Of a stretch of DNA of 64,000 nucleotides, positions 1 to 64,000 are shown one piece after another. A program made the position numbers and the translations under genes. The stretch comes from Streptomyces sp. SCUT-3. Lineage in GTDB: Bacteria; Actinomycetota; Actinomycetes; Streptomycetales; Streptomycetaceae. The notes under the pieces were generated by a model. It worked only from the letters and a program-made list of their open reading frames with translations. It ran no database searches and was not told the origin of the DNA. The DNA is taken from NCBI RefSeq assembly GCF_014083985.1, contig NZ_CP046907.1, positions 5,652,501-5,716,500 on the forward strand. The letters are read 5' to 3'. Position 1 is the first letter of the stretch. Every line of letters begins with the position of its first letter.

Positions 1-1854
1 CCCGGTGAGCAGGTCGTGGCCGTAGGTCTCGCAGGTGTCGGGGCGGGTGGGGAACTCCGCGTCCGCGTAGAGGCGTTCGGTGCCGCTCGGGGCGTCCGCG
101 CCGGCCGGCCACTGGATGCCGCTGCCGCCGCGCAGCTTCTCGTACGACAGCCCGGTGTAGTCGACCGGCCGTCCGCGGGTGCACTCCTTCCACGCCTCGA
201 ACGCCCCTTGCGGGTCGGACCACTTGACCAGCGGGGCGCCGTCCTTGTCCCGGAAGTCCATCCGCCGGGCGTAGCCCAGCCAGATGTCCAGGTCGCTGCG
301 CGCCTCCCCGGGCGGGTCGACCGCCTTGTCCGACAGGTTCACGGTGCGGTCGACGTTGGTGAAGGTGCCCTGCTTCTCCCCCCACACGGCGGCGGGCAGG
401 ACGACGTCCGCGCAGCGGGCCGTCTCGGTGAGGAAGCCGTCCTGCACGACGGTGAAGAGGGAGTCCTTGCCGAGGATCTCCCGGATGCGGTGCAGCTCCG
501 GCAGGGAGACGGCCGGGTTGGTGCCGGAGATCCACAGGAACCTGATCGAGCCCTGCTCGCAGTACCGCCAGATCTGCATCGCGTGCGTCGGCGGCGCCCA
601 GTGCGGGACGACCACCGGGTCCACGTTCCACAGGTCGGCCAGTTGCCGCACGTGCTCGGGGTTCTCCCAGTTGCGGAAGCCCGGCAGGTCGCCGTCGGCG
701 CCGCACTCGCGGGTGTTCTGCGCCGTGGGCTGCCCGTTCACCTGCAGGACCCCGCAGCCGGGGCGCCCGATCAGGCCGCGCAGCAGGTGCAGGTTGTTCA
801 CCGAGCAGGAGGCGGCGGTGGCCTGGTGGGACTGGTAGAAGCCCTGCAGGACGGTGGACAGCACCCGCTCGGAGGTGCCGAAGACCTCCGCCGCGCGGCG
901 GACGTCCTCGGCCGGGACCCGGCAGATCCGGGCCACGTGCTCGGGCGAGTAGGGCTCGACGGTGGCCTCGAGCTCCTCGATGCCCAGGGTGTGCCGCGCC
1001 ACGTACTCCTCGTCCGTCCAGCCGTTGCGGAGGACCTCGCGGACCAGGCCGTTCATCAGGGCCTGGTTGGTGCCCGGCAGCGGCGCCAGGCGCACGCCGC
1101 CGGTCTCCCGGGCCGCCCCGGCGACCTTGGTGGTGCGGGGGTCGACCGCGACGATCCTCGGCGGGTTCGGGCCGTGGATCCGGTCCAGGATCCGCGCCCA
1201 CAGCACGGTCTGGGTCTCGGCCATGTTGTGCCCGAACAGGAAGACGGCGTCGGTGGCCTCGATGTCGCCGTAGCTGCCCGGCTGCCCGTCGGAGCCGAAA
1301 CTCTCCTTCAGCGCGGCCGCGGCGGTCGCGGTGCACAGCCGGGTGTTCCCGTCCATGTGGGGGGTGCCCAGTCCGGCCTTCCCGATCACCGCGAGGGTGT
1401 AGTACTCCTCCAGGAACAGCTGGCCGGACGTGTAGAAGCCGTGGCTGAGCGCGCCGGCGTCGGTGGCCAGCAACTGCCGGGACCGCTCTGCGATCCGGCC
1501 CATCGCGGTGTCCCAGTCGCTCTCCACCAGGTTCCCGGAGGCGTCGCGGACCAGCGGGCGGGTGAGCCGGTCGGTGCGGTTCCACTGCCAGGAGCCGTAC
1601 AGCCCCTTCGGTCCCAGCCGGCCGTGGTTGACCGCGTCGGCCGCCCTGCCGCGGACCCCGACCATGCGGCCGTCCTTGACCGCGATGTCGCAGCCGCAGC
1701 CGTTGCTGCACAGCACGCACGCCGACTGCACCCACCGGTCCACGTCCTCCTCGGCCACCGAGGGGTCCAGGTGGCTGTCGACCCGCACCGGCCACGGGGT
1801 GTCCCTGGCGTGCGGGGTCCGGGTGCCCCGGATGTCCGCGCTCCGGTCGCCCAC
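1..1854 (-). CDS. Molybdopterin oxidoreductase, nitrate reductase/formate dehydrogenase type (3' end outside window)
   Basis: This is the first 618 codons of a catalytic subunit that would carry a bis-MGD molybdenum cofactor and an Fe-S cluster. The GTG start at 1854 follows the ribosome site GGAAGGGA. An N-terminal cysteine cluster CVLCSNGCGC lies at residues 46-55, followed by GRLGPKG near residue 80, then a long molybdopterin-binding region with motifs such as FGHNMAETQ and WISGTNPA. In classical NasA/FdhF proteins the GRLxxKG motif carries the fourth cluster cysteine; here it is glycine, and an extra cysteine sits at residue 55. Substrate cannot be read from the sequence; assimilatory nitrate reductase-like or formate dehydrogenase-like are the main options. 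The C-terminus lies beyond the window edge. A short repeat-rich spacer separates it from the next gene on the same strand. Confidence 0.9.
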   Translation of the reverse strand, partial: MGDRSADIRGTRTPHARDTPWPVRVDSHLDPSVAEEDVDRWVQSACVLCSNGCGCDIAVKDGRMVGVRGRAADAVNHGRLGPKGLYGSWQWNRTDRLTRPLVRDASGNLVESDWDTAMGRIAERSRQLLATDAGALSHGFYTSGQLFLEEYYTLAVIGKAGLGTPHMDGNTRLCTATAAAALKESFGSDGQPGSYGDIEATDAVFLFGHNMAETQTVLWARILDRIHGPNPPRIVAVDPRTTKVAGAARETGGVRLAPLPGTNQALMNGLVREVLRNGWTDEEYVARHTLGIEELEATVEPYSPEHVARICRVPAEDVRRAAEVFGTSERVLSTVLQGFYQSHQATAASCSVNNLHLLRGLIGRPGCGVLQVNGQPTAQNTRECGADGDLPGFRNWENPEHVRQLADLWNVDPVVVPHWAPPTHAMQIWRYCEQGSIRFLWISGTNPAVSLPELHRIREILGKDSLFTVVQDGFLTETARCADVVLPAAVWGEKQGTFTNVDRTVNLSDKAVDPPGEARSDLDIWLGYARRMDFRDKDGAPLVKWSDPQGAFEAWKECTRGRPVDYTGLSYEKLRGGSGIQWPAGADAPSGTERLYADAEFPTRPDTCETYGHDLLTG

Positions 1855-1862
1855 GGTTCGTC

Positions 1863-1945
1863 CCTTCCGGCTCCGCGCCTGTCCCGTCCGGCTCCGCGCC
1901 CGCCCGTTCCGGCTACGCGCCCGTCCGGCGCCGCGCGCTGGGGGC
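1863..1945. repeat. Imperfect tandem repeat, about 20-bp period
   Basis: About four degenerate copies of a unit like TCCGGCTCCGCGCC follow one another just upstream of the molybdopterin oxidoreductase start. They lie in the spacer to the next gene. No function is evident. Confidence 0.6.
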
Positions 1946-2025
1946 GCATACCCGGGGGACGCCGCCCCAACCGGTGGTGCGGGGCGCCCCGCGCGGGGGC
2001 GCCCCGGGGCCGCGGTCCCGGACGG

Positions 2026-3093
2026 TCAGCGCAGGTTGAGGAGCACGCCGTTGACGATGGCCGCCTTCACCCACCGGGCGGGCGCCCCGGTGAGCACCGC
2101 CGGCCGCATCGAGTCGTCGGCGCGGACCGTCTGGACCAGCCCGTCCCGGCGGCCCAGGCTCAGGCACTGCAGCACGTACCGGAACCGGAACGGCCCGGCC
2201 GCCCTGCCGCCGAGCACGTTGCCCACGTGGACGCCCATCGGCTGGGCGGTCGCGCACCCCGCCCGCAGCCTGCCGACGCCCGGCACGGTGACCGCCGCCG
2301 CGTCACCGACGACGTACACCCCGGGGTGGGAGACCGAGCGCAGGTGCCCGTCCACGACGGCCCGCCCGTCCGGGGCCACCTCCAGGCCCGCCTCGGCGGC
2401 CAGGGGGTGCGGTTCCAGCGACGCGGCCCAGACGACCACGTCGGCACCGACCGGCCCGCGCGAGGTGTGCAGCCCGTCCGCGTCCACCGCGGTGACCTCG
2501 GCGTGCTCCTCCACCCGGACGCCGAGCCGCTCCAGCACCCGCAGCACGTGGGCCCGCCCCCGCTCCGACAGCCAACCGCCGGCCTCCCCGGCCGTGACCA
2601 GCCGCACCCGCCACTGCGGGTGCGCCTCGGCCAGCTCCGCCGCCAGTTCGATCCCGGTCGCGCCGCCGCCCACCACCGCCACCGTGCCCGGACGCTCCGC
2701 GCCGCCGATCCGCCGGGCCAGCTCGTCCGCCCTCTCGGCCGGATAGGTGTGCTCGGCCGCGCCGGGCACACCGTGCCAGGCCGTGCGGCTGCCCAGGGCG
2801 TACACCAGGGTGTCGTAGCCGACGGCCGGGCCCTCCTCCACGGTGACCTTGCCGCCTGCCGGGTCCAGCCCGGTGACACGGGCCCGAAGGTGCGTCACGT
2901 CGCGTCCCCGCAGCAGGTGTGCGATCGCCGGCCGGCGCCCGGGGAGGCCCGCCGCTGTCTCGTGGCTGCGGACCCGGTGCAGGAAGTGCGACTCCGGCGC
3001 GATCAGGGTCACCCGGTGGCGCCGGCCGGCCCGGGTGGCCGCGGCCAGGCCCGCGTATCCCGCGCCGACCACCACGATGTGCTGTCCGTCCAT
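2026..3093 (-). CDS. NAD(P)/FAD-dependent oxidoreductase (NDH-2-like)
   Basis: A 355-residue flavoprotein of the pyridine-nucleotide disulfide oxidoreductase fold without a redox-active CxxC pair. An FAD-binding Rossmann motif VVVGAGYAG is at residues 7-15. A second nucleotide-binding motif VVGGGATGIELA lies near the middle, and the FAD-closing motif VYVVGDAA is near residue 280. The fold fits type II NADH dehydrogenase-like or related quinone/flavin reductases; the electron acceptor is unknown. The ATG at 3093 follows GGAGGAGAAC. It lies directly downstream of an ECF41 sigma factor gene on the same strand. Oxidoreductases are common neighbours and targets of ECF41 factors, and an ECF41-type promoter sits 40-67 bases upstream of this start. 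It is therefore the likely direct target of that sigma factor. Confidence 0.9.
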   Translation of the reverse strand: MDGQHIVVVGAGYAGLAAATRAGRRHRVTLIAPESHFLHRVRSHETAAGLPGRRPAIAHLLRGRDVTHLRARVTGLDPAGGKVTVEEGPAVGYDTLVYALGSRTAWHGVPGAAEHTYPAERADELARRIGGAERPGTVAVVGGGATGIELAAELAEAHPQWRVRLVTAGEAGGWLSERGRAHVLRVLERLGVRVEEHAEVTAVDADGLHTSRGPVGADVVVWAASLEPHPLAAEAGLEVAPDGRAVVDGHLRSVSHPGVYVVGDAAAVTVPGVGRLRAGCATAQPMGVHVGNVLGGRAAGPFRFRYVLQCLSLGRRDGLVQTVRADDSMRPAVLTGAPARWVKAAIVNGVLLNLR

Positions 3094-3133
3094 GTCGTTC
3101 TCCTCCGAGGCCGTCTCCGTGCTTCGAGAAGAG

Positions 3134-3160
3134 GACGGAACAGGCGGAGGCGGTGTGACG
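3134..3160 (-). promoter_or_regulatory. Candidate ECF41 promoter (CGTCACA-N16-CGTC)
   Basis: On the minus strand CGTCACA (3160-3154) is followed by 16 bases and CGTC (3137-3134). The described ECF41 signature is TGTCACA-N16-CGTC, so only the first base differs. It lies between the ECF41 sigma gene and the flavin oxidoreductase gene and points at the latter. Confidence 0.7.
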
Positions 3161-3170
3161 GTGACGGTCG

Positions 3171-4142
3171 TCACGCCAGGTGGGTGAGCTTCTCCGGGTT
3201 GACCACCGCGTCCACCCGGGTGATCCGGCCGTCCGCGACGGTGAAGGCGATCACGCCGCCGATCCGGCCCGGGGCGGAGTACCAGACCAGCCCCGGTTCG
3301 CCGTTGACCCGGGCCGGCACCACCACGGCCTCCACCGCAACGCCCGCCGCGGGGCCCGCCGCGGGGCCCGTCGCGGGGCCGGTCGCGGTGCCGGTCCGCC
3401 CGGCCACCAGCCGGGCGACCAGGCCGGCCACCAGCCGGGCGACCTTCTCCGCCCCGAGGACCGGCCGCGCGGCGGCGGAGACCACGCCCCCGCCGTCGGC
3501 GTGCCAGACCACGTCCGGGGCGAGCACCGCGAGCAGGCCCCGGACGTCGCCCCCGGCGGCGGCAGCGGTGAAGGCCCGGACCGCCCTGCGGTGCTCGGCC
3601 GGGTCGACCGCGCCCCGGTGCCCGCCGTCGCGGACCTTGCGGCGGGCGCGCGAGGCCAGTTGGCGGGTGGCCTCGGGGGTGCGGTCCAGGACGGCCGCGA
3701 CCTCGGGGAAGCCGACCGAGAACAGGTCGTGCAGGACGAAGGCGACGCGCTCGGCGGGGGTGAGCTGCTCCATCACCGCCAGCAGCGCCAGCGACACCGA
3801 CTCGCCGAGCTCGGCCCGCTCGTCCGGGGAGTCCGCGCGGTCCGCGTCGGCCACCAGCGGCTCGGGCAGCCACTCGCCGTGGTAGGACTCCCGGCGCACA
3901 CGGGCCGACCCCAGCAGGTCGTACGCCAGACGGGTGACGACGGTGGTCAGGTAGGCGCGGACGTCCTCCACCCGGGTGCGGTCGGCCGCCTGCCAGCGCA
4001 GCCACGCCTCCTGCAGCACGTCCTCGGCGTCGGCGACCGAGCCGAGCAGCCGGTAGGCGACCGCGCCCAGACGGCGCCGCTGGGCCTCGAACGCCTCCAC
4101 GGGGTCCTGGACGGCTGCGGAGGCCATGGGCGCGTCGGTCAC
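3171..4142 (-). CDS. ECF41-group RNA polymerase sigma factor with SnoaL-like C-terminal domain
   Basis: A 323-residue extracytoplasmic-function sigma factor. Region 2 (GSVADAEDVLQEAWLRW, residues 34-50) and region 4 (LTPAERVAFVLHDLFSVG, then RTPEATRQLASRARRKV) are clear. The linker carries WLPEP at about 91-95, and the C-terminal SnoaL-like extension carries DGGGVVSAA and NPEKL; these are hallmark motifs of group ECF41, where the extension itself controls sigma activity instead of a separate anti-sigma factor. The extension contains an unusual low-complexity insert of GPATGPAAGPAAG type and a duplicated ARLVAG. A GTG at 4142 may be leaderless, since TACCGT lies just upstream; ATG at 4127 is the alternative. 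The oxidoreductase gene downstream is the presumed target. Confidence 0.93.
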   Translation of the reverse strand: MTDAPMASAAVQDPVEAFEAQRRRLGAVAYRLLGSVADAEDVLQEAWLRWQAADRTRVEDVRAYLTTVVTRLAYDLLGSARVRRESYHGEWLPEPLVADADRADSPDERAELGESVSLALLAVMEQLTPAERVAFVLHDLFSVGFPEVAAVLDRTPEATRQLASRARRKVRDGGHRGAVDPAEHRRAVRAFTAAAAGGDVRGLLAVLAPDVVWHADGGGVVSAAARPVLGAEKVARLVAGLVARLVAGRTGTATGPATGPAAGPAAGVAVEAVVVPARVNGEPGLVWYSAPGRIGGVIAFTVADGRITRVDAVVNPEKLTHLA

Positions 4143-4270
4143 CGGAACACGGTAGCGCGGCAGCCCGCCGCACCCGCCCCCGGGAGCGGACGCGCCGTGC
4201 CGCGTACGTGTGACGTTCCGGCGGGCGGTTCCGCTGGAACGAGAGGGGGCGCGGGACGGGCGGCCCTCCC

Positions 4271-4729
4271 GTGGAACGGAAGGTGGGGACCTTGGGCGAG
4301 GACGGCAGGCGGAGGCCGCGCGCGGAGGAGATGCGCCGTCAGGCGGCCGGTTTCGTCGCGCGGGTGACCGCCGGGAACCGGCTGCCGCTGGACTACTCCG
4401 TGGACAGCCTGCGGCTCGTGGACTCCGTCGTCGACGGCCTGCGCAGGGGCGGGGCCGGGCGCGACGAGGCGGCACCGACGCTGTTCCGGCTGGGCGCCTA
4501 CGTCGGGGAGGTCCTGGTGCGCCGCGCGGGAGCGGTGTGGGTGGACCTCGACGAGGAGCAGCGCCTGCTCTTCGGCCAGCCGGTGGGCGTGCGGATGCCG
4601 GACGGACGGGTGTGGAACCCGCTGGGCAAGGTGGTCAACCGGTTTGAGCGCGGCGAGGAGGAGTCGCTGCGGACCTTCTACCTCACGCTCCACGGACGCG
4701 CCCGCAGAACAATGCAGGAGGTCTCCTGA
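4271..4729 (+). CDS. Uncharacterised protein, paralogue of the 12041-12460 gene
   Basis: A 152-residue soluble protein of unknown function. It has a clear paralogue in this window (12041-12460). Shared blocks are LDYSV-SL, FGAY/LGAY-GEVLVR-AGAVWV, LFGQ and [20 protein letters not shown]. The conserved Asp/Trp-rich core suggests a small globular domain, but I do not recognise a named family. The start is uncertain: GTG at 4271 has no good ribosome site, while TTG at 4292 follows GGTGGGGACC. It runs divergently from the ECF41 gene and is followed by an IS5 remnant. Confidence 0.75.
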   Translation: MERKVGTLGEDGRRRPRAEEMRRQAAGFVARVTAGNRLPLDYSVDSLRLVDSVVDGLRRGGAGRDEAAPTLFRLGAYVGEVLVRRAGAVWVDLDEEQRLLFGQPVGVRMPDGRVWNPLGKVVNRFERGEEESLRTFYLTLHGRARRTMQEVS

Positions 4730-4828
4730 GCAGTGGGGGAGCGCGCCCCCTGCGGCCGCCCCCGGCGTGCGTTCCGGCCCCGCCCTTCCGGCCCCGCCCT
4801 TCCGGCACTGCCGCAGTAACCGATCGTT

Positions 4829-5300
4829 TCAGAATGACGTTCGGAGTCGGCGCAAGCAGATGACGCCGCAGGCGAGTTGCAGCAGGCCGAAATGGAGGTC
4901 GGCGCGTATCTCGTAGCGGGTCCGCAGTCCTTTGAACTGGTGGAGCCGGGCAAAGGTGCGCTCGATCATCCGGCGGGCCCTTCCCGGGCCGGACCCGCGG
5001 CCGCCCGGGACCGGTCCGGGACACCCGGACCGCCTCCGTCACGGCGGTGAACCGGGTGCAGTCGCTGGTGCTGCCGCCCGTGACGACGAACGCGGGCGGA
5101 CAGCCCCGGCCGTCGCAGGCCAGGTGGATCTGCTGTTCGGACCGCCCCCGGAGCGGCCGAGGACCGGGTTGCGGAGCTTCCTTGTCCGGGTCCCGGCCGC
5201 ATGCTGGTGAGCGCGGACGATCGTGGAGTCGACCGCCACCGGCCACTCGATGTCGCCCGCCGCATCCGCTCCTCGGCCGACAGCGGATGCGCCTTCTGCC
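4829..5300 (-). pseudogene. IS5-family transposase remnant
   Basis: Minus-strand fragments of a DDE transposase. An upstream block contains VDSTIVRAHQHAAGTR, with the first catalytic-region Asp. A shifted block contains SEQQIHLACDGRGCPPAFV, and the C-terminal block contains MIERTFARLHQFKGLRTRYE and ends in LRRLRTSF and a stop at 4829. The reading frame changes at least twice. The stretch between GPGRPRVRPGKG and MIERTF is joined directly, so the middle of the catalytic domain is deleted, and the N-terminal third is also missing. No intact terminal inverted repeats were found. It is a dead relic and marks an old insertion between the uncharacterised gene and the lipoprotein gene. Confidence 0.85.
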
Positions 5301-5395
5301 CGTGCGGCCGACTCTCTATGATGATCGCCGCCTAGGAGCGCGGGAAATCACGCGGATCGTTGACGGCAACAGGCTCGGGGGGAGTCGACAGGACC

Positions 5396-6718
5396 ATGCA
5401 GGACAACGAGGTGCCGTCCGGTGGACGGACTCGGCGGCGCACCCTGGCCACGACGGGCATGGCCCTCGTCGCCCTCTGCTCGCTCGCCACCGGATGTGGA
5501 TCCTGGAATGAGACCATGGGCGTCGTCTGGGACACCCCCGCGGACCGCAAGGCCGAGCCGCGCGGGACGGGGGCCTGGCTGTCCGGCGACACGCTGGTCC
5601 GCAGCCGCTTCGACGCGGTGACCGGGTTCGATGCCGCCACCGGCGGGCGGAGCTGGGAGTACGTGCCGCCCGGCCGCTCGGTGGTCTGCCACGCCACGGC
5701 CGACACCGTCCGCTCGGTCCTGGTCCTCGTCCACGACGGGGACGGCGCCTCCTCCCCGGCCAAGGACACGTCCTGCACCACCGCCGTCGGCATCGACATG
5801 AAGGACGGCCGCGAGCTCTGGCGGGCCCCGCTCAGCGAGCCCGAGCCGCCCCGCTTCCAGGACTCCTCGGTGTCCGCCGGCGGTGGCGTCGCCGTGCTCC
5901 TCCAGAAGGACGAGCTGCGCGCCGTGGACGTGCGCACCGGAACGCGCCGCTGGAAGGCGGCCCTGCCGAAGGACTGCGTCCCGGGCCGGACTGCGGCGGG
6001 CGAACGACAGGTCGCCGCCCTCCTCGCCTGCGGCGGCGAGGACAACCCCTGGGAGGAGAAGATCGCGGAGGACGCCGAACTGCACACCGCCGCTTTCGAT
6101 CCGGCCACCGGGGCGCTCAAGTGGTCCGCCCCGCTCGGGGGCCGACACGCCATCGGCTACAACGCCTCCGCGGCCTTCGTGTCGGCCGATCCGGTGGTCG
6201 TGGCTGCCTCGGAAACAGGGGACTCCGACCAGGGGGCTTACTACTCCTTCGGCAGGGACGGCCGCCCGAACCCTCCGGTCGACTTCAGCGGCCCGTACGG
6301 CGAGATCAAGTTCCACAGCCGGCTCATGGCGGCAGCGGACGACCGTAGGCTCTACGTCATGTCCGAACCCCCGACGAAGAGGTCCCGTGACAGCCGCTAC
6401 CACTTGACCGCCTTCGACCTGGCCACCGGGGCCCCGGTCTGGGGCGGTACCCCCGACGACGACCGCCTCGACGGCGACAGCGGATACCGCCTCCTCCTCC
6501 AGGACGGGAAGCTCACCGTCCTCACCTCGCACCGCCGCAACCCCTACCGCGTCCGTGTCCTCGACACCGCCACCGGTGCGCAGCGCGACATCCGTGACCT
6601 CCCGGATGACATTGGCTCCGTGGACAAGGTCTTCGCGTACCGGGGGCGGCTCGTCGTCGCCCGCTATGACGCCTATTCGACCGGGTCCAGGCCCTTCACG
6701 GCCTACGAACGTCGCTGA
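5396..6718 (+). CDS. Secreted lipoprotein with PQQ-like beta-propeller repeats
   Basis: A 440-residue predicted lipoprotein. The N-terminus has basic residues (GGRTRRRT), a hydrophobic segment and the lipobox LATGC near residue 30. The rest shows repeated blades such as FDAATGGRSWEY, VDVRTGTRRWKA, FDPATGALKWSA and FDLATGAPVWGG, the typical tryptophan-docking repeats of PQQ-like/BamB-type propellers. No quinoprotein catalytic residues are recognisable, so a binding or scaffolding role outside the membrane is more likely than enzymatic activity. ATG at 5396 follows GGGGGAG and CAGGA; an upstream in-frame TTG at 5360 is less likely. Nothing nearby indicates a partner. Confidence 0.85.
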   Translation: MQDNEVPSGGRTRRRTLATTGMALVALCSLATGCGSWNETMGVVWDTPADRKAEPRGTGAWLSGDTLVRSRFDAVTGFDAATGGRSWEYVPPGRSVVCHATADTVRSVLVLVHDGDGASSPAKDTSCTTAVGIDMKDGRELWRAPLSEPEPPRFQDSSVSAGGGVAVLLQKDELRAVDVRTGTRRWKAALPKDCVPGRTAAGERQVAALLACGGEDNPWEEKIAEDAELHTAAFDPATGALKWSAPLGGRHAIGYNASAAFVSADPVVVAASETGDSDQGAYYSFGRDGRPNPPVDFSGPYGEIKFHSRLMAAADDRRLYVMSEPPTKRSRDSRYHLTAFDLATGAPVWGGTPDDDRLDGDSGYRLLLQDGKLTVLTSHRRNPYRVRVLDTATGAQRDIRDLPDDIGSVDKVFAYRGRLVVARYDAYSTGSRPFTAYERR

Positions 6719-6964
6719 CGGACCGCCACGCAGCCGTCACCCACGCGTCACTCCTGATGCAGGCGTGGCATTCGAGGCCACGGCCCGGCTTGATCTTCAA
6801 CCTCTGGCCTCGAACGACGTGTCGTACTTGATCACTCACACGCCCTCAGGAAGCTTTCCGCCGCGGTGTTCTCCGAACAGGTGTGACATTTCCGCCGGTG
6901 CGCGCGCTGGTCTTCGCGGGGGCATGGGCACGGTGAACGGTGCCAGCGCTGCGAAGAGGAAAAC

Positions 6965-7591
6965 GTGGGCAAGGGTGAGGTCCGTCGCGTCGCGGAACCG
7001 TACGACACGGAGCTCGGCGCCGCCGTGGCACGGGCCCAGGAGGGGGACGAGGACGCCTTCGCCTTCGTGTACGACCTCGTGCAGCCGCGCCTCCTCGGTT
7101 ACCTGAGGGGAATGGTCGGGGACGAGGCCGACGACGTAGCCTCCGACGCCTGGCTGGAAATCGCCCGTGACATCGGACGCTTCCGCGGTGACGGCGCGGG
7201 GTTCCGCGGGTGGAGCGCGACAATCGCGCGCCACCGGGCGCTCGACCACCTGCGGCGGCAGAAGAGTCGGCCCCGCGCGACGCTCCTCGAACAGGACCTC
7301 CTGGAGACGCCCGGCAGGTCGGACACGGCGGGCGAGGCCCTGGAGTCCCTGTCGACCGGGCAGGCGCTGGCCCTGATCGCCACCCTGCCGCAGGACCAGG
7401 CGGAGGCGGTGCTGCTGCGCGTCGTCGTCGGGCTGGACGGGCCCGCGGCCGCGCGGGTCCTGGGCAAGCGGCCCGGAGCGGTGCGCACCGCGGCCCACCG
7501 CGGTCTCCGGCGGCTGGCGCAGCAGGTGGCCCCGCGGAGCACGGGCGCAGTGACGAATCCGGCCGCCCGCACGCTGGGAAGTGCGAGATGA
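6965..7591 (+). CDS. ECF-family RNA polymerase sigma factor
   Basis: A 208-residue sigma-70 family protein with only regions 2 and 4. Region 2 is DAFAFVYDLVQPRLLGYLRGMVG with FRGWSATIARHRALDHLRRQ (residues about 30-100). Region 4 is LALIATLPQDQAEAVLLRVV followed by a helix-turn-helix LGKRPGAVRTAAHRGLRRL. GTG at 6965 is preceded by GAAGAGGAAAAC. Its stop overlaps the ATG of the next gene (ATGA), so the two are translationally coupled. That neighbour has one membrane segment and is the presumed regulator. The class of the sigma factor and its promoters are not known from the sequence. Confidence 0.93.
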   Translation: MGKGEVRRVAEPYDTELGAAVARAQEGDEDAFAFVYDLVQPRLLGYLRGMVGDEADDVASDAWLEIARDIGRFRGDGAGFRGWSATIARHRALDHLRRQKSRPRATLLEQDLLETPGRSDTAGEALESLSTGQALALIATLPQDQAEAVLLRVVVGLDGPAAARVLGKRPGAVRTAAHRGLRRLAQQVAPRSTGAVTNPAARTLGSAR

Positions 7592-8382
7592 CCGAAAACC
7601 GACCCGTGGATGCCATGAACCCCAGCGCCGAGTCGTACTCGCCCGAGCTCGACGCGCTGCTCGCCGCCGCCGCCCGGCCGGCCCCCGAGGACCCCCGTGC
7701 CCGGGAGCGTGCGCTCACCGCGTTCCGGGCGGCCCGGGAAGAAGGAGCGTTCCGCTCACCCGCCCGCCCCGAGGACGACTGGAGACCCGGGGAGAAGCGC
7801 GGCAGACGCCCGTTCAAGGTGGTCCTCGGCGCGTTCACCGCGAGCGTGGCGCTGGGCGGTGCGGCCCTCGCGGCGGGCGTGGTCCCGGAGCCGTTCGGGC
7901 GGGGGGAGGACCCCGCCCCCGCGGTCGGCAGCGCCGCCGGACTGCCCTCCCCCGGCGCCGGAACCGGCCTGCCCCCGCGGGCCTCCTCCGCCGCCCCCTC
8001 CGGCGCGCCGGGGGCGGGGGAGAGCAGCCGCGCCCCGGACGGGCGGCCGCTGCAGGCCGAGGACCAGGAGGCCCGCTGCCGGGCGTACGAGTCGGTCGAG
8101 GGGCGGGGCAGGGCACTGGACTCCGCCGCCTGGCAGCAGCTCCAGCAGGCCGCGGGCGGGCCGGACGAGGTGGCCGAGTACTGCGGTGAACTGCTGCACG
8201 GGAGCGGGAGCGGAAGGGGGTCGGCGGCCGCGACCGCGGGCCCGGCGGTCCCGGAACCGCAGGAGACCGCGCAGCCCGGAGAACCGGTGCGCGACGACGG
8301 CCGGGACGGCGGCGGGGGGACCGGGGACAGTGCCGTGGACGGCGGCGGCCGGGAGTCCGCGGGCAGGAGCGGCGGGAGCTGA
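7588..8382 (+). CDS. Single-pass membrane protein, probable anti-sigma partner
   Basis: A 264-residue protein whose start overlaps the stop of the ECF sigma gene by four bases. The first about 70 residues are acidic and charged, facing the cytoplasm if this is an anti-sigma factor. A transmembrane segment (VVLGAFTASVALGGAALAAG) follows at about 75-95. The extracytoplasmic part is Pro/Gly/Ala-rich with a short ordered block (QAEDQEARCRAYESVEGRG and AEYCGELL) containing two cysteines, then a Gly/Asp-rich tail. The zinc-binding HxxxCxxC motif of ZAS anti-sigma factors is absent, so the role is inferred from position and topology only. Confidence 0.75.
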   Translation: MTENRPVDAMNPSAESYSPELDALLAAAARPAPEDPRARERALTAFRAAREEGAFRSPARPEDDWRPGEKRGRRPFKVVLGAFTASVALGGAALAAGVVPEPFGRGEDPAPAVGSAAGLPSPGAGTGLPPRASSAAPSGAPGAGESSRAPDGRPLQAEDQEARCRAYESVEGRGRALDSAAWQQLQQAAGGPDEVAEYCGELLHGSGSGRGSAAATAGPAVPEPQETAQPGEPVRDDGRDGGGGTGDSAVDGGGRESAGRSGGS

Positions 8383-8384
8383 GC

Positions 8385-8411
8385 CCGGCACGGCCCGGCG
8401 GCCCGTGCCGG
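8385..8411. terminator. Hairpin between convergent genes
   Basis: A 9-bp perfect stem (CCGGCACGG/CCGTGCCGG) lies directly after the putative anti-sigma gene, without a T-tract. It could serve both the plus-strand operon and the minus-strand psp genes. Confidence 0.5.
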
Positions 8412-8474
8412 CCGGGCCGCGTGCCGGCCGGCCGCACGTCGGCCGCAATCGGGCCGCGCGCCGGCGGGGGCCTC

Positions 8475-8753
8475 TCAGTCGGGGACCAGGCCCTCCTCGG
8501 AGAGCATCTCCCGGACCTGCCGCAGGCTGGTGTCCTCGTCCGGCAGCACCGCGTCGGACGGGGTGATCGTCTCGTCCGGCAGGGGCCTGCCGAAGCCGCG
8601 CACCGCGTCCAGCAGGTCGTGCAGCGCGGCGCTGAACGCGGCTTCGTCGCCGGAGTCGGCCGCCGACTGCAGGACGCCGTCCAGCCGGTTGAGTTCTCCC
8701 AGGTGGCCTTCGGCGATCTCGTACTGTCCCTCGCCGAGGATCCGCATGATCAC
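8475..8753 (-). CDS. pspAA: PspA-associated protein PspAA
   Basis: A 92-residue protein beginning MIMRILGEGQYEI, the characteristic start of the PspAA domain found beside PspA in actinobacteria. The C-terminal half is acidic (PSDAVLPDEDTSLRQVREML). The GTG start at 8753 overlaps the pspA stop as GTGA, so translation is coupled to pspA. The pair is expected to act in envelope-stress sensing and membrane maintenance at the inner face of the membrane. Its exact biochemical role is not established. Confidence 0.88.
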   Translation of the reverse strand: MIMRILGEGQYEIAEGHLGELNRLDGVLQSAADSGDEAAFSAALHDLLDAVRGFGRPLPDETITPSDAVLPDEDTSLRQVREMLSEEGLVPD

Positions 8754-9595
8754 GGTGTCCCTCCCCGTTCCGACCGTTCCGACTTCTCCGACCCCTCCGG
8801 CCGGTCCTCCGGGGCCCCGCGGACGCCCCCGGCCTCCCCGAGTTCCCCGGCAGCTCCGGCGGCGGCAGGTCCTCCGGTCGCGGAGGCCGGCAGCCGGGCC
8901 CTCAGCCGGGCCAGCTCCGCCTCCACGCCGCCCGACGCGGTAGCGGTCGCGGCCTCGAGCTCCGCCTGGATGTCGTCGCGGCCCGCGGGGAGGGTGGCGT
9001 CCTCGAGCACGCCCGAGGCGATCAGTTCGTCCAGGGCGCCCGCGCGGGCCTGCAACTGGTCCGTTCTGTCCTGGGCGCGCTGCACGGCCATGCCGACGTC
9101 GCCCATCTCCTCGCCGATGCCGGTGACGGCCTCGGTGATCCGGGTTCGGGCCTCCGCCGCGGTGTAAGTGGCCTTGATGGTCTCCTTCTGGCTGCGGAAG
9201 GACTCCACCTTCGCCTGCAGGCGCTGAGCGGCCAGTGAGAGCTTCTCCTCGTCCGCCTGCAACGACGCCTGCCGGACCTGCAGTTCCGCGAGCTGGGAGT
9301 TCACCGCGGTGCGCCGGGTCAGCGCCTCGCGGGCCAGGTCCTCGCGCCCGACGGAGAGCGCCTGCTGCGCCTGCCCCTCCAGCTTCTCCGCGGACTGCCG
9401 GAGCCGGTGCACCTGCAGGTCGACGCGCTTGCGGCTGGTCGCCACGTCCGCCACCCCGCGCCGTACCTTCTGCAGCAGTTCCTGCTGCTGGACGTAGGAG
9501 TGGTCCAGGACGTCCCTCGGGTCCTCGGCCCGGTCCAGGGCCTTGTTCGCCTTGATCCGGAACAGGGTGGCGATGCGGTCGGCGATGCTGCTCAC
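8750..9595 (-). CDS. pspA: PspA/IM30-family phage shock protein
   Basis: A 281-residue, mostly helical protein of the ESCRT-III-related PspA/Vipp1 family, which assembles on and protects stressed membranes. The N-terminus SSIADRIATLFRIKANKALD is the amphipathic membrane-binding helix, followed by PRDVLDHSYVQQQELLQ and a long coiled-coil region to about residue 210. The tail is Gly/Ala-rich and disordered (GGPAAAGAAGELGEAGG, then EGSEKSERSERGG). GTG at 9595 follows GAGAGGAGG. It is the first gene of a two-gene operon with PspAA. No PspC or PspF homologue is nearby. Confidence 0.95.
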   Translation of the reverse strand: MSSIADRIATLFRIKANKALDRAEDPRDVLDHSYVQQQELLQKVRRGVADVATSRKRVDLQVHRLRQSAEKLEGQAQQALSVGREDLAREALTRRTAVNSQLAELQVRQASLQADEEKLSLAAQRLQAKVESFRSQKETIKATYTAAEARTRITEAVTGIGEEMGDVGMAVQRAQDRTDQLQARAGALDELIASGVLEDATLPAGRDDIQAELEAATATASGGVEAELARLRARLPASATGGPAAAGAAGELGEAGGVRGAPEDRPEGSEKSERSERGGTP

Positions 9596-9935
9596 AGCGG
9601 CCCGCCTCCTCTCGACCGGTGGGCGGTCAGTGCAGGACGTGCAGGGCACGGCACGTCGGCGCGCCCTTCCAGCCTCCGGCGCCGTGCCCCGGGCCGCAAC
9701 CCCGGCCCGACGCGTGCCGCAGGGGACGGCCCTGTGTCGCCGGAGCGGTCCCGTGACGCCGTGCCCCGCCCTGCGGCGGTCGTGCGGACATCACGATCAT
9801 GCATCGTTCAATATTTTCATGATCATCGAACTGGGTGTGTCCCTAGGGTTGACGCAGTCACAACAGTCCGTGACCGCCGGGGTGTTCACCTCTCCCGAGG
9901 ACGGGCCGTCGGCAGCCGACACAGAGAGATGTGCC
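9596..9935. other. Divergent intergenic region (340 bp) with an AT-rich inverted repeat
   Basis: This spacer separates pspA (minus) from a lipoprotein gene (plus) and must hold both promoters. A clearly AT-richer patch at about 9795-9830 carries GATCATG (9795-9801) and its complement CATGATC (9818-9824), 16 bases apart. No convincing promoter hexamer pair or coding frame was found. Confidence 0.5.
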
Positions 9936-10739
9936 ATGAGACCCACCGCCGTACGCCGTACCGCCCTCGCCGCCTGCGCGGCCTCCCTGGCCCTGCTGGT
10001 CACCGCCTGCGGCGGTTCGGAGCCGGCCGGGGACGACAAGGACGAGGCCGCGCCGGGGAAGAGCGCCGCCGCCGAGCCTGCGGCCGAGGCGCCGACCGCC
10101 GCCGAACTGGAGGAACTCGCGCTTGCCGAGGGCGACGTGAAGGACCAGGAGGTCAAGAAGGCCGGGGCCGACGACGCAGTGCCCGCCAAGGTCCTCACCG
10201 TCGGGGAGAAGGCATGCGAGCCCGTCGCCCGCGTGCTGTTCAACGCGCCCGTCGGCGATCCCGGGGCGACCGTGCGGCGCGTGGCCACCGGCAAGGCCAC
10301 GGAGAAGCAGAAGGACGTCTCGATCGAGGACCTCGCCGACATGACGGAGGAGGAGGCCGAAAAGGCGCTCGCCTCCACCATGAGCATCACGAAGACGGTG
10401 GTCTCCCTCTCGTCCTACGACGGCAAGGGCGCCGAGGACGCCTTCGACGCCCTGAGCGCCGCCGGCACCGACTGCGCCGACGGCTTCGCCGTGACCGTCG
10501 CGGGTGCGAAGCAGAAGGTCACCGGGATCGAGAAGGAAAGCATCACCGGCGGCGAGGAGTCCCTGGCCTGGACGGTGACGGTCGAGCAGGAGGGCGAGAC
10601 GATGCCGTTCAAGGTCGCAGTCGTCCGCCGGGGGGCCGCCCTCGCCTCCTTCTCCGCCTTCAACCTCACCGCCGCCGGGGGAGAGGACTACGAGCTGCCG
10701 CAGACCCTCGTCAAGGCCCAGGTGGGCAAGCTCGGCTGA
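9936..10739 (+). CDS. Predicted secreted lipoprotein, unknown function
   Basis: A 267-residue lipoprotein. The N-terminus MRPTAVRRTALAACAA leads into a hydrophobic segment and the lipobox VTACGG, with the lipidated cysteine near residue 26. A short charged linker (DDKDEAAPGKS) follows, then a mixed alpha/beta domain with two further cysteines (KACEPVA and GTDCADGF) that may form a disulfide. No catalytic motif is recognisable. The architecture resembles the many small Streptomyces surface lipoproteins that lack assigned functions. The ATG at 9936 follows AGAGAGATG. It stands alone downstream of the psp promoter region. Confidence 0.85.
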   Translation: MRPTAVRRTALAACAASLALLVTACGGSEPAGDDKDEAAPGKSAAAEPAAEAPTAAELEELALAEGDVKDQEVKKAGADDAVPAKVLTVGEKACEPVARVLFNAPVGDPGATVRRVATGKATEKQKDVSIEDLADMTEEEAEKALASTMSITKTVVSLSSYDGKGAEDAFDALSAAGTDCADGFAVTVAGAKQKVTGIEKESITGGEESLAWTVTVEQEGETMPFKVAVVRRGAALASFSAFNLTAAGGEDYELPQTLVKAQVGKLG

Positions 10740-10959
10740 TCCCGCCGGGCCCGCCCCGTCCCCGCGCGCCGCCGGGGACGGCGCGGCCGGATCCGTGGTC
10801 GGTTTCGCGCCGTTGACGCCCCGTCCCCCGGCGCGGCGGCGTTTCCGGGGACGGCGCGGCCTCCGGCTGGCTAGCGTGATCACCGACGATCGTGGACGGG
10901 GAGCGGAGCCGGCGCCGAGGGAAGCCGGAACGCCACCCCCGGCCTGAGGGGGGAAGACC

Positions 10960-11925
10960 TTGACCTCACGAGGATCCGCACGGCCGACGCGCCGCACCCT
11001 GCTGTCCGCCGGTGCCGCGACGGCACTGACCGGCGCGCTGGTGGCCGCCGGAACGGCCGCAGGAACGCCGTCCCACGCCGTCCCTGCGGGCGGCGGGCCC
11101 GGCGAACGCGGCGGGAGCCGCGGACACGACGGCCGGACCGCCGCACAGCTGCGCCGGCTGGAGGCCCGCCACCGGGCCCGCATCGGCGCGTTCGCGCACA
11201 ACCTCGCCACCGGGGCCACCGTGCTCCACCGGGCGCACGACCGCTTCCCCCTGTGCTCGGTGTTCAAGCCGCTCGCCGCGGCGGCCGTGCTCAGGGACCT
11301 CGACCGCGACGGCGAGGTCCTCGCCGAGCGCATCCGGTACACGGAAGCGGACGTGGTGGCGGACTCCCCGGTCACGGGCACGGACGAGCACCTCGCCACC
11401 GGCATGACCGTCGGCGAACTGTGCGACGCGGCCGTCCGCCACAGCGACAACACCGCGGGCAACCTCCTGCTCCGCCGGCTCGGCGGCCCGTCCGCGGTCA
11501 CCCGCTTCTGCCGCTCGACCGGGGACACGGTGACGCGGCTCGACCGGTGGGAGCCCGAACTCAACTCCGCCGAGCCGTGGCGCGTGGAGGACACCACCAC
11601 CCCGTACGCCATCGCCCGCACCTACGCGCGGCTCGTCGTCGGGGACGTACTGGAGCCGCGCGACCGCGAACGGCTGACCCACTGGCTCCTGACCAACACC
11701 ACCAACGAGGCGCGGTTCCGCGCCGGGCTGCCCGAGGACTGGTCCGTCGCGGACAAGACCGGCGCGGGCGAGTACGGCACCTGCAACGACGTGGGCGTCG
11801 CCCGGACGCCGGAGGGCGTGCCGGTCGTGCTGGCCGTCCTCACCCGCAAGGGGGAAGCCGACGCGAAGCCGGACAACCCCCTGGTCGCGGAGACGGCCGC
11901 GCTGCTGGCCGCCGCGGTGGCCTGA
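10960..11925 (+). CDS. Class A beta-lactamase (serine, Tat-exported)
   Basis: A 321-residue serine beta-lactamase that hydrolyses the beta-lactam ring outside the membrane. All class A motifs are present: the active-site SVFK (SxxK), SDN, the omega-loop EPELN with the general-base Glu, and KTG. The N-terminus TRRTLLSAGAATALTGAL is a twin-arginine signal peptide, usual for actinobacterial enzymes of this class. The TTG start at 10960 is supported by an excellent ribosome site GGGGGGAAG at correct spacing. No regulatory partner (blaI/blaR) is adjacent, and a strong hairpin follows. Confidence 0.95.
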   Translation: MTSRGSARPTRRTLLSAGAATALTGALVAAGTAAGTPSHAVPAGGGPGERGGSRGHDGRTAAQLRRLEARHRARIGAFAHNLATGATVLHRAHDRFPLCSVFKPLAAAAVLRDLDRDGEVLAERIRYTEADVVADSPVTGTDEHLATGMTVGELCDAAVRHSDNTAGNLLLRRLGGPSAVTRFCRSTGDTVTRLDRWEPELNSAEPWRVEDTTTPYAIARTYARLVVGDVLEPRDRERLTHWLLTNTTNEARFRAGLPEDWSVADKTGAGEYGTCNDVGVARTPEGVPVVLAVLTRKGEADAKPDNPLVAETAALLAAAVA

Positions 11926-11998
11926 GCGGCGGCTGCCCGAACAGCTGCCAGAACGGGGCCCGAGCGGCGGCCCGGGACGGCGGCCCGGGACGGCGGGA

Positions 11999-12036
11999 GG
12001 CCGGGCCGGCCGTGGACGGACACGGCCGGCCCGGCC
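11999..12036. terminator. Bidirectional hairpin terminator
   Basis: A 16-bp perfect GC stem with loop GACGGA lies between the convergent beta-lactamase gene and the 12041 gene. Confidence 0.7.
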
Positions 12037-12040
12037 CGGT

Positions 12041-12460
12041 TCAGCCCCGGGCCCGGCCCACCACCGCGAGGTGGAACAGGGGCAAGGAGTCCTCGGCCCC
12101 GTTCTCGTACCTCCGCAGCGCCCTGCCCAGCGGGTTCCAGACCCTGCCGTCCGCCGCGAGCACCCCGAAGTCCTGCCCGAACAGCTGCCTCTGCGCCTCG
12201 TCGAAGTTCACCCACACCGCTCCGGCCTCGCGCACCAGCACCTCACCGAGGTACGCCCCGAAGCCGAGCAGCGTCTCCACGACCGCCTCCGCAGGCGGCG
12301 CCTCACGGCGTATCGCCCCGATCAGCCGGTCGGCCACCACGAGGCTCCCCACCGAGTAGTCCAGCCTGACGCGGAAGCCCTCCCGCACCACGGTGACGAT
12401 GTCGGCGGCGAGCCGCGGCCCGCTCACAGCCCCCGCCCGGCCCTTCAGCACATACGCCAC
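12041..12460 (-). CDS. Uncharacterised protein, paralogue of the 4271-4729 gene
   Basis: A 139-residue soluble protein sharing with the 4271-4729 product the blocks [33 protein letters not shown] and [14 protein letters not shown] at 12460 follows GGAAAGGGG, a strong ribosome site, and this protein lacks the variable N-terminal extension of its paralogue. Function is unknown. It is flanked by a terminator on the 3' side and a repeat-rich spacer on the 5' side, so it looks like a single-gene unit. Confidence 0.8.
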
Positions 12461-12544
12461 GCCCAACCCCTTTCCTCGCAGGACCGCGTCCTCCTCGACG
12501 CCCGGCCCACCTCTCCAAGCGCCGGGAGCAGCGGGAACGTCACA

Positions 12545-12576
12545 GCCGGTCCGCCGGTCCGCCGGTCCGCCGGTCC
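12545..12576. repeat. Four tandem copies of GCCGGTCC
   Basis: A perfect 8-bp repeat in four copies lies in the 290-bp divergent spacer between the 12041 gene and the pentapeptide-repeat gene. Further degenerate GC repeats (GGCACGCC type) follow to about 12630. No regulatory site was recognised. Confidence 0.7.
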
Positions 12577-12750
12577 GCGGGTTCGCCGAGTCGCCGGTTC
12601 GCGGGGCACGCCGGGCACGCCGGGCCCGCGTGCCCGGGCCGGAGTCCCCGTCCCCCGCCCCGCCCGGCGGTGCCCGGCAGGGGAGAATGGGGCCTCGTCC
12701 CGGAGCGCTGCGAGAAGCGGTGCCCACCCAGTGGCAGGAGATCACGAACG

Positions 12751-13782
12751 TTGTCCCGTGAGTCCGAAGTCCCTTCCGCCGCCGCGGACCGCCCCGACCT
12801 GCGGGCCGACTGCGCCGACTGCTTCGGGCTGTGCTGCGTGGCACTGCCCTTCGCCGCCTCCGCCGACTTCGCGGTCGGCAAGGCCGCCGGGCAGCCGTGC
12901 ACCAACCTGCAGGCCGACTTCCGCTGCGGCATCCACGCGGACCTGCGCGAACGGGGCTTCCCCGGCTGCACCGTCTACGACTGCTTCGGCGCGGGGCAGA
13001 AGGTCTCCCGAATCACCTTCGGCGGGCGGGACTGGCGGCAGCACCCCGGCACCGCACGGCAGATGTTCGAGGTCTTCCCCGTCGTGCGGCAGCTCCACGA
13101 ACTGCTGTGGTACCTGGCCGAGGCCCTGGAACTGCCGCCCGCCCGCCCCGTCCACCGTGACCTGCGCCGTGCACTGGACGACGTGGACCGCCTCACCCGC
13201 GGCAGCGCGGAGGAGCTCGCCGAGGCCGACGTGGCGGCGGTCCGCGGCCGCGTCGGCGAACTGCTGACGCGGGTCAGCGAACTGGTGCGGGCCGAGGTCC
13301 CCGGCCGCAGGAAGAGCCACCGGGGGGCCGATCTCGTCGGAGCCCGGCTCAGGGGGGCCGACCTCCGGGGAGCCAACCTCCGCGGGGCCTACCTCATCGC
13401 GGCCGACCTCGGCGGCGCCGACCTGCGGTCGGCCGATCTGCTCGGAGCGGACCTCCGGGACGCAGACCTCGGCGGCGCCGACCTCACCGGATGCATCTTC
13501 CTCACCCAGTCCCAGGTCAACGCGGCCAGGGGGGACGCCGCCACCGTGCTGCCCGGCGCGCTGGCCCGCCCCGCGCACTGGGGCCCGGCCGGTCCTGCGG
13601 GAGCCGCCGGTCCGGCGGACGGTGCCGGCCCGGCGGCCCGCACGGCCCGCGAAACGCGCCCCGGGCCGCAGGGGCGCCCGGGACGGCAGAAGGGTGAGCG
13701 GGCGAAGGGTGAGCGGGCGAAGGGCGAGCGGGTGAAGGAGAACCGGCCGAGGGGCGGCCGGAGGAGAGGGAGCGGTAGGTAG
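12751..13782 (+). CDS. Pentapeptide-repeat protein with N-terminal Cys-rich domain
   Basis: A 343-residue protein in three parts. Residues about 15-75 form a cysteine-rich domain (CADCFGLCC, then [13 protein letters not shown] and [10 protein letters not shown]) that resembles putative metal-chelating CxxC domains. Residues about 195-250 are pentapeptide repeats of A(D/N)LxG type ([20 protein letters not shown] and onward), which fold as a right-handed beta-helix. The tail is Pro/Ala-rich and ends in [19 protein letters not shown] repeats. TTG at 12751 is chosen because GGAG lies upstream and the preceding in-frame sequence is Arg-rich non-coding in character. Function is unknown; some pentapeptide proteins mimic DNA, but nothing here shows that. 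Confidence 0.85.
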
Positions 13783-14007
13783 GGGCGGGCCCGTGGGGCG
13801 GTAGGGCCGTAGGGGCAGGGCCGGTCCTTGCCGCGCGGAGACGGGGAGGAGGGGAGAACCGCTCCGTACCGGGCACCGGAACAGGAGCCCGCCGTGTCCG
13901 TTCCGCCTCCCCGGACCGGGCGCCGGGCTCACCGATCCGGCCCACTGCCCGGGCACGGCGACGGCACCGGAGACCGCCGGCCGCGACCCGCGCGGACAGG
14001 AGGAACC

Positions 14008-14865
14008 ATGAGCACTGCTCCCGCCGGGCCGCGGCCCCGCCTGCACCACCGCGCCGACGGCCCCGCCGACGCCCCGCCGCTGCTTCTGGGCCCCGCCCTG
14101 GGGACCTCGCTGGCCGTGTGGGACCTCCAGGCCCCCGGCCTGGCCCGGAACCACCGCGTCGTGCGCTGGGACCTCCCCGGGCACGGCGGCTCGCCCGCCG
14201 GCCTGCTGCCCGCGGAGGGAGCCGGCGTCGCCGACCTGGCCCGCCTCGTCCTGGAGCTGGCCGACGCCCTGGGCATCGACCGCTTCGCCTGTGCGGGCAT
14301 CTCCCTGGGCGGCGCGGTGGGCGCCTGGCTGGCCGTCCACCACCCCGAGAGGATCGCCTCGCTGGCCCTGGTGTGCTCCTCCGCCCGCTTCTCCACGCCC
14401 GAGGTCTGGCACGAACGCGCCGCACTGGTGCGGGAGGAGGGGACTGCGGTACTGGTCGAGAGCGCGGCGAAGCGCTGGTTCACCCCGGCCCTGGTCGGGA
14501 GTCCCCCTGCCGAGGCCCTCCTGCACGACCTGCGTGCCGCCGACCCGGAGTCCTACGCCGCCTGCTGCGACGCACTGGCCGCCTTCGACATCCGCTCGCG
14601 GCTGTCGGACATCACCGCACCCACCCTGGTGGTCGCCGGCCGCGACGACCAGGCGGCCCCGCCCGCCGACGCCCGGGACATGGCCTCCCACATCCGCGGC
14701 GCCGCCCTGACCGAGATCCCCGGAGCGGCCCACCTGGCCTGCGTGGAGAAGCCGGCCCCCGTCCTGGCGGCCCTGCTCGGGCACCTGGCGGACAGCGTGG
14801 ACGGCGTGGACGGCGCGGAGCCGGGTGCGGCTGCCGCCGGACCCGGGGAACGGCCGGGCACCTGA
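14008..14865 (+). CDS. Alpha/beta hydrolase, 3-oxoadipate enol-lactonase-like
   Basis: A 285-residue alpha/beta-hydrolase. The nucleophile elbow is GISLGG, with the oxyanion region LLLGPALGTSLAVWD and RWDLPGHGGS near the N-terminus. The catalytic Asp is probably in VAGRDDQAAPP and the His in PGAAHLACVEKP. The overall pattern matches PcaD-type enol-lactonases of the beta-ketoadipate pathway, but no other pathway genes are present, so the substrate is open. ATG at 14008 follows ACAGGAGGAACC. The aldehyde dehydrogenase 190 bases downstream may be co-transcribed and could act on a related aromatic compound. Confidence 0.88.
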   Translation: MSTAPAGPRPRLHHRADGPADAPPLLLGPALGTSLAVWDLQAPGLARNHRVVRWDLPGHGGSPAGLLPAEGAGVADLARLVLELADALGIDRFACAGISLGGAVGAWLAVHHPERIASLALVCSSARFSTPEVWHERAALVREEGTAVLVESAAKRWFTPALVGSPPAEALLHDLRAADPESYAACCDALAAFDIRSRLSDITAPTLVVAGRDDQAAPPADARDMASHIRGAALTEIPGAAHLACVEKPAPVLAALLGHLADSVDGVDGAEPGAAAAGPGERPGT

Positions 14866-15056
14866 CCCCTCCGTGCCGGGAGGCCGCCGCCCGGCCGCCG
14901 CCCGGGGCCCGGCTGCGGCCCGTCGCCGTCGCCGTTGCCGTCGCCGGTGCGGGCGCGCCGACGCGGCCGGCGCCGCACCATGGAACCGGTGGAACGCGTG
15001 GGACCGGTGGAACGGTCGGCAGCGGCGCACGCCCCCGCACGATCCCGAGGAGTGCC

Positions 15057-16514
15057 ATGGCTCTGCTCGATCCCGAGGACTGGAACGGCCGTGCCTGGTT
15101 CGGCCGCTGGCTGCGGACGTCCGGCGGCGGGACCGACGTCGTCGAGCCGGCCACCGGCGCCGTTCTCGGACGCGTCGGCCTCGCCGACGCGTCCGACGTC
15201 GACCGCGCAGTCCGGGGCGCCGCCGAGGCCCGGCCCGCCTGGGCCGCTGCCCCGTTCACCGAGCGGGCCGCGGTCCTGCGCCGCGCCGGCGACCTCTTCC
15301 GCGCCCATGCCGACGAGGTCGGGGACTGGCTGGTCCGGGAGGCCGGCAACATTCCCGGCAAGGCCGACTTCGAGCTCCACGTCGCCGCCCAGGAGGCTTA
15401 CGAGGCGGCGGCGCTCGCCTCCCGCCCCGTCGGTCAGGTCCTGGCCACCGAGGTTCCGCGCCTGTCCTGCACCCGGCGCGTGCCGGTCGGGGTCGTCGGC
15501 GTCATCTCCCCGTTCAACGCCGCGCTGATCCTGGCGATCCGGTCCGTGGCCCCGGCGCTCGCCCTCGGCAACGCGGTCGTTCTCAAGCCCGACCCGCGCA
15601 CCCCGGTCTGCGGCGGGTTCGCGATCGCCCGCGTCCTGCAGGAGGCGGGACTTCCCGAGGGGCTGCTGCACGTCCTGCCCGGGGCGGCCGGGGCCGGGCA
15701 GGCCCTGGTGGCGCACCCGCAGGTGCCGGTCGTCTCCTTCACCGGGTCCACCCGGGCGGGCCGCGCCGTCGGCGAGGCGGCGGGGCGCCACCTCAAACGC
15801 GCCCACCTGGAGCTGGGGGGCAACTCGGCGCTGCTGGTCCTGGCCGACGCGGACCTGGACGCGGCCGTCGACGCGGCCGCCTGGGGTTCCTTCTTCCACC
15901 AGGGCCAGATCTGCATGACCACCGGGCGCCACCTCGTCCACGAGTCCGTCTACGACGAGTACGTGGAACGGCTGGCCGCCAAGGCCGACTCGCTGGCCGT
16001 CGGGGACCCCGCCCGGGAGCGGGTCCACCTCGGCCCGGTCATCGACGAGGGCCAGTGCGACCGGATCCACGGCCTGGTCACCGCCAGCGTCGGGGCGGGC
16101 GCCCGGCTCGCGGCGGGCGGCACCCGCCGCGGCCTGTTCTACCGGCCCACCGTCCTGGCCGGGGTGGGCGACGACACGCCCGCCTACGCGCAGGAGGTCT
16201 TCGGGCCGGTAGCTCCGGTCCGCTCCTTCTCGACCGAGGACGAGGCCGTCGCCCTGGCCGCGGCCTCGGAGTACGGGCTCTCCCTCGGCGTCGTCACCCG
16301 CGACGCCGCCCGGGGCCTGGAACTGGCCGCCCGCATCCCCTCCGGGAGCGTGCACGTCAACGACCAGACGGTCAACGACGAGGCCGTGGCCCCCTTCGGC
16401 GGTGTCGCGGCCTCCGGCACCGGCTCCCGCTTCGGCGGCGACGCCAACCTGGAGGCGTTCACCGAGACGCGGTGGACGACGCTGCGCTCCTCCACGGCGT
16501 CCTACCCGTTCTGA
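15057..16514 (+). CDS. Aldehyde dehydrogenase (benzaldehyde dehydrogenase-like)
   Basis: A 485-residue NAD(P)-dependent aldehyde dehydrogenase. Key motifs are VVLKPDPRTP for cofactor binding, FTGSTRAGRAVGEAA, LELGGNSALLVL with the general-base Glu, and the catalytic cysteine in QGQICMTTGR. The ATG at 15057 comes after a spacer holding GAGGAGTGCC. Aromatic aldehyde dehydrogenases are the closest recognisable group, in keeping with the enol-lactonase-like neighbour upstream. A strong hairpin follows, ending the unit before the convergent universal stress gene. Confidence 0.92.
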   Translation: MALLDPEDWNGRAWFGRWLRTSGGGTDVVEPATGAVLGRVGLADASDVDRAVRGAAEARPAWAAAPFTERAAVLRRAGDLFRAHADEVGDWLVREAGNIPGKADFELHVAAQEAYEAAALASRPVGQVLATEVPRLSCTRRVPVGVVGVISPFNAALILAIRSVAPALALGNAVVLKPDPRTPVCGGFAIARVLQEAGLPEGLLHVLPGAAGAGQALVAHPQVPVVSFTGSTRAGRAVGEAAGRHLKRAHLELGGNSALLVLADADLDAAVDAAAWGSFFHQGQICMTTGRHLVHESVYDEYVERLAAKADSLAVGDPARERVHLGPVIDEGQCDRIHGLVTASVGAGARLAAGGTRRGLFYRPTVLAGVGDDTPAYAQEVFGPVAPVRSFSTEDEAVALAAASEYGLSLGVVTRDAARGLELAARIPSGSVHVNDQTVNDEAVAPFGGVAASGTGSRFGGDANLEAFTETRWTTLRSSTASYPF

Positions 16515-16576
16515 CGCAGCCGCGCCCGCCCCGGGAAGTGACGGCCCGGGGAAGGGACGCACCAGGGACGCGGACG

Positions 16577-16606
16577 GGCTCCGGGGCGCGGGCGCGCCCC
16601 GGAGCC
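16577..16606. terminator. Bidirectional hairpin terminator
   Basis: A 13-bp perfect stem GGCTCCGGGGCGC with loop GGGC sits between the convergent aldehyde dehydrogenase and universal stress protein genes. Confidence 0.7.
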
Positions 16607-16614
16607 GCGGCCGG

Positions 16615-17073
16615 TCAGTGCACCGTCACCACCGGGCACGGTGCGTGCCGCACGCACTGGTCGGCGACCGAGCCGAGCAGCAGCCCGGCGAAGCCGCCGT
16701 GCCCGCGCCTGCCCACCACCAGCATGTCCGCCGTGGCGCCGGCCTCCACCAGGACGCGCCCGGCGCCGCCGTGCACCGCGTGGATCCCGGCCATGGAGGC
16801 CGCCTCGGCACCCATCTCCCGTTCGACGTCCGCGCGCAGTTCGGAGAGCACCTGGGCCTCGAAGTCGTGCAGCGGGGGCACGGTCCCGGCCGGGACGGTG
16901 CGGGGGGTCTCCGTGGTGGTCAGCTTCCAGGTGCGCACCACGTGCAGCGGACGCCCCCGCAGCCGGGCCTCCTCGACGGCCCACGCCAGGGCGCGGCGCG
17001 ACGGTTCGGACCCGTCGAACCCCACCACGACACCTTCCGGCTCGATCCGGCTCACGACCTGCTCGTCCGTCAT
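16615..17073 (-). CDS. Universal stress protein (single UspA domain)
   Basis: A 152-residue UspA-domain protein. It begins with the beta-strand VVVGFDGSEPSRRALAWAVEEA and ends with the ATP-binding signature VVGRRGHGGFAGLLLGSVADQ (G-2x-G-9x-G-S type), so nucleotide binding is likely. Single-domain Usp proteins are cytoplasmic and accumulate on stress or growth arrest. ATG at 17073 follows GCGAGGCAG. It is followed in the same direction by no close gene; the FUSC gene lies upstream on the same strand with a 120-base gap. Confidence 0.93.
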   Translation of the reverse strand: MTDEQVVSRIEPEGVVVGFDGSEPSRRALAWAVEEARLRGRPLHVVRTWKLTTTETPRTVPAGTVPPLHDFEAQVLSELRADVEREMGAEAASMAGIHAVHGGAGRVLVEAGATADMLVVGRRGHGGFAGLLLGSVADQCVRHAPCPVVTVH

Positions 17074-17194
17074 CCGACTGCCTCGCTTCCACGCGTTGCC
17101 GATTCTTTCAGGGATGCTCTCACCCGCGGCCGGGACCCGCCCGCCCGCCCCACCCCGAACGCCCGTCCCGCACGCGGGCGGACGGGTGTGCGCG

Positions 17195-19210
17195 TCACGC
17201 GGCGGCCTCCCCGCGGATGCGCCCCAGCTGCCCGGCCACGTCGGCGAGGGTGTCGCAGCCGGGCGGGACCGCGATGTCGGGGAGCACCGAGACCGGTCCG
17301 CGACGGCGGTGCGCGACCTGCTCCGCCACCGCGGCCAGTGCGTCGCCCAGCTCCTGCGCGTACCGGGGGTCCGGGCGCGGGGTGCCGTTCTCCAGCCGCA
17401 CCGCGCAGGCCGTCACCGCGTCCACGATGCGCTCGGTGGAGGCCACCACGGCCAGCCATCCGCCCGCGCGCGCCCGCGCGGGCGGCAGTTCCGCCGCCGC
17501 GAGCTCCGCGGCTGCCCGCGCCTCGCCGAGCGCGCGGTAGGCGGCGCGCCGCAGCGCCCTGCGCTCCCGGTAGCCCGCTCCGGCGGTCCCGGCGGTCCCG
17601 GCGGTCCCGGCGGTCCCGGCGGTCCCGGCGGTCCCGGCGGTCCCGGCGGTGCGGTCCTGCGCGGGGGCGTCCAGGACGTTCCGCAGGTAGGCCTCGGTCC
17701 TGCGCAGGGCGACGGACAGCCGGGCGCCGACCCGCGCGTCGGTGTCCACCAGTCGCGGGAGGTGCCCCACCAGGAGCACGATCAGGCAGGCCAGCGCGGT
17801 GTCCACCAGCCGCAGGCCGGCCACCGCGGTGTCGCCCGCGACGTGGACGAAGGACAGCACGAGCACCGTGACCACGGCCGTCAGCGCCGCGAAGTGGCGG
17901 ACCGCCACCGGCACCAGCGCACCCGCCGCCACCGCGAGCACCACCGGCCACCACGGGCCGGCCGGCACAGCGATGAGCACGGTGAACGCCAGCACCCCCA
18001 GCGCCGTGCCGGCGAAGCGCGTGACCACCCGGGAGAACAGCGGCCCCATGTCCGGCTTGACCAGGAACGCCGCGGTCGCCGGCAGCCAGTACCAGTGGTC
18101 GGCCCGCAGCGCCAGTGCCAGTGCCGCGCCGGCCGCGACGCACACGGCCACCCGCAGCCCGTACTCCCGGCCCGCCGGTCCGAGGACCCGGCGCCGGGCG
18201 CCGGCCGCCGCGCCCTCCGGAAGCCGGTGCACGTCCTCGCCGGTGCCGTGCGCGCCGGTGTCGTGCGCGTCCGGCCGGCCGAAGACGGTCGCGGCCTCCA
18301 GCAGCGCGGTGTCGAAGGCCCGCCGGGCAGGCGTGCCGGGCCGGGGCGCCGGAAGCGCCCCGGCGGGAAGCCCGGTGCGCACCGCGGAGGCCAGCCGCCT
18401 GGGCCCCTCGGCCACCCGGGGCGGCAGCGGCTGCGCCTCCCACAGCAGGGCCACGCTCGCCTCGCACAGCGCGGTCGCCGCGGCGAACCGTCCCACCAGT
18501 CTGCGCTCGGCCGCGCCCGCCCGGCGCCGGAACACCCCGCGCAGCCGCAGCGCCTCGTCGGCCCGGTCCAGCGCGGTCGTCAACCGCCTCCGCGCGGCCT
18601 CGGCCTGCGGCCCGCCCACCGCCTCCAGCGCGTCCGCGAGGGCGTTGAAGACGGCCGCCACCGCCGCCCGCTCCCCGCTGAGCGCGCCCCCTCGCGGCCT
18701 CAGCGGCCGCAGGAGGAGCCGCAGTGCCAGCAGCCAGCCGGCGCCGAACAGGAAGAGGACGGCCTTCTGCCACGGTGCGCCCGGCATCGGCATGCCCGCG
18801 CCGACCACCGTCGTCACCAGCATCTGCATGCCGGCCGTGGAGGAGACCGGCCCGACGACGCTGACCGCCCCGGAGACGAGGCCCACCACGCACAGCGCGG
18901 GCAGCGACCACCAACCGGGAGCAACCACCGCCAGGACCGACCCCGCCAGCATCCCCGCCGCCCCGGCCAGCGCGGGCAGGCCGATGTGGACCACGCCCGA
19001 CCGGCGGGTGCCCGGACGGTCGTTGACCCCGGCCAGCATCGCCCCCAGCGCCGCCAGCACACCGGCCGCCGGGCGGCCCAGCGCGATCCCCGCGGCCAGC
19101 AGGGGCCCGGCACTGAGCGCACCGCGCAGCACGGCGGCCCGGGGCACGGGCTGCCGCTGCCAGCGGAACGGGTGGGAGAGCCAGACCGGTACGGAACGGC
19201 GCCGGGTCAT
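17195..19210 (-). CDS. FUSC-family membrane protein
   Basis: A 671-residue membrane protein with two clusters of about six transmembrane helices separated by a large cytoplasmic domain. The first cluster includes GALSAGPLLAAGIALG and AGVLAALGAMLAGVNDRPG; the second includes YGLRVAVCVAAGAALALALR and WYWLPATAAFLVKPDMGP, the typical conserved block of the FUSC/aromatic-acid-exporter-like family. Export of small aromatic or toxic compounds is the usual suggestion, but substrate is unknown. The cytoplasmic C-terminal part holds TAG tripeptide repeats encoded by a 9-bp tandem array. ATG at 19210 follows GAGGAGG at a rather long spacing; GTG at 19219 is the alternative. Confidence 0.9.
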   Translation of the reverse strand: MTRRRSVPVWLSHPFRWQRQPVPRAAVLRGALSAGPLLAAGIALGRPAAGVLAALGAMLAGVNDRPGTRRSGVVHIGLPALAGAAGMLAGSVLAVVAPGWWSLPALCVVGLVSGAVSVVGPVSSTAGMQMLVTTVVGAGMPMPGAPWQKAVLFLFGAGWLLALRLLLRPLRPRGGALSGERAAVAAVFNALADALEAVGGPQAEAARRRLTTALDRADEALRLRGVFRRRAGAAERRLVGRFAAATALCEASVALLWEAQPLPPRVAEGPRRLASAVRTGLPAGALPAPRPGTPARRAFDTALLEAATVFGRPDAHDTGAHGTGEDVHRLPEGAAAGARRRVLGPAGREYGLRVAVCVAAGAALALALRADHWYWLPATAAFLVKPDMGPLFSRVVTRFAGTALGVLAFTVLIAVPAGPWWPVVLAVAAGALVPVAVRHFAALTAVVTVLVLSFVHVAGDTAVAGLRLVDTALACLIVLLVGHLPRLVDTDARVGARLSVALRRTEAYLRNVLDAPAQDRTAGTAGTAGTAGTAGTAGTAGTAGAGYRERRALRRAAYRALGEARAAAELAAAELPPARARAGGWLAVVASTERIVDAVTACAVRLENGTPRPDPRYAQELGDALAAVAEQVAHRRRGPVSVLPDIAVPPGCDTLADVAGQLGRIRGEAAA
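17582..17644. repeat. Seven tandem copies of a 9-bp unit (GGCGGTCCC) inside the FUSC gene
   Basis: Seven perfect copies plus a partial eighth of GGCGGTCCC lie in frame and encode repeated Thr-Ala-Gly on the minus strand. Such arrays change length by slippage without breaking the frame. Confidence 0.95.
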
Positions 19211-19533
19211 GCGGAGCACGAGCCTCCTCGGGAGGGGTGGGGGAGGGGACGGAACGGGCGGGACGGCCCCACGGTAGAAGGCGAAGCCTTCAGGACTGAT
19301 TCCCCCGTGTTTCCGGAGGATGTCGATGCGGTGGACTGCGCCGTCCGGCCCACCGGGCCTCCCGCACGGGTGACGGCCGCGTGCCGTCGCCGCAAAACCG
19401 CGTACGTTAGCACGAACACCGGGTATACGCACTACGTACGGGCGCCGGGACACCGGCGCCCGGCCCGGCCGCGCCCCCGGTCCGGGACCGCAACAGCCCA
19501 GGCACCAGCTGTCCCGAGGAGAGGAGCCCCACC
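19211..19533. other. Divergent intergenic region (323 bp)
   Basis: The spacer between the FUSC gene (minus) and a 45-aa ORF (plus) carries a less GC-rich stretch at about 19390-19440 with GCGTACGT and ACGTACG flanking GGGTATAC. GGGTAT at 19421 resembles a SigB-type -10, but no GNNT lies at the right distance. No coding frame is credible here. Confidence 0.4.
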
Positions 19534-19671
19534 ATGACAGCCCCGCTCGACGAGAAACAACCGGAACGCGAACCCGCACCCCGCCGTCCCGGCCCGCACG
19601 AGCCCGGTCCGGCCGTGCCCGGCCAGCGCGTCGAGGTGCGCCGCCGACTGCTGGCCCTGCGGCGCTGGTGA
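19534..19671 (+). CDS. Small basic ORF, 45 aa
   Basis: An ATG at 19534 preceded by the very strong ribosome site GAGGAGAGGAG opens a 45-residue frame. The product is Pro/Arg-rich with charged ends (MTAPLDEKQPEREPAP at the start, VEVRRRLLALRRW at the end) and has no membrane segment. No family is recognised. The ribosome site and isolated position are the only evidence that it is translated. Confidence 0.5.
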   Translation: MTAPLDEKQPEREPAPRRPGPHEPGPAVPGQRVEVRRRLLALRRW

Positions 19672-19774
19672 CCCGCCCGGCCCCCGGCCCGGCGGCCGCT
19701 CCCCGGCCGGGCGCCGTCGCCCCGCCGTCCGCGCCGCCCCGGGCGGCGGGCCCCGCCTGTGTGCGGGCCGCTGC

Positions 19775-21010
19775 TCAGGGGCCCTTCCGCAGCCGGACGG
19801 CCTTGAGCACCATGTGCAGCAGCAGGCGGTCCTCGCCCCGCGCCAGGTCCAGGCCCGTCAGCTGTTCCACCCGTGACAGCCGGTAGTAGAGGGTCTGGCG
19901 GTGGATGCTGAGGGCGGCGGCGGCGTGCTGGGCGTGTCCGGCCAGGTCGAGGTAGACCTCGGCGGTGCGCGCCAGGGCCGCGTGGGCGGGGGCCAGCAGG
20001 GGCGCCACCGCGGGGTCGTGCGCGGCGTCCGCGGGGAGGGCCGACAGCAGGCGGAACGGGCCGATGTCCTCCCAGCGGGCCACCGGTCCCAGAGCCGGGT
20101 CCGCCGCGCAGGCCCCGGCCGCGGCCCGTGCCTGCCGCAGTGCCTCCCGCGCGGATCCGGGGTCGGTGTGCGCGGCGCTCACCCCGGCCGGGGGGCCCGT
20201 CCCGGCGCCGGTGCGCGCGTCGGGCGCCGCCTCCCGGGCGGGCGCTCCGGCCCGCCCCGGGATTCCGGCCGTCCCCCGCGAGCGGTCCCGGAACAGCTCC
20301 GCCACCTTCCGGGCGGCCGCCGCGGCGGGGGCGGTGTCCGCCGACCGCAGGGGCACCAGCAGTTCCACCGAGCCCGGTGCCGTGCGCACCGCGACCCGCC
20401 CCGGCAGCGACCGCACCCCCACGGGGGCGTTCCCCGCCCCCGTCCCCGCGTCCGGGCCGTCCGTCCGCACCACCGCCACCGCGTAGGGCACGTCGCCGAA
20501 CACCCCCAGCGCCGCGCCCAGCGCCTCGGCGGCCTCCGCGCGCTCCTGCTCGCCGCCGCAGGTCAACCGCCCCAGCTCACGGCCCAGTTCCGACCCGGCG
20601 TGCGCCTCCTCTGCCATCAGCGCCCCGGCGCGCGCGGCGATCTCCATGCCCCGGCGCAGCAGTTCCTCGTCCCACCGGGAGCTCCCCGAGGGCCCCTGGT
20701 CCAGCAGCCACAGGTAGCCGTAGGTCACCCCGCCGTGCCGGGCAGGCAGGCACAGCCTGCCCAGGACCCCGGTCCGCGGATCGGGCGGGGTGCGCACCGG
20801 GCCGGCGGCCCGCCCGATGCCGAACTGCTCGAACCACGCCCGCACTTCGGCGGTGGAGCGCCGGCTGAGGATCGACCGGGCCCGCACCGGGTCGGGCTCC
20901 CCCTCGTGCGCGCCGAAGGCCAGCAGGGTGAAGTCCCTGTCCTCCAGCGTCGCCGGGGCGCCCAGCAGCGCGGCGGCCTCCTCCACGAGGTCCTGGTAGT
21001 CGCCGCGCAC
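19775..21010 (-). CDS. PucR-family transcriptional regulator of proline catabolism
   Basis: A 411-residue regulator. The N-terminal part (DYQDLVEEAAALLGAPATLE) and middle are GAF/sensor-like. The C-terminal PucR-type helix-turn-helix is clear: LDLAGHAQHAAAALSIHRQTLYYRLSRVEQLTGLDL. It is divergent from the proline dehydrogenase gene, a conserved arrangement in which the regulator controls the put genes in response to proline. A 10-bp palindrome in the shared promoter region is a candidate operator. A Pro/Ala-rich insert of about 60 residues interrupts the middle of the protein. The start is GTG at 21010. Confidence 0.88.
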   Translation of the reverse strand: MRGDYQDLVEEAAALLGAPATLEDRDFTLLAFGAHEGEPDPVRARSILSRRSTAEVRAWFEQFGIGRAAGPVRTPPDPRTGVLGRLCLPARHGGVTYGYLWLLDQGPSGSSRWDEELLRRGMEIAARAGALMAEEAHAGSELGRELGRLTCGGEQERAEAAEALGAALGVFGDVPYAVAVVRTDGPDAGTGAGNAPVGVRSLPGRVAVRTAPGSVELLVPLRSADTAPAAAAARKVAELFRDRSRGTAGIPGRAGAPAREAAPDARTGAGTGPPAGVSAAHTDPGSAREALRQARAAAGACAADPALGPVARWEDIGPFRLLSALPADAAHDPAVAPLLAPAHAALARTAEVYLDLAGHAQHAAAALSIHRQTLYYRLSRVEQLTGLDLARGEDRLLLHMVLKAVRLRKGP

Positions 21011-21056
21011 CCGTGCCCGCTCCGTCCGTCCGTGTTCCGTCCCGCACCGCTGTTCA

Positions 21057-21066
21057 TACAGCTGTA
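21057..21066. promoter_or_regulatory. Palindrome in the regulator/putB promoter region
   Basis: TACAGCTGTA is a perfect 10-bp palindrome set in the least GC-rich part of the 210-bp divergent spacer. It is a candidate operator for the PucR-type regulator; this is inferred from position only. Confidence 0.4.
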
Positions 21067-21220
21067 CAAGTGTGCCGTGTCCAAGGCGTGACGGCTGTCC
21101 ATGGTCGCGGCCCCTCCGTCCTCCCTACCGTCTAGCTGTCACCACGACACCTCTCGCAGTACCCCTTCGAACCACTCTCCGGGCCGCCCGCCGGCCCGGA
21201 CCGCCCTCCGGGAGGACCCG

Positions 21221-22150
21221 TTGCTCGGCCCCCTGCTGCTCACCGCTTCCCGCAGCGACAGGCTGCGCCGCATCGTCGCGGCCTCCCCCCTCACCCGTTC
21301 GACGGTGGACCGGTTCGTGGCGGGTGAGGGACTGGGGGACTGCCTCACCGCGGTCCGCTCCCTCACCGCCGCGGGCCTGGACGTCACCCTGGACCACCTC
21401 GGGGAGGACGTCACCGACCGGGCCGCGGCCACCGCCACCCGCGACGCCTACCTGCGCCTGCTGGACGAGCTCGCCCCGCTGGGCCTCGGCGGGCGCGCCG
21501 AGGTCTCGGTGAAGCTGTCCGCCTTCGGCCAGGCCCTGGGCGAGGGCGGACACGACATCGCACTGGAAGGCGCCCGCCGGGTCGCCGAGGCCGCCACCGA
21601 GATCGGCACCACGGTCAACCTCGACATGGAGGACCACACCACCGTCGACTCGACGCTGGCGATCCTCGACGAGCTGCGCCGCGACCACCCCGGCACCTCC
21701 CCGGTCATCCAGTCCTACCTCTTCCGCTCCGAGGACGACTGCCGCCGCCTGGCCGCACCCGGTTCCCGCGTCCGCCTGGTCAAGGGCGCCTACAAGGAGC
21801 CGGCCCACGTCGCCTTCCAGGACAAGGCGGAGGTGGACAGGGCATACGTGCGCTGCCTGCGGATCCTCATGGAGGGCGGCGGCCACCCCATGATCGGCAG
21901 CCACGACCCGCGCCTGATCGAGATCACCCGGGACCTGGCCCGCCGCACCGGACGCGAGGCCGGCTCCTACGAGTTCCAGATGCTCTACGGGATCCGCACC
22001 GCCGAGCAGCACCGCCTGGTCGGCGAGGGCGAGCGCGTGCGCGTCTACGTGCCCTACGGCACCGACTGGTACGGCTACTACATGCGCCGCCTGGCCGAGC
22101 GGCCCGCCAACCTCCTGTTCTTCCTGCGCTCGTTCGTTCCCGGCGCCTGA
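21221..22150 (+). CDS. putB: Proline dehydrogenase
   Basis: A 309-residue FAD enzyme that oxidises L-proline to pyrroline-5-carboxylate, the first step of proline use as carbon and nitrogen source. Family motifs along the TIM barrel are VSVKLSAFGQAL, TTVNLDMEDHTTVDSTL, VIQSYLFRSEDDC, VRLVKGAYKEP, IGSHDPRLIE, YEFQMLYGIR, and YVPYGTDWYGYYMRRLAERP at the substrate site. TTG at 21221 is selected because GGGAGGACCCG precedes it and the protein then begins like other monofunctional actinobacterial enzymes (LLGPLLLTASRSDRLRR). The P5C dehydrogenase gene follows after 32 bases, so the two form an operon. Confidence 0.95.
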   Translation: MLGPLLLTASRSDRLRRIVAASPLTRSTVDRFVAGEGLGDCLTAVRSLTAAGLDVTLDHLGEDVTDRAAATATRDAYLRLLDELAPLGLGGRAEVSVKLSAFGQALGEGGHDIALEGARRVAEAATEIGTTVNLDMEDHTTVDSTLAILDELRRDHPGTSPVIQSYLFRSEDDCRRLAAPGSRVRLVKGAYKEPAHVAFQDKAEVDRAYVRCLRILMEGGGHPMIGSHDPRLIEITRDLARRTGREAGSYEFQMLYGIRTAEQHRLVGEGERVRVYVPYGTDWYGYYMRRLAERPANLLFFLRSFVPGA

Positions 22151-22182
22151 ACCCCACCGACCCGCGACACAAGGAGAACCCC

Positions 22183-23811
<1,629 letters not shown>

Positions 23812-23834
23812 CCGGCACGGTCCGCCTTCCCCCG

Positions 23835-23869
23835 CGCGCCCCGCACCGGCCCCCCCGGTGCGGGGCGCG
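23835..23869 (+). terminator. Terminator of the putB-pruA operon
   Basis: A 15-bp perfect stem CGCGCCCCGCACCGG with a five-C loop follows the pruA stop by about 25 bases. Confidence 0.75.
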
Positions 23870-23943
23870 TCCCGCGTCCGCGCGCTCCCCCCGTCCGCGG
23901 GAAACCCACGATGCGTCACGGGGTTCCTGGGTAGGGGCCCGTC

Positions 23944-25053
23944 GTGACAGAGACAGAAGAGAAGAACTTCCCGCGCAGCATGGGGGTCGAGGAGGAACTC
24001 CTCCTGGTCGACCCCGACACCGGTCTGGCCCGCTCGGTCGCCGAGGCGGTCGTCGGCCCCTCCGGGGGTTCGGGGCCGGAGGAGTTGAGCCAGGAGTTCC
24101 AGCGCGAGCAGGTGGAGACGGGCACCCGCCCGTGCGTGCGCGCGGACGACCTGGCCGTGCAGATCCGCAACCGCCGGCAGCGTGCCGCGGACCGGGCCCG
24201 GGAGGCCGGGGCGGAGGTGGCCGCGCTGGGCACGTCCCCGCTGGCGGTGGAGCCCTCGCTGACCCCCGAGAGCCGGTACCGCCGGATGGCGGCCGAGTTC
24301 GGGCTGACCGCCCAGGAGCAGCTGACCTGCGGATGCCACGTCCACGTGCAGGTCGACTCCGACGAGGAGGGCGCGGCGGTCCTGGACCGCATCCGGCCCT
24401 GGCTGCCGGTGCTGACCGCGATGAGCGCCAACTCCCCGTTCTGGCAGGGCAACGACAGCGGCTACCGCAGCTACCGCAGCCTGGTGTGGGGGCGCTGGCC
24501 CACCGCCGGCCCCTACGACCCGTTCGGCTCGGCCGACGGCTACCGGCAGACCGTCCACTCCCTGCTGGCCACCGGCACCATCCTCGACGAGGGGATGGTC
24601 TACTTCGACGCGAGGCTCTCCCGCCACTGGCCGACGGTGGAGATCCGGGTGGCGGACGTGTGCCTGGACGCCGACGACGCGGTCCTGCTGGCGCTGCTGG
24701 TCCGGGGCCTGGTCGAGACGGCGGCGAGGGAGTGGCGCGCCGGGCGGCCCCCGGCCCCCGTCCCCACGTCCCTGCTCCGGCTGGCCGGTTGGCGGGCGGC
24801 CCGCTCCGGCCTGGAGGGTCAGCTGCTGGACCCGGGCACCTGCCGGCCGGTCCCCGCCGAGGACGCCGTGCGGACCCTGCTCGGCCATCTGGCCCCGGCG
24901 CTGGACGACGCCGGAGACCTGCGGACCGCGACCGATCTGACGGAGCGGCTGCTGGCCCGCGGCAACGGCGCCCGGATCCAGCGATCGGTGGTCGAGGGCG
25001 GCGGAGGACTGGCCGACGTGGTCGCCGAAGCCATCAAGCACACATTGGTGTGA
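23944..25053 (+). CDS. Carboxylate-amine ligase, YbdK/glutamate-cysteine ligase 2 family
   Basis: A 369-residue ATP-dependent ligase. Family motifs are MGVEEELLLVDPDTGLA at the N-terminus, QREQVETGTRPC, TCGCHVHVQVDSDEEG, and PVLTAMSANSPFWQGNDSGYRSYR in the middle, with TVEIRVADVCLDADDAVLLA in the C-terminal half. Members have weak gamma-glutamylcysteine synthetase activity in vitro, but the in vivo substrate is generally unclear; in Streptomyces the main thiol is mycothiol, which does not need this reaction. GTG at 23944 lies right after a GGGTAG box, so the message may be nearly leaderless. The sigma factor gene follows after 110 bases. Confidence 0.9.
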   Translation: MTETEEKNFPRSMGVEEELLLVDPDTGLARSVAEAVVGPSGGSGPEELSQEFQREQVETGTRPCVRADDLAVQIRNRRQRAADRAREAGAEVAALGTSPLAVEPSLTPESRYRRMAAEFGLTAQEQLTCGCHVHVQVDSDEEGAAVLDRIRPWLPVLTAMSANSPFWQGNDSGYRSYRSLVWGRWPTAGPYDPFGSADGYRQTVHSLLATGTILDEGMVYFDARLSRHWPTVEIRVADVCLDADDAVLLALLVRGLVETAAREWRAGRPPAPVPTSLLRLAGWRAARSGLEGQLLDPGTCRPVPAEDAVRTLLGHLAPALDDAGDLRTATDLTERLLARGNGARIQRSVVEGGGGLADVVAEAIKHTLV

Positions 25054-25061
25054 ATTTCTTT

Positions 25062-25086
25062 GCATGAAGGTGTGACCGGGGGGTAG
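25062..25086 (+). promoter_or_regulatory. SigB-type promoter upstream of the sigma factor gene (GCAT-N15-GGGTAG)
   Basis: GCAT at 25062-25065, a 15-base spacer and GGGTAG at 25081-25086 fit the Streptomyces SigB consensus GNNT-N14-16-GGGTAY except for the last base. The site lies 78 bases before the sigma factor start and would make it autoregulatory. Confidence 0.65.
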
Positions 25087-25163
25087 GCGCGTCCCCACGA
25101 CGGTCACACGCAACGCCGAACCGGACGTTCCAGAGGAACGCCGAACCAGGGAGGGGTCACCCG

Positions 25164-26066
25164 ATGGACGTGCTGCTCCAGGCATCCACCAAGAACTCTG
25201 CAGCTGCCTGCGACGCAGTTACCGAGGTCGCGCACGACGCAGTCACCGAGGTCGTGCCCGGCCTCGAAGGCCTTCCCGAGATCAAGTCCCCGGAGCTGGT
25301 GGGCCCGGAGGACGCGAGGGCCCTGTCCAAGGTCCTCTTCCGGCGCCTCACGGAGCTGGAGGAAGGCACCCACGCCTACGCCTACGTGCGCAACACCCTC
25401 ATCGAACTGAACCTTGCCCTGGTGAAGTTCGCAGCCTCGCGGTTCCGCAACCGGTCGGAGCCGATGGAGGACATCGTCCAGGTCGGCACCATCGGGCTGA
25501 TCAAGGCGATCGACCGCTTCGAGCTCACCCGCGGCGTGGAGTTCCCCACGTTCGCGATGCCCACGATCATCGGTGAGATCAAGCGGTTCTTCCGGGACAC
25601 CAGCTGGTCGGTGCGGGTGCCGCGGCGCCTGCAGGAGCTGCGCCTGGACCTGGCCAAGGTGACCGACGAGCTGTCCCAGAAGCTCGACCGCTCGCCCACC
25701 GTCGCCGAACTCGCCGAGCGCCTCCAGCTCAGCGAGGAGGAGATCATCGAGGGCCTGACGGCCAGCAACGCCTACACCGCCAGCTCCCTGGACGCGCAGG
25801 CCGGCGACGACGAGGGCGAGAGCGCCCTGGCCGACCGGATCGGCTTCGAGGACCAGCACCTGGAGGGCGTGGAGTACTGGGAGACGCTCAAGCCGATGAT
25901 CGCCCAGCTGGACGAGCGGGACCGGCGGATCCTGGCCATGCGCTTCGGGGCGGACATGACCCAGGCCCAGATCGGCGAGGAGCTGGGCATCTCCCAGATG
26001 CACGTCTCCCGCCTGCTCAACCGCACCCTCAAGCGCCTGAGGGCCGGGGTCTTCGCCGAGGGCTGA
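25164..26066 (+). CDS. SigB/SigF/SigG-family stress-response sigma factor
   Basis: A 300-residue group 3 sigma factor. Region 2 has LNLALVKFAASRFRNRSEPMEDIVQVGTIGL and AIDRFELTRGVEFPTFAMPTI; region 3 follows with TDELSQKLDRSPTVAELAERL; region 4 ends with ILAMRFGADMTQAQIGEELGISQMHVSRLLNRTLKRLR. Streptomycete members direct osmotic, oxidative and differentiation responses and are usually held by an RsbW-like anti-sigma factor. No anti-sigma or anti-anti-sigma gene is adjacent, so control would come from elsewhere in the genome. ATG at 25164 follows GGGAGGGGTCACCCG. Matching promoter boxes occur before other genes in this window. Confidence 0.95.
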   Translation: MDVLLQASTKNSAAACDAVTEVAHDAVTEVVPGLEGLPEIKSPELVGPEDARALSKVLFRRLTELEEGTHAYAYVRNTLIELNLALVKFAASRFRNRSEPMEDIVQVGTIGLIKAIDRFELTRGVEFPTFAMPTIIGEIKRFFRDTSWSVRVPRRLQELRLDLAKVTDELSQKLDRSPTVAELAERLQLSEEEIIEGLTASNAYTASSLDAQAGDDEGESALADRIGFEDQHLEGVEYWETLKPMIAQLDERDRRILAMRFGADMTQAQIGEELGISQMHVSRLLNRTLKRLRAGVFAEG

Positions 26067-26121
26067 CCGTGCCGGGGCCGCCCGGCCCCGCCCCGCCCGG
26101 CCCCGCGGACAGGAGCACCGC

Positions 26122-26173
26122 TCCGGCCGCCGTCCACCCCTCCTGCCACGGACGGGGGTGGGCGGCGGCCGGA
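26122..26173. terminator. Bidirectional hairpin terminator
   Basis: A 19-bp stem with one G-U pair (left arm beginning TCCGGCCGCC) lies between the convergent sigma factor gene and the 26180 gene. Confidence 0.7.
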
Positions 26174-26179
26174 CGTCGT

Positions 26180-26458
26180 TCACGCGCTGTGCTGGGTGGG
26201 CAGCCGGGGGCGTCTGGTCTCGTTCACGTGCCACCAGGCGCTGGCCAGCAGCGCGGTGGCCTGTTCCAGCCGCGACCGCTGGGAGGGGTCCTCGGTCCGC
26301 TCGGCGAGTTCGTCGCAGAGCAGGTGCAGCGAGTCCAGCGCCTCGCGCACGGCCTCCCCTATGCCGGCCGGGGGAGTGCCGTCGCGGTCGAGTCCCTGCA
26401 CCACGGAGCGGGCGCAACGGCTGATGCCGTCTATTTCGTCCTGCAGTGTCACGGTCAT
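26180..26458 (-). CDS. Small protein of unknown function, 92 aa
   Basis: A 92-residue soluble, probably helical protein (VTLQDEIDGISRCARSVVQG, then LDSLHLLCDELAERTEDPS). ATG at 26458 is preceded by the ideal ribosome site AAGGAGG. No motif is recognised. It lies convergent to the SigB-type sigma gene. The AT-richer stretch 26540-26640 upstream probably contains its promoter, but no hexamer pair is convincing. Confidence 0.75.
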   Translation of the reverse strand: MTVTLQDEIDGISRCARSVVQGLDRDGTPPAGIGEAVREALDSLHLLCDELAERTEDPSQRSRLEQATALLASAWWHVNETRRPRLPTQHSA

Positions 26459-26648
26459 GATCCTCCTTCGGGAGCGGACGAGCCGGTATGGACGGGCGGC
26501 TCTCCCACCGTCCACAGGAAGCCCCGCACGTCACAGGATTGCCCGGGAAGCCGTTGAACGGAACCGAATCAGCGCACTTGGTTTCCGTTTAACGCATCTT
26601 CCGAAACGCATTTCGGACACTCTTCGCGTGTAGATACGGCCGGAGGAC

Positions 26649-26690
26649 GCGACCGGGCCCCGGGAACACGATGTCCCGGGGCCCGGTCGC
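26649..26690 (-). terminator. Strong hairpin terminator
   Basis: A 17-bp perfect stem GCGACCGGGCCCCGGGA with an 8-base loop (ACACGATG) follows the minus-strand SseB-like gene. Confidence 0.8.
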
Positions 26691-26746
26691 CTCCTATGCC
26701 GGGTCCGCGTCCCCCGCGGCCTTCCCGGCGGGATCCCGACGCGGCG

Positions 26747-27178
26747 TCAGGCGCCGCCCGCCAGCGCGGGCAGCGCCCTCATGCCCTGCCCGCCGAGCGT
26801 CAGCGCCTCGGGCGAGCCGGCGTCGATGGTGAGCGCCAGTTCCTCCGAGGGCCAGTTGTCCCCCAGCAGGGCCAGCGGGACGGCCCGGTAGCGCTCGATC
26901 TCCGGCAGCACCCGGACCAGCCGCGCCTCGGAGGTGAACACCGGCACCAGGCGGGTGCCGTCCTGCTGCTCGAACACCGGCAGCTGCACGCTCTGCGGGT
27001 CGGCCTCCCGGGGGTCCCCCGGGTCGGGCAGCAGCACCTCGCTGCGGGCCAGTGCGGTCAGCGCGCCCTCGTCGCGCCGGTCGGCCGCCAGGGCGCGCAG
27101 GGCCTCCTGCGCCGGCGACGCGCCGTCACGGGGGAGGGGGACGGCGTCGGACACGGTTTCGGGAGTGGGCTCGGACAC
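26747..27178 (-). CDS. SseB-family N-terminal-domain protein
   Basis: A 143-residue cytoplasmic protein. The block EGALTALARSEVLLPDPGDP, then QQDGTRLVPVFTSEARLVRVLP and LTIDAGSPEALTLGGQGMRAL, follows the pattern of SseB domain proteins, which are widespread in actinobacteria and without an established reaction. GTG at 27178 follows GAGAGGACC. It forms a single-gene unit, with a strong hairpin downstream and the small membrane protein gene running divergently. Confidence 0.75.
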   Translation of the reverse strand: MSEPTPETVSDAVPLPRDGASPAQEALRALAADRRDEGALTALARSEVLLPDPGDPREADPQSVQLPVFEQQDGTRLVPVFTSEARLVRVLPEIERYRAVPLALLGDNWPSEELALTIDAGSPEALTLGGQGMRALPALAGGA

Positions 27179-27333
27179 GGTGGCAGGTCCTCTCTGCGGG
27201 TTGCTGCGGCAACCGGCCGGGGGGCCGGTCCGGCTCGGGTACCCGGGACGCCGCAAGGTATGTCCGCCGTCCGCCGCACTTCCGGCCATTCCCCATCCAC
27301 CCCGCCCAACGGGTGAGTTGGACGGGACCGGAA

Positions 27334-27362
27334 TTGTTACCGGCAGCAGGGGACCGGATACT
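27334..27362 (+). promoter_or_regulatory. Candidate housekeeping promoter (TTGTTA-N17-GATACT)
   Basis: TTGTTA at 27334-27339 and GATACT at 27357-27362 with a 17-base spacer resemble a principal-sigma (HrdB) promoter, 37 bases before the start of the small membrane protein gene. Confidence 0.5.
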
Positions 27363-27399
27363 GAGGGGGAATCGGAACCGCCGAGGAGAAAGTCCCGCA

Positions 27400-27594
27400 A
27401 TGACGCTTTCCGTCTCGATCGTCCTGCTGCTGCTCGTGATCGTCGTGGTGCTCGTGCGCAAGGCGGGTCTGAACCTCTGGCACGCACTGGCCTGCATACT
27501 CCTGGGCTTCTACCTGGCCGGCTCGTCGGTGGCCCCCGCGATCAGCGAGGTCACCGGGAACATCGCCGCGACGCTCTCGGGCGTGCACCCCTGA
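27400..27594 (+). CDS. Small membrane protein, 64 aa
   Basis: A 64-residue protein with two hydrophobic segments: VSIVLLLLVIVVVLVRKAG near the N-terminus and WHALACILLGFYLAGSSVAP in the middle. The second is followed by AISEVTGNIAATLSGVHP. ATG at 27400 follows CGAGGAGAAAG. Proteins of this size and pattern are common in Streptomyces genomes; the role is unknown. Confidence 0.8.
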   Translation: MTLSVSIVLLLLVIVVVLVRKAGLNLWHALACILLGFYLAGSSVAPAISEVTGNIAATLSGVHP

Positions 27595-27803
27595 CCCTCC
27601 GGTCCGGCCCCGTGCCCGCGCCCGCGCGCCCGCGCGCCGGTCCCCGTGCCGGCCGTGCGCCGGGCGCGCTCCCGTTCCCCGGCAGGCGGCCTTGTGCGGC
27701 GGCCGTATATGACACAGGCTCAGTCGCGACTCCTCGCGCCGGGCCCGTTACGGTGCGCGGTGCGCGTCCGTGCCCGGCAGAACCTGCGTCCGACGGGGAG
27801 ACG

Positions 27804-29114
27804 ATGGCCTCCACAGCACCCGAGTACTTGGACACCCCGGCACTGCCCCTCGGCGGGCTGGCCGAACACCTCGCCCGGTACGTGGCCGAACGCGCGGACG
27901 GCCCGCTTCCCCCCGCCCCCGGCCCGGGCGCCCTGGTGGAGGACCTGTGCGGTGCCGCCGTGCTGCGGGCGCGGCTCGGCGAGCCGGACGCGCTCGACCT
28001 CGTCGACCAGGCCGCCGCGCACGCGGCCTCGACCAACGCCGCGGGCGTGTGGTCCGGCCCCGGCCTGGTGATGACCTCGGCCCTGATCGCCGAGTCCGCC
28101 CTGGGGCCGGGCAGGACGTCCCTGGCGGACGACGCCGTGGGCTGGCTCGCCGTGCGGGCCCGTTCGCTCTCCCGGCGCCAGACCGTGCGGGCCAGGCCCG
28201 GGGCGCCGCTGATGGTCTACGACACCGTCGAGGGGCTGTCCGGGGTGGGCCGGGTCCTGCTGGAGGTGGCCACCGCGGACACCTGGCTGCGCGGTGCTCC
28301 TGCCGGCAGGACGGCCCAACGCTCCGCCCGCACCTGCCTGGAGACCCTCACCGCGATCCTCGCCCCGCACGACGGGGACTGGCCCGGCTGGTGGCTGCCC
28401 GCCTCCGACCACCCCGACCCCTCCCGCGCGCATCCCACCGGGGCCGCCCTGACCGGAGCCGCCCACGGGGTGGCGGGGCCGCTGTCCCTGCTGGCGGCGG
28501 CCGCCCTGCGCGGGGCCGTGGTGGAGGGGCAGCGGGAGGCGATCCGCCACGCCGCCCGCCGGCTGCTGGGATGGGCGGACACCTTACCCGGGGGTGCGCG
28601 CGCGTGGCCGGTGGCGGTGACCGGGGCCCAACTGCGCACCGGTGCCCGTCCCGTGCCGGCCCCCTTCCCGGCGGCCGTCACCTGGGCGGAGGGGACGCCG
28701 GGCATCGCCCGGGCCCTCCAACTCGCCGCCGCGGCACTGGAGGACGACGCACTGCACGCCGCGGCCGGCGACCTCCTGGGATCCCTGGCCGCCCGCACCG
28801 CCGTGCTGCCCGACCGGCGGCCCGACCTGTTCCGGGGGGTCGCCGGCGTCATGCACGCGGCCCTGTCCGCCCGCGCCGACGGCCCCGCCGCCCGGGAGCA
28901 GGGGGACCGGGCGGGCGAACTCGCCCACCGGGCGGCCGAGGCGCTGCTGCCGATGTTCCGCCCCCACGCCCCCTACGGGTTCACCGACGCCGCCGGGAAC
29001 CCCCAGCGGCTGGGGCTCCTGCACGGTGCGGCCGGAGTGGCCTGCTCGCTCGCCGACTACGCGGGGCTGCCCGCCGGGGGCATCGGCTGGGACGTGGCCC
29101 TCATGCTGCGCTGA
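27804..29114 (+). CDS. Orphan LanC-like protein lacking zinc ligands
   Basis: A 436-residue protein with the alpha-toroid pattern of lanthionine synthetase C. Gly-rich LanC repeat motifs are GLSGVGRVLLEVA, GAAHGVAGPLSLLA, WAEGTPGIARAL, FRGVAGVMHAALS and LGLLHGAAGVACSLADYA. In zinc-dependent LanC enzymes the third and fifth motifs carry cysteines (WCYG and CHG); here they are WAEG and LLHG, so both zinc cysteines are missing. No precursor peptide, LanB/LanM or kinase gene is adjacent. It is thus unlikely to be a classical zinc cyclase and may be a binding or structural protein. ATG at 27804 follows GGGGAGACG closely. Confidence 0.8.
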   Translation: MASTAPEYLDTPALPLGGLAEHLARYVAERADGPLPPAPGPGALVEDLCGAAVLRARLGEPDALDLVDQAAAHAASTNAAGVWSGPGLVMTSALIAESALGPGRTSLADDAVGWLAVRARSLSRRQTVRARPGAPLMVYDTVEGLSGVGRVLLEVATADTWLRGAPAGRTAQRSARTCLETLTAILAPHDGDWPGWWLPASDHPDPSRAHPTGAALTGAAHGVAGPLSLLAAAALRGAVVEGQREAIRHAARRLLGWADTLPGGARAWPVAVTGAQLRTGARPVPAPFPAAVTWAEGTPGIARALQLAAAALEDDALHAAAGDLLGSLAARTAVLPDRRPDLFRGVAGVMHAALSARADGPAAREQGDRAGELAHRAAEALLPMFRPHAPYGFTDAAGNPQRLGLLHGAAGVACSLADYAGLPAGGIGWDVALMLR

Positions 29115-29151
29115 CGCCCCGGCGGGCGGGTGCGGGAACCCCGATGATTGC

Positions 29152-29170
29152 TTAGGTAAGCCTAAGCTAA
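29152..29170 (+). promoter_or_regulatory. Iron box (DmdR/IdeR-type operator)
   Basis: TTAGGTAAGCCTAAGCTAA matches 16 of 19 positions of the iron-box consensus TTAGGTTAGGCTAACCTAA bound by DtxR-family repressors. It lies 55 bases upstream of the propeller protein gene, a normal distance for iron-dependent repression. Confidence 0.85.
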
Positions 29171-29224
29171 CCTTTGCACGGCGGGGCGACCGCTCCGCCG
29201 TTCCCGCCCCCGTGGAGAAGCACC

Positions 29225-30331
29225 ATGACCGCCGGACAGAAGAACACCCCCGTCCGCACCCGACGGACCTGCGCCCTGGCCCTCGCCGCCGCCGTCCTGG
29301 CCGGCGCGGCCGCCGTGTCCCCCGCCGCGGCCGCCGACCGGGCCGCCCCGGAGGCCGGCGCCGCGGCGCAGCAGCGGCCCGGTGGGGCCTTCGCGGTCAC
29401 CTCCGCCGAGGTGACCCATGGCCTGTACCAGTCCGCCTACTCGGCGCGCAACGACGTGCTGTGGGCGACGGCGTCCGTCGGCCGCCCGCCGGTCACCCGG
29501 TCGCTGCTGCTCAAGCTCGACCCGGACACCCTCGAGGTCGAGGCGTCCTTCACCCCGCCGGTGCTCGACCCGGCCACCGGGGCCGTCGAGGCGGTCTACG
29601 GCGTCGCCGTCGACGACGAGCACGACACCGTGTGGACCACCAACACCCGCAACGACTCGGTGGCCGTCCACAGCCAGCGGACCGGCCGTCACCTGGCCAC
29701 GCTCGAGGACGTCGCCCACGCCCGCGAGGTCGTCGTCGACGAGAGGCGCGACCTGGCCTGGGCGAGCTCCTACGAGGACGGCTCCGTGGTCGCCTTCGAC
29801 ACCCGCACCCTGGAGGAGGTGGACCGGATCACCCTCGAGGGCTCCGGCCCGATGGGCCTGGACCTCGACGCGCGCACCGGCACCGTCTACGCCGCGGACC
29901 TGAAGGGGGACCGGGTCCTCGCCTTCTCCCGGGGCTCGGACGAGGTCCGCACGATCCCGGTCGCCGGCGAGGGCGCCATAGGCATCGACCTGACCCGCAA
30001 CGGCCGCACCGCCTACGTGGCCGAGCAGACCTCGGGCACCGTCTCCGTGGTCGACCTGCGCACCGGCGGGGTGACCCGCTCGGTGGCCACCGGCGCGGGA
30101 GCCCTGTCGGTCTCGGACGACGGGCGCACCGGCCTGCTGTACGTCGCCAACCGCGACTCGGGCACCACCACCGTCGTCGACCCGCGGAAGGGGACGGTCC
30201 TGGCCGACCTGGCCACCGGGGCCAGGACCAACCACGTCACCGTCGCCCGCGGTGCCGCGTACGTCCTGGACAAGTCCGCCTCCGGTGCGGACTCGGCGGA
30301 CTCCGCGCACCGCATCACCGGCCGCCGCTGA
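29225..30331 (+). CDS. Secreted YncE-type beta-propeller protein, iron-regulated
   Basis: A 368-residue exported protein. A signal peptide (TRRTCALALAAAVLAGAAAV, cleavage near AAA) is followed by seven-bladed propeller repeats of the YncE/40-residue YVTN type: YGVAVDDEHDTVWTTNTRND, GLDLDARTGTVYAADLKGD, GIDLTRNGRTAYVAEQTSG and LLYVANRDSGTTTVVD. Such proteins bind ligands but their activity is generally unknown. The iron box in its promoter predicts expression under iron limitation, so a role in iron or siderophore handling at the surface is plausible but unproven. ATG at 29225 follows GTGGAGAAGCACC. Confidence 0.9.
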   Translation: MTAGQKNTPVRTRRTCALALAAAVLAGAAAVSPAAAADRAAPEAGAAAQQRPGGAFAVTSAEVTHGLYQSAYSARNDVLWATASVGRPPVTRSLLLKLDPDTLEVEASFTPPVLDPATGAVEAVYGVAVDDEHDTVWTTNTRNDSVAVHSQRTGRHLATLEDVAHAREVVVDERRDLAWASSYEDGSVVAFDTRTLEEVDRITLEGSGPMGLDLDARTGTVYAADLKGDRVLAFSRGSDEVRTIPVAGEGAIGIDLTRNGRTAYVAEQTSGTVSVVDLRTGGVTRSVATGAGALSVSDDGRTGLLYVANRDSGTTTVVDPRKGTVLADLATGARTNHVTVARGAAYVLDKSASGADSADSAHRITGRR

Positions 30332-30454
30332 CCCGGTGACACGCCGCAGTCCCGCGCACATTCCACCGTTCGGCCCTGAGCCCCTGCGCACCCACCGGTC
30401 CCGGCATAGCTTGCTCGTGGGACGGACCCCGGGTGCGCAGGAGGAGAGGGCCGC

Positions 30455-32972
<2,518 letters not shown>

Positions 32973-32988
32973 CGGCACCCGGCGGCAC

Positions 32989-33025
32989 TGCTCCACCGGT
33001 GGCCCTCCCGGCCACCGGTGGAGCA
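32989..33025 (+). terminator. Terminator of the aminopeptidase gene
   Basis: A 16-bp perfect stem containing CTCCACCGGTGGCC with loop CTCCC lies 17 bases after the stop. Confidence 0.8.
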
Positions 33026-33120
33026 ACGGAACGTGTCCCGGCGCGCACGGACTGGTACAACGGACTCCGACCAGCGCGTGCCCGGTACGCGTCCCCACGG
33101 CGACGGGAGCCCGAGTCCCC

Positions 33121-34020
33121 ATGACGGAACGGACGCGGCCGACACCGCCCAGCAGCCCGGAAGTCCGGCCGGTCGCCCTGGACGCCGGGGGAGTGACGCT
33201 CTCCGGCCTGGTCGCGGAACCGGCCGCCGGGCCGCCCCGCGCCACCCTGGTCGCCCTGCACGGCGGCGGCATGCGGGCCGACTACTTCGACGGCCGGGCC
33301 CACCCCGACCTCTCCCTGCTGACCCTCGCGGCCGGCCTCGGCCACACGGTCCTCGCCCTGGACCGCCCCGGCTACGGACTCTCCGCCCCGGCGCTGCCCC
33401 AGGGGCTGCCCCTCGCCGAACAGGCCACCACCGTGCAGGCCGCCCTGAAGACGTTCGCCGCCGGGCGGTCCCTCGGGGCGGGCGTCCTCCTCGTCGGCCA
33501 CTCCTACGGCGGCAAGCTCGCCCTCACCGCCGCAGCCGCCTGGGAGGACGACGACCTGATCGGCCTCGACGTCTCCGGCTGCGGCCACCGGTACGCCGCC
33601 GACCCCGGCACCCCGTCCGGCGACCAAGGCCACGGCAGCCGGAAGCAGAACTGGGGCTCCCTGCGGTTCTACCCCGGGGCGACCTTCCGCCCCGGCGGGT
33701 TCGGGACGGGCGACCGGCCCCCCGCCGAGGTCCACGAGGCGCGGCTGTGGCCCGGCATGTTCCCCGCGACCGCCGCCCGCGTCCGCGTGCCGGTCCGGGT
33801 GACCTTCGCCGAGGAGGAGCACTGGTGGCGGCACGACGAGGAGTCCGTGGCCTCCCTGGTGGCCGCCTTCACCTCGACCGGGGTCCGGGTCGACCGCCAG
33901 CCCGACGCGGGCCACAACATCAGCCTCGGCTGGGCCGCCCGCTCCTACCACCTGCGCGTCCTGGCGTTCGCGGAGGAATGCCTGCTCCGCCGCGGGCACC
34001 GGCCGGCCGCGGGGGACTGA
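33121..34020 (+). CDS. Alpha/beta hydrolase, substrate unknown
   Basis: A 299-residue alpha/beta-hydrolase. The oxyanion-hole strand is TLVALHGGGMRADYFDGRA, followed by VLALDRPGYGLSAPA. The nucleophile elbow is GHSYGG. The catalytic His probably lies in DAGHNISLGW; an acid is likely in the EEEHWWRHDEE region. No signal peptide is present. ATG at 33121 has only a weak ribosome site (GGGAG). It stands between two hairpins and is probably monocistronic. Confidence 0.85.
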   Translation: MTERTRPTPPSSPEVRPVALDAGGVTLSGLVAEPAAGPPRATLVALHGGGMRADYFDGRAHPDLSLLTLAAGLGHTVLALDRPGYGLSAPALPQGLPLAEQATTVQAALKTFAAGRSLGAGVLLVGHSYGGKLALTAAAAWEDDDLIGLDVSGCGHRYAADPGTPSGDQGHGSRKQNWGSLRFYPGATFRPGGFGTGDRPPAEVHEARLWPGMFPATAARVRVPVRVTFAEEEHWWRHDEESVASLVAAFTSTGVRVDRQPDAGHNISLGWAARSYHLRVLAFAEECLLRRGHRPAAGD

Positions 34021-34070
34021 GAGACCGGACGACCCGCCTCCGGCACCCCCTCCCGCATGGGGAATCATCG

Positions 34071-34100
34071 GTGCCCGGCCCCGGACCCGGGGCCGGGCAC
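34071..34100 (+). terminator. Hairpin after the hydrolase gene
   Basis: Perfect 14-base complementary arms (GTGCCCGGCCCCGG) separated by two bases lie between the hydrolase stop and the permease start. Confidence 0.65.
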
Positions 34101-34123
34101 CGAACCACGCAGGGGGGATCGCC

Positions 34124-34927
34124 TTGGACGGCATGGACGCCTTGGACGGCATAGGCGGCATGGACGGCATAGGTGTGGCGGGACTGCTGGCGGCCGCGGC
34201 GGCCGCGGGGTGGGTGGACGCGGTGGTGGGGGGCGGCGGACTCGTCCTCATCCCGGCGCTGATGATGGCCTTCCCCAACCTGCCGCCCTCCGCGGCCCTG
34301 GGCACCAACAAGCTCACCGCAGTCGCCGGCACCACCGTCGCGGCCGTCACCTACGCACGGCACACCCGGCCCGACCGCTCCGTCGCCCTCCCTGCGGCGG
34401 GACTGGCCGTCCCGGCCGCCGCCTTCGGGGCCCTGTCCGCGTCGAGCCTCCCGGCCGACTGGTTCAGACCGGTCGTCATGGCCCTGCTCATCGCCGTGGC
34501 GGCCTTCGTCGCGGCCCGGCCCGCCTTCGGGACCGACCTGGACCCGGACGCCGTCGGCCGCCGCCGCAAACTGTTCGCCGTGGGCCTCGCCGGATGCGGG
34601 ATCGGCTTCTACGACGGCATCTTCGGCCCGGGCACCGGGACGTTCCTCATCATGACGTTCACCGGCCTGCTGGCCATGGAGTTCCTCCAGGCCTCGGTGC
34701 TGGCGAAGGTGGTCAACGTCGGCACGAACCTGGGGGCGCTCACGGTGTTCGCGACCCAGGGGCGGGTGATCTGGCTCCTCGGGGCCGCCATGGCCGTCTG
34801 CAACATCGTGGGAGCCCGGCTCGGGGCCGGGACGGCACTGCGGCGCGGCTCCGGCTTCGTGCGCGTCGTGCTGCTCGTCGTGGTCGCCGCCATGGTCGTC
34901 AGGCTGGGCGTCGACCAGTTCGGCTGA
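34124..34927 (+). CDS. TauE/SafE-family sulfite exporter-like permease
   Basis: A 267-residue integral membrane protein with about eight helices in two repeated halves. The family motifs are GWVDAVVGGGGLVLIPALM with ALGTNKLTAVAGTTVAAVTY in the first half, and GFYDGIFGPGTGTFLIM with AKVVNVGTNLGALTVF in the second. Members export sulfite, sulfoacetate or similar organosulfur anions; the substrate here is open. The TTG start at 34124 follows AGGGGGGATCGCC. The first 17 residues (MDGMDALDGIGGMDGIG) are a repetitive leader encoded by an imperfect tandem repeat, unlike other family members. Confidence 0.9.
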   Translation: MDGMDALDGIGGMDGIGVAGLLAAAAAAGWVDAVVGGGGLVLIPALMMAFPNLPPSAALGTNKLTAVAGTTVAAVTYARHTRPDRSVALPAAGLAVPAAAFGALSASSLPADWFRPVVMALLIAVAAFVAARPAFGTDLDPDAVGRRRKLFAVGLAGCGIGFYDGIFGPGTGTFLIMTFTGLLAMEFLQASVLAKVVNVGTNLGALTVFATQGRVIWLLGAAMAVCNIVGARLGAGTALRRGSGFVRVVLLVVVAAMVVRLGVDQFG

Positions 34928-34929
34928 GC

Positions 34930-34959
34930 GCCCGGTGCGCCGGCCGCCGCGCACCGGGC
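34930..34959 (+). terminator. Hairpin after the TauE/SafE gene
   Basis: An 11-bp perfect stem GCCCGGTGCGC with an 8-base loop follows the stop at once. Confidence 0.6.
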
Positions 34960-35039
34960 CCGGCCACCCCGTCCCGCACGTGCGATCCTGGTACCGCACG
35001 AAAACGGTCACCGGTACGAAATGAGGCACGGTCAGCGGC

Positions 35040-37364
35040 ATGGCAGTGGCATGGCGGACACGATCCGACGTCTGGGACCGTTTCACCGCCTCCGACCCCG
35101 GACTGATCCGGCTCGCGGCCGCCGTGCGCACCGTCGCCGCGGTCCTGCTCGCCCTGGCGGTCCTGGCCGCCGCGGGCATCCCCGTGCCCATGCTGGTCAC
35201 GGGAGGCACGGCCGCCATGGCCTCCACCGCGACCATCAGCGAGGCGCGCCCGAAGGACCAGGCGGTCACCCTCGCCCTCGCCCTGCCCACGGCGCTGGCC
35301 GCGGTGGTCCTGGCCGCCTACCTCGGCTCCTGGCCGCTCACGGCCGCCGCGGTCTTCCTCGCACTGATCTTCGCAGCCGTCTACGTCCGCCGGTACGGGG
35401 AGCGCGGCAAGGCCCTCGGCATGATCGGCTTCCAGCTGTTCTTCATCACCCTGTTCGTCGGGACGGAGCCGCAGGAACTGCCCGGCACGTGCGCCGTCGT
35501 GGCGGCTGCCTTCGCCTGCAGCGCGGTCGCCCGCTTCCTCCTGGTGCGGGCCGAGCCCGAGGCCACCCTGGGACGGCTGCGCGACGCCTTCCGGGCCCGC
35601 CTCGCCCAGGTCGTCGCCGCCCAGACGGCCTTGGTCGACAGCGCTGCCGCCTCCTCCTCCGTGGGCCCCGACGCCGACAGGGCGGTCGAGGAGCTGCGCA
35701 AGCAGACCGCCCGGCTGCACGAGTGCGCGCTGATGATCCAGACCCGGCTGGAGGACGGCACCCGCGAACCCCGCACCGCCGCCCTGCTGCAGCGCCGCGT
35801 GGCCGAGGCCGAGATCGCCGCCGAACGCCTGGGCGTGCTGATCCTGAAGGCCCGCCACCACGAGGGCGTCGACACCCTCACCCTGCACCTGCCCGAGAGC
35901 CTGCTGCCCGGCGAACTGCTGCCCACCGGACCGGCCGCCCCCGCCCCGGTGGTGCCCGAGGGCGGCGAGACCGAGGCCCGCCTGCGCAGGGACCTGCGGG
36001 CCCTGCACCTGCTGGTCGGCCGCACCGCGGCCCAGGACCGCGGCACCGCCCTGACCCACCTGCGCAACCGCCTGATCGCCTACCGCGACGACGAGAACCT
36101 GCCCCCGGCCTCCCCGGCCGTCCAGGACGTCTTCCGCGCCATCGGCGAGCTCACCCGCGCCGTCCTGGGCCTGCGCATGGCCCTGGACGGCCCCCAGGAC
36201 GAGTCCGACGACACCCTGGAGACCATGCGGTCCCGCGAGGAGCTGGAGGCCGAGGACGCCTCCATCGCCGCCTCGGACGAGGAGACTCCCGAGCCCGAGG
36301 GGCTGGAGCGCCCCACCACCCGGCTCGCCTTCCAGGTCACGGTCGGCTCCGCCCTGGCCATCGTCGGCGGCGAGCTGCTGTCCGAGCAGCGCTGGTACTG
36401 GGCGGTCCTGACCTGCTGGGTGGTCTTCCTCAACACCACCTCCACCGGGGAGATCCTCGTCAAGGGCTACCGGCGGCTGCTGGGCACGGTCGCCGGGGTG
36501 GTCGCCGGGGCCTGGCTCGCCGGAGTCGTCGGCGAACGACCGTGGCTCGCCTTCGCCCTGGTGGTGCTGTGCGTGTTCGGCATGTTCTTCACCGCCCCGC
36601 TGTCCTACGCGCTGATGTCCTTCTTCGTCACCGCGATGCTCGGACTGCTCTACACCTTGCTGAACACCTACAGCACCGACGTCCTCGTGCTGCGCATCGA
36701 GGAGACCGCGATCGGCGCGGCCTGCGGCCTCGTCGCCGCCCTGTTCGTCCTGCCGGTGCGCACCGCCAGCCACACCGACGAGCAGCTGCGGGAGGTCCTG
36801 CAGCGCCTGCGCGAGGTCACCGAGGCGTCCGTCGCCCAGCTGGGCGGGACCCCGGCCCCCGACCTGTTGGACCGCGCCCGCGAGCTGGACACCGCACTGG
36901 ACGCGCTGCGCCAGTCCGCCGGCCCGCTCACCCACCCCGCCAGCCCGCTGCGCGGCCGGCGGCGCACCGTCCGGTACATCGTGGCGCTGCTGGAGATGTG
37001 CGCCTACCACGCCCGCAGCCTGGCGGCCACCGCCGAACTGCTGCCGTACAGCAAGCGCATCGCCGCCGACCCGCGGCTGGTCCAGGCGGGCGAGCGCATC
37101 GACCACAACCTCCAGGCCCTCGTCGCCCGCCTCGAACCCGCCCCCGGGGACGGGGCCGGGCGGGGCGGCGCCGTGCACTCCGGCTCCAGCGTCGCCGCGA
37201 TGCTCGAGACGGCACCCGGCCCCGGCGGCGCGGGCGCCGGGCCGCTGGAGCCGGGCACCGTCGCCTACCGGGTGCTGCGCCACCTGCAGCGCCTGGACGA
37301 GGGCGTGGTCGGCCTCGCCCGGCCCCTGGGCGCACCGGTGGACGACGGCCGGGGCACGGTCTGA
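35040..37364 (+). CDS. Large FUSC-family membrane protein
   Basis: A 774-residue protein with two groups of transmembrane helices and two cytoplasmic helical domains. The first membrane block runs from AAAVRTVAAVLLALAVLAAA to FFITLFVGT; the second has VTVGSALAIVGGELLSEQRW and YWAVLTCWVVFLNTTSTGE, the FUSC signature, followed by GEILVKGYRRLLGTVAGVVAG. A long charged helical segment between them (VEELRKQTARLHECALMIQ) is cytoplasmic. Related proteins are suspected exporters of aromatic compounds. It is not closely similar to the FUSC protein at 17195-19210. ATG at 35040 has a poor ribosome site. Confidence 0.88.
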   Translation: MAVAWRTRSDVWDRFTASDPGLIRLAAAVRTVAAVLLALAVLAAAGIPVPMLVTGGTAAMASTATISEARPKDQAVTLALALPTALAAVVLAAYLGSWPLTAAAVFLALIFAAVYVRRYGERGKALGMIGFQLFFITLFVGTEPQELPGTCAVVAAAFACSAVARFLLVRAEPEATLGRLRDAFRARLAQVVAAQTALVDSAAASSSVGPDADRAVEELRKQTARLHECALMIQTRLEDGTREPRTAALLQRRVAEAEIAAERLGVLILKARHHEGVDTLTLHLPESLLPGELLPTGPAAPAPVVPEGGETEARLRRDLRALHLLVGRTAAQDRGTALTHLRNRLIAYRDDENLPPASPAVQDVFRAIGELTRAVLGLRMALDGPQDESDDTLETMRSREELEAEDASIAASDEETPEPEGLERPTTRLAFQVTVGSALAIVGGELLSEQRWYWAVLTCWVVFLNTTSTGEILVKGYRRLLGTVAGVVAGAWLAGVVGERPWLAFALVVLCVFGMFFTAPLSYALMSFFVTAMLGLLYTLLNTYSTDVLVLRIEETAIGAACGLVAALFVLPVRTASHTDEQLREVLQRLREVTEASVAQLGGTPAPDLLDRARELDTALDALRQSAGPLTHPASPLRGRRRTVRYIVALLEMCAYHARSLAATAELLPYSKRIAADPRLVQAGERIDHNLQALVARLEPAPGDGAGRGGAVHSGSSVAAMLETAPGPGGAGAGPLEPGTVAYRVLRHLQRLDEGVVGLARPLGAPVDDGRGTV

Positions 37365-37435
37365 GCCGGCCACCGGCCCCCGGCCGCCCGGCGCGGGTGC
37401 GGGCGTGCGGGGCCGGGCGCGGCACCCGGGGCGGT

Positions 37436-38631
37436 TCAGCCCCGCCCGGCCGGCCCCACGGGGGCGCAGCGGCCCACGACGGCCCCCGCCCGGTCGATGC
37501 ACAGCACGTCCACCGCCACCGGGGCCCCGCGCAGCACCCCGAGCGCGGTCTCCCGCGCCGCCCGCGCGACCAGGTCGCCCAGCGGAACGCCGCGCCCGGC
37601 GCACAGCTGTACGGTTTCCAGGCCGGTGTTGGCCGCGGCGACCGCGGCGGCCAGCTCCTCTCCGCCCCCGCCGGCGGCGGCGAGCCCGGCCAGGAAGGTC
37701 GTGTCCACCCGGGAACGGGAGGAGTGGAGGTCGAGATGGCCCGCGGCGAGCTTGGAGATCTTGGCGAAGCCGCCGACCACCGTCAGCCGGGGGACCGGGT
37801 GGCGCCGCAGGTACTTCAGCACCGCGCCGGCGAAGTCGCCCATGTCCAGCAGTGCGTCCTCGGGGAGTCCGTACTCGGCCACGGCCACCTTCTCCGAGGT
37901 CGAGCCGGTGCAGCCGGCCACGTGCGTGCGCCCGGCCGCGCGGGCGACGTCCACCCCGCGCCGGATGCTGTCGATCCACGCCGAGCACGAGTACGGCACC
38001 ACGACCCCGGTGGTGCCCAGCACGGACAGCCCGCCCAGGATGCCCAGGCGCGGGTTCCAGGTGTGCCGGGCGATCTCCTCGCCGTCGTCGATCGAGATCT
38101 CCACCTCGACGTCCCCGCAGCCGCCGTGACGGGCCGCCACCTCGGCCACCGCCTCGCGCATCATCCGCCGGGGCACCGGGTTGATCGCCGGTTCGCCGAC
38201 CTCCAGCGGCAGGCCGGGCCGGGTCACCGTGCCCACCCCGGGACCCGCGCGGAAGACCACCCCGACCCGGCCGGGCCCGGCCGGACCGTGGCGCGCACCA
38301 GCGCCCCGTGGGTGACGTCCGGGTCGTCGCCGGCGTCCTTGACCACCCCTGCGGTGGCACTGCCGTCCCCCAGCTCCTCGACCGCCAGGGCGAAGGACGG
38401 GCGCTGCCCCTTGGGCAGGGTGATCGTCACCGGGTCGGGGAACCCGCCGGTGAACAGCGCCGTGCAGGCGGCGGTGGTGGCCGCCGTGGCGCAGGCGCCG
38501 GTCGTCCAGCCGGGACGCAGGCCGCTGCTGCGCAGCTGGCCGGAGCGCCCGCCGCCGGACCCGCCGTCCGGCCCGCCGGCGGAGGCGGGGGAGGGGTCCT
38601 GGGGGGCCGGGGAGGAGGATGTCGGTGACAC
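37436..38631 (-). pseudogene. cbiD: Cobalt-precorrin-5B C1-methyltransferase CbiD, single-base frameshift
   Basis: Two overlapping minus-strand frames together give a full CbiD of about 398 residues. Frame one (from 38631) carries SGLRPGWTTGACATAATTAA and VTITLPKG and stops near 38224. Frame two resumes with GVVFRAGPGVGTVTRPGLPL and EPAINPVPRRMM, then IARHTWNPRLGILGGLSVLG and AGCTGSTSEKVAVAEYG to the end. The break lies near 38266, where one more G in a GGG run (minus strand) would restore the frame. CbiD acts in corrin-ring methylation during cobalamin synthesis. GTG at 38631 overlaps the start region of the divergent cobK. It may be a true pseudogene or a base-calling error. Confidence 0.88.
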
Positions 38632-39370
38632 GGGTCCTGATCCTAGGGGGCACCGCGGAGGCGCGGGCGCTCGCCCGGCTGCTCGCCGAGGAGCCCGGCG
38701 TGGAGGCCGTCTCCTCCCTGGCCGGGCGGGTGGCCGATCCGCTGCTGCCGCCGGGCCGTTCGCGCGTCGGCGGCTTCGGCGGCGCCGACGGACTGGCGGC
38801 CTGGCTGGAGGAGGAACGGGTGGACGCGGTGGTCGACGCCACCCACCCCTTCGCGGCCCGCATCACCGCCTCGGCGGCCTCCGCATCCGCCCGTGCGGGC
38901 GTGCCGCTGCTCGTCGTGCGCCGTCCGGGCTGGGAGCCGGGAGCGGGGGACCGGTGGACCGGGGCCGCCTCCCTGGAGGAGGCGGCCGGCGCGGTGCCGG
39001 GGCTGGGGGAGCGGGTGTTCCTGACCACGGGCAGGCAGGGGCTCGCCGCCTTCGCAGGCCTGGACCGCCCGTGGTTCCTGGTGCGCACGGTGGAGCCCCC
39101 GGGCCGCCGCTGCCGCCGCGGGTGGTGGTGCTGTGCGAGCGGGGCCCGTTCACCGTGGAGGGGGAGCGGGAGCTGATGCTCCGCCACCGGATCGACCTGC
39201 TGGTCACCAAGGACAGCGGCGGTGCGATGACCGCGGCCAAGCTGGTCGCCGCCCGCGCCCTCGGCCTGCCCGTGCTGATGGTGCGGCGCCCGCCGCTGCC
39301 GGAGGGGGTGCGCACGGTGCCCGACGCCGCGGCGGCCGCCGGGTGGGTCCTGGAGGCCGCCGCCCGCTGA
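38625..39370 (+). pseudogene. cobK: Precorrin-6A reductase CobK/CbiJ, single-base frameshift
   Basis: The product should be about 248 residues and reduce precorrin-6A in the corrin pathway. The N-terminal part reads TRVLILGGTAEARALARLL and VVDATHPFAARITASAA up to FLVRTVEPP. The C-terminal part, in another frame, reads VVVLCERGPFTVEGERELML and LVTKDSGGAMTAAKLVAARA, a CobK hallmark. One extra G in the run at 39101-39103 would join them. GTG at 38625 follows GGAGGAGG at good spacing; ATG at 38619 is too close to it. The gene overlaps the 5' end of cbiD on the other strand by 7 bases. Confidence 0.88.
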
Positions 39371-39403
39371 CCACCGCGCGTCCGGAGCCGTCCGCCGCCG
39401 GAC

Positions 39404-40744
39404 TCAGTACACGTCCGGATCGGTCGGCGGGGCCACGCTCTGCGGCCCGGGCGCGGCCGGCACCGGGGCCTTCGGGCGTCCGGACCCGCGCGGGCGGGGG
39501 GCCAGGAACCTGCGCCAGCCGCCCTCGGGGGACTGCCCGACGTCCAGGGTGCGCAGCCGTGCCAGGACCTGCGGGTCCTGCGCGTCCAGCCAGTCGACCA
39601 GCTGCCGGAAGGAGACCAGCCGCACCTGCGGGTGGCCGGCCATCCGCCGCAGGGCCTCCTCGACGGCGTCCATGTAGATCCCGCCGTTCCACTCCTCGAA
39701 GTGGTTGCCGATGAACAGCGGGGCCCGGTTGGTGGAGTAGGCCCTGCGGAAGCCGGCCAGGTAGGCCTCGCGGGCCTGGGTGCGCCAGCCGGGGTAGTTG
39801 GAGGGGTGGGAGCGGGTGGCGTTGACCGACTGGTTGGCGAGCATGTTGTAGTCCATGGACAGGACCTCGAAGCTCCGCCCCGGGAAGGGGACGCCCTGCA
39901 GCGGCAGGTCCCACAGCCCCATCCGCTTCGACGGCCACACCTGCCGCCCGCCCGGGGAGCTGGAGTCGTAGCGCCAGCCGCGCCGGGAGACCGCGAGCAG
40001 CAGGTTCTCCTGCCCCAGCAGGCAGGGGGTGCGTCCGCCGACCAGTTCGGCCCGGTAGTCGAACGGCAGGGGGTCGACGTCGGTGAACCCGGTGTGGGTC
40101 CGCCACCGGGTCACGAACGACACGGCCTGGTCGATCTCGCTGTGCCAGTCCTCGGGGGTCCAGCCGGCCACGGAGCCGGCGCCTGAGCAGAAGTGGCCGT
40201 TGAAGTGGGTGCCGATCTCGTGCCCGTCCAGCCAGGCCCGGCGCAACTGCCGCAGGGTGTCCTTGATGTGGGCGTCGGTCAGGTACCCGATGTCCGAGGC
40301 CCCGACCGGGTTGCGCGGGGGCCGGTACAGCTCCCGCCTCGACTCCGGTACCAGGTAGACGCCGGAGAGGAAGAAGGTCATGGCCGCGCCGTGGTCGCGG
40401 GCCAGCCGCAGGAAGCGCTCGAACAGCCCGTTGCCGACCTCCCCCGAGCCGTCCCAGGAGAACACCACGAACTGCGGGGGCGCCTGCCCCGGTTCCAGCC
40501 GCTCCACCTCCGGCTGGTTCGGCTGGTCCCCGGTCCGGCTCGTGGAGCCGTCGCCGATGAGCTCGACGGCGGGCCCGCGCGGGGCTTCGGGCCGGGGCGC
40601 CTTCCCGGTACCGTCCCGGTCCGGTCCGCGCAGGCCGCAACCGCCGGCGGTCAGGGCCGCGCCCGCCGCCATGCCCAGTACGCTGCGACGGCTCGGCGCC
40701 CTGCCGACGGCGGCAGGGCGCCCGTGTCCTTCCTCGGGCCGCAT
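39404..40744 (-). CDS. Tat-exported lipoprotein with polysaccharide deacetylase-like fold
   Basis: A 446-residue surface lipoprotein. The N-terminus PSRRSVLGMAAGAALTAGGC combines a twin-arginine motif with a lipobox ending in the lipidated Cys (residue about 36). The main domain has a deacetylase-like first strand (FVVFSWDGSGEVG), AMTFFLSGVYLVP and GHEIGTHFNGHFCSG, the His-rich metal-site motif, and later EVLSMDYNMLANQS and LFIGNHFEEWNGGIY. The catalytic Asp-Asp pair of chitin deacetylases is reduced to a single Asp, so activity is uncertain. The C-terminal tail is Pro/Arg-rich. ATG at 40744 has a GGGGAGT ribosome site. Confidence 0.82.
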   Translation of the reverse strand: MRPEEGHGRPAAVGRAPSRRSVLGMAAGAALTAGGCGLRGPDRDGTGKAPRPEAPRGPAVELIGDGSTSRTGDQPNQPEVERLEPGQAPPQFVVFSWDGSGEVGNGLFERFLRLARDHGAAMTFFLSGVYLVPESRRELYRPPRNPVGASDIGYLTDAHIKDTLRQLRRAWLDGHEIGTHFNGHFCSGAGSVAGWTPEDWHSEIDQAVSFVTRWRTHTGFTDVDPLPFDYRAELVGGRTPCLLGQENLLLAVSRRGWRYDSSSPGGRQVWPSKRMGLWDLPLQGVPFPGRSFEVLSMDYNMLANQSVNATRSHPSNYPGWRTQAREAYLAGFRRAYSTNRAPLFIGNHFEEWNGGIYMDAVEEALRRMAGHPQVRLVSFRQLVDWLDAQDPQVLARLRTLDVGQSPEGGWRRFLAPRPRGSGRPKAPVPAAPGPQSVAPPTDPDVY

Positions 40745-40853
40745 GTGACTCCCCTTCGGACGTTGCTGTGATCAACAGCAAAACAGGTCGGGGGAGCAAA
40801 GCGGTCAATTGGTTCTTCCGGGTGTGGCGTGCCGGAAGGCGCACCGGCCGGTG

Positions 40854-42254
40854 TCAGAGGGCGACCCCGTGCTGCCGCAGGTAGGCCCTCGGGTCGATGT
40901 CGCTGCCGTAGCCCGGCCCGGTCCGGACCTCGAAGTGCAGGTGGGGGCCGGTGGAGTTGCCCGTCGAGCCGGACCGGCCGATCTGCCGTCCGCCCGTCAC
41001 CCTCTCGCCGGTGCGCACGGAGATCGAGGACAGGTGGGCGTACTGGGTGTACTTGCCGTCCGCGTGCCGCAGGACCACCTGGTAGCCGTAGGAACCTCCC
41101 CAGCCGGCGGCCACGACGGTGCCGTCGGTGACGGCGCGGACCGAGGTGCCGGTGGGCACGGCGAAGTCCTGGCCGGTGTGGTGGCCGCTGGCCCAGTGGG
41201 GCCCGGAGACCCCGTAGGCGGTGCCCGACGCGTAGCCGCTGACCGGGGCGGTCCAGCCGGAGGAGGCGGGCGCCTCCTTCGCCGCGGCGGCCTTCTGCTT
41301 CTTCTGCTGCTCGGCGGCCCTTTCTCGTTCGGCAGCCTTCTGGCGTTCTGCGGCCTCCTTCTGCTCGGCGGCCTTCTGGCGTTCGGCGGCCTTCTGCCGC
41401 TCCGCAGCCCTGTGCTGTTCGGCCGCCCTCTGCCTCTCCCGTTCCTTCCGCTGCCCGTCCTGCCGGCTCCGGGACTGCTCGGCCGGGTCGTCCGCGGCCT
41501 CCTGCCCGGCCCCGGGGGCCGCGGGGCGCTCCTGCACCTGCCGACCGGGCAGGTCCAGCCTCTGGCCGGGGACGATCAGATCGGGGTCGCCGCCCACCAC
41601 GGTGCGGTTCGCCGTGTAGAGGCGCTGCCACCCGCCGCGCACGTCGTGCTCCTCGGCGATCCCCGACAGGGTGTCGCCGGGCACCACCCGGTGGTGGCCG
41701 CGTCCGTCGCCCGCCGCGGCCGGCCCGGTGCCGTCCGTCCGTGCGGACGCCTGCCGCGCCGTCCCCGTCCGCGGGGCGGCTTCCCCCGGTTCCGACGCGG
41801 TCCTCCGCACGGTACTGCCGTCGGCCGGCCGGGTCCCGGCTCCCTGCGTCCCGGTCTCCTGCTCTCCGGCCGCCCGGTCGCGGGTCAGGCCTGCGCGTAC
41901 CGAGCACACCGGCCAGGCTCCGGGGCCCTGCGCGTCGAGGACCTTCTCGGCCACGGCCACCTGCTGGGCCCTGGTGGCCAGGTCGGCCCGGGAGGCGTGG
42001 ACGGTCCCGCCGAAGGCCTTCCAGGTGCTGGGGGTGAACTGCAGCCCGCCGAAGTGGCCGTTGCCGGTGTTGGTACTCCAGTTGCCGCTGCTCTCGCACT
42101 GGGCGACCTTGTCCCAGAGGCCCCCGGAGGCGGCGCCCGCCCCGGAGGCGGAGACCAGGGGCAGGGCCAGTCCCGCGCCACCCGCCGTCAGGACGAGCGG
42201 TAATCGGGACAGCGGGCGGGGGGTGGGGCGGCGGTGCCGTCCTGCTGGGGCCAC
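40854..42254 (-). CDS. Rpf-LysM-M23 cell-wall hydrolase
   Basis: A 466-residue secreted protein combining three wall domains. After a signal peptide (PLVLTAGGAGLALPLVSASG) comes a resuscitation-promoting-factor lytic domain (WDKVAQCESSGNWSTNTGNG, GGLQFTPSTWKAFGG), with the catalytic Glu in CESSGNW. A LysM domain follows (HHRVVPGDTLSGIAEEHDV, ending VPGQRLDLPG). A coiled-coil spacer of AERQKAAEQ repeats leads to an M23 endopeptidase ([35 protein letters not shown]), with zinc ligands HxxxD and HxH. The N-terminal glycosidase and C-terminal peptidase could open both glycan and peptide bonds. GTG at 42254 follows GAGAGGA; ATG at 42263 is too close. A paralogue lies at 48568. Confidence 0.92.
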   Translation of the reverse strand: MAPAGRHRRPTPRPLSRLPLVLTAGGAGLALPLVSASGAGAASGGLWDKVAQCESSGNWSTNTGNGHFGGLQFTPSTWKAFGGTVHASRADLATRAQQVAVAEKVLDAQGPGAWPVCSVRAGLTRDRAAGEQETGTQGAGTRPADGSTVRRTASEPGEAAPRTGTARQASARTDGTGPAAAGDGRGHHRVVPGDTLSGIAEEHDVRGGWQRLYTANRTVVGGDPDLIVPGQRLDLPGRQVQERPAAPGAGQEAADDPAEQSRSRQDGQRKERERQRAAEQHRAAERQKAAERQKAAEQKEAAERQKAAERERAAEQQKKQKAAAAKEAPASSGWTAPVSGYASGTAYGVSGPHWASGHHTGQDFAVPTGTSVRAVTDGTVVAAGWGGSYGYQVVLRHADGKYTQYAHLSSISVRTGERVTGGRQIGRSGSTGNSTGPHLHFEVRTGPGYGSDIDPRAYLRQHGVAL

Positions 42255-42578
42255 GAGGACCATTCCTCTCCGTGGGGTGGAACGCCCGGGGGGTCCCGAG
42301 GGCAGGGCAAAAGTACGGGGCGGGCTTTTCCGGCGACAAGGGCGCGGGGAGAACACCCCGCAAGTGCTGTAGGCGTGCGCCGGGGCGGCCGCGTCCGTCA
42401 ACTCGTGTGCGCAGCACCACGTTTGAATGAGATCATCGGACGGAATTGCTGTTTGATCCGCAGGCGACTGGAGAGAGTGATCATGAGGGTGTTGTGCGTG
42501 TCGGGTCCGTTCCCGGGCCGGCCGGCAGGCACGGCCCGCCCCGACCGACCGCCGCGACGGCTGACCCCAAGAGGCACC
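42255..42578. other. Divergent intergenic region (324 bp)
   Basis: This spacer holds the promoters of the Rpf-LysM-M23 gene (minus) and the 42579 gene (plus). The part 42415-42485 is AT-richer than its surroundings. An in-frame ATG at 42483 with GGAGAGAGTGATC before it could be an upstream start of the 42579 gene. The conserved ydaO riboswitch core seen before the paralogous wall hydrolase at 48568 is absent here. Confidence 0.5.
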
Positions 42579-42932
42579 GTGACCATTCTGTACCCCGACT
42601 TCACCGCCCCCTCGCGCACCAGGCGGGACTCCCTCACGCCCGAGGCCCTCGAGGTGCTGCGCGTCATCGCCGATCCGGTCCGGCCGGTCTACCTCACCCT
42701 GCCGCACACCCGTCACAACCGGCGGCGCTTCTGCTACTGGCAGCCGTACGACACCGCCACCGGCACCGGCAACCACTACAGCTCGCTGCCCCTCGCGGTG
42801 TGCGAGGAGCTCGTCGACCGCGGGCTGGTGGAGCTGGGCCCGGCCGCCAACGACCCGTCCAAGGCGACCCGCTCGGTCTCCCTCACCCCCGCGGGACGGG
42901 CCTGTCTGAGCCGGCGGGCCGTCGCCGCGTGA
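42579..42932 (+). CDS. Uncharacterised protein, 117 aa
   Basis: A 117-residue protein with Tyr- and Arg-rich core (VRPVYLTLPHTRHNRRRFCYW, QPYDTATGTGNHYSSLPLAVC) and a C-terminal part (CEELVDRGLVELG to VSLTPAGRACLSRRA) that resembles the recognition end of a winged-helix domain. Function is unknown. GTG at 42579 follows AAGAGGCACC. A longer in-frame start (ATG at 42483) is possible, but its added residues are Arg/Pro-rich and look non-coding. The methyltransferase operon begins 84 bases downstream. Confidence 0.7.
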   Translation: MTILYPDFTAPSRTRRDSLTPEALEVLRVIADPVRPVYLTLPHTRHNRRRFCYWQPYDTATGTGNHYSSLPLAVCEELVDRGLVELGPAANDPSKATRSVSLTPAGRACLSRRAVAA

Positions 42933-43015
42933 GCCGTACCGGTGCGCTCCGGCGCGCCGGTCATTACCGGGTTTCCCGCAGTTTGTCACCCCGGGGCGGG
43001 GGCAGCAGGAGCCAC

Positions 43016-43672
43016 ATGTGGCTCCTCAGACCCCCAGGCGTGTACGCACCGCAGAGCGACACCGGGACGCTCATCGACGAGCTCCTGCGCGAGCCGTCCC
43101 TGCCGGGCGCGCGGGTCCTCGACGTGGGCACCGGCAGCGGGGCCGTGGCGCTGGCAGCGGCCCGGGCCGGCGCCGCGGACGTGACCGCCGTCGACATATC
43201 CTCCAGGGCGGTGCTGGCCGCCCGCCTCAACGCCGTACTGCGCCGGGCCCGCGTCCGGGTGCTCCGCGGCGACCTGGCCCTCCCCGTCGGGCACCGGCGC
43301 TTCGAGATCATCGTCTCCAACCCGCCCTACGTCCCCTCCCCCTCCGACCGCCTGCCGCACCGCGGGCCCGCCCGGTCCTGGGCGGCCGGGCGCACCGGGC
43401 GCCTCCTGGTGGACCGGCTGTGCGCCGAGGCGCCGCCGCTGCTCGCCCCCGGCGGCGTCCTGCTGATGGTCCACTCGGGTCTGTGCGGCACGGAGAAGAC
43501 CGTGGCGCAGCTGGAGGAGGCCGGCCTGGAGGCCGAGGTCACGGCCCGCCGCACCGTTCCCTACGGGCCGGTCATGCGCCGCCTCGCCCCCTGGCTGGAG
43601 GCCGGCGGACTGGTCGAGCCGGGGCAGGAGCACGAGGAACTGGTGGTGGTCCGTGCCGTCCGCAGCCGGTGA
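43016..43672 (+). CDS. HemK2/Mtq2-type SAM-dependent methyltransferase
   Basis: A 218-residue class I methyltransferase. The SAM site is VLDVGTGSGAVALAAARAG (motif I, residues about 33-51), followed by VTAVDISSRAVLAARLNAV and the N6-methyltransferase signature NPPYVPSPSD. The short length without an N-terminal helical domain matches HemK2/Mtq2 proteins, which methylate glutamine or a related amide in proteins. The target here is unknown. ATG at 43016 follows GCAGGAGCCAC. It is the first gene of a tight operon: its 3' end overlaps the CDGSH gene by 20 bases. Confidence 0.9.
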   Translation: MWLLRPPGVYAPQSDTGTLIDELLREPSLPGARVLDVGTGSGAVALAAARAGAADVTAVDISSRAVLAARLNAVLRRARVRVLRGDLALPVGHRRFEIIVSNPPYVPSPSDRLPHRGPARSWAAGRTGRLLVDRLCAEAPPLLAPGGVLLMVHSGLCGTEKTVAQLEEAGLEAEVTARRTVPYGPVMRRLAPWLEAGGLVEPGQEHEELVVVRAVRSR

Positions 43673-43898
43673 CGCCGCGCCGCGTCGCGTGATTGTCGAC
43701 CCGCAGGGGCCACTGCTCGTCGAGGGACCGGTGGAACTCGTCCTCGAGGACGGTACGACCGCCGCCTCCGACCGCTTCATGGTCGCGGTCTGCACCTGCC
43801 GGCGCAGCCGGACCTACCCGTTCTGCGACACCAGCCACCGCCGTCGCCGCCGCCCCGGGCGCGGCCGCGACGGCGCACCGGAGGAGGGGACCCCGTGA
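43653..43898 (+). CDS. CDGSH-type iron-sulfur protein
   Basis: An 81-residue protein with one CDGSH-type site: VCTCRRSRTYPFCDTSH, giving the three Cys and one His that bind a [2Fe-2S] cluster. Such clusters are redox-active or transferable. The C-terminal tail is Arg-rich. GTG at 43653 overlaps the methyltransferase gene; GTG at 43689 is an alternative start within the frame. The stop overlaps the next start (GTGA), which points to coupled translation with the haem-oxygenase-like enzyme. An electron-transfer role for that enzyme is a reasonable inference. Confidence 0.9.
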   Translation: MPSAAGDAAPRRVIVDPQGPLLVEGPVELVLEDGTTAASDRFMVAVCTCRRSRTYPFCDTSHRRRRRPGRGRDGAPEEGTP

Positions 43899-44968
43899 CC
43901 GCACCCGCACCCGCACCCCCGGCCGCGCCCGGGCAGGCCCTCTCCGCCGTACCCGGCCTGCCCGTGCCGCGCGGTCCCCTCTCCGAGCAGCTGGTGACGG
44001 CCCTGCGCCGCCCGCCGTCCGAGGCGCCGCCCCTGCCCGGGCGCCTGCCCGCGGGCACCGACCCGCTGGGCGAGGACGCGCAGCTGGCCCTCTACGCCGC
44101 CTACGAACTGCACTACCGCTCCTTCGCCGGCGTCGCCGACTCCTGGGAGTGGGACCCCGGGCTGCTGCGGCTGCGGGCCGCCCTCGAGGAGGCATTCGGC
44201 CGGGCGCTGCGCGGCGCGGTGCCCGGCGGCGACGACGTCGACGCGGTCCTGGAACCGCTGCTGGAGGAACCCGTCGAACCCTCGGGGACCGCCCACCACC
44301 TGCAGAAGGAGGGCACCTGGGGGCAGATGCGCGAATACCTGGCGCACCGGTCCGTCTACCACCTCAAGGAGGCGGACCCGCACGCCTGGGTGATCCCCCG
44401 CCTGACCGGCCAGGCGAAGGCGTCGCTGGTGGCGGTGGAGTACGACGAGTTCGGCGGCGGCCGCGGCGATCGGGTCCACGCCCGGCTGTTCGCCGACCTG
44501 ATGGAGGGGGCCGGGCTGGACCCGGCCTACGGCCGCTACCTCGACCTCGTCCCGGCGGTGATGCTGGCCAACGTCAACCTCATGTCGTGGCTGGGGCTGC
44601 ACCGCGGGCTGCGCGGGGCCCTGGTGGGGCACTTCACGGCGGTGGAGGTCACCAGCTCCCCCGGCTCCCGCAGGCTCGCCGCGGCCCTGGACCGCCTCGG
44701 CGCGCCCCCGCAGTGCGCCCTGTTCTACACCGAGCACGTGGAGGCCGACGCCGTGCACGAGCAGGTGCTGCGCCGGGACGTCCTGGGGGACCTGCTGCGC
44801 CGGGAGCCGCAACTGGCGGCGGACGCGGTCTTCGGCGTCCAGGCCTACGGGTACCTCGAGGACCTGCTCGGCGACCACTTGGCGGCCTGCTGGCGGGCCG
44901 GCCGGACCTCCCTGCTGGCCCCGCTGCCCGAACCGACCGGCGCCCCCGGCACCCCGGACGCCGGGTAG
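43895..44968 (+). CDS. Haem-oxygenase-like (HDO-type) iron-containing redox enzyme
   Basis: A 357-residue protein of the iron-containing redox enzyme family with a haem-oxygenase-like helical fold. Possible metal ligands occur in AYELHYRSF (ExxH), VAVEYDEFGGG and the C-terminal YTEHVEADAVHEQ, a Glu/His/Asp pattern seen in non-haem diiron oxidases and oxygenases of this fold. Known relatives perform unusual oxidations such as N-oxygenation and oxidative C-C cleavage; the substrate here is unknown. The GTG start overlaps the CDGSH gene stop by four bases. The CDGSH protein may deliver electrons or clusters. Confidence 0.85.
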   Translation: MTAPAPAPPAAPGQALSAVPGLPVPRGPLSEQLVTALRRPPSEAPPLPGRLPAGTDPLGEDAQLALYAAYELHYRSFAGVADSWEWDPGLLRLRAALEEAFGRALRGAVPGGDDVDAVLEPLLEEPVEPSGTAHHLQKEGTWGQMREYLAHRSVYHLKEADPHAWVIPRLTGQAKASLVAVEYDEFGGGRGDRVHARLFADLMEGAGLDPAYGRYLDLVPAVMLANVNLMSWLGLHRGLRGALVGHFTAVEVTSSPGSRRLAAALDRLGAPPQCALFYTEHVEADAVHEQVLRRDVLGDLLRREPQLAADAVFGVQAYGYLEDLLGDHLAACWRAGRTSLLAPLPEPTGAPGTPDAG

Positions 44969-44979
44969 GGAGGGCCGCC

Positions 44980-45242
44980 GTGCCCGTGGCGCCCCGCTGC
45001 TACCGCATCACCCTCGTCCCGCCGGGGAGTGCGCGCCGCGCCCTGCCCCCGCTGTGCCTGACCGTCGCCGAGACCGGGGAGACGGGGGGCGGGAGTGGCC
45101 GCTGTACGAGGGGCGGGGCACGCAGGTGTGGATGGACACCGGCCGCCACCGGGTGGTGCGGGTCCTCGTCGAGGGCGAGACGCCCGCGGGGTACCGCCCC
45201 GTCGAGGTGCTGCCCCTGGACGAGATCCCCGGGGAGCCCTGA
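44980..45242 (+). pseudogene. Small uncharacterised ORF of about 87 aa with an apparent frameshift
   Basis: Translation from GTG at 44980 gives VPVAPRCYRITLVPPGSARR, then LTVAETGET. The matching C-terminal half is in another frame: REWPLYEGRGTQVWMDTGRH, then VVRVLVEGETPAGYRP and a stop at 45242. One additional G in the run at 45084-45089 would fuse them to a single 87-residue protein. It starts 12 bases after the haem-oxygenase-like gene and so belongs to the same operon. Function is unknown. Whether the break is real or a base-calling error cannot be decided here. Confidence 0.65.
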
Positions 45243-45305
45243 GCACGGTTCCCGTGCCGCTCCGTGCCCGCCCGGCACGCCCGGCGGGCACGGGCGCGAT
45301 CCGGC

Positions 45306-45821
45306 TCAGGGCTTCAGGTCCTGCGCGGCGTCGTCCAGGGCGGCGGTGACCCGGGCCAGGGCGCCGTGCAGTGCCGCCGCTTCCTGCCGTTCCAGCCCCG
45401 TCGCGGCCAGGACGCGCCGCGGGATCTCCGCGGCCCGCTCCCGCAGCGCCTCCCCCGACGAGGTGAGGCTCACGACCACCGAGCGCTCGTCGTGCGGGCT
45501 GCGCCCGCGCACGACCAGGCCGGCCGTCTCCAGCCGCTTGAGCAGGGGGGAGAGGGTGCCCGAGTCCAGGCGCAGGGCCCGGCCGAGCTCCTTGACCGTG
45601 GAGGAGCCGTGCTCCCACAGCACCAGCATGGCCAGGTACTGCGGGTAGGTCAGGCCCAGGTCGCCCAGGAGCCGGCGGTAGAGGGTGTCGAAGGCGCGGG
45701 AGGTCGCGTGGAGCGCGAAGCACACCTGGAGGTCCAGGCGCAGCAGGTCGCCGTGGGGGCCGAGGGGTGCCCGGTCCGCCGGTGCGCCGCCGGGCGCCGT
45801 GCCGTTCGCCGGTTCCGTCAT
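45306..45821 (-). CDS. ohrR: OhrR, MarR-family organic hydroperoxide sensor
   Basis: A 171-residue MarR-family repressor. The peroxidatic cysteine of OhrR is in LDLQVCFALHATSRAFD. The winged helix-turn-helix reads STVKELGRALRLDSGTLSPL followed by the wing VRGRSPHDERSVVVSLT. Oxidation of the cysteine by organic hydroperoxides releases the DNA. It is divergent from ohr, with a near-perfect 29-bp palindrome between the genes. ATG at 45821. A charged N-terminal extension of about 25 residues is longer than usual. Confidence 0.95.
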   Translation of the reverse strand: MTEPANGTAPGGAPADRAPLGPHGDLLRLDLQVCFALHATSRAFDTLYRRLLGDLGLTYPQYLAMLVLWEHGSSTVKELGRALRLDSGTLSPLLKRLETAGLVVRGRSPHDERSVVVSLTSSGEALRERAAEIPRRVLAATGLERQEAAALHGALARVTAALDDAAQDLKP

Positions 45822-45839
45822 GCCTTCATGCTATTACTT

Positions 45840-45868
45840 GGTTGCGCACAATTTAATTGTGCGCAACC
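45840..45868. promoter_or_regulatory. OhrR operator palindrome
   Basis: Two 14-base arms (GGTTGCGCACAATT and its exact complement) are separated by a single T, between divergent ohrR and ohr. The AT core and position match operators of OhrR/MarR regulators. It overlaps the likely promoters of both genes, so it would control both. Confidence 0.85.
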
Positions 45869-45927
45869 ATTATACCCGCCCTCCCCGCCGCCCGGCGGGG
45901 AGAGGCCGTTCGCCGCAGGAGGCACCC

Positions 45928-46341
45928 ATGGACACGCACTACACCGCCGTCGCCACCGCCAACGGGCGCGAAGGGCGGGCCGTCTCCTCGGACGGCCGCC
46001 TCGACCTCCCCCTGGCGCCGCCCCGCGAGCTGGGCGGCTCCGGCGAGGGCACCAACCCCGAGCAGCTGTTCGCGGCCGGCTACGCCGCCTGCTTCGCCAG
46101 CGCTCTGGGAGTCGTGGCCCGCGCCGCCCGGCAGGACGTGCGCGACGTGTCGGTGACCGCGGAGGTCGGCATAGGCGGCAACGCCGAGAAGGGCTTCGGC
46201 CTGAGCGTCGTGCTGCGCGTCGAACTCCCCGAGGAGCTGCAGGGCGGGACCGGCCGCGAACTCGTCGAGCAGGCCCACCGGGTCTGCCCCTACTCCAACG
46301 CCACCCGCGGGAACATCCCGGTGGAACTCGTCGTCGAGTAG
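45928..46341 (+). CDS. ohr: Organic hydroperoxide resistance protein Ohr
   Basis: A 137-residue thiol peroxidase that reduces organic hydroperoxides. The two redox cysteines are in GYAACFASALGVVA and HRVCPYSNATRGN; the conserved Arg is in the N-terminal half (ATANGREGRAVSSDG). Ohr works as a dimer and usually draws electrons from lipoylated proteins. ATG at 45928 follows GCAGGAGGCACCC. It is controlled by the divergent OhrR. Confidence 0.97.
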   Translation: MDTHYTAVATANGREGRAVSSDGRLDLPLAPPRELGGSGEGTNPEQLFAAGYAACFASALGVVARAARQDVRDVSVTAEVGIGGNAEKGFGLSVVLRVELPEELQGGTGRELVEQAHRVCPYSNATRGNIPVELVVE

Positions 46342-46501
46342 TCCCCCGAGCAGTCCCCGCCGCCGCGGAGGAGCGCGGGAGGGGCGGCCCCCGCCCCTGC
46401 TCCCCCGCGGCTCCTCCCCGCGGCTTCCCCTCGCCCGGGCACGGGCGGCCGGACACGGGCGGCCGGGCATCATGGCGCGGGTTCGGGGAAGGCGCGCCGC
46501 C

Positions 46502-48055
46502 ATGACTGATCCGCCCGACGAAGGCTCGTACTGGACGCGGACGGCCACCGCACCCCGGCGCCCCGCGCTCGCCGAGGACACCTGCGCCGACGTGGTCGTC
46601 GTCGGCGGCGGCATCGCGGGCATCTGCACCGCCCGCGAACTGGCCCTCGCCGGACGCGACGTCGTCCTGGTCGAGGCGGCCGGGCTCGCGGGCGGGGTGA
46701 CCGGGCACACCACGGCCAAGGTCAGCGCCCTGCACACCCTGCTCCACTCGCGGATCGAGAGGACCCGGGGCCCCCGCGCCGCAGGACTGTACGCGCGCTC
46801 CCAGCAGGAGGCGGTCGAGCACGTCGCCCGCACGTGCGAGCGGCTGGGCATCGACTGCGACCTGGAGCGCGCCCCCTCCTTCACCTGGGCCGAGTCCGCG
46901 CGGACGCTCGGGAAGCTGCGTGCGGAGGCGGAGGCGGCCCGGCGCGCGGGGCTGCCCGCCTCCCTGGTCGACACCACGGGCCTGCCCTTTCCCGTCGCGG
47001 GGGCGGTCCGGGTCGAGGACCAGTTGCAGTTCCACCCGCGCAAGTACCTGCTCGCGCTGGCCGACGACCTCGTCGCGCACGGGGGCCGGATCTTCGAGGA
47101 CACCCGGGTCACCGGCGTGGACGGCGGTTCCCCCTGCCTGGTGCGCACAGGGGACGGCCCCCGGATCACGGCCGGGCACGTGGTCGTGGCCACGCACTAC
47201 CCCGTGCTCGACCGGGCCCTCCTCTTTCCCCGCCTCGAGCCCCACCGCGAGCTGGTCCTGGCCGCGGAGATCCCGGAGGAGGAGGACCCGAAGGGGATGT
47301 ACATCACCCCGGAGGGCGGCACCCGGTCGGTGCGCACCGCCCCCCTCCGGGACGGTCGGCGCCTGCTGATCGTCACCGGCGAGGGCTTCCTGCCCGGCGC
47401 GGGGGGAGTGGAGGAGCGCCACCGGCGCCTGGCGGCCTGGACGCGGGAGCGCTTCCCCTCCGCGCGGCCCCTGTACCGCTGGGCCGCCCAGGACAACAGC
47501 ACCACCGACCGGCTGCCGTTCGTCGGGCCCGTGCATCCGGGGGTGCGCAACATCTACGTGGCCACCGGCTTCGGCGGGTGGGGCATGAGCAACGGGGTGA
47601 TGGCCTCCCGGCTGCTCGCCGAACTGCTGACGGGCGGCTCCGCCCCGTGGGCCGGCCTGTACCACCCGCGCCGGCTCCGCCCGCTGCGCGAGGCCCCGGC
47701 CGCGGCGAGGATCCAGGCGACCGTCGCCCGCCACTTCGTCGGGGACCGGCTGGGTGCGGAGTCCGGGCTCCGCGCGGAGGAGCCGGCGCCGGGGGAGGGT
47801 GCGGTCGTCCGGCAGGGGGGCCGGCACTGCGCGGTCTACCGGGACGACGACGGCGAGCTGCGCACCGTGGCCGCGCGGTGCACCCACATGGGGTGCCTGG
47901 TGCGGTTCAACGATGCCGAGCGCACCTGGGAGTGCCCCTGCCACGGGTCGCGGTTCGGCGTCGACGGGTCCGTGCTCCAGGGCCCGGCCACCCGGCCCCT
48001 GGAAAAGTATTCGGTTCCTGAAGCCGGCGAAACGCATAGCGAGAAACGGACATAA
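46502..48055 (+). CDS. FAD-dependent oxidoreductase with C-terminal Rieske domain
   Basis: A 517-residue two-domain enzyme. The N-terminal DAO-type FAD domain begins VVVVGGGIAGICTARELALA, with TGHTTAKVSALHTLLHSRIE and later FVGPVHPGVRNIYVATGFGG. The C-terminal Rieske [2Fe-2S] domain (residues about 440-510) carries CTHMGCLV and CPCHGSRF, giving the two-Cys, two-His ligands. Proteins with this order are found in many bacteria and are related to glycine/sarcosine oxidases, but the substrate is not established. No signal peptide is seen. The upstream spacer holds repeats of GGACACGGGCGGCCGG type. Confidence 0.92.
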   Translation: MTDPPDEGSYWTRTATAPRRPALAEDTCADVVVVGGGIAGICTARELALAGRDVVLVEAAGLAGGVTGHTTAKVSALHTLLHSRIERTRGPRAAGLYARSQQEAVEHVARTCERLGIDCDLERAPSFTWAESARTLGKLRAEAEAARRAGLPASLVDTTGLPFPVAGAVRVEDQLQFHPRKYLLALADDLVAHGGRIFEDTRVTGVDGGSPCLVRTGDGPRITAGHVVVATHYPVLDRALLFPRLEPHRELVLAAEIPEEEDPKGMYITPEGGTRSVRTAPLRDGRRLLIVTGEGFLPGAGGVEERHRRLAAWTRERFPSARPLYRWAAQDNSTTDRLPFVGPVHPGVRNIYVATGFGGWGMSNGVMASRLLAELLTGGSAPWAGLYHPRRLRPLREAPAAARIQATVARHFVGDRLGAESGLRAEEPAPGEGAVVRQGGRHCAVYRDDDGELRTVAARCTHMGCLVRFNDAERTWECPCHGSRFGVDGSVLQGPATRPLEKYSVPEAGETHSEKRT

Positions 48056-48350
48056 AGGCTAATTCGCTATTGTGTGAGCGGCGTCACGGGGGCATTACGC
48101 CCCGCCCGCGATCAGCAACGGACTGTCCGCCCAAAACGGTACATGTCACCGATCGGCGGCCGGGTGTCGCGCAGGGTGAACAAATTACGCACGGTTCGGA
48201 AACAGTCATTCACCCAGGGTGCCCGGACCAATTGACGAATGTCTCATCCCGTTTTTCCGGGAGATGCGGATCCTTGCCCGGACCCCGGGGCGTCTGTTTA
48301 GTTTTTGGAGCCGCACGGGATCCGATGCCCGTGGGTTAACCGCCGGGTGG
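48056..48350 (+). other. AT-richer leader region upstream of the riboswitch
   Basis: About 295 bases between the Rieske-FAD gene and the riboswitch aptamer, lower in GC than the rest of the window and with no credible reading frame. It probably holds the promoter of the wall hydrolase gene. TTGCCC near 48274 followed by TTAGTT near 48298 is the best hexamer pair I see, but it is weak. Confidence 0.4.
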
Positions 48351-49761
<1,411 letters not shown>

Positions 49762-49802
49762 TCCCGAACACCCGCGTGAGCGACGCGGTCTGACGGACAG
49801 CG

Positions 49803-49845
49803 GCCTGCCGGGCCCGTTCCCCGAGAGGGGGCGGGCCCGGCAGGC
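49803..49845 (+). terminator. Terminator of the riboswitch-controlled hydrolase gene
   Basis: A 14-bp perfect stem GCCTGCCGGGCCCG with a 15-base loop lies about 40 bases after the stop. Confidence 0.75.
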
Positions 49846-49985
49846 TTCGCCGTGCAGCCGGTGCGCCTTCCCGATGCGGGGCCGGCCCGCGGGGCGCCGG
49901 CCGCCGCACGAGAGGGAGGGGCCCGGTCCGCGCGCACGAGGGGGAGGAGGCGGCCCGCGCACCCCACGTGGGCGAGGGGTCCGAC

Positions 49986-50043
49986 GCGCAGATGCCGGGA
50001 GGGGCCCGCGACTTCGGTCGCGGGCCCCTCCCGGCATCTGCGC
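49986..50043. terminator. Very long perfect hairpin (27-bp stem, TTCG loop)
   Basis: Exact complementary arms of 27 bases enclose TTCG with a closing C-G pair, the most stable RNA tetraloop. It lies between convergent transcription units (49761 and 50076), so a bidirectional terminator is the simplest reading. Confidence 0.8.
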
Positions 50044-50075
50044 ACTTCCCGCGCGGCGGTCGCGCGGAAGAGGGG

Positions 50076-50381
50076 TCAGGCGTGGGTGTCGTCGGCGGGC
50101 AGGTAGCCGTTCTCCCGGGCGAGCCAGCACACGCTCAGCACCCGCAGGGAGGGGAAGGAGTCGTCGGGGAGGTCGTGGTCCCAGCCCTGGTCGTGCAGTT
50201 CGTCGAGGAAACCCAACAGGTAGTCACCCAGGGTCTCCCGGTCCATCTCTATGGAGTCGCGGACGGCGGCGGCGTGCTGGTCGACGGCGGCGACGAGACC
50301 GGGCTCGTCGAGGAGCCTCCGGAGTCCGGGGCCGTAAGCGGCCGTCGCCCATGCCAGCGGATCGAGGGAGTAGTGGCTCAC
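50076..50381 (-). CDS. Uncharacterised protein, 101 aa
   Basis: A 101-residue protein with the core RLLDEPGLVAAVDQHAAAVRD and SIEMDRETLGDYLLGFLDEL, predicted helical and soluble. I do not recognise the family with confidence. GTG at 50381 follows GGTGGAACG. It is convergent to the wall hydrolase and divergent from the CmpX-like gene. Confidence 0.75.
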   Translation of the reverse strand: MSHYSLDPLAWATAAYGPGLRRLLDEPGLVAAVDQHAAAVRDSIEMDRETLGDYLLGFLDELHDQGWDHDLPDDSFPSLRVLSVCWLARENGYLPADDTHA

Positions 50382-50477
50382 CGTTCCACCGTAAGGAGGG
50401 GTGCGCGCCACCCAAACGCCGTTCACCGGTGGTTCTGGTCACATTCGGGTCCGTTTCTCCTGGATCTGCGACTCAGG

Positions 50478-50502
50478 GTGTGGGGCCCGGGGTTCCGGGT
50501 AA
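50478..50502 (+). promoter_or_regulatory. SigB-type promoter (GTGT-N15-GGGTAA)
   Basis: GTGT at 50478-50481, 15 bases, and GGGTAA at 50497-50502 lie 55 bases before the CmpX-like gene. The spacing is identical to the box before the SigB-type sigma gene. Confidence 0.6.
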
Positions 50503-50556
50503 CCGCCGATCATCAGAAAAGGTGCATATCGTCTTCAATCCGCACAAGGAGGAGAC

Positions 50557-51378
50557 ATGCAGCAGACCACGACATTCGCAGCGGTGGACATCACCGGCGG
50601 ACTCCAGGACGCCTGGAGCTCGGTGGCGACCTTCGTGCCCAAGTTCGTGGCGTTCCTGGTGATCATGATCGTCGGCTGGATCGTGGCCAAGATCCTGGCG
50701 AAGGCGGTCAACAAGGTCCTCGAACGCGTCGGCTTCGACAGAGCCGTCGAGCGGGGCGGGATCGCCAGGGCGATGGAGAGGTCCAAGTACGACGCCTCCG
50801 ACATCATCGCCAAGCTCATCTACTACGCGGTCCTGCTGATCACCCTCCAGGTGGCCTTCTCCGTCTTCGGGCCCAACCCGATCAGCACCCTCCTCAGGGG
50901 TGTGGTGGCCTGGCTGCCCAGGGCCGCGATCGCCGTCGTCATCGTGGTCGTCGCCGCAGCGATCGCCGCGGGTGTCAAGGACATCGTCAGCGGGGCCCTC
51001 GGCGGCCTGTCCTACGGCAGGTTCCTGGCCACCGCCGCGTCGGTGTTCATCATCGGCCTCGGCGTCATCGCCGCGCTCAACCAGGTCGGGATCGCGGTGG
51101 CGGTCACCGTCCCCGTCCTGGTGGCCATCCTGGCCACCGTCGGCGGCATCCTGGTCGTCGGGGTCGGCGGCGGCATGGTCAAGCCCATGCAGCAGCGCTG
51201 GGAGCGCTGGCTGACCACTGCGGAGAGCGAGGGCCAGTCCGCGCGCACCCAGCTCGAGGCGTACAACCGCGGCCGGCGCGACGCCACCGGCGCCGCCCGC
51301 CCCGCGGCCGGGACCACCACCGGCACGGGAACCACCCGGACGCAGGGCGCGGGCCAGCCGCCGCCCGCGGAGCGCTGA
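50557..51378 (+). CDS. CmpX-like conserved TM-helix membrane protein (mechanosensitive channel-like)
   Basis: A 273-residue membrane protein with about five helices: FVPKFVAFLVIMIVGWIVAK, IYYAVLLITLQVAFSVFG, WLPRAAIAVVIVVVAAAIAAG, FLATAASVFIIGLGVIAALN and VTVPVLVAILATVGGILVVG. The segment AGVKDIVSGALGGLSYGR and the repeated pattern fit the conserved TM helix family to which CmpX and small mechanosensitive-like channels belong. A role in osmotic or envelope stress is likely. The C-terminal tail is Thr/Gly-rich and cytoplasmic. ATG at 50557 follows AAGGAGGAGACA. A SigB-type promoter lies upstream. Confidence 0.85.
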   Translation: MQQTTTFAAVDITGGLQDAWSSVATFVPKFVAFLVIMIVGWIVAKILAKAVNKVLERVGFDRAVERGGIARAMERSKYDASDIIAKLIYYAVLLITLQVAFSVFGPNPISTLLRGVVAWLPRAAIAVVIVVVAAAIAAGVKDIVSGALGGLSYGRFLATAASVFIIGLGVIAALNQVGIAVAVTVPVLVAILATVGGILVVGVGGGMVKPMQQRWERWLTTAESEGQSARTQLEAYNRGRRDATGAARPAAGTTTGTGTTRTQGAGQPPPAER

Positions 51379-51494
51379 CCCGCAGCGCCCGGCCGGAGCG
51401 GGGAGCGCCCGCGCGCGGGACCTCCGGCGGGTCGGTGCGCCGGCGGCCCCGCCCGCCCCGTCCCGCGGTTCGCGCGATCCCGTCCGCGCGACCG

Positions 51495-51518
51495 GTTTCC
51501 GGGCGGTGTGCGGGGTTA
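51495..51518 (+). promoter_or_regulatory. Weak SigB-like box (GTTT-N14-GGGTTA)
   Basis: GTTT at 51495-51498 and GGGTTA at 51513-51518, 79 bases before the 81-aa membrane protein gene. The -10 differs from GGGTAY at the fifth position and the last, so the call is tentative. Confidence 0.3.
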
Positions 51519-51596
51519 GCCGACGGGAAGAGGAGCGTCCGGCCGTGCGGCGGCCGGAACCGACCCCGCCGCACGGCCGGCAGACCGGAGGAACCC

Positions 51597-51842
51597 ATGA
51601 CCAGTGACCGCGACCGGCCCACCCCCGGCCCCGACCCCGACCGGACCCCCGGGCCGGGACCGGGGGGCGGAGTGCCGCCGGGCGAGACGCCGCCCGTCGA
51701 GGACAGCATCTCCGGTGCGATCCCCCGCGACCGCGTGGAGATCCGCAAGCCCTGGGGCCGCTGGCCCCTCGTGGTGGTCCTGGTGGCCGGGGTCCTCGTC
51801 GCCGCACTGCTCCTGGTGCGGGCCTTCGACCTGCTGGTCTGA
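51597..51842 (+). CDS. Small single-pass membrane protein (DUF6480-like)
   Basis: An 81-residue protein. A Pro/Asp/Gly-rich N-terminal half (RTPGPGPGGGVPPGETPPVE, then DSISGAIPRDRVEIRKPWGR) is followed by one membrane helix (WPLVVVLVAGVLVAALLLV). The GGGVPPGETPP block resembles actinobacterial DUF6480 proteins from memory; function is unknown. ATG at 51597 follows CCGGAGGAACCC. Confidence 0.8.
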   Translation: MTSDRDRPTPGPDPDRTPGPGPGGGVPPGETPPVEDSISGAIPRDRVEIRKPWGRWPLVVVLVAGVLVAALLLVRAFDLLV

Positions 51843-51926
51843 CCGCCCCGGGCCCGCCGTTCCAGGGACGGGCCCGCCGCCCCCAGTCCTGCCGTCCCCG
51901 GGGAGCGGTTTCGCCCCCGGGATCCA

Positions 51927-51940
51927 TTACTCATGAGTAA
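51927..51940. promoter_or_regulatory. Perfect 14-bp palindrome before the DUF4442 gene
   Basis: TTACTCATGAGTAA ends 23 bases upstream of the DUF4442 gene start. The symmetry and AT content in a GC-rich setting suggest an operator, perhaps for a TetR-type regulator encoded elsewhere. Confidence 0.6.
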
Positions 51941-51963
51941 CCCCGGGTGGTACCGTCACCGGC

Positions 51964-52431
51964 ATGCCCTCCCGACCGCCCTCCGCGAAGACGCTCCGCC
52001 GCGTCATGAACCTGTGGCCGCCCTACCTCTTCGCCGGTATCAAGGTGCTCCACCTCGCCGAGGACTGGAGCAGCGCGCGGGTGCGGCTGCGCATGCGGCG
52101 GTCCAACCGCAACTACGTGGGCACGCACTTCGGCGGCTCGCTGTTCGCGATGAGCGACCCGTTCTGGATGCTGCTGGTCATGAACAGGATCGGCCGCGAC
52201 CACGTGGTCTGGGACAAGGCCGGCGAGATCGACTTCGTCTCGCCCGGCCGGGGCGACGTCTTCGCCGGGTTCACGCTCACCGAGGAGGCCCTGGAGGACA
52301 TCCGGGAGCGGACCCGGAACGGGGAGAAGGCGCTGGTCTGGTTCGAGAACGAGGTGGTCGCCGCCGACGGCACCCTCGTCGCCAGGGTGCGCAAACAGCT
52401 CTACGTGCGCCGCAAGCCCCCGCGGGACTGA
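51964..52431 (+). CDS. DUF4442 hotdog-fold protein (thioesterase-like)
   Basis: A 155-residue protein with the DUF4442 pattern: RRVMNLWPPYLFAGIKVLHL, VRLRMRRSNRNYVGTHFGGS, then MSDPFWMLLVMNRIGRDHVV and IDFVSPGRGDVFAGF. The hotdog fold is shared with acyl-CoA thioesterases, and GTHFGGSLFAMSDP holds the likely active-site region, but activity is unproven for the family. ATG at 51964. A perfect palindrome overlaps the promoter region, so expression is probably repressed by a lipid- or ligand-sensing regulator. Confidence 0.88.
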   Translation: MPSRPPSAKTLRRVMNLWPPYLFAGIKVLHLAEDWSSARVRLRMRRSNRNYVGTHFGGSLFAMSDPFWMLLVMNRIGRDHVVWDKAGEIDFVSPGRGDVFAGFTLTEEALEDIRERTRNGEKALVWFENEVVAADGTLVARVRKQLYVRRKPPRD

Positions 52432-52591
52432 TCCGCGCCGCCCGGAGCCCCGGCCCCCCGCCCCCGCCGGCCCTCCCGCGACCCCGCGCAGGCCGCCGTG
52501 CGCAGCCCCCGGACCCACTCGACCGGCCGGATCCCTCGACGCCGTGCAGGTGCACGTCGTGGTCCGGCCCGCCGGAACGACCCCGTCGTCC

Positions 52592-52616
52592 GCATGAGTG
52601 GTGAACGCCCGGGTAG
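52592..52616 (+). promoter_or_regulatory. SigB-type promoter (GCAT-N15-GGGTAG)
   Basis: GCAT at 52592-52595, a 15-base spacer, and GGGTAG at 52611-52616, identical in both boxes and spacing to the site before the SigB-type sigma gene. It lies 57 bases before the 57-aa protein gene. Confidence 0.65.
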
Positions 52617-52672
52617 GGCACCGGTTCCTCCCGTCCGTCCGGCGGGAGAGGCCCGTTGCCGAGGAGGCCGCT

Positions 52673-52846
52673 GTGACCGTTCCCGACGAGAACGCCCCCA
52701 AGACCGGGAAGACCGACCAGGTCCTCCCCGAGCCGGAGGACCGGCGCGAGCGGCCGGGCGGCCGGGAGCGCACCGCGGTGGGCGAGAAGCTGCGGGAGGC
52801 GATGGAGCGCTCCGGAGTCGACCGCGAGGACTTCGGCGAGCAGTAG
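52673..52846 (+). CDS. Small highly charged protein, 57 aa
   Basis: A 57-residue hydrophilic protein (TVPDENAPKTGKTDQVLPEP, RRERPGGRERTAVGEKLREA, MERSGVDREDFGEQ), without hydrophobic core, probably disordered with a C-terminal helix. GTG at 52673 follows GAGGAGG. The SigB-type box upstream suggests a stress protein. No family is recognised. Confidence 0.7.
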   Translation: MTVPDENAPKTGKTDQVLPEPEDRRERPGGRERTAVGEKLREAMERSGVDREDFGEQ

Positions 52847-53254
52847 GCACCCGGCCCGCCGCTTCCCCGTCCTGCACCTGGCGGTGGTGCACCTGGGGGC
52901 CCCACCCTGCCCGGCGGCGGGGCTTCGCGGACGCCGTCGTGCACTGCGCCCGCGGGCAGCGGGTGACCGTCGCCGCCGACGGCCCGGTCACCACCCCGTC
53001 CGGCCCTCCTGAGCCGTCCGGCCCTCCCGAACCGCCCGGCCGCCCGCGCCGGGTGGCGGCCGACGGACCCCGGACGTCTACTGGCACAGGACCCGTGCCA
53101 CCGGCCGGGAGACCCGAGAGCCCCTCCCCGGCGGCCGGAGGAACCCCGGACCGGTCGTCGCACCCGTGTGAGGAACGCCGAGATCCGGGTAGCCGCACCG
53201 CGCACCCGAAAGGCGCCCCCGAGCACCGACCGACATGAATTGGAGCCCCCCGCC
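52847..53254. other. Intergenic region (408 bp) before the catalase gene
   Basis: No credible gene is seen. The first half is very GC-rich with Pro/Arg-type translations in all frames; CCGTCCGGCCCTCC is repeated near 52997 and 53017. The last 90 bases hold the catalase promoter region and a GGGTAG box at 53187. Confidence 0.5.
53166..53192 (+). promoter_or_regulatory. Possible SigB-type box before catalase (GTGT-N17-GGGTAG)
   Basis: GTGT at 53166-53169 and GGGTAG at 53187-53192, 63 bases before the catalase start. The 17-base spacer is longer than the 14-16 of the consensus, so the call is weak. Confidence 0.35.
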
Positions 53255-54913
53255 ATGACGGACGTATCGAGCAAGGGTCCGGCGCCGGACGACGACCGCC
53301 CGGTGCTGACCAACCGGCAGGGACACACCGTCCACGACAACCAGAACCAGCGCACCGTGGGAGCCCGAGGCCCGGCGACGCTGGAGAACTACCAGTTCCT
53401 GGAGAAGATCTCCCACTTCGACCGGGAGCGGATCCCCGAGCGGGTGGTGCACGCGCGCGGCGTGACCGCGTACGGCCACTTCGAGGCCTACGGCAAGTGG
53501 GGCGACGAGCCGATCTCCCGCTACACCCGCGCCAAGCTGTTCCAGGAGGCGGGGAAGCGCACCGACGTCGCGGTGCGGTTCTCCACCGTCATCGGGGGCC
53601 GCGACTCCTCGGAGGCGGCGCGCGACCCGCGCGGCTTCGCCGTGAAGTTCTACACCGAGGACGGCAACTGGGACCTGGTCGGCAACAACCTCGCCGTCTT
53701 CTTCATCCGCGACGCGATCAAGTTCCCCGACGTGATCCACGCGCTCAAGCCCGACCCGGTCACCTTCGAGCAGAAGCCGGCCCGGATCTTCGACTTCATG
53801 TCGCAGACCCCCGAGTCCATGCACATGCTGGTCAACCTGTTCAGCCCGCGCGGCATCCCCTCGGACTACCGCCACATGCAGGGCTTCGGCGTGAACACCT
53901 ACAAGTGGGTCAACGCCGAGGGCGTGACCAGGCTGGTCAAGTACACCTGGATGCCCAAGCAGGGCGTGCGCTCCATGACCGAGGAGGACGCGGCCAACGT
54001 CCAGGCGGACACTCTCGGCCACGCCACCAAGGACCTGTACGAGGCGGTGCGCCGCGGCGACCACCCCGAGTGGGAGCTGCTCGTCCAGATGATGGACGAC
54101 CACGACCACCCGGAGCTGGACTTCGACCCGCTGGACGACACCAAGACATGGCCCGAGCAGGAGTTCCCGCCCAGGCCGGTCGGCAGGATGGTGCTCGACC
54201 GGATGCCGGACGACTACTTCGCCGAGAACGAGCAGATCTCCTTCGGCACCGGCGTGCTCGTCGACGGCCTGGACTTCTCCGACGACAAGATGCTCGTCGG
54301 CCGCACCTTCTCCTACAGCGACACCCAGCGCTACCGCGTGGGCCCGAACTACCTGCAGCTGCCGGTCAACCGGGCGAAGAACGCGGAGGTGCGGACCAAC
54401 CAGAGCGGCGGCCCGATGACCTACGCCCCCGACGCGCGCGGGGAGAACCCGGAGGTCAACTACGAGCCGTCGATCACCGGCGGGCTGCGCGAGGGCCAGT
54501 ACCCCACCCACGACGAGCAGGGCCCGGAGATCCGGGGCCGGCTCACCCGCAGGCGGATCCCGCGCACCAACGACTACCAGCAGGCCGGCCAGCGCTACCT
54601 GCTGATGGAGGACTGGGAGCGCGACGACCTGGTCAAGAACTTCACCGACCAGCTCTCGCAGTGCCCGCGGCCGGTCCAGGAGCGCATGGTGTGGCACTTC
54701 CTGCTGGTCGAGAACGACCTCGGCCTGCGGGTCGGCAAGGGCCTGGGCATCTCGCCCGACGACGTCAGGCACCTGGAGCCGCTGGCGAGCCAGGACCTGA
54801 CCGAGGAGGACCGCAAGCGCCTGGCCTCCCTGGGCGACAACCCGCCGCGGGACGTCACCGGGCTGACCATGACGCACTGCGTCCCCGACGAGCGGCACAC
54901 CGTCACCCGCTGA
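53255..54913 (+). CDS. katA: Monofunctional haem catalase
   Basis: A 552-residue catalase that converts hydrogen peroxide to water and oxygen. The catalytic His is in [17 protein letters not shown], with [16 protein letters not shown] next to it and the essential Asn in [11 protein letters not shown]. The haem-ligand Tyr is in [21 protein letters not shown], which fits the catalase signature. The C-terminal region extends about 60 residues beyond the core, as in some longer small-subunit catalases. ATG at 53255 follows TGGAGCCCCCCGCC. No CatR/FurA-type regulator is adjacent. The SDR gene follows after 85 bases and is probably co-transcribed. Confidence 0.97.
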
Positions 54914-54998
54914 CGGCACGCGGCGCCGGCCGCCGCCCCGCCGGGCGGCGGCCGGCGCCGCACCCCGTCCGCCCCCTCCCTCCACGGAAGGAACCCAC

Positions 54999-55859
54999 GT
55001 GACCGACCAGTACCCCGAGCCGCAGTTCCCCGCGCAGGAGCAGGAGCCCCCCGGCCGCACCGCGGCCATGGAGCCCGAGCCCGACCACGGCGAGGCGACC
55101 TACCGGGGCAGCGGGAAGCTGACCGGCCGCAAGGCACTGATCACCGGCGGGGACTCGGGCATCGGGCGGGCGGTGGCCCTGGCCTTCGCCCGCGAGGGCG
55201 CGGACGTGGCCTTCACCCACCTGCCGGAGGAGGAGAAGGACGCACGGGAGACCACCCGCCTGGTGGAGGAGGCCGGCCGCACGGCCCTGCCCGTGGAGTG
55301 CGACATCCGCGAGGAGGACGCCTGCCTGTCCCTGGTGGAGCGGACGGTGGCCGAGTTCGGCCGGATCGACGTCCTGGTCAACAACGCGGCCTACCAGATG
55401 TCCCGGCCCGAGGGGATCGGGGCGATCCCCACCGAGCAGTTCGACCGGGTGATGCGCACCAACCTGTACGGCATGTTCTGGGTGACCAGGGCCGCCCTGC
55501 CGCACGTCCCCGACGGCGGCTCGATCGTCAACACCACCTCGGTCCAGGCGTACAAGCCCAGCCCGCACCTGCTGGACTACGCCATGACCAAGAGCGCGAT
55601 CGTGGCGTTCACCCAGGGCCTGGCCCAGCAGCTGGCCGAGCGGCCGGTCCGGGTGAACGCCGTCGCGCCCGGCCCGGTGTGGACGCCGCTGATCCCGGCG
55701 ACGATGCCGGACACCACCGAGTTCGGCAAGCAGTCCCCGCTGGGCCGGCCCGCCCAGCCCGCCGAGATGGCCCCGGCCTACGTCTTCCTGGCATCACCGG
55801 AGGCGAGCTACATCACGGGCGAGATCGTCAACGCCACGGGCGGCACGCCGCTGCCCTGA
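54999..55859 (+). CDS. Short-chain dehydrogenase/reductase, stress-type (YhdG/YgfF-like glucose dehydrogenase group)
   Basis: A 286-residue classical SDR with an N-terminal extension (TDQYPEPQFPAQEQEPPG). The cofactor site is ALITGGDSGIGRAVALAFA, the NNA motif DVLVNNAAYQM, the catalytic Ser in GGSIVNTTSVQAYKP, and the Tyr-Lys pair in LLDYAMTKSAIVAF. Proteins with this extension and the block RVNAVAPGPVWTPLIPATMP are typical general-stress SDRs often found with catalase. Substrate is unknown. GTG at 54999 follows GGAAGGAACCCAC. Confidence 0.92.
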   Translation: MTDQYPEPQFPAQEQEPPGRTAAMEPEPDHGEATYRGSGKLTGRKALITGGDSGIGRAVALAFAREGADVAFTHLPEEEKDARETTRLVEEAGRTALPVECDIREEDACLSLVERTVAEFGRIDVLVNNAAYQMSRPEGIGAIPTEQFDRVMRTNLYGMFWVTRAALPHVPDGGSIVNTTSVQAYKPSPHLLDYAMTKSAIVAFTQGLAQQLAERPVRVNAVAPGPVWTPLIPATMPDTTEFGKQSPLGRPAQPAEMAPAYVFLASPEASYITGEIVNATGGTPLP

Positions 55860-55896
55860 GGAGCGTCCGCCGGCCGGGCGTCCGCCGACCGGGCGC

Positions 55897-55922
55897 CCGC
55901 CGACCGGGTGTCCGGTCGGCGG
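55897..55922 (+). terminator. Terminator of the catalase-SDR unit
   Basis: An 11-bp perfect stem CCGCCGACCGG with loop GTGT, at the end of three tandem copies of a 15-base unit like GTCCGCCGACCGGGC. Confidence 0.65.
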
Positions 55923-55974
55923 CGGCCCCCCGACCGGCGGATCCGAGAACGTGCACGAACGCCCCGAAGTGCTT

Positions 55975-55992
55975 CCATGTATCCCATGTATG
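55975..55992 (+). promoter_or_regulatory. Direct repeat in the crt promoter region
   Basis: CCATGTAT occurs twice with a 9-base period (55975-55982 and 55984-55991) about 115 bases upstream of crtE, in a locally AT-richer stretch. It may be a regulator site of the carotenoid operon; streptomycete crt genes are often controlled by light-responsive LitR and an ECF sigma factor, neither of which is in this window. Confidence 0.45.
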
Positions 55993-56107
55993 ACGCTTTC
56001 CGCCCGACAGGCGGTCACCGTCGGTGACCCGGGCCGGCCGCGGAGCCGGTCCGGGACCGCACGGCGGCCGGCGGGCGTCCGCGGCCCCGGGCCGGGAAGG
56101 AGCCGTA

Positions 56108-57427
56108 ATGCGAGGCCAGCCGTCCGAGAGCGCCGTGACGCCCGTCGGCGGCCCCCTCCCGCCCCCCGCCCCCGCCCGCGAGGCCCCGGGGCGGCTCCTC
56201 GACTCCCCGGCCTCCCCGGCCTGCCCGCCCGCACCGGCCGACCCCTCCGGGGCACCGGCCCCGCACCCCGCCGCACCCCGCGACACGCGGCCGCCGACGC
56301 CGTCCCGGCGGAGCCGGCCACCGGAGGAGCGCAGCAGCATCGGCCCCGACCACGACCTGCCGGCCGCCGTCGAGCGCGTCCTCGCCGAGCACCTGGCGGA
56401 GCGCCGGCAGGAGGCGGCCCGCATCAGCGACCGCTTCGCCGCAGACCTCGTCACCCTGCTCGCCGACTTCGTCCTGGGCGGCGGCAAGCGCCTGCGCCCC
56501 GCCTTCCTGTGGTGGGCCTGGAGGGCCTGCGGCGGCCCGCCCTCGGGCGACGACGCCGAGGCGGTCCTGCGCGCGGCCGCCGCCCTGGAACTGATCCAGG
56601 CCTGCGCCCTGATCCACGACGACCTGATGGACGGCTCCCCCCTGCGCCGCAACGCCCCGGCCGCGCACGTCGTCCTCGCCCGCCGCCACCGCGCCGCGGG
56701 GCTGCGGGGGGACCCCGGGACGTTCGGCGCGGGCGCCGCCCTCCTGGCCGGCGACCTCGCCCTGGCCTGGGCCGACGACCTGTGGCACGGCGCCGGGCTC
56801 GCCCCCTCCGCGCAGCGGCGGGCGCGCGAGCCCTGGCAGGCCATGCGCACCGAGATGGTCGCCGGGCAGTACCTGGACCTGTACGGCCAGGCCAGGGGCG
56901 GCGGGTCGGCTGCGGCCGCCCTCGAGGTGGCGCACCTCAAGAGCGGCCTGTACACCGTCGAACGCCCGCTGCACCTGGGAGCCGTCCTGGCCGGGGCCCC
57001 GGACGCCACCGTCGCCGCCCTGCGCCGCGCCGGCCGGGCCGCGGGCCTGGCCTTCCAACTGCGCGACGACCTGCTCGGAGTCTTCGGCTCCCCCGACCGC
57101 ACCGGGAAACCTGCGGGGGAGGACATCACCGAGGGCAAACCCACCTACCTCATGGCTGTCGCCCTGCGCCGGGCACGGGCCCGGGGCGACGCCGCCGTCG
57201 AGCGCGAACTGCTCGCCGCCCCGGGCAGCCCCGGCCTGACCGGCGCCCGGCTGGACCGGGTCCGTTCGCTCGTCACCGCCACCGGCGCGCGCGCCCACGT
57301 CGAACGCGTCATGGAGCGCCTGGTCGGCTCGGCCCTGGACACCCTGGACCGCGCCCCGCTGGAACGGACGGCGGTCCGGCACCTGTCCGGCCTGGCCCGC
57401 AGCTTCGTCCCCGGCCCGCCGCCGTGA
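56108..57427 (+). CDS. crtE: Geranylgeranyl diphosphate synthase CrtE
   Basis: A 439-residue polyprenyl synthase making the C20 precursor of carotenoids. The first Asp-rich motif DDLMD follows LELIQACALIH; the second is LRDDLLGVFG. GGGKRLRPAFL near residue 120 binds the substrate diphosphate. The first about 85 residues are Pro/Ala/Arg-rich and not part of the enzyme fold; ATG at 56108 has a clear AAGGAG ribosome site, so the extension appears to be translated. First gene of the crtE-crtI-crtB-Rieske operon. Confidence 0.95.
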   Translation: MRGQPSESAVTPVGGPLPPPAPAREAPGRLLDSPASPACPPAPADPSGAPAPHPAAPRDTRPPTPSRRSRPPEERSSIGPDHDLPAAVERVLAEHLAERRQEAARISDRFAADLVTLLADFVLGGGKRLRPAFLWWAWRACGGPPSGDDAEAVLRAAAALELIQACALIHDDLMDGSPLRRNAPAAHVVLARRHRAAGLRGDPGTFGAGAALLAGDLALAWADDLWHGAGLAPSAQRRAREPWQAMRTEMVAGQYLDLYGQARGGGSAAAALEVAHLKSGLYTVERPLHLGAVLAGAPDATVAALRRAGRAAGLAFQLRDDLLGVFGSPDRTGKPAGEDITEGKPTYLMAVALRRARARGDAAVERELLAAPGSPGLTGARLDRVRSLVTATGARAHVERVMERLVGSALDTLDRAPLERTAVRHLSGLARSFVPGPPP

Positions 57428-57518
57428 ACGGCGCCGCCCCGCACACGGGCCACCGCCCGGAAGCACCGCACCACCGAGCACCGCACCACCGAGCATCGCC
57501 GAGGAGAGGACGCCACGG

Positions 57519-59084
57519 ATGAGGGCCCTGCGCGGACCCACCGACCACGTCGTGGTGGTCGGGGCCGGACTGTCCGGCCTGTCGGCCGCCCTGCACCTGC
57601 TGGGCGCCGGGCGGCGCGTCACCGTCGTCGAACGCGGCGCCGGGCCGGGCGGCCGCGCCGGGCGGATCGACCTCGACGGCTACCGCATCGACACCGGTCC
57701 CACCGTGCTGACCATGCCGGACCTGATCGACGAGGCGCTGTCCGCGGTCGGCGAGAAACTGGCCGACCGCGTCGAACTGGTGGGCCTGCACCCCGCCTAC
57801 CGGGCCCGGTTCGCCGACGGCACCGGCATCGACGTGCACACCGACCCCGACGCCATGCACGCCGAGGTCCGCCGGTTCGCCGGGGACGCCGAGGCCGCCG
57901 GCTACCTGCGCCTGCGCGCCTGGCTGGAGGAGCTCTACCGCGTCCAGATGCGCACCTTCATCGACGCCAACTTCGACTCCCCCCTCGGCCTGCTGGGCCG
58001 CGACCTGGCCCGCCTGGCCGCCCTCGGCGGCTTCACCGGCTGGGACGGGCGCATCTCCCGCTTCCTGGCCGACGAGCGCCTGCGCCGCCTGTTCTCCTTC
58101 CAGGCCCTGTACGCCGGGGTCCCCCCGCACCGGGCACTGGCCGCCTACGCCGTCATCGCCTACATGGACACCGTCGCCGGCGTGTACTTCCCCCGCGGCG
58201 GCATGCACGCCGTGCCGCAGGCGATGGCCGACGCCGCCGCCGCGGCCGGCGCCGAGTTCGCCCACGGCACCGCCGTCGACTCCCTGGAACGCTCGCCGGC
58301 CGGCCGGGCCGTCGCGGTCCGCACCCGCGACGGGCGGCGCATCCCCTGCGACGCACTCGTGCTCACCTGCGACCTGCCGGAGGTCCACCGGCTGCTCGGC
58401 CGCGCCCCCCGGCGCCCGGTGCCCCTGAGGTACGCGCCCTCGGCCGTGGTGCTGCACGCCGGCACCCGCCGCACTTGGCCGGACCTGGCCCACCACACCC
58501 TGTCCTTCGGCGCGGCCTGGCGCGGCACCTTCGACGAACTGACCCGCACCGGGCAGCTGATGAGCGACCCCTCGCTGCTGATCACCACCCCCACCGCCAC
58601 CGACCCCGCCCTGGCCCCCGACGGCCGCCACCTGCACTACGTCCTCGCCCCCTGCCCCAACCTGCGCACCGGCCCGCACCCGTGGACCGACCTCGCCCCG
58701 CGATTCCGCGACGGCCTGGTCGCCGAGCTCGAACGCCGCGGCCTGGACGGGTTCGGCGACGCGGTGGAGACCGAGACGCTGGTCACCCCGGCGGACTGGG
58801 CGGCGCAGGGGCACGCGGCGGGCACGCCGTTCTCCGCCGCGCACACCTTCGCCCAGACCGGCCCCTTCCGCCCCCGCAACCTGCCGCGCGGCTGGGAGAA
58901 CGTGGTGCTGGCCGGCTGCGGCACCACCCCCGGCGTCGGGGTCCCCACGGTCGTGGTCTCCGGAAAGCTCGCCGCGGCCCGCGTCACCGGCGTCCACCGC
59001 CGCCCCGCCCCGCGCCCCCCGGCACCCGCCCTGCCTGCCGCGCCCGTCCCACCTGCCCCGCCCGCGGCAGGGAGCAGACCGTGA
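57519..59084 (+). CDS. crtI: Phytoene desaturase CrtI
   Basis: A 521-residue FAD enzyme converting phytoene to lycopene. The N-terminal FAD site is [20 protein letters not shown] with [15 protein letters not shown]; the C-terminal bacterial-type phytoene desaturase signature is in the stretch [20 protein letters not shown], then [18 protein letters not shown] at 57519 follows GAGGAGAGGACGCC. Its stop overlaps the crtB start (GTGA), so crtI and crtB are translationally coupled. Confidence 0.97.
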
Positions 59085-60064
59085 CCGCCCGCGAACTCGA
59101 CGCCGCCGGCATCCACGACCCGGTCCTGCGCTCGGCCTACCTGCGCTGCCGGGAGCTGAACGCCCGGCACGGCAAGACCTACTTCCTCGCCACCCGCCTG
59201 CTCACCCCGGAGCGGCGCCCCGCCGTCCACGCCCTGTACGGCTTCGCCCGGTGGGCCGACGACATCGTCGACGACCTCCCCGGGCAGGCCCCGCCCCGGG
59301 AGCGCGCCGCGGCCCTGCGGGACCTGCGGGCGCACCTGCAGGCCGGCCTGCTGCGGCGCCGCAGCGCCCACCCGGTGGTCGCGGCCCTCGCCGACACCGC
59401 CGCCCGCTACCGCATCGACCCGGGCCACTTCACCGACTTCATGGACTCCATGAGCATGGACCTCGACGTCACCGACTACCCCACCTACGAGCACCTGGAG
59501 ACCTACATGCACGGCTCGGCCGCGGTCATCGGACTGCAGGTCCTGCCGGTCCTGGGCACCGTCGCACCCCGCGAGGAGGCCGCCCCGCACGCCGCCTCCC
59601 TCGGCGTCGCCTTCCAGCTGACGAACTTCCTGCGCGACGTCGGCGAGGACCTCGACCGCGGCCGCGTCTACCTGCCCCGGGACCGGCTGGCCTCCTTCGG
59701 CGTCGACCGCGAGCTGCTGCAGTGGTGCCGCAGCACCGGCCGCACCGACCGCCGGGTACGGGACGCGGTGAAGGACATGTGCGCCCTCAACCGGGAGGTC
59801 TACCGGCACGCCGAGGCCGGGATCCCCATGCTCGACCCGGTCTCCCGGCCGTGCGTGCGCACCGCGTTCGTCCTCTACCGCGGCATCCTCGACGAGATCG
59901 AGGCCCGCGACTGCCGGATCATGCACCGGCGGGCCGTGGTGCCGCGCCGCCGCAGGGCCGCGGTCGCGCTGCGCGGGCTCGTCCGCGTCGCCGCGGCCCG
60001 CGGCCGCCACGCCGCCGGGCGGGGCCGGGCGCGCACCGCCTCCCGGGGGAGGGCGCTGTCGTGA
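59081..60064 (+). CDS. crtB: Phytoene synthase CrtB
   Basis: A 327-residue squalene/phytoene synthase that condenses two GGPP molecules. The first Asp motif is [10 protein letters not shown], the second is [18 protein letters not shown], both complete. GTG at 59081 overlaps the crtI stop; the stop overlaps the Rieske gene start in the same GTGA manner. The C-terminal 40 residues are Arg/Ala-rich. Confidence 0.97.
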
Positions 60065-61079
60065 GGAGGAGCAGCAGGGAATCCTGGCGCAGCCCGCTGA
60101 AGTTCCTGCCGCCCGTGCGGTGGGACCAGCAGGAACCCACCTGGCGGGCAGCCCGCCCGGCCGTGATCGCCGCGGCCCTGAAGAGGGCCTCGGCCCGGCC
60201 CTCCGGCAACTGGTACGTCCTCGCGGCCGGCCGCGAGGTGCGCCCGGGCCGGCCCCTCGGGCGCACGGTGGCCGGCCGGGAGGTGGTGGCCTGGCGGGAC
60301 GCCTCGGGGCGGCTGCTGGCAGGGCCCGGCTCCTGCCCCCACCTGGGCGCGCCGCTGTGCGACAGCCCGGTCGTCGGCGGCCGGATCGTCTGCCACTGGC
60401 ACGGCCTGGCCCTGGGGGAGGAGGGCTTCCCCGGCTGGTCCCCGTTCCCCGCCCACGACGACGGCGTGCTCGCCTGGATCCGCCTCGACGCGGCAGGAGG
60501 GGAGGAGCCGCTGCCCGCACCCCCACTGCCCCCGCGCCCGGCCGCAGCCGTGGACGCCGTCACCACCGCGGTGGGCACCTGCGAGCCGGAGGACGTCGTC
60601 GCCAACCGGCTCGACCCCTGGCACGGCGCCTGGTTCCACCCCTACTCCTTCACCCGGCTCACGGTCCTGGAGGAGCCGAGCACGGCCGAGGAGGCCCCGG
60701 ACGGCGACGCCGGCCACGACCACTTCCTGGTCGACGTCGCCTACCGGGTCGGCCGCCGCGCCGCCGTGCCGGTGCGCGCCTGCTTCACCGCGCCCGGACC
60801 GCGCACCGTCGTCATGCGGATCACCGACGGCGAGGGCGCCTCCTCGGTCGTGGAGACCCACGCCACCCCCTGGGCACCGACCGGCACGGCAGGCCCCGCA
60901 CCGCCGTGATCGAGGCGGTGCTCGCCGCCTCCGAACGCCCCGGCTTCGCCCTCGCCCACCGGGCGGCGCCCCTGCTGCGGCCGCTGATGCGCACCGCCGC
61001 GGCCCGCCTGTGGCGGGACGACATGGCCTACGCCGAACGCCGCTGGCTCCTCCGCAGCACCGGCCGCTTCCCCGGCTGA
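60061..61079 (+). pseudogene. Rieske [2Fe-2S] protein of the crt operon, apparent single-base frameshift
   Basis: The reading frame from GTG at 60061 encodes a Rieske domain at residues about 97-125: CPHLGAPLCDSPVV and IVCHWHGLALG provide the Cys and His ligands. This frame ends at 60909. The natural C-terminus seems to be in another frame: PLGTDRHGRPRTAVIEAVLA, then RTAAARLWRDDMAYAERRW and a stop at 61079. One more C in the CCCCC run at 60866-60870 would join them to about 339 residues. The gene takes the position of crtV in streptomycete crt operons. It may donate electrons to a carotenoid-modifying enzyme. If the frameshift is real, the Rieske part is still made. Confidence 0.8.
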
Positions 61080-61110
61080 CCGCCGCCCGGCAGGCTCACC
61101 TGCCGGAGAA

Positions 61111-61153
61111 CCGCTCCGCACGGCCGGCATGCCCCGCCGGCCGTGCGGAGCGG
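61111..61153. terminator. Bidirectional hairpin terminator
   Basis: A 17-bp perfect stem CCGCTCCGCACGGCCGG with a 9-base loop lies between the crt operon end and the convergent membrane protein gene. Confidence 0.8.
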
Positions 61154-61155
61154 CC

Positions 61156-61743
61156 TCATCCGGACGCCGCGAGGACCACCGAGGCCCCCACGAGGACCAC
61201 CGCCGACGCGACCGCTCCGTACCCGAGGAACCATCCGGTGGAACGTACCGGGCGTCCGGCGTCCGCGCGCAGGACCGTCGTGTGTGCGGCCAGCGCGGCC
61301 GGCAGGGACAGGGCGTACAGGACGGTCGCGAACAGGAGCAGGCCGGGAAGGCCGCCCCGTCCGTACACTGCGGCGGCCGCCCACGGCAGGCCCGCAGCCG
61401 GCAGCAGGACCGCCGCGGTCGCCACCGCCACCCACCACCACCGCCTTCCGCTCCCCCGACGCAGCCCGAGCCAGTGGCCCAGGGCGACGGACGGGAGGAC
61501 GAGCGCGACGGTCACCACCGCACTGGCGAGGACGAGGGCAGGCAGGACGAGAGGCAGCAGGAAGACCGCCCGGGCGTCCGGGACGATGCCGAGGAGAGGC
61601 GCCGCCGGCAGCAGCGCCGGACTCTCCGCACACAGCACCGTCATGGACACCGACGACGGCGCCGCCCCGCGTCCCTCCCGCTTCTCCTCGCCTGCCGGTC
61701 GCACCGCACTGCCCCCTCGCTCGGACTGCCCGGCCCCCATCAT
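61156..61743 (-). CDS. Membrane protein of unknown function between the two crt arms
   Basis: A protein of up to 195 residues with about four hydrophobic segments: AVFLLPLVLPALVLASAVVT, WWWVAVATAAVLLPAAGLPW, LPGLLLFATVLYALSLPAAL and GYGAVASAVVLVGASVVLAA. No domain is recognised. The start is uncertain: ATG at 61743 lacks a good ribosome site and the first 30 residues are hydrophilic. It is convergent to the crtE operon and lies downstream of crtU on the same strand, separated by 111 bases. Confidence 0.65.
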   Translation of the reverse strand: MMGAGQSERGGSAVRPAGEEKREGRGAAPSSVSMTVLCAESPALLPAAPLLGIVPDARAVFLLPLVLPALVLASAVVTVALVLPSVALGHWLGLRRGSGRRWWWVAVATAAVLLPAAGLPWAAAAVYGRGGLPGLLLFATVLYALSLPAALAAHTTVLRADAGRPVRSTGWFLGYGAVASAVVLVGASVVLAASG

Positions 61744-61828
61744 GGTGGAAAGGACGAGGCCGCTTCCCCGGGCAGCACGGCACGGCGGCGCTCCGTCCGG
61801 GCCCCTTCCCGGCGGGCCCGGACGGTCC

Positions 61829-61862
61829 GCGCGGGGCTCACCGCCGCGCGGGGCTCACCGCC
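61829..61862. repeat. Exact 17-bp tandem duplication across the crtU stop codon
   Basis: GCGCGGGGCTCACCGCC is present twice in direct succession (61829-61845 and 61846-61862); the crtU stop lies in the second copy. It is a recent local duplication with no effect on the protein. Confidence 0.9.
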
Positions 61863-63453
61863 GGGCGAGGCGGGCGGCGGTGCGCAGGGCTGCCGAGCGG
61901 CCTCCCTGCGGGACGGTGCGCACCGCCTGCCCGGCCACCCCCCACTGCTCCAGCAGCGCGTTGGCGGCCAGGAAGCCCGTGGTCGCCGCCCGTTCCATCA
62001 GCGCCACCGGCAGGTCCACCCGCACCAGGTCCCCGGCCAGGACCAGCCGGGGGCGTGGGGTGCGGATGCCGGGGCGGGAGGCGAAGCCCCTCACGGGGAA
62101 CAGCGGGCAGTCCGCCCGCCACTCGTGGCGGGCGTCCACCACACGGGCCTGCCGGGTCTCGGGGTAGATCCGGTGCAACTGCTCCAGGGCCTCCCGCTGC
62201 ACGGCGGCCCGGTCGGCCCCGGGCGCCACGGCGTAGGCGTGCAGTTCGACCACCGAGCCGCCGGTGCGGGACGCCCACCGGGCGGCCTCGCCCTCCCACC
62301 GCTCCAGCACGCTCACGTTGTCCAGCGGCCCGTAGCCGCTCGTGCCCAGGAAACCGGCCCGCCGCCGGTCCACCGGGCGGTCCAGCCACAGCCGCGACAC
62401 CAGGAAGGGCGGGGCGGTGCGCAGGGCGGCGATCCGCTCGTGCCAGGGCTCGTCGCCCAGGCCCGGGGAGCGTGCGGCCAGGGAGCGCAGGCCGTCGGTG
62501 TCCAGGGCGAGGACCACCGCGTCGCAGGCGTCCGAGCTCCCTGCGCACTCCACGGTGAACCCGCCGTCGCCCCGGGGGACGACGCGGTCCACGGCGGCCC
62601 CGGTGCGCACCTCGGCGCCGGCCTTGCGCAGGTGGAGCTCCAGCGGGTCCCACAGGGCGGCCGGGAACGGCTCGTCCGGCACGTCGAACAGCAGGCCCTC
62701 GGAGGAGCCCAGGAAGTAGATGTGGAACATCAGCGCCAGCTCGGCCGCGGACAGCTCCCGCGGGTCGGCGAAGAAACTGCGGGAGAAGACCCCGAAGGCC
62801 AGGTGGCGTGCGGCTTCGGGGAAGCGGACCGCGGCCAGGTAGTCCTCGGCGCTGGTGCCGTCCAGCCGCTCGTAGACCTGCGGAACCCGCACGTCCATCA
62901 GGTGCAGCGCGGGGCGCGGGTTCATCCGGGCCAGGCCGGACCAGGTGAAGGTGGGGCTGAGGGCGACGAACCCCAGGGCGCTCCACGGCGGGGTGCGCGG
63001 GACCTTCGCGAAGCTGTCCCGGTCGCCCCGGGAGTGCCGCAGCGGATAGTCCGGCAGGCCCTTGAGCATGCCCAGGGCGGGGTCGATCCGGCCCAGCAGT
63101 GCGCGCAGGTTGTAGTACTGCCGGAAAAAGGCGTGGAAGCCTCGGCTCATGGTCACCCGGGAGCCGTCGGCCAGCCGGGTGGGCCAGCCCGCCAGCCGGC
63201 CGCCCAGTTGCTCCTGCCGCTCGTACACGGTCACCCGCACCCCCCGCTCGGCGAGGACCGCCGCCGCCGCGAGCCCGGCGATCCCGCCGCCCACCACGGC
63301 CGTGTGCGGGGCCGGCCCGGTCACGCGCGCGGCGCCCCCGGCGGGCGCCAGCACCCTGGACCGCCGGTCCCGCCCGCCCGGCGGTACCCCGGGCGGCACT
63401 CCCGGCGGCACGCCCTGCCCCGGCCGCCCGAACCCCTCCGGTGCGCCGCTCAC
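61855..63453 (-). CDS. crtU: CrtU, FAD-dependent carotenoid desaturase/methyltransferase (isorenieratene synthase type)
   Basis: A 532-residue flavoprotein. The FAD site is TAVVGGGIAGLAAAAVLAER with VTVYERQEQLGGRLAGW; the family block MSRGFHAFFRQYYNLRALLG is typical of the CrtU group that converts the beta-ionone rings of beta-carotene to aromatic rings. The C-terminus carries RLVLAGDLVRVDLPVALMER. The first 45 residues are low-complexity (GVPPGVPPGVPPGG). GTG at 63453 overlaps the preceding short frame (GTGA). Together with CrtY it predicts an aromatic carotenoid such as isorenieratene. Confidence 0.9.
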   Translation of the reverse strand: MSGAPEGFGRPGQGVPPGVPPGVPPGGRDRRSRVLAPAGGAARVTGPAPHTAVVGGGIAGLAAAAVLAERGVRVTVYERQEQLGGRLAGWPTRLADGSRVTMSRGFHAFFRQYYNLRALLGRIDPALGMLKGLPDYPLRHSRGDRDSFAKVPRTPPWSALGFVALSPTFTWSGLARMNPRPALHLMDVRVPQVYERLDGTSAEDYLAAVRFPEAARHLAFGVFSRSFFADPRELSAAELALMFHIYFLGSSEGLLFDVPDEPFPAALWDPLELHLRKAGAEVRTGAAVDRVVPRGDGGFTVECAGSSDACDAVVLALDTDGLRSLAARSPGLGDEPWHERIAALRTAPPFLVSRLWLDRPVDRRRAGFLGTSGYGPLDNVSVLERWEGEAARWASRTGGSVVELHAYAVAPGADRAAVQREALEQLHRIYPETRQARVVDARHEWRADCPLFPVRGFASRPGIRTPRPRLVLAGDLVRVDLPVALMERAATTGFLAANALLEQWGVAGQAVRTVPQGGRSAALRTAARLARR

Positions 63454-63653
63454 CGCTCTTCCCCGCCCGTGGCGCGGGCCGCGAGCGCGCGTCCGGCGCC
63501 GGGCAGGGCCGGGCGCCGCGCCGCCTGCCGCAGGCGCCGACGGTGGCCGGGGCCGGGGCCGGTTCCCGGCGTTCGGTGGCGGCCGGGGGCGGTCCGGCCG
63601 GGGGCGGCTCTGTCGGGCGCGGCGGCCGGGGGGCCGTCGTACAGCGGTGTCAT
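63450..63653 (-). pseudogene. crtT: Truncated CrtT methyltransferase remnant
   Basis: A 67-residue frame between crtY and crtU, coupled to both (ATGA at 63653 and GTGA at 63453). The start MTPLYDGPPAAAPDRAAPG and the later RLRQAARRPALPGAGRAL resemble, from memory, the N-terminal part of streptomycete CrtT methyltransferases, but the SAM-binding domain is missing; an intact gene would need about 700 bases. It is best read as an internally deleted crtT whose overlaps keep crtU translation coupled. The homology is an inference. Confidence 0.55.
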
Positions 63654-64000
63654 CGTGGGGGGACTCCTGCCCGTCCGGTGGTCGGTCCCGCGGGGGTGCG
63701 CCGCAGCAGCGGCAGCTCCGCGAGGGTGTGCAGCATCGGTGCCACCGGCGTGCTGAAGCCGATGGCGGCCTCCTCCCGCGGACCGGACGCCCCGTCGAGG
63801 AAGCGCAGCAGCCGGGGGAGCGGATTGTTGCGGAAGAGCCGTTCGAAGTAGGCCGCGCCCTCCACCCGGCCGGTGTCCAGGGCGCGCAGCAGCACCGCGT
63901 CCATCACCCGGTGCCGCAGGCGGTGCGGTCGCGGCGGGACGGGGACGCGGCCCGCGAGGCAGGCGGCCTCGATCGCGGCGGCCTGCCGCTGGACGGCGGA
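63650..64000 (-). CDS. crtY: Lycopene beta-cyclase CrtY (5' end outside window)
   Basis: The last 116 codons or so of a lycopene cyclase. The visible part includes RLRHRVMDAVLLRALDTGR, AAYFERLFRNNPLPRLLRFL and GASGPREEAAIGFSTPVAPM, the C-terminal pattern of CrtL/CrtY-type cyclases. The enzyme forms the beta rings on lycopene and precedes CrtU action. The stop overlaps the next start (ATGA). The start and FAD site lie beyond the window end. Confidence 0.85.
   Translation of the reverse strand, partial: SAVQRQAAAIEAACLAGRVPVPPRPHRLRHRVMDAVLLRALDTGRVEGAAYFERLFRNNPLPRLLRFLDGASGPREEAAIGFSTPVAPMLHTLAELPLLRRTPAGPTTGRAGVPPR

Follow-up and report, generated by a model that had tools for sequence, protein, structure and literature searches.

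Diiron oxygenases need electrons. Among those with a haem-oxygenase-like fold (HDOs), SznF, the N-oxygenase of streptozotocin, acts on a methylated arginine, and HrmI, a lysine N6-oxygenase, is likewise a natural-product enzyme. SznF is the enzyme from which a class with three histidine and four carboxylate ligands (3H/4C) has been described, and HrmI has been counted as 3H/3C (review PMC13108848). HDOs can receive electrons from chemical mediators in vitro, and the pair MboA/MboB of the mangotoxin system, which also includes an arginine deiminase (MboE) and amino-acid ligases, has been presented as possibly the first HDO to be served by a dedicated redox partner (PMC13185094). In Acinetobacter, the HDO DtpC has been tied to drying and oxidative stress (PMC13232832). 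Here, we describe a locus of Streptomyces sp. SCUT-3, lying in an analysed stretch of 64,000 nucleotides (the window), in which an HDO gene adjoins the gene for a small CDGSH-type iron-sulfur protein and that for a methyltransferase (MT; Table 1). Across a phylum, HDO and CDGSH genes remain neighbours, and in mycobacteria the locus has stress-type promoters.

Table 1. Features of the locus, in window coordinates.
Feature	Position	Strand	Description
HemK2/MTQ2-family methyltransferase (MT)	43016-43672	+	218 aa; SAM-type and NPPY motifs; TIGR00537
CDGSH-type [2Fe-2S] protein	43653-43898	+	81 aa; ligand motif CTCRRSRTYPFCDTSH (CDTSH form); PF09360
Haem-oxygenase-like diiron enzyme (HDO)	43895-44968	+	357 aa; PF14518; predicted ligands E159, E185, H195, E251, H281, D285, H288
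Candidate sigma-B/SigF-type promoter box, GTTT-N15-GGGCA	42981-43004	+	ends 11 bases 5′ of MT start codon; weak by itself

Gene Organization of the Locus

An earlier reading of the sequence alone had described a compact operon of four genes, of which three stand. The 20-base overlap of the MT and CDGSH genes and the 4-base GTGA overlap of the CDGSH and HDO genes are confirmed from the gene coordinates, and the GC content of third codon positions is 0.95, 0.87 and 0.96 for MT, CDGSH and HDO, respectively. The fourth member, a "small protein", lacks a single open frame, and no relative of it turned up in the genomes searched. From its GTG at 44980, which follows the HDO gene after 11 bases and not after 12 as had been claimed, to 45242 there are 263 nucleotides, a number not divisible by 3. 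Coding-type GC follows the frame of 44980 until about 45084 (third positions 0.97) and shifts to another frame from about 45090 (0.98), beside a run of G. The frame of the second half has no match in 20 other genomes, and neither half matches at E <= 1e-3 in 99 related or 80 mycobacterial loci. This stretch is a frame-broken ORF, the product of a sequence indel, or no gene, and it was dropped from the unit, its frame being broken and relatives not being found in the genomes searched. An upstream ORF (42483-42932) was likewise not accepted as a conserved member of the unit; with a GC content of 0.92 at third codon positions it seems to be a genuine gene, and it has no Pfam or NCBIfam match. It is absent from related loci, with no match in the 99 related or 80 mycobacterial ones, and its relatives, present in 3 of 20 other genomes, lie away from the HDO places of those genomes; a string, TILYPD, that it has in common with one mycobacterial MT looks like a coincidence. 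Just downstream of the trio, the window has MarR/OhrR-like and Ohr genes.

The MT scores 110.5 bits with TIGR00537, for which the curated cut-off is 87, and 99.7 bits with the PrmC-type profile TIGR03534, for which it is 199.1. Its sequence matches in the PDB are N6AMT1/HemK structures, and an NPPY-type motif occurs in 52 of 53 MT matches (window included) and in all 75 mycobacterial ones. Judged by these profiles and motifs, it is a HemK2/MTQ2-family methyltransferase and not a PrmC-specific one. Membership of this family would imply that a glutamine or lysine in a protein is methylated.

The CDGSH protein has a single domain matching PF09360 (E 8.5e-18, 64.8 bits), with no flavin/NAD(P)H reductase domain beside it, and its gene gives the only match to this profile at E <= 0.001 in its own genome. 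The ligand motif C-X-C-X2-S/T-X3-P-X-C-D-X-S/T/A-H is present in it and is complete in 83 of 86 aligned sequences, the window's included, 51 of the 86 having the CDTSH form. A structure model from the single sequence (pLDDT 53.6) was too poor to serve for the dimeric [2Fe-2S] fold typical of CDGSH proteins. The long CDGSH proteins inspected carry other domains, and no HDO-CDGSH fusion was found among them; in the family of the window's own genome, some of the long ones have two CDGSH domains and, by eye, an apparent truncated globin.

Predicted Ligands and Fold of the HDO

In a Pfam profile search the HDO matches PF14518 (Haem_oxygenas_2; E 2.5e-58), which has one other, distant, match above the cut-off elsewhere in the same genome. 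This is the sole domain found in the protein, which is devoid of the C-terminal cupin domain of SznF. The sequence alignment with SznF is gapless with a constant offset of +30. In it, E159 of the HDO aligns with SznF E189, which we take to be a seventh metal ligand, and E251 with SznF E281, presumably an extra (fourth) carboxylate ligand. E185, H195, H281, D285 and H288 align with SznF E215, H225, H311, D315 and H318; these five residues of SznF and E281 bind metal, and their replacement by alanine abolishes activity (PMC11705231).

None of the seven predicted ligands varies in the 92 aligned sequences, the window's included; these are what remained of 100 after eight had failed a filter on length and stop codons (L131, L037, L097, L098, L050, L120, L121, and L125). 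The set of three histidines and three carboxylates (E159/E185/H195/H281/D285/H288) is thus complete in the alignment, and E251 is provisionally taken as the extra carboxylate of the SznF-type 3H/4C class. Beyond the metal ligands, E85, D161 and R169 are also invariant in 92 of 92.

A structure predicted from an alignment of 43 sequences (pLDDT 88.5, pTM 0.88) was compared with the PDB. By VIA-align 2, the highest Z scores are those of HrmI (29.5), SznF (25.3) and RohS (24.1), followed by 3bjd (23.0), FlcD (22.5), CADD (20.6), and UndA and BesC (both 17.5), and Foldseek likewise places HrmI, SznF and RohS first. As HDO structures top both comparisons, the haem-oxygenase fold is supported at the level of the model. 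By the same models the HDO is structurally nearest to these three N-oxygenases, a common fold that does not prove N-oxygenation. The earlier suggestion of an iron enzyme of a known HDO fold is borne out by the PF14518 match, the predicted fold and the conserved ligands; metal ligands, whose lack in a structure model had been named as grounds for giving the idea up, form a complete set.

Linkage and Distribution

A survey of 101 genomes of the family, the window's own among them, found HDO orthologues in 80 genomes, comprising 85 genes, not counting the second fragments of two HDO genes that are split (G081 and G073) and weak HDO matches in six genomes (G063, G041, G005, G061, G008, and G100). 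A CDGSH gene lies within 5 kb of 83 of the 85 and an MT gene (E <= 1e-30) within 5 kb of 74. By genome, 74 have both HDO and MT, 6 have HDO only, 1 has MT only and 20 have neither (Fisher p 7e-15, uncorrected for kinship). In three of the six HDO-only genomes (G007, G080, and G098), the locus does give an MT match, partial or weaker.

One hundred loci were then inspected, 41 of the family (40 and the window) and 59 from wider samples at class and phylum level; L130, a guessed place with no HDO, was left out before counting. A CDGSH gene was found within 5 kb of the HDO gene in 87 of them (41/41 family, 46/59 wider) and an MT gene in 56 (38/41 family and 18/59 wider, the match in L124 among these 18 being weak); in the other 13 wider loci neither tblastn nor a profile found CDGSH. 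HDO itself is widespread, with matches at E <= 1e-20 in 198 of the 394 genomes sampled at class level and in 50 of the 296 sampled at phylum level, two samples that overlap. In mycobacteria, 75 of 80 named loci have HDO and then convergent CDGSH and MT genes; five have neither partner (L183, L205, L213, L216, and L220, the last of which ends right after HDO). Because of these five and the 13 wider loci, some HDOs appear to work without neighbouring partners. Several distant loci have an apparent glycosyltransferase gene, recognized by eye, between HDO and CDGSH.

The arrangement of the trio differs among loci: the three genes may follow one another, HDO may come first, or the genes may converge. 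When absence is treated as a state, CDGSH placement takes 25 parsimony changes on the 92-tip HDO tree, compared with 46 when labels are shuffled. Thus, where conservation of gene order across actinobacteria had been put forward as the check, proximity is kept and the order itself is not. Since the linkage outlasts rearrangement, a shared job of HDO and CDGSH is better supported than it would be by one fixed order, and the linkage counts put the three-gene set far beyond chance. The functional unit that had been surmised from gene spacing is real for MT, CDGSH and HDO, with an HDO-CDGSH core whose linkage reaches distant actinobacterial groups, and with MT as a common but less constant third member.

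Promoter Motifs and Probable Stress Regulation

In Mycobacterium smegmatis, MSMEG_1771 ("methylase, putative"), MSMEG_1772 and MSMEG_1773 are reported as strongly SigF-dependent, with fold changes of -6.17/-5.69, -5.91/-6.43 and -5.98/-4.09, respectively, and SigF promoters have been assigned to MSMEG_1771 and MSMEG_1773 (PMC4694148 Table 1; PMC5445863 appendix). By annotation, order and promoter placement, not by sequence, these are very probably the trio of this species; a published 32-mer was found in 0 of 248 genomes of the genus and in none of the contigs of a further search. As the MSMEG_1773 protein is reported to be raised in a pafBC mutant, control besides SigF exists.

Several variants of the promoter motif were tried, so the following figures are not clean tests. 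The pattern GTTT-N14-17-GGG[ATC]A occurs upstream of 74 of 75 mycobacterial MT genes, against 4.4% of control stretches, and upstream of 51 of 80 mycobacterial HDO genes, against 3.0%, and it precedes only 1 of 75 CDGSH genes, which are second genes. In the window's own family, the GTTT-type box precedes MT in 8 of 36 cases (window included; controls 3.1%), a second form of the motif in 4 of 36 (3.7%) and a third in 4 of 36 (5.0%, p 0.10); upstream of HDO, the GTTT box is found in 0 of 41 cases and GNNT-N14-17-GGGTAY in 5 of 41 (2.1%). The box in the window has a G-rich context that makes a chance match likelier, and stricter patterns have no match in 42400-43020. SigF-type boxes thus give a strong signal in mycobacteria and a modest one at the MT genes of the family, where it is lost with the second and third forms of the motif; the trio of the window genome may be under stress control as well.

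The surroundings of some loci are of the same kind. Of three plasmid copies, L249 is flanked by two SigB/SigF/SigG genes, L247 lies next to a gas-vesicle cluster and L248 next to SpoIIE/STAS/CsbD genes; among the 100 loci, 13 have sigma-B-like genes as neighbours and 8 have a gas-vesicle gene. Neither this general-stress context nor the closeness to N-oxygenases figured in the sequence-only reading.

Proposed Function and Alternatives

Of the metabolic neighbours, a YbdK-type (GCS2) carboxylate-amine ligase occurs in 20 of the 100 loci, in 10 of which it is the same-strand gene immediately upstream. A dimethylargininase occurs in 9, each time directly upstream of HDO; L248 has both annotated, most loci have neither, and no other real neighbour is present in more than about a fifth. 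These two enzymes, together with the substrate of SznF and the ligases and arginine deiminase of the mangotoxin system, weakly suggest that the HDO substrate is arginine- or amino-acid-derived.

We tentatively favour, at somewhat less than even confidence, a stress-response oxidation module in which electrons from the CDGSH protein reduce an HDO of N-oxygenase type whose substrate resembles an amino acid or a guanidine. A sigma-B/SigF-type sigma factor would have HDO and its dedicated CDGSH protein made together. The CDGSH protein would then reduce, and re-reduce, the diferric site of HDO; binding of O2 at the reduced enzyme would give a peroxodiferric species, and this would oxidize, most probably on a nitrogen atom, a small substrate of amino-acid or guanidine type. 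Where MT is present, its target may be this product or one of the proteins of the system. That the CDGSH protein is the electron donor of HDO is plausible, and this step is strengthened by the constancy of its co-location with HDO. Speaking against the module are the loci whose HDO has no partner nearby, the motif-dependent promoter signal of the family with no GTTT box ahead of HDO, the control of MSMEG_1773 besides SigF, the rarity of YbdK and dimethylargininase, and the 3H/3C assignment of HrmI, the best structural match. A broader version seems unlikely as a whole: a widespread actinobacterial general-stress pathway with CDGSH as the dedicated donor of an N-oxygenase-type HDO, YbdK and dimethylargininase as accessory enzymes in some lineages and, as its product, an N-oxygenated stress metabolite derived from arginine or an amino acid. 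If CDGSH does drive HDO, bacterial CDGSH proteins would gain a defined job, and a group of SigF-dependent genes listed as "conserved hypothetical" would become directly testable.

The chief rival, which we consider rather unlikely, holds that HDO and CDGSH form a peroxide or oxygen reductase with a rubrerythrin-like split of labour that protects resting or dried cells and has no organic substrate, MT being an independent stress gene. It draws on DtpC, which is co-transcribed with the catalase KatE and, by the genetic evidence, restricts H2O2 in dried cells and depends on E143, H153 and H232 (PMC13232832), on the listing of MSMEG_1771-1773 among the genes tabulated in a study of spray-drying, and on neighbours such as a Mn-catalase in 5 of the 100 loci and the Ohr-type genes of the window, as well as on the family proteins that join CDGSH domains to what looks like a globin. 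The H2O2 sensitivity of M. smegmatis sigF mutants points the same way, but it has been tied to the loss of carotenoids (PMC4694148). Three observations argue for an organic substrate instead: the nearest structures are N-oxygenases that have one, the invariance of E85, D161 and R169 is what would be expected of a specific pocket, and the YbdK and dimethylargininase neighbours point to a metabolite.

A different role for the partner, in which CDGSH is an iron-sulfur or iron donor, or a sensor, that loads or guards a labile diiron site of HDO and does not supply electrons for catalysis, is in our view improbable, even though mitoNEET-type CDGSH proteins transfer clusters. Such a role would suit the frequent lability of HDO clusters, the flexibility of core helix 3 and the finding that no HDO studied so far requires a protein effector (review PMC13108848), but one HDO, MboA, is reported to have a dedicated Fe2S2-containing redox partner (PMC13185094), and a general repair factor would have little need to stay beside one enzyme through many rearrangements. 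The persistence of the linkage also weighs against the view that the three genes are co-located merely as members of the same stress-regulon island with unrelated functions, which we regard as very improbable. Other stress genes do cluster nearby and MT is missing from 44 of the 100 loci, but a 13-kb stretch of a Curtobacterium plasmid has HDO and CDGSH without such stress genes, and, the trio aside, no real neighbour was found in more than about a fifth of the loci.

Comparison with Known Systems

Each of the three proteins belongs to a known family, and the pairing of HDO with CDGSH in a stress context is new as far as our searches show. In the literature searched, outside which most subscription papers lie, no description was found of CDGSH together with an HDO, HemK/HemK2, an N-oxygenase, a diiron oxidase or dimethylargininase, and among titles and the openings of abstracts on CDGSH in Streptomyces or M. 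smegmatis none describes the trio; the earlier remark that no pathway with such a set was known holds within these limits. If the broader version outlined above is true, it would amount to an oxygenase driven by a CDGSH protein and to an HDO serving general stress physiology and not specialized metabolism, neither of which combinations was found described in that literature.

SznF resembles the HDO of the window in its fold and in the gapless ligand alignment (302 residues superimposed, 22% identity), but it has an extra cupin domain and serves a natural-product pathway, whereas the present enzyme has PF14518 only, a CDGSH neighbour and, in its relatives, stress-type control. HrmI, the best structural match (over 306 residues) and also the best sequence match in the PDB, has 19% identity to it and differs in its 3H/3C assignment (PMC13108848). 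The mangotoxin system is alike in joining an HDO to an Fe2S2-containing partner, and its arginine deiminase and ligases may be compared with the dimethylargininase and YbdK beside some of the HDOs here. However, MboB is a flavin/NAD(P)H/Fe2S2 reductase and not a CDGSH protein, MboA is a 3H/3C desaturase, and MboC/D are ATP-grasp ligases whereas YbdK is of the GCS2 type (PMC13185094). DtpC, likened here by description and not by sequence, is likewise an HDO of stressed cells, but its partner is a catalase, and the word "CDGSH" does not occur in the paper on it (PMC13232832).

Outside the HDOs, a close parallel is the rubrerythrin-type diiron peroxidase, which combines a diiron site with an iron-centred electron donor as the HDO-CDGSH pair may do; there the diiron site sits in a ferritin-like fold with a fused rubredoxin, whereas here the fold is that of an HDO and the CDGSH protein is separate.

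Genes around the unit

A possible further partner of the haem-oxygenase-like diiron enzyme (HDO) is encoded downstream of its gene: the FAD-Rieske protein may be another redox partner, because in L037 and L039 a relative immediately precedes HDO, while L036 has a partial match farther upstream. The divergent MarR/Ohr pair, which lies a short way downstream of the unit, is close to it in only one of the 99 related loci (L052).

Features around the unit (window positions)
Feature	Position	Strand	Remark
LysM-like + M23-peptidase-like protein	40854-42224	-	by eye
Probable gene	42483-42932	+	third-position GC 0.92
Frame-broken ORF	44980-45242		adjoins G run; GC pattern by frame
MarR-family gene	45306-45821	-	top NCBIfam match, an OhrR model, under the model's cut-off
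Ohr-family peroxiredoxin gene	45928-46341	+	
FAD oxidoreductase-Rieske domain fusion	46472-48055	+	
LysM-like + M23-peptidase-like protein	48568-49761	+	by eye

The frame-broken ORF that follows HDO is probably a pseudogene or a sequence error; up to about 45085 its coding-type GC pattern keeps to one frame, and past about 45090 it keeps to a different one. Upstream of the unit, the probable gene had no match in Pfam or NCBIfam, and its relatives, present in 3 of the 20 other genomes, do not adjoin HDO in any of them. The two LysM-like/M23-peptidase-like proteins flank the region. In six distant loci (L107, L109, L111, L113, L120 and L136), a gene that by eye resembles a glycosyltransferase comes after HDO and separates it from CDGSH.

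Elsewhere, the genome of the window has a second, distant PF14518 match (L244, G000:C1:3644151-3644660; E 2e-11), away from the unit. Double-CDGSH proteins also occur: by eye, the linker in L233, L235 and L236 resembles a divergent ferredoxin-type segment, and three long proteins of the window's bacterial family (L232, L234 and L237) combine two CDGSH domains with a part that by eye resembles a truncated globin, which would tie CDGSH to an oxygen-binding protein other than HDO.
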